DNA of 35,554 nucleotides from a virus. Within the stretch, counting starts at the first letter, position 1. Every line of letters starts with the position of its first letter. Below are positions 1 through 35,554 of the stretch, one piece after another. The notes below the pieces were generated by a model. That model was not told the DNA's origin, did no database searches, and was given only the letters and a program-made list of their open reading frames with translations. Where the stretch lies: positions 1 to 35,554 of the IMG/VR virus record IMGVR_UViG_3300013093_000129; one strand, written 5' to 3'. The position numbers were made by a program, and so were the translations under genes.

Positions 1-1
1 C

Positions 2-379
2 TTATGGACTGGTGCCAACTTCAAGTTGAAGATTCGTAAGGTAGAAGGCTATCAGAACTATGATAAGTCTGAGTTTGAATCACCATCACCATTGTTCGAA
101 GATGATGCTAAGTTGGAAGCTGTGTACAAGAAAGAATTTGCTTTGAGTGAATTGATTTCTGACAAAGAGTTCAAGTCTTATGATGAGTTGAAGAAACGTC
201 TTGATAAAGTTCTTGGTTTGAATGGTGAAGTAGTTGCACCTAAGACAACCGTAGAAACAATCAAAGAACAGGCTAAGGCATCACCTAAACCTGTTGCTGA
301 AGATTCTCCATTTAAAGATGATGCAGGTGACGATGATGATCTAAGTTACTTTGCTAAGTTAGCAGAAGAAGATAATTAA
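2..379 (+). CDS. gp32: Single-stranded DNA binding protein gp32, C-terminal part (5' truncated by window edge)
   Basis: The reading frame is open from base 2 and begins inside the gene. The first residues (WTGANFKLKIRKVEGYQNYD) align with the end of the T4 gp32 core, where T4 has GANFVLKVKQVSGFSNYD. A helical stretch rich in Glu and Lys follows. A Ser/Pro/Lys linker then leads to an acidic tail with DDAGDDDD and a hydrophobic tip (LSYFAKLAEEDN). In T4 the acidic tail recruits replication and repair partners, and the core binds ssDNA cooperatively. The zinc-containing core lies upstream of the window. The TTG at 26 is only an internal Leu codon, not a start. A strong hairpin terminator follows the stop by about 23 bases. 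The gene converges on the leftward tail block. Confidence 0.88.
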   Translation, partial: LWTGANFKLKIRKVEGYQNYDKSEFESPSPLFEDDAKLEAVYKKEFALSELISDKEFKSYDELKKRLDKVLGLNGEVVAPKTTVETIKEQAKASPKPVAEDSPFKDDAGDDDDLSYFAKLAEEDN

Positions 380-402
380 ACCTCACGACCCCTTAGGTTT
401 AG

Positions 403-425
403 ACCCACCGAAAGGTGGGTTTTTT
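403..425 (+). terminator. Rho-independent terminator after gp32
   Basis: A perfect 7-bp stem (ACCCACC at 403-409, GGTGGGT at 414-420) with a GAAA tetraloop is followed by a T run to 425. A second, weaker inverted repeat (AAACCT at 378-383, AGGTTT at 395-400) lies just upstream. The T run serves rightward transcription. The leftward strand sees the same hairpin without a T run, so it is at best a weak end for the opposing block, whose last stop codon is at 431. Confidence 0.88.
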
Positions 426-430
426 ATTGG

Positions 431-1954
431 TTAAACTGGTACTGAAATATCTCTTAACCGATTGTATAAATCAGAATTTCTAGGTTTTGCTGTTGAAGCT
501 TGCATTATCTTAGGTTTCTGTCCGCCAATGTTTGTAGTATTGTTATTCACAGAAACCACAGGTGCTGCTGAACTATTAGTAGAATCGATATCATCACTTG
601 CTTGTACAGGTAAAGGTGGATTCGCTGACTGTGGAACTGGTTGTGGAACTGGTTGTGGAACAGGTGCAGCTGACTGTGGAACTGGTTGTGGAACAGGTGC
701 AGCAGGAGTTGGCGCAGGAGTATGAGTTGAATTTGACGATTCACCAGTTGCTAATTTGGTAGTGGTTATTGGTGCTGGTGTAGAAGGTGTTGGAGTAGGA
801 ACCGAAGGTTTAGTTGTACTCGAAACTTGTTTTGTTTTTTCATCAGCATAATCGGATGCCTGTTTCAACAATTCTTGTGGAGCTTCCTCACCTTTAGCAT
901 TTTTGTATGTTGGCACAGGATTCTTTTGTAAACCTTGCCAAATATCAAACTTTGGTTCAAAACCTTGTTGTTTCATGAACTCGTCAAGTAAAGGTTTTCT
1001 TTTCTTATAATTATCATCACGTAATTTAACAAGAGCTGCGGCTTTTTCAGAACCAATATCAGTTTGATCCTCACCACTCTCTCTCATTTCTTCTAATTGT
1101 TTGGCTGCATCTTCTGCTTGCGTTCCACCCAAAAGTCTAGCTTGACTTATATTACTTTCTTTCTTCTTCGCTTGGTAACTTGTCCAATATTTGTTAAACA
1201 AAGCACCCGCAGCAGCAACAGTAAGAAACAATCCAGCACCACTAATCGCAGTAAGTAATGCAGTCAGACCTCCTGCAAGTATGTCAACAAAAAAAGCACC
1301 TTCAAAAAATTCTATCAGTTTTGAACCATTTTCTAATAACCATTTTACAATACTATTCTTCTTTAAAAAATCCCATATAAAATCAAATAAACCTTTGGGT
1401 CCACTATTGTCTCCACCAGAAGTTTTTGGTACTTTGATATATTTCTTAATTGCATCAACCAAATGTTCGTGTCTACGTTGATCTTCATCCATTTCTTCTT
1501 GTCGGAATGTTTTATCAATCTCACGATCCATTTTATGTAATTCTTCATTTTTAAGCATGAAGTTATACATCTTAGCTAAGATATCGGCAATGCCGTCACC
1601 TCGTTTTATTGGTTTATTTTGACCAGCAGATATAGTGGTGAACTTTGGATCTTTTTTAGCTCTAACTTTAGGTCTGCCAATACCACCAAATGCCTTAATA
1701 TCTCTGTTACTTCTACCAAACAATCTACCTAAACTAGAAACGGCAAAATCACCAATGGCACCTTTTCCTGTGGCTTTTCTTACCCAATTTAAAGGATCAA
1801 GACTCTCTTTAATTCCAACTGCTTTTGCCTTGAATTTATTAGAAATTGCACCACCTATAGATGATCCAATTCCTTTGCCTTCTTGGAATTTTTGTTCATT
1901 AATTAGTGAGAGTAGACTTTTACTTCTAACTTTTCTGGCTTTTTGATAGTCCAT
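431..1954 (-). CDS. Putative tail/hub structural protein with hydrophobic segment and Pro-rich C-terminus (tape-measure candidate)
   Basis: A 507-aa protein, last of the leftward block. I do not recognise a named family. Residues 1-110 are basic. Residues 119-170 are a charged helix (motif ADILAKMYNFMLKN) that resembles residues 125-175 of the protein encoded next upstream. Residues 185-218 are amphipathic. Residues 220-255 are strongly hydrophobic and Gly/Ala-rich, enough for one or two membrane segments. Residues 380-470 are Pro/Ala/Thr/Gln-rich with PVPQ repeats. In T4 the genes after 26/51 lead to the hub and the tape measure gp29. A helical virion protein with a hydrophobic patch at this position is therefore a tape-measure or hub candidate, but this rests on position and composition only. 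No strong Shine-Dalgarno is seen before ATG 1954; the next gene upstream ends 13 bases away. Confidence 0.6.
   Translation of the reverse strand: MDYQKARKVRSKSLLSLINEQKFQEGKGIGSSIGGAISNKFKAKAVGIKESLDPLNWVRKATGKGAIGDFAVSSLGRLFGRSNRDIKAFGGIGRPKVRAKKDPKFTTISAGQNKPIKRGDGIADILAKMYNFMLKNEELHKMDREIDKTFRQEEMDEDQRRHEHLVDAIKKYIKVPKTSGGDNSGPKGLFDFIWDFLKKNSIVKWLLENGSKLIEFFEGAFFVDILAGGLTALLTAISGAGLFLTVAAAGALFNKYWTSYQAKKKESNISQARLLGGTQAEDAAKQLEEMRESGEDQTDIGSEKAAALVKLRDDNYKKRKPLLDEFMKQQGFEPKFDIWQGLQKNPVPTYKNAKGEEAPQELLKQASDYADEKTKQVSSTTKPSVPTPTPSTPAPITTTKLATGESSNSTHTPAPTPAAPVPQPVPQSAAPVPQPVPQPVPQSANPPLPVQASDDIDSTNSSAAPVVSVNNNTTNIGGQKPKIMQASTAKPRNSDLYNRLRDISVPV
627..704 (-). repeat. 12-bp tandem repeat encoding PVPQ units
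   Basis: On the plus strand the unit TGTGGAACTGGT recurs, arranged as a longer imperfect duplication: GACTGTGGAACTGG... starts at 627 and again at 672. On the coding (minus) strand this gives PVPQ tetrapeptides separated by SAA, QP and similar spacers near the C-terminus of the 507-aa protein. It is a low-complexity coding repeat, probably an extended linker. Confidence 0.8.
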
Positions 1955-1967
1955 TTTATTATCTTAG

Positions 1968-3527
1968 TTATTGATATTGTTTATCGAGCAAAGGAGCATT
2001 AGTCTTTGCTGGTTCTTCTGTAATAGTATAAGTTGTACCACCTGAATATACATTGGTATTATTATTTTGTTGTACTACTGCAGCTGGTGCACCTGAATTA
2101 CCTCTCTTAGGTAGTTTATTTGGAATGTCTACACCTTTGGAAGGAACAGCTGCAACTGCAGGAACTCCAGATGCATGTGGAGATCCCAATCCTTGTTTAT
2201 TTAATCTTTTTTCTAATATTCCTTCAAACTCAGATGCCTTAATTGTTGCAAGTTCTGCATTTGTTTTGCCACTAACAGGATCAGGAAGACCAGCGGCAAC
2301 TAATGCTTGCTCTACCGTCATATTAGTATTTCTTCTTTCATAAACAGCAGCTGCACCACCTGCACCAAGATAGTGTGCCATATATTCATAACCTGGCGTA
2401 ACAGGTACACCCTTTTGTTTCAATGCAGAAACATCTTGTTGATGTAACCTATTATAAAGTTTGTCTTGAATCTCAGGAGTAAATTTGGTTGTTTTCATAT
2501 CCAAACCAGCCTGCTGTACGAGTCCTGGATGAAAAACTCCTTTTTTATCTTTTTGGCCAAATAATGTTGAATTCATAAACTGATACTTACCCATTGCACT
2601 GGTATTTTTAGAGTTTCTATTTCTTTCTTTACCTAATGCATCAACTTCTTCTAAAGTTAAATCAGTTAATTGTTTTCCATATTTTTGTTCTGGACTCAAA
2701 TTACTACCCCTTACAAGGTTTCCTTTTTTGTCTAAAGAATCACCAAATGTGATATTATAATTTCCACCAGATTCAGCACCACCAATAGCAGAAGTCATTC
2801 CAACTGCCGCAGCTGTGCCTACCGCAGCAGTAATAACTTTTTTAGTTACACTACTGGTGGACGGTGCAGTAGATGGTGCTCGTTCTGCTGTAGGCGTTTC
2901 GGTTTTTGTTTCTTCTGTTGGTTTTTTACTAGGTTCTTTTTTCTTTTCGGTCGTTTTAGGTTTTTCTTCTTTAATTTTTTTTGTTGGACCTTTTTTACCT
3001 GAAAACAATTTTATCAGTTCATCCGATCTCAATTCTTTTGTTTCAATTTGTTTTTGTCTAAACTTTTTGGTTTCTTCGAAGGCTTCATTATTTTCATCAT
3101 AATTTTTTACCATCAAATGAAATATTTTGGTTAGAATGTCTGATGATGAATCTCCCGATTTTAAAGGAGTATCAGTGGTTGGTGAAACTGAACTAAGTTC
3201 AGGATCTTTTTTTACTTCGACTTTTTCTTTTTTTTCTGATGTAGAAACGGTGGTTTCAGATGGTGTTTCAGATGGTTTGTTTTTGGAAGTTTTATCACCA
3301 AAAGTATTTGAAATGAGTTTAGAAAACAACGGCATCATTATCATTTCTTGATAACCAGGAGAACTGGCCAATTCCATGGCCATTTTCTCCAATCGTTCAT
3401 CACTCAAATCTTTGGCTGTTTGTTTTACTTTAGACATTTGTTGTGGGGTTAAATCGGCACCACCATCCATAAGGATTAAACTAAGTTCACCTTTTTTGAT
3501 TAATTCTTTGAATGTCTTATTATCCAT
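1968..3527 (-). CDS. Virion-associated peptidoglycan hydrolase (lysozyme/transglycosylase-like domain)
   Basis: A 519-aa protein. Residues 1-75 are a helical N-terminus. Residues 80-125 are a Ser/Thr/Lys linker. Residues 125-175 are a charged helix (SSDILTKIFHLMVKN) similar to one in the downstream 507-aa protein. Residues 178-225 are Lys/Glu/Pro/Thr-rich. Residues 228-248 are an Ala/Val-rich hydrophobic stretch. Residues 249-440 look like the lysozyme/soluble lytic transglycosylase fold: GGAESGGNY, with E252 the likely catalytic acid, then SAMGKYQFM (310-318), and AHYLGAGGAAAVY (384-396). The likely role is local cell-wall cutting during tail penetration. In T4 that job belongs to the lysozyme domain of gp5, which is missing from the gp5-like genes in this window. 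The start ATG (3527) directly follows the stop of the gp51-like frame (3530-3528), suggesting translational coupling. Confidence 0.72.
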   Translation of the reverse strand: MDNKTFKELIKKGELSLILMDGGADLTPQQMSKVKQTAKDLSDERLEKMAMELASSPGYQEMIMMPLFSKLISNTFGDKTSKNKPSETPSETTVSTSEKKEKVEVKKDPELSSVSPTTDTPLKSGDSSSDILTKIFHLMVKNYDENNEAFEETKKFRQKQIETKELRSDELIKLFSGKKGPTKKIKEEKPKTTEKKKEPSKKPTEETKTETPTAERAPSTAPSTSSVTKKVITAAVGTAAAVGMTSAIGGAESGGNYNITFGDSLDKKGNLVRGSNLSPEQKYGKQLTDLTLEEVDALGKERNRNSKNTSAMGKYQFMNSTLFGQKDKKGVFHPGLVQQAGLDMKTTKFTPEIQDKLYNRLHQQDVSALKQKGVPVTPGYEYMAHYLGAGGAAAVYERRNTNMTVEQALVAAGLPDPVSGKTNAELATIKASEFEGILEKRLNKQGLGSPHASGVPAVAAVPSKGVDIPNKLPKRGNSGAPAAVVQQNNNTNVYSGGTTYTITEEPAKTNAPLLDKQYQ

Positions 3528-3725
3528 CTATCGTCTTTGTGCAGCCTGTTGTTGTTTAATCTTTTCGTTTTCTTCTTCAATATACTGAATCAACATAGCG
3601 ACATAGATATCTCTCTCCCACGGTATCATATTTTCAAGTTCCGTAAGAGAATACTTATGGTGTTGCATCAAAGAGAAATTAGTTTTATAATAATTTCTCA
3701 GGTTGTCATAACAAAATATTACCCG
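3528..3725 (-). CDS. gp51: gp51-like hub assembly segment, read as a -1 frameshift extension of gp26
   Basis: This 65-codon frame is open from CGG at 3725-3723 to TAG at 3530-3528. It has no start codon near its beginning. The first in-frame ATG is codon 20 (3668-3666) and has no Shine-Dalgarno. The frame is exactly the one reached by a -1 shift at the slippery T TTT TTC in the last codons of gp26, giving a fusion of about 305 aa. Its sequence (HHKYSLTELENMIPWERDIY then a Glu/Lys/Gln-rich helix) has the look I associate with small tail or hub assembly factors of T4-like phages, where gene 51 follows gene 26. T4 gp51 is a hub assembly factor. The next gene starts immediately after its stop. 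The alternative is a short 46-aa protein from the internal ATG. Confidence 0.68.
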   Translation of the reverse strand, partial: RVIFCYDNLRNYYKTNFSLMQHHKYSLTELENMIPWERDIYVAMLIQYIEEENEKIKQQQAAQRR

Positions 3726-4444
3726 AAAAAACTTTCGAGACCTTCCATGTTTATCACATGGTCAAAACCGCATTTACCACATTTCATCTTCATCTGTCTT
3801 TTCATAACAGGAAGATGGTTAAAGAATTCTTCTAATTTACTAAATTGTTCTTGGTTTAAAGATTCAATAAATTGCATCAATTCTTCTTTAGGTGTTTCTT
3901 TTGCATAATAGTATTGTTCACCATCAAAAATCCATTCAATACTTTGCACAACAACTTCAAATGCAATATCAACAGCTGAATCTTTCTTACTTAACTTATC
4001 CACCAAAGAAAATTCTGGATATTTCATTTTGATACTAATTGTATCATTTATTTTAACTGTATCTTTTATGTTGGGATCAAAATCAACACTAACATCTAAA
4101 AGGTTTAATGTACCTTTCATTTTACCACCACATTGTTTACCATCTACTTCATTGGTACATATGTAATCATTTTCCACCACTTCACCAACAGACCTTGCAC
4201 GAAGGTTAAGGAAATAAAATTCGACATCAATGACTGGCAGAGTATCTACATCTAATCCTTCAGTTATTGTACAATTGGTAAGTACTTGCCTAACATTTTG
4301 TTCAATCGTCAGTCTATCATCAGATTCCAATGCCATCATCAAATTCTTTTGTTCTTTAACTAAAAAAGGACGAAATCTAATGTGTTTTTTAGATAATGGT
4401 AAATCTAATTCAAATACTGGTGAATCAATTTTTGGTAATGCCAT
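3719..4444 (-). CDS. gp26: Baseplate hub assembly protein gp26
   Basis: A 241-aa protein matching the T4 gp26-type baseplate family (T4 gp26 is about 208 aa). Typical parts are the N-terminal MALPKIDSPVFELDLP and RFRPFLVKEQKNLMMALES, then the region around VIDVEFYFLNLRARSVGE (71-88). Cys 96, 105, 222 and 225 (the last two as CGKCGF) could form a zinc site; that is an inference. In T4, gp26 works with gp51 in forming the central hub. ATG 4444 is well supported: an AGGAG Shine-Dalgarno (plus-strand CTCCT, 4452-4456) sits 7 bases upstream. The gene lies 26 bases after the gp54-like gene and ends at the frameshift site described separately. Confidence 0.82.
   Translation of the reverse strand: MALPKIDSPVFELDLPLSKKHIRFRPFLVKEQKNLMMALESDDRLTIEQNVRQVLTNCTITEGLDVDTLPVIDVEFYFLNLRARSVGEVVENDYICTNEVDGKQCGGKMKGTLNLLDVSVDFDPNIKDTVKINDTISIKMKYPEFSLVDKLSKKDSAVDIAFEVVVQSIEWIFDGEQYYYAKETPKEELMQFIESLNQEQFSKLEEFFNHLPVMKRQMKMKCGKCGFDHVINMEGLESFFG
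3725..3731 (-). promoter_or_regulatory. Candidate programmed -1 ribosomal frameshift site (T TTT TTC) at end of gp26
   Basis: On the coding strand the zero frame reads AGT TTT TTC GGG TAA. The heptamer T TTT TTC fits the X XXY YYZ slippery pattern in the correct phase, two codons before the gp26 stop. After slippage the next codons (CGG GTA ATA) open the 65-codon gp51-like frame. Downstream pairing is weak (only a 4-bp TTGT/ACAA hairpin), so efficiency cannot be guessed. Confidence 0.65.
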
Positions 4445-4470
4445 TTTAAAACTCCTATTTGAAATTAATA

Positions 4471-5055
4471 TTAAAGTGAACTAATCAATCCAGAAAGGCC
4501 AGAAGTAATAAGGTTCTGACCAAGGTTATTAACTGTATTATTGCTCCATTGTTTGTATGCAAATACAACTGCCAATTTATGATGCCCATCCGTTGACCAG
4601 TCCAAATCTAATTGGTTAACATCAATTGGAAATGCTTCTTGTAACAAACCAGCATAAGTTAAATTATTTGATACATCATATTGATTAATGGTAATATCTA
4701 CAGCATAATTTGATTTATATTGAAAATTAAAATTTGATGTTGGATTCATTAACTCCATCCAAGCATCAAAGAAAATCTTTTCATTCATATCATCGGATAG
4801 AATAAATGTTAATGTAGCTTCTTGATAAGTCGTATGTATAGGAAACTTCTCAATTGGAGCTGAACCCAATTTTTTATCTACAGTCTGAAATGCTCTACCA
4901 GGCAATACAGCAGTATCACAACGCAAAGATAAGTTTCTTGCATTTGTGATATATTGTGCCAAGGCAACAGGAATAGGAATAGTGACATCGAACCTATTCG
5001 ATCTGGCTACGTCCGTTGAGAAACTTGCAATGAAGTCGTTAATACTGCCGGCCAT
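4471..5055 (-). CDS. gp54: Tail tube-like protein, probable baseplate tail tube initiator gp54
   Basis: A 194-aa member of the T4 tail-tube family (gp19/gp48/gp54). Supporting features are DVARSNRFDVTIP at the N-terminus, CDTAVLPGRAFQTVD, the strand-rich TYQEATLTFILSDD, FFDAWMELMNP, then LDLDWSTDGHHKLAVVFAYKQW. The start (INDFIASFSTD) and the C-terminal extension (ITSGLSGLISSL) resemble the ends of T4 gp54 better than those of gp19. T4 gp54 is much longer (about 320 aa), so this would be a compact version. gp54 sits on the hub and gp48 and nucleates the tail tube. ATG 5055 directly abuts the stop of the 199-aa gene (5058-5056), a coupled arrangement. The alternative is the major tail tube protein gp19. 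Confidence 0.68.
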   Translation of the reverse strand: MAGSINDFIASFSTDVARSNRFDVTIPIPVALAQYITNARNLSLRCDTAVLPGRAFQTVDKKLGSAPIEKFPIHTTYQEATLTFILSDDMNEKIFFDAWMELMNPTSNFNFQYKSNYAVDITINQYDVSNNLTYAGLLQEAFPIDVNQLDLDWSTDGHHKLAVVFAYKQWSNNTVNNLGQNLITSGLSGLISSL

Positions 5056-5655
5056 TTAGTTTTTCCTTATTTCTTCTATGGAATCTTGCCAGACTGTAGA
5101 TGCTCTGGCTTTCTTAAATTGTTGTAGTGGCAATAATGCCGCAATTTCCCACTCATTTGGTTCAATGGTAAGTATCCTAGACATTGTATGTTGATATAAG
5201 TATCGTTTAATACAAGGTTGAAACTCACGGAGGCGTCTGGACGCAGTTAAAATGTCATAGGTTACTCTGAGTCTCTTAATTTCGTCCTCTTTGTCCAAGA
5301 CTGCGTATTGAAACAGTTTTCTCAGGAATGCCACTCTATATTTGTATGGCAAATAATGTAGGTTTAGACCTAAAAATCCATCAGGATATCTGTCCAATAC
5401 CAAAACCATTGGGAATCGGTCATAATATGGCAAGTCGTCTTTAGTCTTAGGGTCATAATAAAAACAATACAATCTACCTAATTTAATAGTAGTTGTTCTT
5501 CTAGACTTCTCTTTAGCCATGCTCATAGCAATTGCAGCTGGTGACCTAAGTTCCTGAATTTTCTTCTTCATCCATGCCAAAGAGTCCGTAGACAATCTTG
5601 CATGTTCCGTTTGGGAGAGTTCTTCTGCTAGTTTTGTTAGTTTAGATATGGCCAT
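5056..5655 (-). CDS. Conserved phage protein of unknown function (199 aa)
   Basis: A 199-aa basic protein, no signal or membrane segment. It starts with a helical region (1-55). A compact domain with Tyr and Pro follows: LYCFYYDPKTKDDLPYYDRF, then LGLNLHYLPYKYR at about 95-107. A Lys/Arg/Leu-rich helical part and the acidic NEWEIAALLPL come next. I recall similar proteins in marine T4-like phages but cannot attach a function. By position, next to gp4, it could stand in for T4 gp2 (DNA end protector) or another head/tail completion factor; that is speculation. No clear Shine-Dalgarno precedes ATG 5655. A TATAAATG box 37 bases upstream may be its late promoter. Confidence 0.6.
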   Translation of the reverse strand: MAISKLTKLAEELSQTEHARLSTDSLAWMKKKIQELRSPAAIAMSMAKEKSRRTTTIKLGRLYCFYYDPKTKDDLPYYDRFPMVLVLDRYPDGFLGLNLHYLPYKYRVAFLRKLFQYAVLDKEDEIKRLRVTYDILTASRRLREFQPCIKRYLYQHTMSRILTIEPNEWEIAALLPLQQFKKARASTVWQDSIEEIRKN

Positions 5656-5684
5656 GTCAGTATTTAGTTAGTCTATATAAAGGT

Positions 5685-6110
5685 ATGCCGACATTTATAA
5701 TAACAACGGAACAATTCGACAAGACCAATAGATGTCTTTCGGAATCACTTGGTATGGAATATCGATATATTGACTGTGAAACAATGATATTTGAATCAAA
5801 AAGTAAATTTGGTGGTAAAACAAAAGGGACTACTGGTTACAAATACACAACCGAACAACGGCAAAACATAAGTGATAGTTTAAAGGGTAAACCAAATTCA
5901 TGGTTAGGTAAACACCATACTGAAGAAACTAAAAAGAATATAAGTATTGCTAAAAAAGGTACAAAATGGTCTGAAGTGGGTAAGGAAGAAAGATTGAAGG
6001 CCTTACATATCCGCAATAAAACCAGAGTAATTAGTGAAGAAACTAGACAAAAACTGAGAGAATCCGCATTAAAACGAGAAGCCTTAAAACGTCAAATCTT
6101 AGGTAACTGA
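5685..6110 (+). CDS. NUMOD3-repeat DNA-binding protein, probable remnant of a homing endonuclease
   Basis: A 141-aa basic protein transcribed opposite to its flanking genes. It carries two or three copies of the NUMOD3 motif, the small helical DNA-binding module of phage GIY-YIG and HNH homing nucleases: TEQRQNISDSLKGK (about 56-69), TEETKKNISIAKKG (79-92) and SEETRQKLRESALK (117-130). The first 45 residues show no GIY-YIG or HNH catalytic motif, so a nuclease half appears lost or never present. The ORF fills nearly all the space between gp4 and the 199-aa gene: its start is 29 bases from the divergent ATG 5655, and its end overlaps the end of gp4 by 19 bases. AAAGG lies directly before ATG 5685, too close for a good ribosome site. 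Expression is uncertain. Confidence 0.7.
   Translation: MPTFIITTEQFDKTNRCLSESLGMEYRYIDCETMIFESKSKFGGKTKGTTGYKYTTEQRQNISDSLKGKPNSWLGKHHTEETKKNISIAKKGTKWSEVGKEERLKALHIRNKTRVISEETRQKLRESALKREALKRQILGN
5692..5699 (-). promoter_or_regulatory. Possible T4-type late promoter box for the leftward block
   Basis: The minus strand reads TATAAATG, one base off the T4 late -10 consensus TATAAATA, 37 bases upstream of ATG 5655. The spacing is like the two rightward boxes in this window (29 and 35 bases). It lies inside the first codons of the opposing NUMOD3 ORF. Confidence 0.35.
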
Positions 6111-6529
6111 TCCTCAGTAAAAATAACAAATTTCCAACCACGGTCAACACAATATTCAGTCGCTGCTTTCCATTTGGCTTCATTAACCGCCCACGTTGTA
6201 ACTTCTGTAATATATTGCTTAGTGACCCTTTTTTTTATTTCTGGTGGTTTTGTTTGCTTTTTAGGTTTAACTTCTACCATCCAAGTCTTTAGGTTATTAT
6301 TTTTATCTTTAACCTTTAAAACAAAATCAACAAAATATCTGTGAGTACGATTATCCACAGGAGATACATATGGAACAATTAATTCCTCAGATCCCCAGCT
6401 TACACACCAGTCGGCCGTATCAAATTCGTGCATAAAACGACATTCCCACGATGAACGATAAACAATGTTGGTAGGGTCTCCAACATACTTGTGTGGATTT
6501 TTAGGTTTGAATTTGCCTTGATACGCCAT
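6092..6529 (-). CDS. gp4: Head completion protein gp4
   Basis: A 145-aa protein close to T4 gp4 (150 aa) over its whole length: MAYQGKFKPKNPHKYVGDP against T4 MAYSGKWVPKNISKYRGDP, then YRSSWE, WGSEE, RYFVDFVL, VEVKPKKQTKPP, WAVNEAKWKAA and a final FTEDQLP. The spacing D68 ... E86-V-K88 fits the PD-(D/E)XK/TnsA-like nuclease fold seen in this family. In T4, gp4 (also called gp50/65) completes the filled head before tail joining. It is the first gene of the leftward block and diverges from gp48 across 53 bases. Its 3' end overlaps the opposing NUMOD3 ORF. No minus-strand TATAAATA is seen in front of it. Confidence 0.9.
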   Translation of the reverse strand: MAYQGKFKPKNPHKYVGDPTNIVYRSSWECRFMHEFDTADWCVSWGSEELIVPYVSPVDNRTHRYFVDFVLKVKDKNNNLKTWMVEVKPKKQTKPPEIKKRVTKQYITEVTTWAVNEAKWKAATEYCVDRGWKFVIFTEDQLPKI

Positions 6530-6546
6530 AACCGTCCAATAATGTC

Positions 6547-6554
6547 TATAAATA
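6547..6554 (+). promoter_or_regulatory. T4-type late promoter driving the rightward baseplate block
   Basis: A perfect TATAAATA, the T4 late -10 box recognised by the phage sigma gp55, lies in the 53-bp gap between the divergent gp4 and gp48 genes. It sits 29 bases ahead of ATG 6583, leaving a short leader with GAGAG near the start codon. No -35 element is expected for this class. Confidence 0.75.
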
Positions 6555-6582
6555 GTATATATTCAATCAATCAGAGAGTATC

Positions 6583-7884
6583 ATGGGACTAACAGTTCTA
6601 CCAACAAATATCGGTGGTGTAAGTTTAAACTCCTTGGCCAGTCCTCTAGCAAGTCTTTTGGGTGGTACACCGTCAGCACAAGTAATGACCTTCCCTTCAG
6701 ATTTAGGTTCAAACCCCTCTATGGGTCATGCCGTCATCTTTCAGGCATATGATTATACCACAGGTTTAGGAAATTCAATTGCTAATGCGGTAACGGGAGC
6801 ATCTTTGTCTGGTGTCATTACGAGTGCCAGCAATATTGCTAGTGGTCTTGCTTCGGCAGCATCATCAGCATTATCAGGTAATGGTACGGCTGCACTATCG
6901 GAAGCAACCGGTTCATTAAATGCTGCAGCCAGTAGTTCTGTTGGTCAGGTAGCAATCAATTCAATCACGGCAAGTTCGTACACACCATTAACCAAAGGCA
7001 GTCCTTTGGCAACAATATCACTCTTTATGCCAGAAGCCATGGCAATCAATTATACAGCCGATTGGGGTGAAGTTTCACTTACGGACGAATTGGGTGTTTT
7101 GGGTAAACTAGGTAATGCTTATGCTGATATAAAAGCCGGCCAAGGTTTACAAGACATCATAACAACTTATGCAAAATATGCTCCTACTTTAGCTGGTTCG
7201 CTTGTTGGTGCTGGTGGTGCAGGTGCTTTAACAAGTCAGTCTTTGGGTATTGCAATGATGAACCCACAAACACAGTTACTTTACAAAGGTACCAACCTCA
7301 GAACATTTACTTTAACTTTCGTACTTACCCCAAAAACTTCATCGGAAGCACAAACAGTTAAAAATATCTGTGATTCTTTTGCTTATTTCACCTTACCTGG
7401 TTTATCTGGTGCACAAGGCGGTTCTGCTGGCCAATTCTTCACTCCTCCTCAAGTATTCTCTGTTCAATTTCAATTCTTAGGTGGTAGTGGTATTGGTTCA
7501 CAAATTTCAAATGCAATTTCATCAGCATTAAATGCCACAGGATTAAATGTTCTTGCGAATGGTTCAGGAGGTTCATCTACAATTTCTGGTGGTACACCAT
7601 CTAAAACCTTTACTGTCAATGATTGTGTATTAATGGATGTTAATATTGATTATGCTCCAAACGGTTGGGCAACATACAATGATGGTTATCCTGTACAAAC
7701 ACAAATAACCTTGACATTTAAAGAAACAACAGTGTACACCAAGAATCAAATGGCACAAACTGCTGTTGCAGCTAATTATAATTCACAGCAACAAATTCAA
7801 CAAGGCATTAATGGAACAGGTCAATATACTCCATTGACACAACAAATGGTCACCGATAATCCATCTTTAGCTTTGGGAGTATAA
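6583..7884 (+). CDS. gp48: Baseplate tail tube cap gp48
   Basis: A 433-aa protein (T4 gp48 is about 364 aa). The N-terminal third is Ala/Ser/Gly-rich and low in complexity (residues 70-130). The tube-like core is recognisable from SPLATISLFMPEAM, then YKGTNLRTFTLTFVLTPK, the segment ICDSFAYFTLPGL, and CVLMDVNIDYAPNGWATYND followed by QTQITLTFKETTVYTK, which matches the end of T4 gp48 (FTLEITMREIITLNR). gp48 sits on the hub and, with gp54, starts tail tube polymerisation. This is the first gene after the late promoter. Its stop is 3 bases before ATG of the gp53 gene. In T4 genes 48 and 54 are adjacent; here they lie in opposite blocks. Confidence 0.85.
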   Translation: MGLTVLPTNIGGVSLNSLASPLASLLGGTPSAQVMTFPSDLGSNPSMGHAVIFQAYDYTTGLGNSIANAVTGASLSGVITSASNIASGLASAASSALSGNGTAALSEATGSLNAAASSSVGQVAINSITASSYTPLTKGSPLATISLFMPEAMAINYTADWGEVSLTDELGVLGKLGNAYADIKAGQGLQDIITTYAKYAPTLAGSLVGAGGAGALTSQSLGIAMMNPQTQLLYKGTNLRTFTLTFVLTPKTSSEAQTVKNICDSFAYFTLPGLSGAQGGSAGQFFTPPQVFSVQFQFLGGSGIGSQISNAISSALNATGLNVLANGSGGSSTISGGTPSKTFTVNDCVLMDVNIDYAPNGWATYNDGYPVQTQITLTFKETTVYTKNQMAQTAVAANYNSQQQIQQGINGTGQYTPLTQQMVTDNPSLALGV

Positions 7885-7887
7885 TAA

Positions 7888-8529
7888 ATGAGATATTTTA
7901 ACTCTTTGCCATTTCTTAATACAACCGATAATCAAGGAAATACTGTTGTATTGAGGAATTTATTGGTTCGCACACAATTAATACCACAATTGGCCAAAAA
8001 CCCTTTGTTATTTTATCAGTATTCGTTACAAGAAGGTGATACTCCAGAAATTGTGGCCAACAAATATTATGGAGATTCGTTTAGGTACTGGATTACATTG
8101 TATGGAAATCCAAACATTCTTGATCCTCAAGCCGATTGGCCGTTGTCATCAAATCAATTTTTAATATATTTGAATGACAAATATGGAGAAGTATCTAATA
8201 ATAATGTATTGTCTTACACTCAAGGTACAATACACCATTATGAAAAAGTTGTAACTACTGTTGATGGTACCACTCAAACCACGGTTATCAAAACAGTTGA
8301 AATTGATGAAAATACATATAACTCAATAACACCCTTCACATCAACACAAAATTTGGTAAACGGTTCAAATACAGTTATAGGATCAGTTACGTATTCCGTA
8401 TCAGTTAATGCCGTTTCAATTTATGATTATGAAAATCAAATGAATGAAGCAAAACGAAATGTTAATTTAATTAATTCTTCATATGCTTCCGAAATGGAAA
8501 CACAATTTCAAACATTGGTAAAATCTTAA
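7888..8529 (+). CDS. gp53: Baseplate wedge protein gp53
   Basis: A 213-aa protein (T4 gp53 is 196 aa). Residues about 35-95 hold the characteristic LysM-like part: YQYSLQEGDTPEIVANKYYG, then FRYWITLYGNPNI, the equivalent of T4 IYGNPQLYWVLLMCND. The remainder is strand-rich, followed by a helix ending NEAKRNVNLINSSYASEME, similar in style to the T4 C-terminal helix. In T4, gp53 links neighbouring wedges around the hub. GGAG lies about 9 bases before ATG 7888. The next gene begins 1 base after its stop. Confidence 0.82.
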   Translation: MRYFNSLPFLNTTDNQGNTVVLRNLLVRTQLIPQLAKNPLLFYQYSLQEGDTPEIVANKYYGDSFRYWITLYGNPNILDPQADWPLSSNQFLIYLNDKYGEVSNNNVLSYTQGTIHHYEKVVTTVDGTTQTTVIKTVEIDENTYNSITPFTSTQNLVNGSNTVIGSVTYSVSVNAVSIYDYENQMNEAKRNVNLINSSYASEMETQFQTLVKS

Positions 8530-8530
8530 T

Positions 8531-9985
8531 ATGGCATCAAATGGTTTAACTACGGGCACAAGATATGTCCGTACACCCACAGATTATAATTTAAAACAAT
8601 TAAGTCTGATAACATCAATGACTGGCACAAATGCTATCATTGACCTTATGCCATTTATGGTTGAGATAGATTTATATGAAGATATTTACAGTTCTACCAT
8701 TTCAGGTGAAGTGGTAGTTCAAGATTCTTTAGGTTTGATTTCAAATTACCGTATGAATGGTACCGAATTTCTTCAAGTACAATTACAAAAAACATCACAA
8801 GATAATATTTACATCTCTAGGAATTATAGAGTATATAAAATATCCAAACGGGAAATTTCAGATAGTAATAATTATGAAGTGTATGTTCTTAATTTTTGTT
8901 CTGAAGAATTTTTACTATCCGAACAATATAGAATATCAAAATCTGCCAAAGGTAAACAAATATCAGAAATTATTACTGATATTTTAAACACTTATGTATT
9001 GGCAGGTAAAGGAAATAAAAAACTTTATATAGATTCGACAAATGGAGTTTATGATTTTGTTTTACCTAACAAAAAGTTATTTGAAACAATTAATTGGTTG
9101 GCAACATATGCACAACCTTATGATCCAAAAGCTGTTGGTGCTGATATGTTGTTTTATGAAAATAGTTCAGGTTACCATTTTCATTCATTACAAACCTTAT
9201 ATAATGCACCAATTTATCAGACATATAAATTTGATCCAAAAAACACAAATAGCGCTAACATGAACGGTTTGATTGATATACAACAACAATTAACTAATGC
9301 CACAGATTTTGAAGTAATTGATTTCTTTGATACTATGGGAGCAATTTCAAATGGTACTTTTAGTAATAAGGTGATGACAATCGATCCATTATTACGAAAG
9401 TTCAATACAACCGATGGTGTTTTCAATTACGATACTTATGGTGGTGTAAAATTAAATAATTTTCCGTTAACCAATGGATATCAAAATAGATTAGGTGGAA
9501 CAATGTATAGTCCGCCTCAAAATATTCCAGGTTTGGAAGTTGGTGCTCTCAGGTTGGCACCATCAAACAATGGAGATAAAAAGAATTCATATGTTTCACA
9601 AAATCCAGATTCAGTTGCAAACGATGTAATGATTGAAAAATATTTGCCAAATCGTGTAGCACAATTGGCTTTATCAAATTACATGAAAATTAAAATTACC
9701 ATTCCAGGCGATCCAAACTTAACGGCAGGTGCTGTTGTAAATTTCAACACATATGGAATCAATCCTGTAAATTCAAAAAATGCTTCCAATAGAACTCCGG
9801 ACCCACTTTATTCTGGTAGTTATTTGGTCACGGCCGTGAGACACATCGTAAAAAACAACGGATATATAACTGTTATGGAAATGTGTAAGGATAGTGTTGG
9901 TTCTAAACAACTTACTTCCGATTTTAATGGATATTCCACAAATAATTCTGGTGCACAACAACTAATTAATGGTGTACAATTATAA
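8531..9985 (+). CDS. gp27: Baseplate hub protein gp27-like
   Basis: A 484-aa protein (T4 gp27 is 391 aa). The order fits the hub family shared with gpD/VgrG-type proteins: a first strand-rich domain with IIDLMPFMVEIDLYEDIYSS and VVVQDSLGLISNYR, the segment YRVYKISKREISDSNNYEVY, a helical part (SEIITDILNTYVL), then PNKKLFETINWLATYA before DMLFYENSSGYHFHSL. A late section contains KIKITIPGDPNLTAGAVVNF and SGSYLVTAVRHIV, typical of the second barrel domain. The gp27 trimer forms the hub torus that holds gp5. The stop overlaps the ATG of the OB-domain gene by one base (TAATG), consistent with coupled synthesis. Confidence 0.8.
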   Translation: MASNGLTTGTRYVRTPTDYNLKQLSLITSMTGTNAIIDLMPFMVEIDLYEDIYSSTISGEVVVQDSLGLISNYRMNGTEFLQVQLQKTSQDNIYISRNYRVYKISKREISDSNNYEVYVLNFCSEEFLLSEQYRISKSAKGKQISEIITDILNTYVLAGKGNKKLYIDSTNGVYDFVLPNKKLFETINWLATYAQPYDPKAVGADMLFYENSSGYHFHSLQTLYNAPIYQTYKFDPKNTNSANMNGLIDIQQQLTNATDFEVIDFFDTMGAISNGTFSNKVMTIDPLLRKFNTTDGVFNYDTYGGVKLNNFPLTNGYQNRLGGTMYSPPQNIPGLEVGALRLAPSNNGDKKNSYVSQNPDSVANDVMIEKYLPNRVAQLALSNYMKIKITIPGDPNLTAGAVVNFNTYGINPVNSKNASNRTPDPLYSGSYLVTAVRHIVKNNGYITVMEMCKDSVGSKQLTSDFNGYSTNNSGAQQLINGVQL

Positions 9986-10284
9986 TGAACCGTAATAATT
10001 TTATTGGACTGAGCGGATTTACTTGGTGGGTTGGTGTAATTGAAACTCGTGTAGATCCATTGGGCCTCGGTCGTTGTCAAGTTCGTATTTTTGGATGGCA
10101 CACAACGGACACCAGTGTTTTACCAACAAATGATTTGCCGTGGGCTCATCCAATGTTACCAATAAATAATTCAAAATCATTTCAAGTACCAATGGTTGGT
10201 GATTGGATTGTAGGTTTTTTTATGGATGGAGAATCCGGACAATTTCCTATTATGATGGGAGTTTTACCAGGAATTAAAAAATGA
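9985..10284 (+). CDS. gp5: gp5-type OB-fold domain encoded as a separate hub protein
   Basis: A 99-aa protein matching only the N-terminal OB domain of T4 gp5: FTWWVGVIETRVDPLGLGRC against T4 LNWFVGVVEDRMDPLKLGRV, then RIFGWHT, LPWAHPMLPI and the closing VGDWIVGFFMDG...PIMMGVLPG. In T4 this domain joins the spike to gp27 and continues into a lysozyme domain and a triple beta-helix, about 575 aa in all. Here the protein stops after the OB fold. The needle part is encoded at 11464-12348, two genes on, and no lysozyme lies between. The start overlaps the gp27 stop, and the stop overlaps the next start (ATGA). Confidence 0.85.
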   Translation: MNRNNFIGLSGFTWWVGVIETRVDPLGLGRCQVRIFGWHTTDTSVLPTNDLPWAHPMLPINNSKSFQVPMVGDWIVGFFMDGESGQFPIMMGVLPGIKK

Positions 10285-10505
10285 GCCAAAAATTATTAGA
10301 CTTACACATATTAGCCGCCGAAGTACAAATTCATCAAGCACATTTGGTTGGTGGGTTAATTACTGAACAAGAATATAAACAAAAAATTGAACCGTATAAA
10401 TCTCATACAAATATTGTAACGGAACCTCATCATGCCGATAAGGATCCACATTATCGTGAAATATTAGATGGTGCAATTCGTTTAGCTAATACTATTAAAG
10501 GTTAA
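10281..10505 (+). CDS. Small hypothetical protein in the hub operon (74 aa)
   Basis: A 74-aa, mostly helical and His-rich protein (QIHQAHLVGG, EPHHADKDPHYREI) with no family I recognise. It overlaps the OB-domain gene by 4 bases (ATGA) and ends 2 bases before the next start, so it is almost certainly translated as part of the hub operon. A role as a small hub or assembly component is an inference from position only. Confidence 0.65.
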   Translation: MSQKLLDLHILAAEVQIHQAHLVGGLITEQEYKQKIEPYKSHTNIVTEPHHADKDPHYREILDGAIRLANTIKG

Positions 10506-10507
10506 AA

Positions 10508-11461
10508 ATGTCTGGTACTATTCCTTATCCCCCAAATCTTGCTAGTTTTGTAAATGGCGTAGAAACTAATCCTCCAGCACCAAAAAATAGTGGTGATGGA
10601 CAATCTGCTGGAGCACCAACTACACCTTCCACTTCTAGAGGTATTCTTTCTAATACCACTATTGACCAAATGAATAATGCTTTGGCACACGCTTGCGATT
10701 TTGCTCAGGATATAAAGAAAAGTATAGGATTAAAGAAATTCATTAAATCAATTGCTCAGGCAATTCGTAAAGCTATTCGAGCAATCAAAAGATTTTTAGG
10801 TTTAAGTGATAATAGTGGACTCATTTCTACAATTATTCAAAAATTGTCTGCTATTGCAAAAGAAGTTAGAAATTTTGTCAAAGAATATGTGGTACCAGTT
10901 CAAGACTTTCTAAAAGATGTTGTTGGTTTTGTTCAATGGGCAATAGCAACAATTCAATGGATTTTAAGTTTGCCTGCTAAATTTATTCAACTATTATCGG
11001 ATTGTTTAAAAAAAGTAATGGCCGCTATTGCTTCCGTTTTTCAAGATGCTTTAGCTGATGCTGCCGCTGCGGATCAAGCAGAAGCAAATTCGGAATTGTT
11101 AGCCGCCGGAGGAACTCCTCCGTTACCCCAACCCGGTATAACTGAGTTAATTTCTCAAGCAAAAGATACTTTAAAAGCTGGCCAAGAAGCAGTTGCTGCA
11201 GTAACGTCTACTGTTGGCCAAGCAGTTTTGGTAGCAACAACAACAGTCGCAGCGGTAAGTGCAACTGCAGCCGCTGTTTCTGGTGCATCAACACTTTCAA
11301 CAAGTGCTTCTGCTTTAGTAACATCACCAACAAGTCTAACTGATACAACTAATGCAACTCAATCGGTTTCCACCATTCAAGCGGCAAACGCAACGCCAGC
11401 ACAAACTCAAGCAAGTGCTTCTTCAGCAACTACACCAGCAAATTCTAAAAATACGGTTTAA
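10508..11461 (+). CDS. Unknown hub-operon protein with long amphipathic and hydrophobic helices (317 aa)
   Basis: I do not recognise a family. Residues 1-50 are Pro/Ser/Thr-rich. Residues 70-97 are a strongly basic amphipathic helix (IKKSIGLKKFIKSIAQAIRK, then AIRAIKRFLG). Residues 104-185 form a long helical stretch with hydrophobic, Trp-containing faces (VVGFVQWAIATIQWILSLPA). Residues 186-317 are Ala/Thr/Ser-rich and low in complexity. The gene sits between the separate OB-domain gene and the needle gene, where T4 gp5 carries its lysozyme domain, but nothing in it looks like lysozyme. A membrane-interacting or tape-measure-like virion component fits the composition. This is speculative. 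The next gene starts 2 bases after its stop. Confidence 0.6.
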   Translation: MSGTIPYPPNLASFVNGVETNPPAPKNSGDGQSAGAPTTPSTSRGILSNTTIDQMNNALAHACDFAQDIKKSIGLKKFIKSIAQAIRKAIRAIKRFLGLSDNSGLISTIIQKLSAIAKEVRNFVKEYVVPVQDFLKDVVGFVQWAIATIQWILSLPAKFIQLLSDCLKKVMAAIASVFQDALADAAAADQAEANSELLAAGGTPPLPQPGITELISQAKDTLKAGQEAVAAVTSTVGQAVLVATTTVAAVSATAAAVSGASTLSTSASALVTSPTSLTDTTNATQSVSTIQAANATPAQTQASASSATTPANSKNTV

Positions 11462-11463
11462 TT

Positions 11464-12348
11464 ATGGCACTATCTTCTCCATTTAAATTACCAGAGCCAC
11501 CGACCAAAGGAACATGGACAGAACCACAATCTGGTGCAACAACCGATAATCCACCACAATATCCTTATAACAATATAACACAAACCGAATCTGGTCATTC
11601 CATTGAAATGGATGATACTCCTAATCAAGAGCGTATTCGTATTCAACACGGTAAAAAACCTAGTTTTATTGAATTACAGGCTACAGGTGATGTAATTCAT
11701 AAAATTGTTGGAGATGGTTATGAAATTATTGCTGGAAATAAAAATATAACAATTTCAGGATTCTGTAATATTACTATTAATGGTGATTGTAATATGCACG
11801 TTGTTGGTGATAAAAATGAAAAAATTGACGGAAATTATAATCTTGAAGTTGCAGGCAAATTTAATTTGCGAAGTCACGGTGATATATCGGTTTCAGGTGA
11901 TGATGATGTTTCAATTTCTGCTAATGAAAACTTTGGAGGTTCTTTACGACTATCGGCCGCAGAAAATCTTTATTTAAACGGAGATTTAGATGTTGGAGGA
12001 TCAATCACTTGCGATACACTTTCAGCTGAATCTCGTGTCAATGCAGGTATGGGAGTATATGCAGGACCTTATGGATTCACTTCAGCATTAGGTGGATTAT
12101 CATTGGGTATGCCTACACCAACAACACCTGCGGCAGTTCCTGGTTGTATCTTTACTGTTGGAACAATTAATTCGTTGGTATCTGTAAACGCTCCAATAGG
12201 TAATTTTCCTGTTGCAACAAATACATTATTGTTAAATGCAATCTGGATGAAAGATATCGTTAATACGGCTATGCATGACCATCACATGCACCCTGTTTTA
12301 TCCAAAGATTTTGGTGTAACAGGACCACCAAATCTTCCATTTATTTAA
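11464..12348 (+). CDS. gp5: gp5-type membrane-piercing needle (C-terminal beta-helix) as a separate protein
   Basis: A 294-aa protein corresponding to the C-terminal part of T4 gp5. Residues 33-60 (YPYNNITQTESGHSIEMDDT then PNQERIRI) match T4 YPYVHTMETESGHIQEFDDT. From 70 to 165 it has the short-strand repeats of the triple-stranded needle (ITISGFCNITINGDCNMHVV, KIDGNYNLEVAGKFNLRSHG). The C-terminus differs from T4: after a loop region it ends with an alpha/beta piece and MHDHHMHPV (270-278), an HxH-type cluster like the metal-binding tips of other phage spikes. The protein should trimerise into the spike under the hub. The OB domain is encoded separately at 9985-10284. Confidence 0.82.
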   Translation: MALSSPFKLPEPPTKGTWTEPQSGATTDNPPQYPYNNITQTESGHSIEMDDTPNQERIRIQHGKKPSFIELQATGDVIHKIVGDGYEIIAGNKNITISGFCNITINGDCNMHVVGDKNEKIDGNYNLEVAGKFNLRSHGDISVSGDDDVSISANENFGGSLRLSAAENLYLNGDLDVGGSITCDTLSAESRVNAGMGVYAGPYGFTSALGGLSLGMPTPTTPAAVPGCIFTVGTINSLVSVNAPIGNFPVATNTLLLNAIWMKDIVNTAMHDHHMHPVLSKDFGVTGPPNLPFI

Positions 12349-12358
12349 GGACTATATT

Positions 12359-13150
12359 ATGGCACTTGTAAATAACGCATCGGGAGTATATGCAACCTTA
12401 GGATACAACTTTGAGGATCCTAATGGTACAGTTCAAAACTTTTCTTCTAATACTCAATCAGTAATGAGTCAATTGCCTCCGTTGATAAAAACTTGGCAGG
12501 CACAAGATATCACAAACAATACTGTAGGTAATTACTTTCAAAATCCTGTTACTGGATATATCAATAATATTATTACCGTTTCACAAAATATATTTACTGC
12601 AGCTAATTCTGCAAATATTTTAGATATCGCTGCCAGTGCAAATGCTTTAACTATTACAGCATCTAACTTTTTAGTACACACAAATAAAGTTTCTGGAGTA
12701 ACTTCAATAGTTGGAGCAACAGACACCAATGTTAATCCTTATTATCAAACTGCGGTTAATTATGGAAAACAAGCAATTTATATAACAAACCAAACAGATG
12801 GTATTGTTAATAATTCTCCTATTCTTGGATGTATGACTAGTATTTTGGTTGGACCACAAATAAGTGATGGTGCAAATACAATATCAAACGATTTGATTAT
12901 TTTAAATGCAGCAATTACTGCAAATAATTTGTCTCCAACACAAGAATCACAAATCAATAGTGATTTAGTTAATTTGAACAGTCTTTTAATAACAAGACAG
13001 TCAAGTGATGTAACTTTTTTTGGTAATTTAATAACTTTTATTAATAATTACAATACCACACAACAATTTGCAAATATGGGCGAAACTGAGACCTATTTGG
13101 TAAATAATTTAATTGGAACACCAAGTTTAGTATCCAAAATTAACTCATAA
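12359..13150 (+). CDS. Unknown structural-operon protein (263 aa)
   Basis: A 263-aa protein, Asn/Thr/Ser-rich, largely predicted helical from its pattern of Ile/Leu/Ala spacing (for example YINNIITVSQNIFTAANSAN and NSDLVNLNSLLITRQSSD). There is no membrane segment or recognised motif. It lies between the needle and gp25 genes, 10 bases after the former (AAGGA ahead of ATG 12359) and 7 bases before the latter. Composition and context suggest a virion or baseplate assembly component. Nothing in the sequence gives a more precise role. Confidence 0.6.
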   Translation: MALVNNASGVYATLGYNFEDPNGTVQNFSSNTQSVMSQLPPLIKTWQAQDITNNTVGNYFQNPVTGYINNIITVSQNIFTAANSANILDIAASANALTITASNFLVHTNKVSGVTSIVGATDTNVNPYYQTAVNYGKQAIYITNQTDGIVNNSPILGCMTSILVGPQISDGANTISNDLIILNAAITANNLSPTQESQINSDLVNLNSLLITRQSSDVTFFGNLITFINNYNTTQQFANMGETETYLVNNLIGTPSLVSKINS

Positions 13151-13157
13151 ATAACAG

Positions 13158-13550
13158 ATGGCAATAACTAATCATATCTATTCCGATTTAGATTTAACCT
13201 TTCTCCCTAATCCGGTGACAGGCGACGTATCAATGAAGTTTGACGAACAAGCGGTAATTCGTTCAGTCAGAAACTTATTATCGACCAATACTTACGACAG
13301 GTTATTTCAACCAACAGTTGGAAGTGCTTTAAATAATTTATTGTTTGAACCGGTTAGTCCTTTGACGGCAACATTAATACAAAATGAGATAATTAGAACA
13401 ATTACTAATTATGAACCAAGAGCTACAATTAATACACTTAATGTATCTGCTAATCCGGATCAAAATCAGTTTACCGTATCACTATCGTTTTTTGTAGGCA
13501 ATCAAACAACGCCTACTGCAATTAATCTAATATTACAAAGGACCAGATAA
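13158..13550 (+). CDS. gp25: Baseplate wedge protein gp25 (gp25/TssE family)
   Basis: A 130-aa protein, the normal gp25 length (T4 132 aa). The N-terminus (YSDLDLTFLPNPVTGDVSMK) and the helix DEQAVIRSVRNLLSTNTYDR are typical of the family, as is FQPTVGSALNNLLFEP. The conserved EPR signature is present at residues 86-88 (NYEPRATI). gp25 clips the wedge core (gp6 with gp7) and is the counterpart of TssE in type VI secretion, where it primes sheath assembly. Its last base is the A of the gp6 start codon (TAATG overlap), so the two are probably coupled. Confidence 0.95.
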   Translation: MAITNHIYSDLDLTFLPNPVTGDVSMKFDEQAVIRSVRNLLSTNTYDRLFQPTVGSALNNLLFEPVSPLTATLIQNEIIRTITNYEPRATINTLNVSANPDQNQFTVSLSFFVGNQTTPTAINLILQRTR

Positions 13551-15634
13551 TGGCTGGCGCTAATTCGAATATTCAAGTCACCAATCTAGATTTTGATTCT
13601 GTCAAAAATAATTTTATTACCTATTTGCAAGGTCAAAATACATTTCAAGACTATAATTTTGAAGGTTCTGGTTTAAATGTGCTTTTGGACGTATTGGCAT
13701 ACAATACCCAATATAATGCTTATTATTTAAATATGGTAGCCAATGAAATGTTTTTGGATTCGGCTACACAAAGAAGTTCTGTTGTTTCTCAAGCTAAAGT
13801 GTTAGGTTATACACCAAAGTCTGCTATTGCACCAACCGCTACGGTTAATGTTGTTTTTACTAATGTTAATGCTGGTTCATTAACTTTACCGGCATATCAA
13901 AGTTTCGCTTCAGCTGCAATCAATGGTATAAACTATACATTTGTTAATACTGATTCATATACATCAAATACTGATGCCAATAATACTGTTACATTCTCTA
14001 ATGTTGAGATTAAACAGGGTGTGTATGCATCTTATTCATTTACCGTGGATTCTTCTACAAATCCAGAGTACATCTTTGAAATTCCCGATGATGCAATTGA
14101 TACATCAACATTAAAGGTTATTGTACAACAATCATCATCAAATTCATCATACAGCATTTTTAATCCAGCAACCAATTATTTGACGTTAGATGGTAACTCT
14201 CAAGTCTATTTTATTCAAGAAGCATTAAATGGAAATTATCAAATATATTTTGGTGATGGTGTACTAGGTCAACAGTTAACTGATGGAAATATTGTTATTG
14301 TTACATACCTATCAACCGAAGGAACAAGTGGTGCTGGTGCGAATAGTTTTGTGTTGATGAATACTGTATCTGGTTATGCACCAAGTGCTGTAATACCAAT
14401 CACACCGGCTTCACAAGGTGGAGATAAAGAATCGATACAATCAATTAAATTCCAAGCACCTAAATCATATGCTGCACAAGGTCGTGCAGTTACCAAGAAT
14501 GATTACATTACAGCCATTCAACAAAACTCTTTAGGTATTACATTTGATGCTGTTAATGTTTGGGGTGGAGAAGAAAATAATCCTCCAGTATATGGTCAGG
14601 CATTTATCTGTTTGAAACCTACTGGCGCATACTCATTAACAACAACACAAAAAACAAGATTGGTATCTGAAGTTTTGTCACCTATCTCCGTTTTAACTGT
14701 ACGACCAACAATTGTTGATCCAGATTATACCTACATTGCATTGACCATTGATGTATTGTATGACCCTGCTCAAACAACCAAAACAGCATCACAGATTCAA
14801 TCTGGTGTAACTGCAGCGGTTCAAAACTTTGGTACATCGACATTAAACACATTCAATTCTTCATTTAATTCATATGATTTATTGACAGCCATTCAATCTT
14901 ATGATACGTCCATCATTTCAAGCGATTTCTCATTAAGATTACAGAAAAAGTTCTTCCCAAATCTTTCTACTTCAGAAACCTATAATCTATATTACCATAC
15001 TCCATTAGAAAGAGGTGTGTTGTTAAGTGGTATTGGTAGTAGTCCTGATTTATTCTTTGTTGATCCATCTAATTTAGCAAATACAATTACTGGGGTTTAT
15101 ATTGAAGAAGTTCCATCGTCAACATACGGTGTAGATACTATTTCTGTTATTAATCCAGGTTTCAATTATCAGTCAGCACCAACAGTTACAATCTTAGGTG
15201 ATGGTACAGGTGCTACAGCAACAGCAACAGTTGTAAACGGTTCTATTATGAATATTACTGTTACAAATGCAGGTAATAATTATACCAGTGCTATTGCTAC
15301 AATTACTCCAGCATCAAGTGATACTACTGGCCAAAATGGTGCCGCAGTTGTTAATCTTCAAGGACAATACGGAACATTAAGAACCTATTATTTCAATTCA
15401 AATCAAGTTAAAACCATATTGAATTCAAATATTGGTACTGTAGATTATAAGAATGGAATCATCACTCTAGTTAATTTTAATCCAAGTAATGTTGATAATC
15501 CTTTAGGACAATTAGCAGTTAGTGTTACACCAACAACTTCCGTATTTTCTTCAACACAAAATGGTATTATAACAATTGATCCTTATGATCCTTCTGCTAT
15601 TACCGTTAATGTTACAGCGAAAACACCGACATAA
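13550..15634 (+). CDS. gp6: Baseplate wedge protein gp6
   Basis: A 694-aa protein (T4 gp6 is 660 aa), baseplate J-like. Diagnostic stretches are FITYLQGQNTFQDYNFEGSG, LLDVLAYNTQYNAYYLNMVA, SATQRSSVVSQAKVLGYTPK, YQIYFGDGVLGQQLTDGNIV and SYAAQGRAVTKNDYITAIQQ. In T4, gp6 dimers form the continuous ring that holds the wedges together and drive the baseplate switch. Residues about 530-600 hold an insert (INPGFNYQSAPTVTILGDGT, then GATATATVVNG) that is not part of the gp6 core and also occurs in gp7, gp8 and the 2115-aa protein. It overlaps gp7 by one base (TAATG). Confidence 0.93.
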   Translation: MAGANSNIQVTNLDFDSVKNNFITYLQGQNTFQDYNFEGSGLNVLLDVLAYNTQYNAYYLNMVANEMFLDSATQRSSVVSQAKVLGYTPKSAIAPTATVNVVFTNVNAGSLTLPAYQSFASAAINGINYTFVNTDSYTSNTDANNTVTFSNVEIKQGVYASYSFTVDSSTNPEYIFEIPDDAIDTSTLKVIVQQSSSNSSYSIFNPATNYLTLDGNSQVYFIQEALNGNYQIYFGDGVLGQQLTDGNIVIVTYLSTEGTSGAGANSFVLMNTVSGYAPSAVIPITPASQGGDKESIQSIKFQAPKSYAAQGRAVTKNDYITAIQQNSLGITFDAVNVWGGEENNPPVYGQAFICLKPTGAYSLTTTQKTRLVSEVLSPISVLTVRPTIVDPDYTYIALTIDVLYDPAQTTKTASQIQSGVTAAVQNFGTSTLNTFNSSFNSYDLLTAIQSYDTSIISSDFSLRLQKKFFPNLSTSETYNLYYHTPLERGVLLSGIGSSPDLFFVDPSNLANTITGVYIEEVPSSTYGVDTISVINPGFNYQSAPTVTILGDGTGATATATVVNGSIMNITVTNAGNNYTSAIATITPASSDTTGQNGAAVVNLQGQYGTLRTYYFNSNQVKTILNSNIGTVDYKNGIITLVNFNPSNVDNPLGQLAVSVTPTTSVFSSTQNGIITIDPYDPSAITVNVTAKTPT

Positions 15635-18600
15635 TGCTACAAAGTAATCAAAAAATATCGTTACAGATACCATCGCAACTTCCTGCGTTCATTCGGGACA
15701 ACCCCGACTATGCCAACTTTGTAACCTTCTTACAAGCATATTATGAATGGATGGAACAAGAAGGTAATTTAACAGATACAACTAAAAATCTGTTAAATTA
15801 TAAAGACATTGATGGCGTATATGCTGCAAATGTGGCAGCTAATGGTACAAACAGTACTGTCAATCAATTCATTGATTATTTTACCAATGATTTTCTGCCT
15901 TACTTTCCAACAGATATCTTAGCTGATAAATCGAAAGTAACAAAGATAGCAAAACAATTGTACCAAACTAAAGGTACTCCTGCATCATACCATTTTTTAT
16001 TTCGAGTTCTTTATAACACCGAAGTAGACTTTTTCTATACAGAAGATGCAGTATTAAAGGCATCCAGTGGTTCATGGTATGTTGCAAGAAGTTTAAATTT
16101 AGCCACTCAAGATCCTAATTTTTTATCAATTGCAAATCTTCGTATTTTTGGTGAAACAACCAAGTCTATTGCCACAATTGAAGCATCAACTTTTGATGGA
16201 GTAAAAACTGAAGTCTTTATTTCCGATATTGAACGATTGTTTCAATCTGGAGAATATGTTCGTGTAGTTGATGCCAATAACCAAGATGTATATTTCTTAA
16301 ATGGACAAGTTGTACCTTCAACCACATATGGTGCTGAGACACTCAGAGCACAGGTTATTGGACAATTAAACCAAGTTAATATTGATCCAAACAATAGAGG
16401 ATTAAGTTATCGTCCAGGTGATCCAATTGTATTCTCTGGGGGTTTAAGTTCTAACACAGGACATGGTGCTTCTGCAACAGTAGGTACAACAACAACAGGT
16501 TCGGTTCAACGTATTACTGTTGAGAATGGTGGTTATGGATATACAAACTATCCAAATACAGTTATTCAATTTTCAAATTTAAATCCTGGTGCTGCTGCGC
16601 CAGTTGCTATCGTTGGTAGTTTAAATCCAAATGGTGTGGCAAATGTTTCTTTGATTCCTACAGATATAATTTCAATCAAACAATATCATTGTATAGGAAA
16701 CTTTGCAGGTAGTTCAGGTGCTAATACTGAGAATATTAACACAGGTATATGGACACAACAGAAATATCAATTTGCCAACAATTTAAGTGCCAATGCAAAT
16801 ACTACATTAGCTAACGCTTTTTCATTTATTGGATTTAGTACATACCCAATTGGTTCAGTATTGGTTGAAAATGGTGGCGGAGGAATGTCCACAGTACCAA
16901 CAGTCTCAGCGGTATCTGAATACACAGCTGAGGATGGTTTTACAGGTATATTGAGTAACTTGGGAATTTTAGCACCAATTCAAATTACAAATGGCGGTAC
17001 AGGATATACTACGAATGATACTATTGTTTTCTATGGTGGTTCTGGTTATGGTGCACACGCAAATGTAACACAAGTTGCAGCCAACGGAATGATTGAATCA
17101 ATTAATTATGTATATTCTTCTTACGAAAGTTTACCACATCATCACCCGTTAGGTGGTATGGGTTATGGTAGTAGTTTACCTAGTGTTTGGGTTAATCATC
17201 CAGCAACAGGAACAATCGTAGCAAGTAATACTAGTAACTCTGTAACCGGAACATCAACAACTTTTGAGACACAACTGAATGTTGGTTCATTACTTGTTAC
17301 AACAAATAATATTGTTTTAGGTACTGTACAATCAATTATAAGTAATACTTCTTTAACATTAACAAGTAATTCGGCACATAATATTGTTTCAAACAATTAT
17401 ATGCTGGCTACTGCATCATTATATGTTCCAGGAATTTTAGGTTCTGGTGCAGTAATGACACCAATTGTAAACCGTGTTGGTTCTATTACAACTATCAATA
17501 TTAATGATCCGGGTACAGATTATGTTGCAGATCCAAAAGTTTCCTTAAAAGTACAAGATATTGCTGTGAGTGGTATTTCAGTATTGAATCTTCCTGCTGC
17601 TGGAGATATTGTTTATCAAGGTACAAGTTTAGCAAACAGTAGTTATATTGCTTCTGTTGCTTCTGTGAACCAACTTCAAGCATATGCCAATTCACAACAA
17701 ACCATATGGAATATTCGAGTTTACAACTATAATAACTTGCCTAGTTATAATTTACCTTTAATTGTTGAAACTCCAGGTGGAGTTGGTCAACCAACTTATG
17801 TTCCAAAAAATATAACTTTAACATTAAACAATACATATCCATCAATTAATGTTCAATCGAGATATGATTCTACTGGTGTAATTACATATGGTGACGGTAC
17901 AGCCAAGGCAACTGCATCATTCTTGAATGGTTTGGCAATTAGCCAAGGTCAATATTTGGATTCTTCTGGTCAATTAAGTTCTTATGATGTATTACAAAGT
18001 ACTGAGTATAACAATTATACTTACGAAATTACATTAGAAAAAGAAATTGCCAAGTATAGAAATACATTACTAGAATTATTACATCCAGCAGGTATGCAAG
18101 TCATTGGCCGTTTTGCCATGAAAGGCAATGCAGCATTTAAACATACTGGAACAGGATTATTAGATACTGCCCACACATTAGGTTATTATACAGGTGAAAC
18201 AGGTTCTTATGTAACCATGACAAGTTCACCTTCATCACCAAGTAGTAATATTGTTTATTTTAATGCTTTAGCTGGTGCCAATTTACAAAACATTGTTACT
18301 CCAGGTGATTCATTATTAATAACCACATCTGGTGGATTCCAGATATATGCTACAGCAAATACAGTATTTGATGGATCTTCGAACACAGTAACCTTAATGG
18401 AACAACCTTGGTTAACTTTTGCCAATGTTGCATATATCTCAGCAAACGCCAATAGTAGCATAATAAATATATTGGGAGTAACAGGTTCCTACGATATTGT
18501 TAATAATGGTAACTACAGTAATACTGCTTATCCTATGAAGGATGTAGTTTACCCAGGCGATTTAATTACAATAGGATCAAATACTTTCCAATTCTTGGTC

Positions 18601-18810
18601 ACAGGTGTTAATGCAGTTCAAGGACTCTTATATCTTGGTTCAAACGTAGCAAGTAATATAAGCAATTCATTAATAACAGTAACAAGAACAATAAACACAA
18701 ACAACGTACAGATTTTCGGTGCCGTAGGTGAAGTTTACTTCCCAGAGATAACCGATGAACATGGCAACATAATAACAACAGAATCAGGCAACATAATTCT
18801 CTTAGGATAA
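15634..18810 (+). CDS. gp7: Baseplate wedge initiator gp7-like
   Basis: A 1058-aa protein (T4 gp7 is 1032 aa) directly after gp6, as in T4. The N-terminal region (LPAFIRDNPDYANFVTFLQA, YYEWMEQEGN, YFPTDILADKSKVTKIAKQL, YQTKGTPASYHFLFRVLYNT) is characteristic of gp7-type proteins of marine T4-like phages. Residues about 245-330, 408-490 and 616-645 are Gly-rich strand modules (ITVENGGYGYTNYPNTVIQF, ITNGGTGYTTNDTIVFYGG). A conserved helix (EITLEKEIAKYRNTLLELLH then PAGMQVIGRF) lies around 795-825. The last 20 residues are an EITDEHGNIITT-type tail. In T4, gp7 anchors gp10, gp8 and gp6 in the wedge. Confidence 0.85.
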   Translation: MLQSNQKISLQIPSQLPAFIRDNPDYANFVTFLQAYYEWMEQEGNLTDTTKNLLNYKDIDGVYAANVAANGTNSTVNQFIDYFTNDFLPYFPTDILADKSKVTKIAKQLYQTKGTPASYHFLFRVLYNTEVDFFYTEDAVLKASSGSWYVARSLNLATQDPNFLSIANLRIFGETTKSIATIEASTFDGVKTEVFISDIERLFQSGEYVRVVDANNQDVYFLNGQVVPSTTYGAETLRAQVIGQLNQVNIDPNNRGLSYRPGDPIVFSGGLSSNTGHGASATVGTTTTGSVQRITVENGGYGYTNYPNTVIQFSNLNPGAAAPVAIVGSLNPNGVANVSLIPTDIISIKQYHCIGNFAGSSGANTENINTGIWTQQKYQFANNLSANANTTLANAFSFIGFSTYPIGSVLVENGGGGMSTVPTVSAVSEYTAEDGFTGILSNLGILAPIQITNGGTGYTTNDTIVFYGGSGYGAHANVTQVAANGMIESINYVYSSYESLPHHHPLGGMGYGSSLPSVWVNHPATGTIVASNTSNSVTGTSTTFETQLNVGSLLVTTNNIVLGTVQSIISNTSLTLTSNSAHNIVSNNYMLATASLYVPGILGSGAVMTPIVNRVGSITTININDPGTDYVADPKVSLKVQDIAVSGISVLNLPAAGDIVYQGTSLANSSYIASVASVNQLQAYANSQQTIWNIRVYNYNNLPSYNLPLIVETPGGVGQPTYVPKNITLTLNNTYPSINVQSRYDSTGVITYGDGTAKATASFLNGLAISQGQYLDSSGQLSSYDVLQSTEYNNYTYEITLEKEIAKYRNTLLELLHPAGMQVIGRFAMKGNAAFKHTGTGLLDTAHTLGYYTGETGSYVTMTSSPSSPSSNIVYFNALAGANLQNIVTPGDSLLITTSGGFQIYATANTVFDGSSNTVTLMEQPWLTFANVAYISANANSSIINILGVTGSYDIVNNGNYSNTAYPMKDVVYPGDLITIGSNTFQFLVTGVNAVQGLLYLGSNVASNISNSLITVTRTINTNNVQIFGAVGEVYFPEITDEHGNIITTESGNIILLG

Positions 18811-18813
18811 CAA

Positions 18814-20901
18814 ATGAGTACCGTAAAAATTTCACAATTACCATCAATTAGTGTAATTAACTCTAACACTTCAAATACAATACTTGTTGGTGTTGATGTT
18901 CCTAGTGATACAACAGGTCAAATCACTTTGACTACTCTGGCAGCTGGACTTTATTCAAATAATAATCTTACTGTTGGTAATAATCAAATTATTTTCCCAG
19001 ACACGATTGCTCAATTCTCCGGTAATGTACCAAACTACATGCAGGTCAATCAGCAGAACTTTAATTCTGTTGGCACATCCGATTATATTTTAACAGCCGA
19101 TATTGGAACAAACGTTACGGGTTATATTGATCTTGGTATTAACAATTCACAATGGAATGCAGTTGCTGCTGGTCAGACATCACAATATCCATTAGATGGT
19201 TATTTGGTTGTGCAAGGTGATGGTGTTGCCGTAGGTAATTTAGTTATTGGTACCACAACTACAGGTGCAAATGTTGTATTTGCTGTTGGTGGTTACTTAG
19301 CAAACAATATTGTTGCAACATTGACTGCCAATGGATTGGTAATGAATACCAATACTGCCATCATTTTTGCTGATGGAACAAAACAAGTTACTGCTGCAGC
19401 ATCAAATGCTTACACACAAGCCGCTTTTGCTCTAGCAAATACAAACACAGCAAGTATTACTTACCTTAATGGTGTAAATGCTTCTCAGAATACAATTGAT
19501 GCAATTCAAACTGCCAATATTGCTGCAGCATTTAATACTGCCAACTCAGCTGTTGCAAGTACTGTATATCTACAAGGTGCTTTAAACAGTTCTAATACAC
19601 AATTAACATTGACAGAATTGAATGTTGCAACGTTACAAACAAATGTGCAATCTGCTTGGAATTTGGCTAATACTGCTGTACAAAATACCGCCAATATTAT
19701 TCTTCCAGGTAATGTAACATTTAATGGTGCCAACACAAACTTTAATAGTAATATTGTAACTTATGGTACAATGACCACAACAGGTAATGTGGTTACTACT
19801 GGTAATTTAATTGCTACAGGACCAGTAACATTTAACGGCAGCTTTGTTAATTATGGTCTGACAACCAATAATGGCAACACCATTAACAACGGCAACTTAA
19901 CAACTACCGGTAACGTTATAAGTGTTGGATATTTGACTGCAAACGGACAATCAACATTTAATGGTAATACCATACACAATGGTTACATTTCTGTTGCAAA
20001 TAATCTGATAGTTAATAATGTTTTCATCGTTAATGTACCGACACAAACTTTGTCAATGAATGGTATAATTTATCTTTATAATTCTACTGTATCTGCCACA
20101 AATTCAGCCGTTCGTACTGATGGTTCCAACAATGGTGTTGCACAACAAACAACATCAACAGGCACAATGTTACAAGTAACTGGTCTTGATGGTGGTTACG
20201 CAACACGAATACTTGTTGATAATTATAATTCTGGTAGTACATCTGCTTATCCATTAATTGCTACTCGAGCCGCTCGTGGTAACTCAGCAAATCCAACAGG
20301 TTCTCTTGCTGGTGATATTTTGGGTAGATTTGCAGGTCAAGGTTATGGTAACACAGGTTACACAACGCTTGCAGGTGCACAAATGGATTTTATCGCTTCG
20401 GAAAACCAAAGCGATACAAATAAAGGTACAAATATTGTATTCAATGCAACAGCAATTGGAAGCAATACTAGAACATCAAATGTAGTTACAATCACATCGA
20501 ATGGATTAACGGTTGCTAATATTACAACGTCAAATACTATCGTTGCCAACACTTATGCTTTCAGTAATACATCAAATACTGGTGTAGTAACGCAACAGAC
20601 AAGTAAATCGACTTCTGTTACAGCAAATGGTACTTTTGGTCAAATTATAATGAATAATGCAACATTGAATTCTGGTTCAGGAGTAACATTCACAGTCTAT
20701 AATAATTACGTTCAACATGTTGGTGATATGCCAATGGTTGTTATACAAAATCCTGTTACATCAGGCATATATCAAGCAACAATAGAAGCAGTTCGTGTTG
20801 GTAGTTTTGATATATTTGTATATAATAATGGTGCGGGTCCAGGCAATAACAAGAGTGATGCTATTGTATTAAATTGGGCTTTAATGAGAGTTGGATCATA
20901 A
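18814..20901 (+). CDS. Tail fibre protein inserted between gp7 and gp8 (695 aa)
   Basis: A 695-aa fibre-type protein. The N-terminus MSTVKISQLPS is a common phage fibre start. Residues 74-178 (SDYILTADIGTNVTGYIDLG, then YPLDGYLVVQGDG) form a beta domain that recurs in the giant fibre at 34912-35257. Residues about 190-300 contain coiled-coil repeats (AAFALANTN, AAFNTANSAV). Residues 300-420 are short Asn/Gly-rich strand repeats (TTTGNVVTTGNLIATGPVTF). Residues 470-590 (LIATRAARGNSANPTGSLAG, then DILGRFAGQGYG) match a domain widespread in phage fibres. The final domain (602-695) ends in IVLNWALMRVGS and may be the receptor-contacting tip. T4 has no fibre gene at this position. No chaperone domain is present. 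Confidence 0.75.
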   Translation: MSTVKISQLPSISVINSNTSNTILVGVDVPSDTTGQITLTTLAAGLYSNNNLTVGNNQIIFPDTIAQFSGNVPNYMQVNQQNFNSVGTSDYILTADIGTNVTGYIDLGINNSQWNAVAAGQTSQYPLDGYLVVQGDGVAVGNLVIGTTTTGANVVFAVGGYLANNIVATLTANGLVMNTNTAIIFADGTKQVTAAASNAYTQAAFALANTNTASITYLNGVNASQNTIDAIQTANIAAAFNTANSAVASTVYLQGALNSSNTQLTLTELNVATLQTNVQSAWNLANTAVQNTANIILPGNVTFNGANTNFNSNIVTYGTMTTTGNVVTTGNLIATGPVTFNGSFVNYGLTTNNGNTINNGNLTTTGNVISVGYLTANGQSTFNGNTIHNGYISVANNLIVNNVFIVNVPTQTLSMNGIIYLYNSTVSATNSAVRTDGSNNGVAQQTTSTGTMLQVTGLDGGYATRILVDNYNSGSTSAYPLIATRAARGNSANPTGSLAGDILGRFAGQGYGNTGYTTLAGAQMDFIASENQSDTNKGTNIVFNATAIGSNTRTSNVVTITSNGLTVANITTSNTIVANTYAFSNTSNTGVVTQQTSKSTSVTANGTFGQIIMNNATLNSGSGVTFTVYNNYVQHVGDMPMVVIQNPVTSGIYQATIEAVRVGSFDIFVYNNGAGPGNNKSDAIVLNWALMRVGS

Positions 20902-20915
20902 GAGATAAATAAAAC

Positions 20916-22280
20916 ATGGCAAATATAGACCTTTTAACAAATTACGCTACGGTATCTATCGTAGGACAAACATACTTTGCTCCTGTTGCGGTGCTTCCTG
21001 TCACAGGAACTGCAATTAGTACAATGTATGTTTTCTTATCACGTGTTGATCCTTGGGACAATGATGTTACTCCTCCAACACCAACACAAGACGAACGATA
21101 TATCAAGTCGGTATTTAAAAATATATTTGTTGCACAAAAAGTTACTTCAAATGATCTTTCTCCTGTAATACAACGTATTGATTGGGCACCAGGTATCATA
21201 TACAATTATTACCAAGATGATATCAATATGTTTGAGTTGGACATCAACGGATTTCTAGTAAACAACTTTTATGTAAGAAACCGTTACGACCAAGTATTCA
21301 AATGTCTATGGAATAATAACGGCAACCCTTCAACAGTAGAACCATTCTTCCAACCTGGAAGTTATGGTACAAACAATATCTACATTGGTTCCGATGGATA
21401 TAAATGGAAGTACATCTATACGATTGATGCTGGTACCAAGAAAAACTTTATGGACCAATCTTGGATGCCGGTGCCTGAAGGATATAATACTCCAAATCCA
21501 ATTCAAACCTCCGCTGGATGTGGAGACATTGAAGTAATTAATGTTATTAATGGTGGATCAGGATATCAACCAGCAAATACTCCAGTTACTATTACAATTA
21601 CTGGTGATGGAACTGGTGCAACAGGAACACCAGTTATTGTAGATGGTGTGATTAAGGATGTCGTTGTAACTAATCCTGGTACAAACTATACAACATATAA
21701 TATTGAAGTAACAAGTGCTTTAGGTTCTGGTGCTGTACTTGAGGCTGATGTTTCTCCAGTTGGTGGCCACGGTTTTGATCCAATTTCAGAGTTGGGTTGT
21801 ACTAATATTATGATTGTTTCAGAATTTAATGGTTCTCAAGGTGGTATCATTCCAACCGACATCGAATATCGTCAAGTTGGTGTATTGATTAATCCTTTGG
21901 CGTTGAGTACATACCCATTACCAGCAAATGGATCTATATACCAAGTTTCGACCAATTTAATTGTGGCACCAGGTTTTGGTGAATATTCTTCTGACGAATT
22001 AATTTATCAAGGAAATTCTTTAGAAACTGCAACTTATGTTGGTACGGTTCTTAGTTTTGACCCAGCATCCGATATTGTAAGCATCATAAATATATCAGGT
22101 TCACCAACACTCAATGCAACAATTTTTGGCAACACATCAAAAACTGCCAGAACTTTATTAACAGTAAGCACACCAGACTTTATACCTTTCTCAGGATATA
22201 TGGCATTAATTGAAAATAGAAGTGGTGTTCAAAGAAGTTCTGACGGAATAGAACAATTTAAGTTTGTACTCGGATTTTAA
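20916..22280 (+). CDS. gp8: Baseplate wedge protein gp8
   Basis: A 454-aa protein (T4 gp8 is 334 aa). Recognisable parts are TMYVFLSRVDPWDND, the region around YIKSVFKNIFVAQKVTSNDL, then VIQRIDWAPGIIYNYYQDD, NFYVRNRYDQVFKCLWNNN and IGSDGYKWKYIYTIDAGTKK followed by FMDQSWMPVPEG. The extra length is mainly residues about 206-285, the same Gly-rich module found in gp6 and gp7 (VINGGSGYQPANTPVTITIT, then GDGTGATGTPVI). In T4, gp8 dimers bind gp7 and gp10 at the wedge periphery. The gene begins 14 bases after the fibre stop with only a weak AGAG ribosome site. Confidence 0.88.
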   Translation: MANIDLLTNYATVSIVGQTYFAPVAVLPVTGTAISTMYVFLSRVDPWDNDVTPPTPTQDERYIKSVFKNIFVAQKVTSNDLSPVIQRIDWAPGIIYNYYQDDINMFELDINGFLVNNFYVRNRYDQVFKCLWNNNGNPSTVEPFFQPGSYGTNNIYIGSDGYKWKYIYTIDAGTKKNFMDQSWMPVPEGYNTPNPIQTSAGCGDIEVINVINGGSGYQPANTPVTITITGDGTGATGTPVIVDGVIKDVVVTNPGTNYTTYNIEVTSALGSGAVLEADVSPVGGHGFDPISELGCTNIMIVSEFNGSQGGIIPTDIEYRQVGVLINPLALSTYPLPANGSIYQVSTNLIVAPGFGEYSSDELIYQGNSLETATYVGTVLSFDPASDIVSIINISGSPTLNATIFGNTSKTARTLLTVSTPDFIPFSGYMALIENRSGVQRSSDGIEQFKFVLGF

Positions 22281-22289
22281 AGGAAAAAA

Positions 22290-25200
22290 ATGTCCCTGAA
22301 TTTTAATGTATCCCCTTACTATGACGATTTCGATCCAGCCAAAAATTACTATCGAGTTCTTTTTAAACCCGGTTATGCTGTACAAGCACGTGAATTAACC
22401 CAATCACAATCCATTTTACAAAATCAAATCAGTAATTTTGCTGATAATATTTTTGCATCGAATTCACCTGTTACTGGTGGTCAAGTAACAACAAACTTAA
22501 ATTGTTTTTACATTAAATTACAACCAACATATAATAATGCTTCATATGATGTTACTGAATTCCTAGGTACATCAGTTCAAGATGCACAAGGTGTAGTACT
22601 TGCTAAAGTTGTTGCTGCTATTCCTGCCACAGGTACTGCCGGTGTTGGTGATCCTCCTACATTAATTGTAACTTATAAGTCTGGTAATCAATTTACTGAC
22701 GGTGATGTAGTTTATGTAACAGGATCAAATCTTGCAGCTCAAGCACAACTTACCGGTTCGACTGGCACAAGTTCTATTGCTTCTATTGCACAAGGCGTAT
22801 TTTACATTTCTGGTAGTTATGTTAATTCTGCCGGTGAAACAATTTCCAATGGTACATTTGTTCAAGTTAACCCACAAACTGTGGTATTAGACAAATATGA
22901 TAGTACACCTAACCTTCGTGTAGGTTTAAATATCACAGAAACAATTCACGATTATATTGATGATGCCTCCTTGTTGGATCCAGCGGTTGGAGCATCAAAT
23001 TATCAAGCACCAGGTGCTGACAGATATCAAATCACTTTGACTCTGGAGACTCGTCCATTGACTTTTGGTGATGATGACGGATTCATCGAATTGCTTCGTA
23101 TTACCGATGGTAATATTGCCAAATTGGTAGATGGTTCAGTATATTCAGTTATTGATGACTACTTTGCCAAACGTGAATATGAAACAAATGGTGATTATGT
23201 TGTTAACAACTTCAAATTAACTCCAAAAACAAATACAGCAGATTCTTCAAACAACACTTACATTATGAGTGTTGGTAAAGGTTTAGCATACGTACACGGA
23301 TATCGTGTAGAAAGCACAACTAACGTAGATTTGGTTACTGATCGTGCTAGAACAACGGCTTCACAAAATAACAATCCAACATATTTGTCTTTTGGTAATT
23401 ACATTTATGTTAATACTGTTCGTGGTGCCAACGGTACATTCTTTGATACCACAACACAACAAAATATCGATTTACATGCCGTACCATCAGCAAACGTAAA
23501 CATTTCTTCTACTGCAGCATACAACTCTACACTTGTGGCATCTGCTAATGTGCGTTCATTAGTTTATGACCACGACACTAGTGATGCCTTGGCAAACACT
23601 TATGTGTACAAGATGTTTGTTAATAACTTACAATTAAATGCTCCAACAGGTACAGCAGTTTCAGCAACATCTAACACAATTACTTTCCCAAGTAGTTTCT
23701 CATCATGTAATTCGGCATATGTTGGTGCAACAATTGCTATTAATTCTGGTGTTGATGCTGGAGATTTTAGAACTATTACTGCTTACAATGGATCTACACA
23801 AACTGCCACAGTTAATCAAAACTGGACAACAATTCCAAATAATACATCAGTATTCTCAATTAATTACACAATTGGTTCAGCCAATTCTGTTGTTGCTGCA
23901 ACCAAAACTTCTTTCCCAGCAACAATCGATGGTACTGCAACAATAGATCCAACAGGACAATACCTTGGCCAAACAATTTTAGAAAACCCAGGTTCACCAG
24001 AGTTAATTTGGACAATTGGTAGTCCATATGTTGCCTCATTAAGCGGCACATCTTATACAACTCAACAAGAGTGGAGAAATGTATCCTTCGTTAATGCTGG
24101 TTCAGGTGTTTCTGCTCAGTTAAGTTATTCTGGTTATGGTAATGTTGTTCGACATTTTGGTACACCAAGTACTACATTAAGTAACACTTTGGTTAAACAG
24201 AACTATACTATTGTTGTCACAAACAAAGGTTCAAATTCAACTATCAATGTTGGTGACATACTTACAGTTACAACAGGATCACGTTCTATTTCTTTAGATG
24301 CCACAGGAACTATTGCTACTGTTGCTTTCCCTGACTTGTCAACATTTACTGCCACAATTATTGCTACTGTGTTTGTTGAAAATGCTGATAGTACAGGTTA
24401 CATTCTTAAAGGTAAAAATTTAATCAATGCCAATACAGGAACAGTTAATCTGTCTGGCACTCAAGTTAATACCTATACATTTGTTGATAATACAACATAT
24501 AATCCTATTCCAGCATTATCATCAACTGGCCAAGTATACATTCAACATGCTGGTTTAGTAACACCTGGAACAAAACAAAGTCTTTATTTGTCTGACGTTA
24601 AGAATATTGTACAAATTATTGACACAGGAAGTCCAAGTGTTGTACCAACAGCAGCTATGTTAGGTACAGGTTCACCTTACGATGTTACATCACATTATAC
24701 TTTTGATAATGGCCAACGTGACGGTTATTATGACCACGCAGGAATCACATTGGTACCTGGAGCACCACAACCTTCAGGTAACTTATTGGTATTGTTAAAC
24801 TACTATCAACATACTGGTGGTGATGGATACTTCTCAGTACAATCATACTTGGCTTCTTCTAGTCCAGAACATTATCAACAAATTCCACAGTACACAAGTA
24901 CACACGGAACATTGTATTCTTTAAGAGATTCTGTTGACTTTAGACCTGCTCGTTTAAATGCTCAATCTGCATTTGTATTCCGTTATTCAAATTCTGGTAA
25001 TGAACAAGGTGTATTGATTCCTGTTGATTCGACTTTATTTGAAGGTAACTATTCATACTACTTGGGTCGTCAAGATTACTTGGTATTGAGTAAAGATAGA
25101 ACCTTCCAAATCATCGAAGGTGCTCCATCTATCAATCCTATATTACCTGCTACACCAAACGGTTCATTGATTCTTGCTCAGCTTTCACATAACCCATACA

Positions 25201-28200
25201 CAGGATATATTCCATCTGAAGCGCCGGCTGGATATGTTCCTGATTTATCTGTCGTAGGTGTTCAACACAAACGATACACAATGGCTGATATTGGTGCTTT
25301 GGATACTCGTATTAGTAATGTTGAATATTATACATCGTTGAGTTTATTGGAACAAAACGCACAGTCATTACAAATCTCTGACGCCTACGGTTTAAATCGA
25401 TTCAAAAATGGTATTATGGTAGACGACTTCTCAAGTTATGCTACTGCTGATACTGCTAATCCTGATTATTCAGTATCGATTAACAAACGTACTAATCAGA
25501 TGACAGCATTACAACATGTAAATAATTACCCATTAAAAGCATTGGCTTTAGCTTACAATATGGGTCTTTCTGCTGCCGATCAAAACAATACATTAGGTTA
25601 CAACATTGGTTCTGATGGTCTTGTAAATTATTTCTCATTACCTTTCATTACTGCTAATGCTGTTGTACAACAATTTGCTTCAAGAACAGTTAATGTAAAT
25701 CCTTTCTCTTTTGTTACTGAGCAAGGTACAATGTCATTAACACCAAACGTAGATAACTGGGTTGATAATAACCAGTCTCCTGCTTTGTTGATTACTGATC
25801 CTAACTTACAAGTATTCCAAGCAAATTCAGCAGCAATTAATATTTTATCTGCTGGTGATTGGCAAACCATTTCTGGTACATCATACAGTTCATCGGTATC
25901 CGTATTGAACCATGGTAATCCAAATGTACACAGTCCTTATGGATCAATTGTTGGTTATACCGCAACAACAACTTATACAAGTCAAACAAGTCAGCAATCA
26001 AACATCTTAGGTAACTACGATAGTATTGGTAACACATATTCATTGAATAATGGTTATATTACTGATGTTTCTGTATTGGCATATATTCAAGCACAAGAAG
26101 TTGTAGTATCTACTAAAAATCTATTGTTTAATACAACATTAGAAGCCTCTTTTGATGGACAAAACATTCAAAATTACATGCGTAAGACCAATGTAATTGA
26201 ATTGAATAATGTTTCTGGTTCATTTAGTGTTGGTGATATTATTGGTTATTATTCATCTGGTGTGTTTACTGGTACAGCTAGTGTTATTGGTGTTCAAGTG
26301 TATCCAAATTCAACAACAGGTCAAGTTCGTCTGTATGTTGCCTCAGATCCTTATTCAACAACATATTCTGCATCTGATACTGTCGGTGAAACAATTCAAA
26401 ATGCTTACTTTGACCAATATGGTAACTACGTTTCAACGACAGCCTCAGGTAAATTTGTAAGTCAAACACACAATGGTGGTCGTGTAATTGGTACAAATGG
26501 TACAAACACAGTTCTGTTATCAATTTTGGCTAATCCAAATAATAATTATTATAATGGCCAAACAATTTATTTCTGTGCTGGTACAGCTGGTGGAACACAT
26601 GCAACCATCACAAGTTATGTTGGTTCAACAAGAACTGCAACATTGAGTACAACACTTAATATTGCTGCAAACGATGTGTATTCTATTGGACCAATGACTA
26701 CTGATGAATATGGTTCATTCTATAGCATCTTTAATTTACCAGCAGGTACATTCCATACAGGTCAACGTGTATTACAGATTGACAATGGCCAAAATTTCAA
26801 TGCCAACTCTTGGACAACATTTGCTCAAGCAACATTCTACGCTGAAGGTTTACAGACAATTTCACAAGAGGTTGATTTTGGTGCTTCTCCTTCCGGTGCA
26901 AAAAATACATTTACACAAACAAATCAACAAACAACTTCAAATATTGTAACAACATATAGTCCTTATGACCCTGTTGCACAAACATTTGAAATTTCTACTG
27001 ACAATTATCCAAATGGATTATTCTTGAACTCTATTAAAGTGTTCTTTGCTTCCAAACCAGCAGATAATTCACCAATTACATTGTCAATTGTTGGTACATT
27101 AAATGGTTATCCAAATGGTTCAACACTAGATCATTCTATTGTTACTTTGACACCAGATCAAATCAAGGTATCACAAACTCCACAATATTTGGATCCAACA
27201 GCATACACAGAATTTGAATTTAGTGCTCCTGTTTATATCCAACCAAACACATTGTATGCCTTTATTCTGAAATCAAATTCAGATGGATATAATGTTTGGA
27301 CAGCAGCATCTGGTGATATTGCTTTGACATCATCTGTTAAAAACTTACCAACAGACCCAAATCCTTCTGTAATAACTAAGATTGGTTCTGCTCCGTATAT
27401 TGGTGCTCTATTCTTATCACAAAACTCACAAACTTGGACTGCTGACCAGAACCAAGACTTGATGTTTGTGATGGATAATTGTGTATTCAATACAAGTGTA
27501 CAACCTACCGTTGAGTTCGTTGTTCCTAATAAGTTACCACATTGTACATTGGTGGATCAATCATTGAATTATTTCAATAATGCCAATAATGTTCCAAATA
27601 CAGTAACAACAATTTCATCAACAAACTCTTACGTTGATGCTTTTAACGTAACTACAACTGATTTTGTTCCAACTGCAACTGGAATTGAATACCAATACAA
27701 TGCAACATTAACTTCTGGTACAATGACAGGGTTTACAAGTATTACTCCAGGTAAATATGGTACATCTACACCAGATAACATTTATTTGAATGATGGCCAA
27801 GGTGAACGTGTATTGATTGCTAACTCAAATTCTTCATTTATTGTTGAAGCAACTTTATCATCTAATGATCCATTTGTAAGTCCAGTTATTTCTGATGCAG
27901 GATTATCAACATTTGCTATTAACTGGAACATCAATAATTTGAGTTTGTCTAACAACTTAATTAACATCATTAATGGTGGTACAGGTTATAGTAATTCAAA
28001 TGTTGCAGTAACCATTTCAGCACCAACAGGTAAAAATGCTGTTCAGGCTACTGCTGTTGCCAATTTGAATTCTACTGGTAATGTAATCTCTATTTCCGTT
28101 ACAGGTGGTGGCCAAGGTTACTTAACTACACCAACAATTACAATTACTGGATCAAACACTTCACAAGCTACAGCCAACGTCACAGGTGAAACATCTCCTT

Positions 28201-28637
28201 ATGGTGGTCCTGCTACTGCTAAGTATGTTACCAAGAAAGTTGTGTTGGCACCAGGAAACGATTCTGGTGACTTGAATGTGACTGTAACTGCTTATCGTCC
28301 TGTAAATACGGATATCAACGTATATTACAAGATTTTAAGTCGTAACGATACACAAACATTTGAAAGTGGTAACTGGCAGTTAATGACTAAGACAAATAGT
28401 TCTGATAACAACTATTCACAGTCAAGATCAGACCTACAAGATTACACTTTTGCTCCTGGTACAAATGGTACAGATCAAGGTTATGTAAGTTATGTAAGTT
28501 CAAATGGTCAAACATATACATCTTTCAGTCAGTTTGCTATTAAGATTGTATTGACATCAACAGATAAAACTGCTGTGCCATTTGCAACAAGTTTACAAGC
28601 AATTGCTCTTCCTTCTAACGTTAATACCACAAACTAA
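22290..28637 (+). CDS. Very large virion protein, DUF4815-type N-terminus (2115 aa)
   Basis: A 2115-aa protein, the largest complete gene here. The N-terminal YYDDFDPAKNYYRVLFKPGY and AVQARELTQSQSILQNQI are the signature of the DUF4815-type structural proteins of cyanophages and other marine T4-like phages. Later landmarks are YDHAGITLVPG, the segment SVDFRPARLNAQSAF, then TRISNVEYYTSLSLLEQNAQ at about 1005-1025, DPVAQTFEISTDNYPNGLFL at about 1560, and a Gly-rich module at about 1890-1975 (IINGGTGYSNSNVAVTISAP) shared with gp6, gp7 and gp8. Its place after gp8 is that of T4 genes 9 to 12, so it probably replaces the gp9/gp10 periphery or forms a large baseplate fibre. AAAGGA lies 7 bases before ATG 22290. 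Confidence 0.75.
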   Translation: MSLNFNVSPYYDDFDPAKNYYRVLFKPGYAVQARELTQSQSILQNQISNFADNIFASNSPVTGGQVTTNLNCFYIKLQPTYNNASYDVTEFLGTSVQDAQGVVLAKVVAAIPATGTAGVGDPPTLIVTYKSGNQFTDGDVVYVTGSNLAAQAQLTGSTGTSSIASIAQGVFYISGSYVNSAGETISNGTFVQVNPQTVVLDKYDSTPNLRVGLNITETIHDYIDDASLLDPAVGASNYQAPGADRYQITLTLETRPLTFGDDDGFIELLRITDGNIAKLVDGSVYSVIDDYFAKREYETNGDYVVNNFKLTPKTNTADSSNNTYIMSVGKGLAYVHGYRVESTTNVDLVTDRARTTASQNNNPTYLSFGNYIYVNTVRGANGTFFDTTTQQNIDLHAVPSANVNISSTAAYNSTLVASANVRSLVYDHDTSDALANTYVYKMFVNNLQLNAPTGTAVSATSNTITFPSSFSSCNSAYVGATIAINSGVDAGDFRTITAYNGSTQTATVNQNWTTIPNNTSVFSINYTIGSANSVVAATKTSFPATIDGTATIDPTGQYLGQTILENPGSPELIWTIGSPYVASLSGTSYTTQQEWRNVSFVNAGSGVSAQLSYSGYGNVVRHFGTPSTTLSNTLVKQNYTIVVTNKGSNSTINVGDILTVTTGSRSISLDATGTIATVAFPDLSTFTATIIATVFVENADSTGYILKGKNLINANTGTVNLSGTQVNTYTFVDNTTYNPIPALSSTGQVYIQHAGLVTPGTKQSLYLSDVKNIVQIIDTGSPSVVPTAAMLGTGSPYDVTSHYTFDNGQRDGYYDHAGITLVPGAPQPSGNLLVLLNYYQHTGGDGYFSVQSYLASSSPEHYQQIPQYTSTHGTLYSLRDSVDFRPARLNAQSAFVFRYSNSGNEQGVLIPVDSTLFEGNYSYYLGRQDYLVLSKDRTFQIIEGAPSINPILPATPNGSLILAQLSHNPYTGYIPSEAPAGYVPDLSVVGVQHKRYTMADIGALDTRISNVEYYTSLSLLEQNAQSLQISDAYGLNRFKNGIMVDDFSSYATADTANPDYSVSINKRTNQMTALQHVNNYPLKALALAYNMGLSAADQNNTLGYNIGSDGLVNYFSLPFITANAVVQQFASRTVNVNPFSFVTEQGTMSLTPNVDNWVDNNQSPALLITDPNLQVFQANSAAINILSAGDWQTISGTSYSSSVSVLNHGNPNVHSPYGSIVGYTATTTYTSQTSQQSNILGNYDSIGNTYSLNNGYITDVSVLAYIQAQEVVVSTKNLLFNTTLEASFDGQNIQNYMRKTNVIELNNVSGSFSVGDIIGYYSSGVFTGTASVIGVQVYPNSTTGQVRLYVASDPYSTTYSASDTVGETIQNAYFDQYGNYVSTTASGKFVSQTHNGGRVIGTNGTNTVLLSILANPNNNYYNGQTIYFCAGTAGGTHATITSYVGSTRTATLSTTLNIAANDVYSIGPMTTDEYGSFYSIFNLPAGTFHTGQRVLQIDNGQNFNANSWTTFAQATFYAEGLQTISQEVDFGASPSGAKNTFTQTNQQTTSNIVTTYSPYDPVAQTFEISTDNYPNGLFLNSIKVFFASKPADNSPITLSIVGTLNGYPNGSTLDHSIVTLTPDQIKVSQTPQYLDPTAYTEFEFSAPVYIQPNTLYAFILKSNSDGYNVWTAASGDIALTSSVKNLPTDPNPSVITKIGSAPYIGALFLSQNSQTWTADQNQDLMFVMDNCVFNTSVQPTVEFVVPNKLPHCTLVDQSLNYFNNANNVPNTVTTISSTNSYVDAFNVTTTDFVPTATGIEYQYNATLTSGTMTGFTSITPGKYGTSTPDNIYLNDGQGERVLIANSNSSFIVEATLSSNDPFVSPVISDAGLSTFAINWNINNLSLSNNLINIINGGTGYSNSNVAVTISAPTGKNAVQATAVANLNSTGNVISISVTGGGQGYLTTPTITITGSNTSQATANVTGETSPYGGPATAKYVTKKVVLAPGNDSGDLNVTVTAYRPVNTDINVYYKILSRNDTQTFESGNWQLMTKTNSSDNNYSQSRSDLQDYTFAPGTNGTDQGYVSYVSSNGQTYTSFSQFAIKIVLTSTDKTAVPFATSLQAIALPSNVNTTN

Positions 28638-28639
28638 TC

Positions 28640-28861
28640 ATGTTAGTACAAATACCTAATACCACATTGGTTCGTGATACAACTTCCATGGCACTCATCA
28701 ATAATGATAAGAATGGATTGCAAGAATATTATCGTCAAAGAAACCGTTTAGCCAATCAGGCAAGTGAAATAAATACCATGAAATCAGACATCAATAATAT
28801 AAAAGAAGATTTAGGTGAGTTAAAAACATTATTGATTCAACTATTAGAAAAGAGCAATTAA
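28640..28861 (+). CDS. Small coiled-coil structural-operon protein (73 aa)
   Basis: A 73-aa protein with an N-terminal strand (MLVQIPNTTLVRDTTSMALI), an NDKNGLQEYYRQRN turn, and a C-terminal helix with regular hydrophobic spacing (IKEDLGELKTLLIQLLEK) that should form a coiled coil. I recall similar small proteins in this position in marine T4-like phages, but know no assigned function. It starts 2 bases after the 2115-aa stop and ends 3 bases before the next start, so it is certainly in the same translational unit. It may be a fibre-attachment or trimerisation factor (inference). Confidence 0.72.
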   Translation: MLVQIPNTTLVRDTTSMALINNDKNGLQEYYRQRNRLANQASEINTMKSDINNIKEDLGELKTLLIQLLEKSN

Positions 28862-28864
28862 CAC

Positions 28865-31800
28865 ATGGCTAATACAGTTACCCTATTAAATTACGCTAAT
28901 ACCTTTGGTGATTGGGTTGTTACAACCAATAATTTGGCAGTTGAAAATAATAACCTGGCAGCTAATAATTATATTAAGCCATCAGGAACTCTTTATTTAA
29001 ATGATTCAATCTTAGGTCTCCAAGTTGGTAATAATGCTGTTATTGCTGGCCAATTACAAGTTCAAGGCATTGGTTCTTCAGCGTATATTCAAAATAATCT
29101 TCGAGTTGATACACAAGTATATTTTACCAATACATCATTAGGTTTAACAAACTCAGGACAAGCAAATATTGGTGGTCCTTTATTCGCATTAGGTTCTAAC
29201 AATGGATTACAAGTTGCCAATTCTGCTACAATTGGTGGTAATGTTATTGTTTATAAAACCAGTACCTTGGTTGGTGCAGCAAACGTAGGAAATACTCTTA
29301 ATGTTATTGGTGCCACCACATTAGCTAACACATTAAACGTATCTCAACTTGCTATTTTTTCAGCAAATATTAATGCAAGTAAATATATTAATGTAACAAA
29401 TGATGTTAATGCTACCGATTTTATTGCTTTACAATCAATGGTTACACCATTTATGAATGTAACCAATAATATGGTTGTTGCCAACAACTCAGTTCTTGGC
29501 GGCAGTTTGTCGGTTCTTGGTTCAAATCTTGCATTACAAGTTGCTAATTCTGCTACAATTGGCGGTAACGTTATTGTTTACCAAAATAGTACTTTAGTGG
29601 GTGCAGCAAACGTAGGAAATACATTAAATGTAATTGGTGCCACTTCACTACAAAATACATTATCTGTTACACAAAATGCTACTTTTTCAGCAAATATTAA
29701 TGCAAGTAAATATATTAATGTAACAAATGATGTTAATGCAAATAATTTTATTGCATCTCAAACTGTACAAACTTCATATGCAATAATTAATAACAATGCT
29801 ACTATTGGTAACAATCTTACTATTGGCAATGCATTGAATGTCGTAGGCAATACATATCTTCATGCAATACAATCAAATACTATTACTACAACTACAGATT
29901 TATTGGTAGCAAATGGTACTATTAGTAACCAAATTCATGCAAATAATGGAATTTCTGGTACCACATTAAGTCTTTCACAAACAGCTAACATAGATAGTAT
30001 CACAGCAAATACTGCTATTGTTACTCCTTCACTTACTGTAGCATCAACACTAAACGGATATAATGCCAATATGACGGCAAATTCCATGTCTGTTGGTACT
30101 GGAGGATTGAGTGTTGCCGGTAACTTTACAATTAATGGTACAACAGTTTACAATACCAATCAATTTACATTAAGTGCGGCCACACCAAATCAAACCGCAA
30201 GTTTTAATGTATACAGAACTCCTGGTGCCAATGCTTCTATTAAATGGGACCAGGCAAACACATATTGGTCTATTGCTGATGTTGCAGCTAATGGATATTA
30301 TTATAGAATTTTAACAAATGAATACATAACCGACAATGTAATTTCATTAAGTACAACTTCTGTGGCTAGTGCCAATGTTGCCAATGCATTAAATAATAGT
30401 ATTAATACTAACGTAAACAATTTACAGACACAAATTACATCCAATGTAAATTCATTACAAACTCAAATTACATCGAATGTAAACTCATTACAAACTCAAA
30501 TTACATCGAATGTAAGTTCGTTGCAAACACAGCTTACATCTAATGTAAATTCACTGCAAACACAGATTACATCAAATTTCAATAATCTAGAAACACAGAT
30601 TACAGCAAATGTAAATTCGTTGCAAACACAGATTACATCAAATAGTGCATCATTACAAACACAGATCACTTCAAATGTAAATTCGTTACAAGCTCAAATT
30701 ACATCTAATACCGTTTCTTTACAGAGTCAAATTACAGCCAACGTTAATTATCTGAACGGTGTAGAAACTTCACAAAACACCAATATTAGTGCTGTTAACA
30801 ATTTTGCTCAATCGGCATACAATAAGGCAAACACTGGATCTGGTACATTTGTTGGTACGTCAGGTACCGCAGTATCAAATAATGGTGTGATAACATTCCT
30901 TGGTGGTTATGGTGAAACAATTACAGGAACATCAAATACTTTAACTATTAGTTCTGCTCAAGACCTCAGGACCACTGCTTCTCCTACTTTTGCCGGTTTA
31001 ACGATTACTGGTTCAAGTTCATTAGGAGGAACACCAACAGCACCAACCGCAACAAACGGAACCAATACCACTCAAATTGCTACGACAGCTTTTGTTTTAA
31101 ATGAGTTAGGTTCTGGTGGTACGTTTGGAATGAACATTTCAGGTAATTCTGGAACAACATCACAAACCAATTTCTCAAATTTGACGATTGGTGGAAGTCA
31201 AGTATTGGATGCTTCAAACTATAATAGTTATGCACCTTCATTGACTGGCGGTGGTGCTTCCGGCACTTGGGGTATCAGTATTACAGGTACTTCAACAGGT
31301 ATGGGTAATGAAACTTTCCATGATAGTCCGAGTACTCCTTTAACCTACACACTTGGAAGTAATGGTAATGGAGGTGGTTTTTATATGGTACCAACCTCTA
31401 ACTATATTACTACTTCAACTATCGGTTCACAATCAGTAAACTATGCAAGTACTTCCGGTACAGCAACAAACGTTTCTGGAGGTACTGTATCGGCATCAAC
31501 AGGAACTTTTAGTGGTGCTGTTAGTATCAACGGTTATCAATTAATACGATACGACAGTTATAATACTTTATGGAATGCAGGTGGCACTACTACTCGTATT
31601 GTCAATCAAGCTTATAACGCACAGATTTGGGGTTGTGATAATTCCGGTAATACAGTTGCTGCCGGTAACGTAACTGCTTATTCTGATGAAAGATTGAAGA
31701 AAAACTGGAGAAATTTGACATCAGATTTTGTAACTCAAATGGCTACAGTTAAAAATGGTGTATATGATCGTATTGACAATGAAATGACTCAGGTTGGTGT

Positions 31801-31963
31801 TTCTGCTCAGTCGTTACAAAAAGTGATGCCAGAGGCTGTTATGGAAGATGAGGATGGTACATTATCTGTTTCTTATGGTAATGCTGCACTGGCCGCTGTA
31901 GTCGAACTTTCCAAAGAAATCGTCAAATTACGAGCAGAAATCGAAGAACTCAAGAAAAAGTAA
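28865..31963 (+). CDS. Tail fibre with C-terminal S74 intramolecular chaperone (1032 aa)
   Basis: A 1032-aa fibre. Residues 1-105 are an N-terminal attachment and strand region. Residues about 109-300 contain a tandem duplication of a 109-residue unit (VANSATIGGNVIVY, INASKYINVTNDVNA). Residues 518-627 are ten 11-residue coiled-coil repeats (NSLQTQITSNV). Then YLNGVETSQNTNISAVNNFA, a Gly/Ser/Thr-rich beta region, and the sequence before the chaperone (VAAGNVTAYSDERLKKNW). The last 93 residues, starting at Ser940 (codon 31682-31684) in SDERLKKN, are a Peptidase S74 domain with the Ser-Lys dyad. This family trimerises the fibre and then cuts itself off before that Ser. The C-terminal end is a coiled coil (LSKEIVKLRAEIEELKKK). 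A possible terminator follows. Confidence 0.85.
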   Translation: MANTVTLLNYANTFGDWVVTTNNLAVENNNLAANNYIKPSGTLYLNDSILGLQVGNNAVIAGQLQVQGIGSSAYIQNNLRVDTQVYFTNTSLGLTNSGQANIGGPLFALGSNNGLQVANSATIGGNVIVYKTSTLVGAANVGNTLNVIGATTLANTLNVSQLAIFSANINASKYINVTNDVNATDFIALQSMVTPFMNVTNNMVVANNSVLGGSLSVLGSNLALQVANSATIGGNVIVYQNSTLVGAANVGNTLNVIGATSLQNTLSVTQNATFSANINASKYINVTNDVNANNFIASQTVQTSYAIINNNATIGNNLTIGNALNVVGNTYLHAIQSNTITTTTDLLVANGTISNQIHANNGISGTTLSLSQTANIDSITANTAIVTPSLTVASTLNGYNANMTANSMSVGTGGLSVAGNFTINGTTVYNTNQFTLSAATPNQTASFNVYRTPGANASIKWDQANTYWSIADVAANGYYYRILTNEYITDNVISLSTTSVASANVANALNNSINTNVNNLQTQITSNVNSLQTQITSNVNSLQTQITSNVSSLQTQLTSNVNSLQTQITSNFNNLETQITANVNSLQTQITSNSASLQTQITSNVNSLQAQITSNTVSLQSQITANVNYLNGVETSQNTNISAVNNFAQSAYNKANTGSGTFVGTSGTAVSNNGVITFLGGYGETITGTSNTLTISSAQDLRTTASPTFAGLTITGSSSLGGTPTAPTATNGTNTTQIATTAFVLNELGSGGTFGMNISGNSGTTSQTNFSNLTIGGSQVLDASNYNSYAPSLTGGGASGTWGISITGTSTGMGNETFHDSPSTPLTYTLGSNGNGGGFYMVPTSNYITTSTIGSQSVNYASTSGTATNVSGGTVSASTGTFSGAVSINGYQLIRYDSYNTLWNAGGTTTRIVNQAYNAQIWGCDNSGNTVAAGNVTAYSDERLKKNWRNLTSDFVTQMATVKNGVYDRIDNEMTQVGVSAQSLQKVMPEAVMEDEDGTLSVSYGNAALAAVVELSKEIVKLRAEIEELKKK
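29189..29765 (+). repeat. 327-bp tandem duplication inside the S74 fibre gene
   Basis: Two copies start near 29189 and 29516, offset by exactly 327 bases (109 codons). The best conserved part is over 50 bases of identical DNA beginning CAGCAAATATTAATGCAAGT, at 29361 and again at 29688. The rest differs by scattered, mostly synonymous changes. Confidence 0.85.
30416..30745 (+). repeat. Ten 33-bp repeats encoding hendecad coiled-coil units
   Basis: Ten consecutive 33-base units encode NSLQTQITSNV and close variants (NNLETQITANV, ASLQTQITSNV, VSLQSQITANV). The 11-residue period is typical of a hendecad, nearly straight coiled coil and gives the fibre a rod segment. There are no spacers, so it is not a CRISPR array. 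Confidence 0.88.
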
Positions 31964-31977
31964 AATTTCGATTTTTT
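31962..31977 (+). terminator. Possible weak terminator after the S74 fibre
   Basis: AAAAT (31962-31966), a TTCG loop and ATTTT (31971-31975) overlap the stop codon and run into further Ts. The stem is all A-T, so it is weak, but the TTCG loop and T run are in the right place. A second hairpin (GCTCAA 31986-31991, TTGAGC 31999-32004) lies just downstream. Confidence 0.35.
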
Positions 31978-32057
31978 GCGTTCCAGCTCAAGAATTTTTT
32001 GAGCGCAATCCTAGAGTCCAAATAGCGCATTTACTTTTGAGCTAAGGTGGCAATTGA

Positions 32058-32065
32058 CATAAATA
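32058..32065 (+). promoter_or_regulatory. T4-type late promoter box before the second fibre group
   Basis: CATAAATA, one base from the consensus TATAAATA, lies in the only intergenic gap over 100 bases in the rightward block (31964-32099). It is 35 bases before ATG 32100, a spacing like that of the perfect box upstream of gp48. An AGGAAT ribosome site sits between it and the start codon. Confidence 0.55.
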
Positions 32066-32099
32066 TCCAATAGGATAATAACAATATTCAGGAATTTAA

Positions 32100-32459
32100 A
32101 TGCCGGCAGCTTATCAAGACCTTTATATCGAACAAGGAACGACATATTCAACATCTATTACATTAGATGACGTATACAATGACATTTTTGATTTGTCTGG
32201 TTTTACTGCTCAGGCAAAAATGAAATCTTCTTATTATACTGCCAACGTTGCAGCATCATTTTCCGCCACTATTAGTTCAGGTTCAGGAACAATCACACTG
32301 GAATTAGATGCACCAACAACATCTAATATTGCACCAGGTCGTTATGTTTATGATACCATTATTATCGATCCATCCCAAAACGTGACTAGAATTTTAGAAG
32401 GTATTGTGCAAGTTGCTCCAGGCGTTACTGGTATCAATAGTTTCTCAATTTCGGAGTAA
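32100..32459 (+). CDS. Small beta-rich structural protein preceding the giant fibre (119 aa)
   Basis: A 119-aa protein built of short strands: DLYIEQGTTYSTSITLDDVY, FDLSGFTAQAKMKSSYYTA, SGSGTITLELDAPTTSNIAP, GRYVYDTIIID, RILEGIVQVAPGVT. This pattern (ExGxTF, linear term, LxGyTaxxxx, then a GxxxVxPxVT end) is common in small phage proteins next to fibre or upper-baseplate genes, and suggests an attachment or adaptor domain. The start ATG 32100 has AGGAAT upstream and follows a late-type promoter. The next gene starts 3 bases after its stop, so it heads a three-gene unit. Confidence 0.7.
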   Translation: MPAAYQDLYIEQGTTYSTSITLDDVYNDIFDLSGFTAQAKMKSSYYTANVAASFSATISSGSGTITLELDAPTTSNIAPGRYVYDTIIIDPSQNVTRILEGIVQVAPGVTGINSFSISE

Positions 32460-32462
32460 TAA

Positions 32463-32687
32463 ATGGGACAAGTTATAGGGACAGTAAACGTCCAAGTAGG
32501 CACAGCAACAAGCCCAAGAGTAAATTCAATCAGTTATGGTGGTAAAAATACCATCAAGGGTGCTACTGACTTTAATTTTTCTGGAGCAACCAATGAAGAT
32601 GTTATCTCATATCAAGCAAATACCAATTCATTCATAATGGCACCAGCAAGTTCTCTAATTACGAATATTGACGGAGGGTTTTTCTAA
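32463..32687 (+). CDS. Small structural protein adjacent to the giant fibre (74 aa)
   Basis: A 74-aa protein with IGTVNVQVGTATSPRVNSIS at the start and DFNFSGATNEDVISYQANTN in the middle. The second motif resembles the SGVxDGDVLxYxxxTxxF linker found in many phage fibre and attachment proteins. It is preceded by the 119-aa gene (3 bases apart), and its stop is directly followed by the GTG start of the giant fibre. A connector or fibre-anchoring role fits the context but is inferred. Confidence 0.68.
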   Translation: MGQVIGTVNVQVGTATSPRVNSISYGGKNTIKGATDFNFSGATNEDVISYQANTNSFIMAPASSLITNIDGGFF

Positions 32688-35554
32688 GTGTCTAATACAG
32701 TCATACAGATACTCCGTTCGTATACATCAAATACACCTAATTCATTAGCTGATGGGCAAATGGCCTATTCATTTATTTCCAATACTTTGTTTATTGGAGA
32801 TGCAAATAATGAAATTATTCCAATTGGTGGTGAATCATATATTCTTCAGTTAATTGATGTCAATGCTAATCAAAATGTACAAATACAAGCATCTTTTAAT
32901 CAGGCTAATGCGGCTTACAATCAAGCCAATGCAGCATTTAATGCAGCAAATACTGCTAATCCATATTCAATTTCATCTTATAATCAAGCTAATGCAGCTA
33001 CAAATTCAGCACAAGCTGCATACAATCAAGCAAATGCTACAAATCAATATGCTTATTCAGCTTATGCTCAAGCCAATGCGGCTACATTCTCTGCTCAAGC
33101 GGCATATAACAGTGCTAACGCAGCAATTTCACAAATTGCGGCTAATACGGCATATCAAGTAGGTGTTAATACTACACAGAATAATCAAATTCTTGCTGTA
33201 AATACCTATGCCACTTCTGGTTACAATCAAGCAAATACTACAACTGCTAATTTGGCAGCTAATATTATTTACTTCCAGTCTGTAACTAATACTATCAATG
33301 CCAATGTTGTTGCCGTTAATACTTACGCTCAATCTGGTTACAATCAAGCAAACTTGACAAACACCTATGCAACATCAGGTTATGCTCAGGCCAACGCTGC
33401 TACAAACTCTGCACAATCAGTTTATAACTTTGCTAACAACATTTCTACTGAAGCAAACTCAGCGTACAATCTAGCAAATACTGTAAGTACCACAGCAAAT
33501 GCCTCTTATTTACAGGCCAATGCTGCTACTAATTCTGCCCAATTTGCCTATAACAATAGTAATTCAGCATACACACAGGCTAATGCGGCAACCAACTCAG
33601 CTCAAGCGGCATATAATACTGCCAATACTGCTGGTGCCAATACTGTATACATTACTGGTGGTTTAAATACTGCTAATGCAAATATTGCTTATCTTCTTGG
33701 TGTAGAATTAACTCAGAACTCTGCTTCATTGGCAATCAACAACTATGCCAATTCTGCCTATAACCAAGCAAACTTAACCAATACTTACGCTACATCTGGA
33801 TATGCTCAGGCTAATGCTGCCACAGCATCTGCTCAGTCTGGTTACAACCTTGCCAATACTGTAAGTACATATGCTAACTCAGCATATAGTCTTGCTAATA
33901 CAGTTTCTACAACTGCCAATGCAGCATACAATCAAGCCAATCTAACCAATACATATGCCACTTCAGCATATGGTCAGGCAAACGCAGCAACTGCTTCAGC
34001 ACAGTCAGTATACAATTTTGCTAATAACATTTCTACTGAAGCAAATTCAGCATACAACCTTGCTAATACTGTTTCAACCACAGCAAATGCGGCATATTTA
34101 CAAGCAAATGCTGCCACAAACTCAGCACAGTCTGTATACAATTTTGCCAATAATATATCTACTGAAGCAAACTCAGCATATAACTTAGCAAATACTATAT
34201 CAACTTATGCTAATGCTGCCTATAGTTTAGCAAATACAGTTTCAACTACAGCAAACGCAGCCTACTTACAGGCTAATGCGGCTACAGTATCGGCTCAATC
34301 TGTATATAACTTTGCTAACAATATATCAACAGAAGCAAACTCAGCATATAATCTGGCTAACACAGTCTCGACTACTGCTAATGCTTCTTACTTACAAGCC
34401 AATGCCGCTACCAATTCAGCACAATCTGGATACAATTTAGCCAATACTGTAAGTACATACGCTAATGCCGCTTATAGTTTAGCAAATACCGTAAGTACTA
34501 CTGCTAATGCTTCTTACTTACAAGCCAATGCCGCTACCAATTCAGCACAATCGGTTTATAACTTTGCTAATAATATTTCTACTCATGCAAATTCAGCGTA
34601 TGATTTAGCTAATACTGTTAGTACTACTGCTAATGCGGCTTATGTACAAGCCAATGCAGCTACAAACTCAGCACAAGCGGCATACAATTTTGCCAATACT
34701 AAGTTTAGTTCTTCTGGTGGTACAATCAATGGTAACACAAGTATCATTGGTAACTTAACTGTATCAGGTAATATTGCTGTAACAGGTAACGTAATCAATC
34801 AAACCATCACAGGTAATACTGGTCAGTTCTTTGGTTACACATCAAACGGTTTTAATGCTTTATATGCTGGTATTCCAACAGGATACTTCTTAGAACCACA
34901 AATGGTCTTGCAGTTGTCCAGTAATTATAATGGTTATGCTGGTCTCAACATGCAGAACATTAATAATGGTGCTAACTCATCGGCAGATTATTTCATTACT
35001 GCTGACAATGGAACAATTAATGATGGTTTCCTTGACTTAGGTTTAGCAAGTAGTACATATAATTACCCTGGTTATAATATAATTAAACCAAATGATGCTT
35101 ATTTGATTGCTGCTGGTAATACAACAACCGGTGGTGGTAACATGATTATCTCTACTGCTTTCAATAATGATATTGTGATGGCGGTAGGTGGTACCACAAC
35201 AGACAAAGAGGTAATGCGTGTATCAGCATCAGGTAATAATGTTGTAATCAAATCTATTGTAGATAGTACAAGTACAACAACTGGTGCCTTACAAATTGCT
35301 GGTGGCCTTGGTGTTCAAGGTAATGTAACTGCTTCTGCTGTATGGATTAATAACACCAACATATTACCGTACTTACAAGGTGTTAACCTTACACAAAATA
35401 CTGCTACATTGGCAATTAATAATTATGCCAACTCAGCATACTTACAAGCAAACGCAGCCACAAACTCAGCACAGTTTGCTTACACTAATAGCAACTCAGC
35501 ATACACACAAGCAAATGCCGCTACAGTATCAGCACAGTCTGGATATAATTTAGC
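32688..35554 (+). CDS. Giant tail fibre with alanine-heptad coiled coil (3' end beyond window)
   Basis: The frame is open from GTG 32688, directly after the stop at 32685-32687, to the end of the window: 955 codons and continuing. GGAGGG at 32672-32677 serves as Shine-Dalgarno, which supports the GTG start. Residues 1-50 (LRSYTSNTPNSLADGQMAYS, then LFIGDANNEIIPIGG) are the N-terminal anchor type seen in many phage fibres (Mtd N-domain-like). Residues 68-672 are mostly 7-residue repeats beginning Ala-Asn or Ala-Gln (ANTVSTT ANASYLQ). Residues about 742-857 are a beta domain (NMQNINNGANSSADYFITAD) also present in the 695-aa fibre. Repeats then resume (YLQGVNLTQNTATLAINNYA). The receptor-binding end lies outside the window. 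Confidence 0.85.
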   Translation, partial: MSNTVIQILRSYTSNTPNSLADGQMAYSFISNTLFIGDANNEIIPIGGESYILQLIDVNANQNVQIQASFNQANAAYNQANAAFNAANTANPYSISSYNQANAATNSAQAAYNQANATNQYAYSAYAQANAATFSAQAAYNSANAAISQIAANTAYQVGVNTTQNNQILAVNTYATSGYNQANTTTANLAANIIYFQSVTNTINANVVAVNTYAQSGYNQANLTNTYATSGYAQANAATNSAQSVYNFANNISTEANSAYNLANTVSTTANASYLQANAATNSAQFAYNNSNSAYTQANAATNSAQAAYNTANTAGANTVYITGGLNTANANIAYLLGVELTQNSASLAINNYANSAYNQANLTNTYATSGYAQANAATASAQSGYNLANTVSTYANSAYSLANTVSTTANAAYNQANLTNTYATSAYGQANAATASAQSVYNFANNISTEANSAYNLANTVSTTANAAYLQANAATNSAQSVYNFANNISTEANSAYNLANTISTYANAAYSLANTVSTTANAAYLQANAATVSAQSVYNFANNISTEANSAYNLANTVSTTANASYLQANAATNSAQSGYNLANTVSTYANAAYSLANTVSTTANASYLQANAATNSAQSVYNFANNISTHANSAYDLANTVSTTANAAYVQANAATNSAQAAYNFANTKFSSSGGTINGNTSIIGNLTVSGNIAVTGNVINQTITGNTGQFFGYTSNGFNALYAGIPTGYFLEPQMVLQLSSNYNGYAGLNMQNINNGANSSADYFITADNGTINDGFLDLGLASSTYNYPGYNIIKPNDAYLIAAGNTTTGGGNMIISTAFNNDIVMAVGGTTTDKEVMRVSASGNNVVIKSIVDSTSTTTGALQIAGGLGVQGNVTASAVWINNTNILPYLQGVNLTQNTATLAINNYANSAYLQANAATNSAQFAYTNSNSAYTQANAATVSAQSGYNL
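32889..34704 (+). repeat. Heptad-encoding repeats in the giant fibre, with 126-bp higher-order units
   Basis: 21-base coding units give heptads with Ala at position 1 and Ala/Val/Ile at position 4, for example AQSVYNF, ANNISTE, ANSAYNL, ANTVSTT, ANAAYLQ, ANAATNS. These six make a 42-residue, 126-base superunit: AQSVYNF begins at about 34002 and again at about 34128, then 168 bases (eight heptads) later at about 34296. Codons differ between copies, while the protein pattern is kept. A shorter stretch resumes after 35350. Confidence 0.88.

Follow-up and report, generated by a model that had tools for sequence, protein, structure and literature searches.

Results

Organization of the locus

The window (the whole stretch of DNA analyzed, from an uncultured T4-like phage; 35,554 nt, IMG/VR record IMGVR_UViG_3300013093_000129) carries on its minus strand a gene of the T4 gp26/gp51 family, placed between a tail-tube-family gene and a long open reading frame. 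The features considered are listed in the direction of transcription.

4471..5055, minus strand: tail-tube-family protein, directly upstream of gp26 (phrog_45 tail tube, 1e-33)
3719..4444, minus strand: gp26 (TAC-N, short form), 241 aa (PF12322 T4_baseplate, 1.1e-54; phrog_150 baseplate hub, 2.7e-59)
3741..3746, minus strand: Shine-Dalgarno (SD)-like GGAAGG, probable internal stimulator (peak of anti-SD pairing; GAG and GGR codons over-used)
3725..3731, minus strand: slippery heptamer T TTT TTC (X XXY YYZ phase), separated from the 0-frame stop by a single codon (from the sequence)
3719..3721, minus strand: 0-frame stop TAA of gp26 (from the sequence)
3528..3725, minus strand: predicted -1 frame extension (TAC-C, "gp51-like"), 65 codons plus TAG stop (phrog_634, 2.2e-30; pN/pS 0.09-0.15, in this frame only)
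1968..3527, minus strand: next gene, 519 aa, in tape-measure position (open reading frame; ATG immediately after the extension stop)

The 3′-end of gp26 reads AGT TTT TTC GGG TAA on the minus strand, with T3731, TTT (3730-3728), and TTC (3727-3725) forming the heptamer in 0-frame phase. When C3725 is read twice, the -1 frame continues as RVIFCYDNLRNYYKTNFSLMQHHKYSLTELENMIPWERDIY... for 65 codons to the stop TAG at 3530-3528, and the ATG of the next gene starts directly after it, at 3527. A slippery sequence in the right phase and a -1 frame open for 65 codons up to the base before the next gene had both been described in an earlier sequence-only reading, and both were confirmed. The predicted fusion is 305 aa long (240 + 65). 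The first start-like codons of the extension frame are TTG 3671 and ATG 3668, neither with an SD sequence. The profile match of gp26 to PF12322 (the T4 gp26/gp51 family) scored 185.9 bits against a curated cut-off of 24.5. The -1 segment alone matched phrog_634 (baseplate hub assembly catalyst, 2.2e-30, PHROG profile search) and also the C-terminal part of phrog_150; therefore, the earlier gp26/gp51 annotation stands.

Conservation of the heptamer

Relatives were taken from IMG/VR (80 close, 80 Melnitz-like, 18 Ackermannviridae-like, and 2 Cr30-like) and from annotated phages; a search with SRB7757 gp26 as query gave no loci, and one with Cr30 gp26 gave two. The junction was readable at 184 homologous loci. 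T TTT TTN was in phase at 163 of them, 0 or 1 codon ahead of the stop, and the 21 loci without it were T2, Vibrio K475, and 19 of Ackermannviridae type. With the Ackermannviridae-like and T4-type groups left out, the in-phase heptamer was present in all 131 distinct gp26 genes, so that heptamer and phase, which the sequence-only reading had proposed to check in relatives, were kept. Relatedness among the phages makes these counts non-independent, although the groups share only 27-37% gp26 identity with the window. The 131 genes come from freshwater relatives, cyanophages, KVP40-like phages, pf16, Cr30, Mendera, and SRB7757 phages. The annotated phages with the heptamer and gp26 identities in that range were S-PM2, P-RSM6, P-RSM4, phi-pp2, Cr30, pf16, Melnitz-2, SRB7757, and Mendera, and AsFcp_4 showed the same in-phase arrangement.

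The codon ahead of the heptamer varied in amino acid (AGT, AAT, TCT, GAT, or GCT), T always being its last letter. The final heptamer codon was TTC, TTT, TTA, or TTG, each of which is compatible with tandem slippage; U UUU UUA is the HIV-1 slippery site (PMC4373837). Of 150 FF pairs elsewhere in the same genes, only 3 were encoded as T TTT TTY; T6 stood in phase at 20 of 30,110 codon positions. The combination of heptamer and open -1 frame is far beyond chance.

Selection on the -1 frame

The -1 frame was free of stops in 56 of 56 distinct 50-codon sequences, and the other two frames averaged 4.7 and 6.6 stops. Among the 56 distinct extensions, pN/pS in the -1 frame was 0.089 from the gp26 stop up to the first in-frame start codon and 0.148 beyond it; the other frames gave about 1.0-1.1. 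The segment upstream of any start is under purifying selection and therefore appears to be translated as protein in the -1 frame; translation ahead of any start in turn favors frameshifting over separate initiation. In the window clade, ATG and GTG were absent from the first 15 extension codons in 62 of 63 distinct genes, no separate gp51 start with a ribosome site was conserved, and the ATG at 3668 was replaced by ATA or GTG in 6 of the 56 distinct extensions. The earlier statements that the extension looks conserved and lacks a usable start or SD sequence held up. Cyanophages, unlike the window clade, have ATG or GTG within the first 15 extension codons, and it is because of this early in-frame start that a stand-alone gp51 is annotated in them.

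Candidate stimulatory elements

The SD-like element, consensus GARGG, lies 9 nt ahead of the heptamer in the window. The 8-mers that paired most strongly with the anti-SD began 15-16 nt ahead of the heptamer and averaged -6.9 and -6.7 kcal/mol; the gene background was +0.13 kcal/mol (130 genes). At the median, the junction peak ranked within the top 1%. Although GARGG partly follows from a conserved Glu-Gly and the genes compared share ancestry, Glu at this site was written GAG in 58 of 121 cases vs. 606 of 3023 elsewhere, and Gly was written GGA or GGG in 86 of 130 vs. 243 of 846 elsewhere. The SD-like element therefore exceeds a by-product of the conserved dipeptide. One relative (L067) had an in-frame TAG in place of the usual GAG at the SD-like site, eight codons ahead of the gp26 stop; this is probably a sequencing error or a SNP.

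A downstream stimulatory hairpin was considered and rejected as a conserved element: the window alone gave z = -2.8, but the alignment of 19 relatives showed no conserved RNA structure downstream of the heptamer (-0.3 kcal/mol, no covariation).

Relation to T4-type gp26 and gp51

T2 gp51 (249 aa) matched PF12322 (4.3e-55), phrog_634 (8.2e-24), and also phrog_150. The 305-aa fusion aligned with T2 gp51 over residues 4-248, junction included (hhalign E = 1.1e-17), and the gp26 part aligned with T2 gp26 (5.1e-17); the alignment of gp51 with gp26 was weaker (3.9e-7). In T2, the two genes are divergently oriented neighbors without a frameshift. From the end-to-end alignment of the fusion with T2 gp51, T4 gp51 is the counterpart of the frameshift product, encoded by a gene of its own. 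T4-type phages thus have the short and long forms as two genes. Judged by these alignments, T4 gp51 is a whole gp26 paralog with the extension fused in frame, not the C-terminal piece alone. The sequence-only reading was thus right that T4-type phages have separate genes 26 and 51, as found in T2, but not in equating gp51 with the extension. Its prediction of gp26 plus a minor gp26-gp51 fusion of approximately 305 aa is supported by the conserved heptamer and phase and by the lack of a conserved separate start.

Ackermannviridae-type gp26 genes (L177-L194, L091) conserved the -1 extension without the heptamer and carried an invariant GAR ATT TTC ATY TAA; some of their junctions read TAATG, and most had no in-frame ATG at that place. 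Cr30 (L089, position 3202) and Mendera (L094, position 3232) had a T TTT TTY heptamer plus a TGATG stop-start overlap, and are possible intermediates between frameshift and re-initiation.

Neighboring genes and predicted fold

Tail-tube homologs were found at the same place in four relatives (L085, L088, L089, and L195). The gene order was tail tube, gp26, and extension, and Cr30 has a gene annotated as tape measure just downstream. The 519-aa gene of the window had no Pfam match and no convincing PHROG match; its C-terminal half is apparently lysozyme/transglycosylase-like (by eye), and it diverges fast between close relatives. It may be a candidate tape measure or tail lysin.

The predicted structure of gp26 had a pLDDT of 88. 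Over residues 1-88, the model matched 2ob9, a tail assembly chaperone of HK97 (Z = 7.3), YqbN 3klu (Z = 7.3), 3fgx (Z = 8.0), and 5ir0 (Z = 5.4), with all matches at Z of 8 at most and covering approximately 90 residues; the remaining chains had Z of 2.6 and below. We take YqbN and 3fgx to be chaperone relatives. A Foldseek search with the model returned non-significant E-values, and a PDB sequence search gave nothing useful. The model is suggestive of a tail assembly chaperone-like fold of the gp26 N-domain. Position, the pair of products, and, weakly, the predicted fold point to a tail assembly chaperone of the G/GT type.

Discussion

The comparative data make it very probable that this one gene makes a short and a long tail assembly chaperone through a -1 slip on T TTT TTC. 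Most ribosomes would terminate at the gp26 stop and yield the 241-aa short form. A minority would be paused by the SD-like GGAAGG approximately 9 nt upstream, with the stop codon one codon ahead, and would slip back one base on the heptamer, both Phe tRNAs re-pairing; these ribosomes would read 65 further codons and produce the 305-aa fusion of short form and extension. If the pair works as lambda gpG/gpGT does, the tape-measure protein may be coated by the short form and the tail-tube protein recruited through the extension. The conserved heptamer and phase, the selection on the -1 frame ahead of any start, and the full-length homology of the fusion to T4-type gp51 are direct results; from them and from the other comparisons we infer the occurrence of slippage, its level, the role of the SD-like element, and the chaperone function.

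The extension might instead be a separate small gene, started by re-initiation in or after the gp26 stop or from TTG 3671 or ATG 3668. The stand-alone gp51 annotated in S-PM2, P-RSM6, and others, the TGATG overlaps of Cr30 and Mendera, and the 47-aa ORF available from TTG 3671 all agree with this. However, nearly all window-clade genes lack an early ATG or GTG and yet show strong purifying selection over these codons, ATG 3668 is incompletely conserved, the phrog_634 and gp51 homology starts exactly at the slip site, and a separate gene leaves the invariant heptamer unexplained. We consider such a gene very unlikely, and an independent start at 3668 or 3671 was rejected on the conservation evidence.

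RNA polymerase might instead slip on the T run, so that the frame would shift at transcription and not on the ribosome; this fits a run that is never absent and reaches 8 Ts in 17 Melnitz-type genes. A run of 6 Ts is short for polymerase slippage, though, and exactly 6 were found in 63 of 63 window-clade and 18 of 18 S-PM2-like genes; codon phase and the SD-like element suit ribosomal slippage, and we give the transcriptional route a slighter chance still. That the open -1 frame arose by chance, or that a sequencing error split one gp26-gp51 gene, has a practically negligible probability: T4-type gp51 is indeed an in-frame fusion, but 163 of the 184 contigs and isolates show the identical split, which refutes this explanation. 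Ribosomal frameshifting is thus the preferred reading.

The lambda slippery site is G GGA AAG, and the window has T TTT TTC. Like lambda gpG/gpGT, the window pair would involve a -1 slip shortly before the short gene ends and a minor fusion product, and its gene may likewise lie between tail tube and tape measure; it differs in belonging to another protein family (PF12322) and in having its stop one codon past the slip site. In lambda, the tape measure is bound by gpG and gpGT, which also bring in tail tube subunits (PMC5009743). The -1 frameshift of E. coli dnaX has an internal SD upstream of its slippery heptamer (PMC5600365), as the SD-like sequence precedes the heptamer in the window, but the relatives of the window had no conserved downstream hairpin. 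T4 gp26 and gp51 are both PF12322 members like the window pair, and the window fusion aligns along the whole of gp51; T2, as a T4-type phage, differs in its two divergent genes and absence of a frameshift. A T4 review counted gp26 and gp51 among the hub assembly chaperones, with gp51 missing from the particle (PMC3004832), and a 2016 review still made an exception of T4 (PMC5009743).

The sequence-only reading had proposed that the G/GT logic extends to the T4-type hub, which is supported in essence but had been published before. Vladimirov, Gautam & Davidson (2022, Virology 566:9-15) reportedly named genes 26 and 51 and found frameshifting conserved in several T4-like groups. The PRFect paper, citing that work, states that certain T4-like phages do not frameshift but have two chaperone genes, a short one and a longer, fused one (PMC10885494). 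Another paper refers to it on the slippery sequences of poly-T type found in the TAC-N genes of T4-like phages (PMC12846349). No direct literature match for a gp26/gp51 frameshift was found, the prior work being represented here by such citing papers. The likeness to the window extends, as far as these citations describe it, to the short and long forms, the frameshift in several groups, and the separate genes of T4. Because T4-like chaperone frameshifting was published in 2022, the finding is not new in kind, and the window phage is, by its sequence, a further example of a known arrangement.

Tentatively, and with more doubt than confidence, we suggest an ancestral T4-type chaperone gene with an SD-stimulated T TTT TTN slip and no downstream RNA structure. 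Descendants would have replaced this slip several times: by a stop-start overlap (Cr30 and Mendera being intermediates that still have the heptamer), by a non-canonical route (Ackermannviridae), and by a duplication that gave separate genes (T4).

These results correct how a core pair of T4-like genes is annotated, and the stand-alone "gp51" of many cyanophage records is very probably the mere tail end of a frameshift product. The freshwater clade offers dozens of natural variants of a minimal bacterial -1 site. T4 gp26 and gp51 have long been known as hub assembly catalysts, and their reading as short and long tail assembly chaperones gains support.
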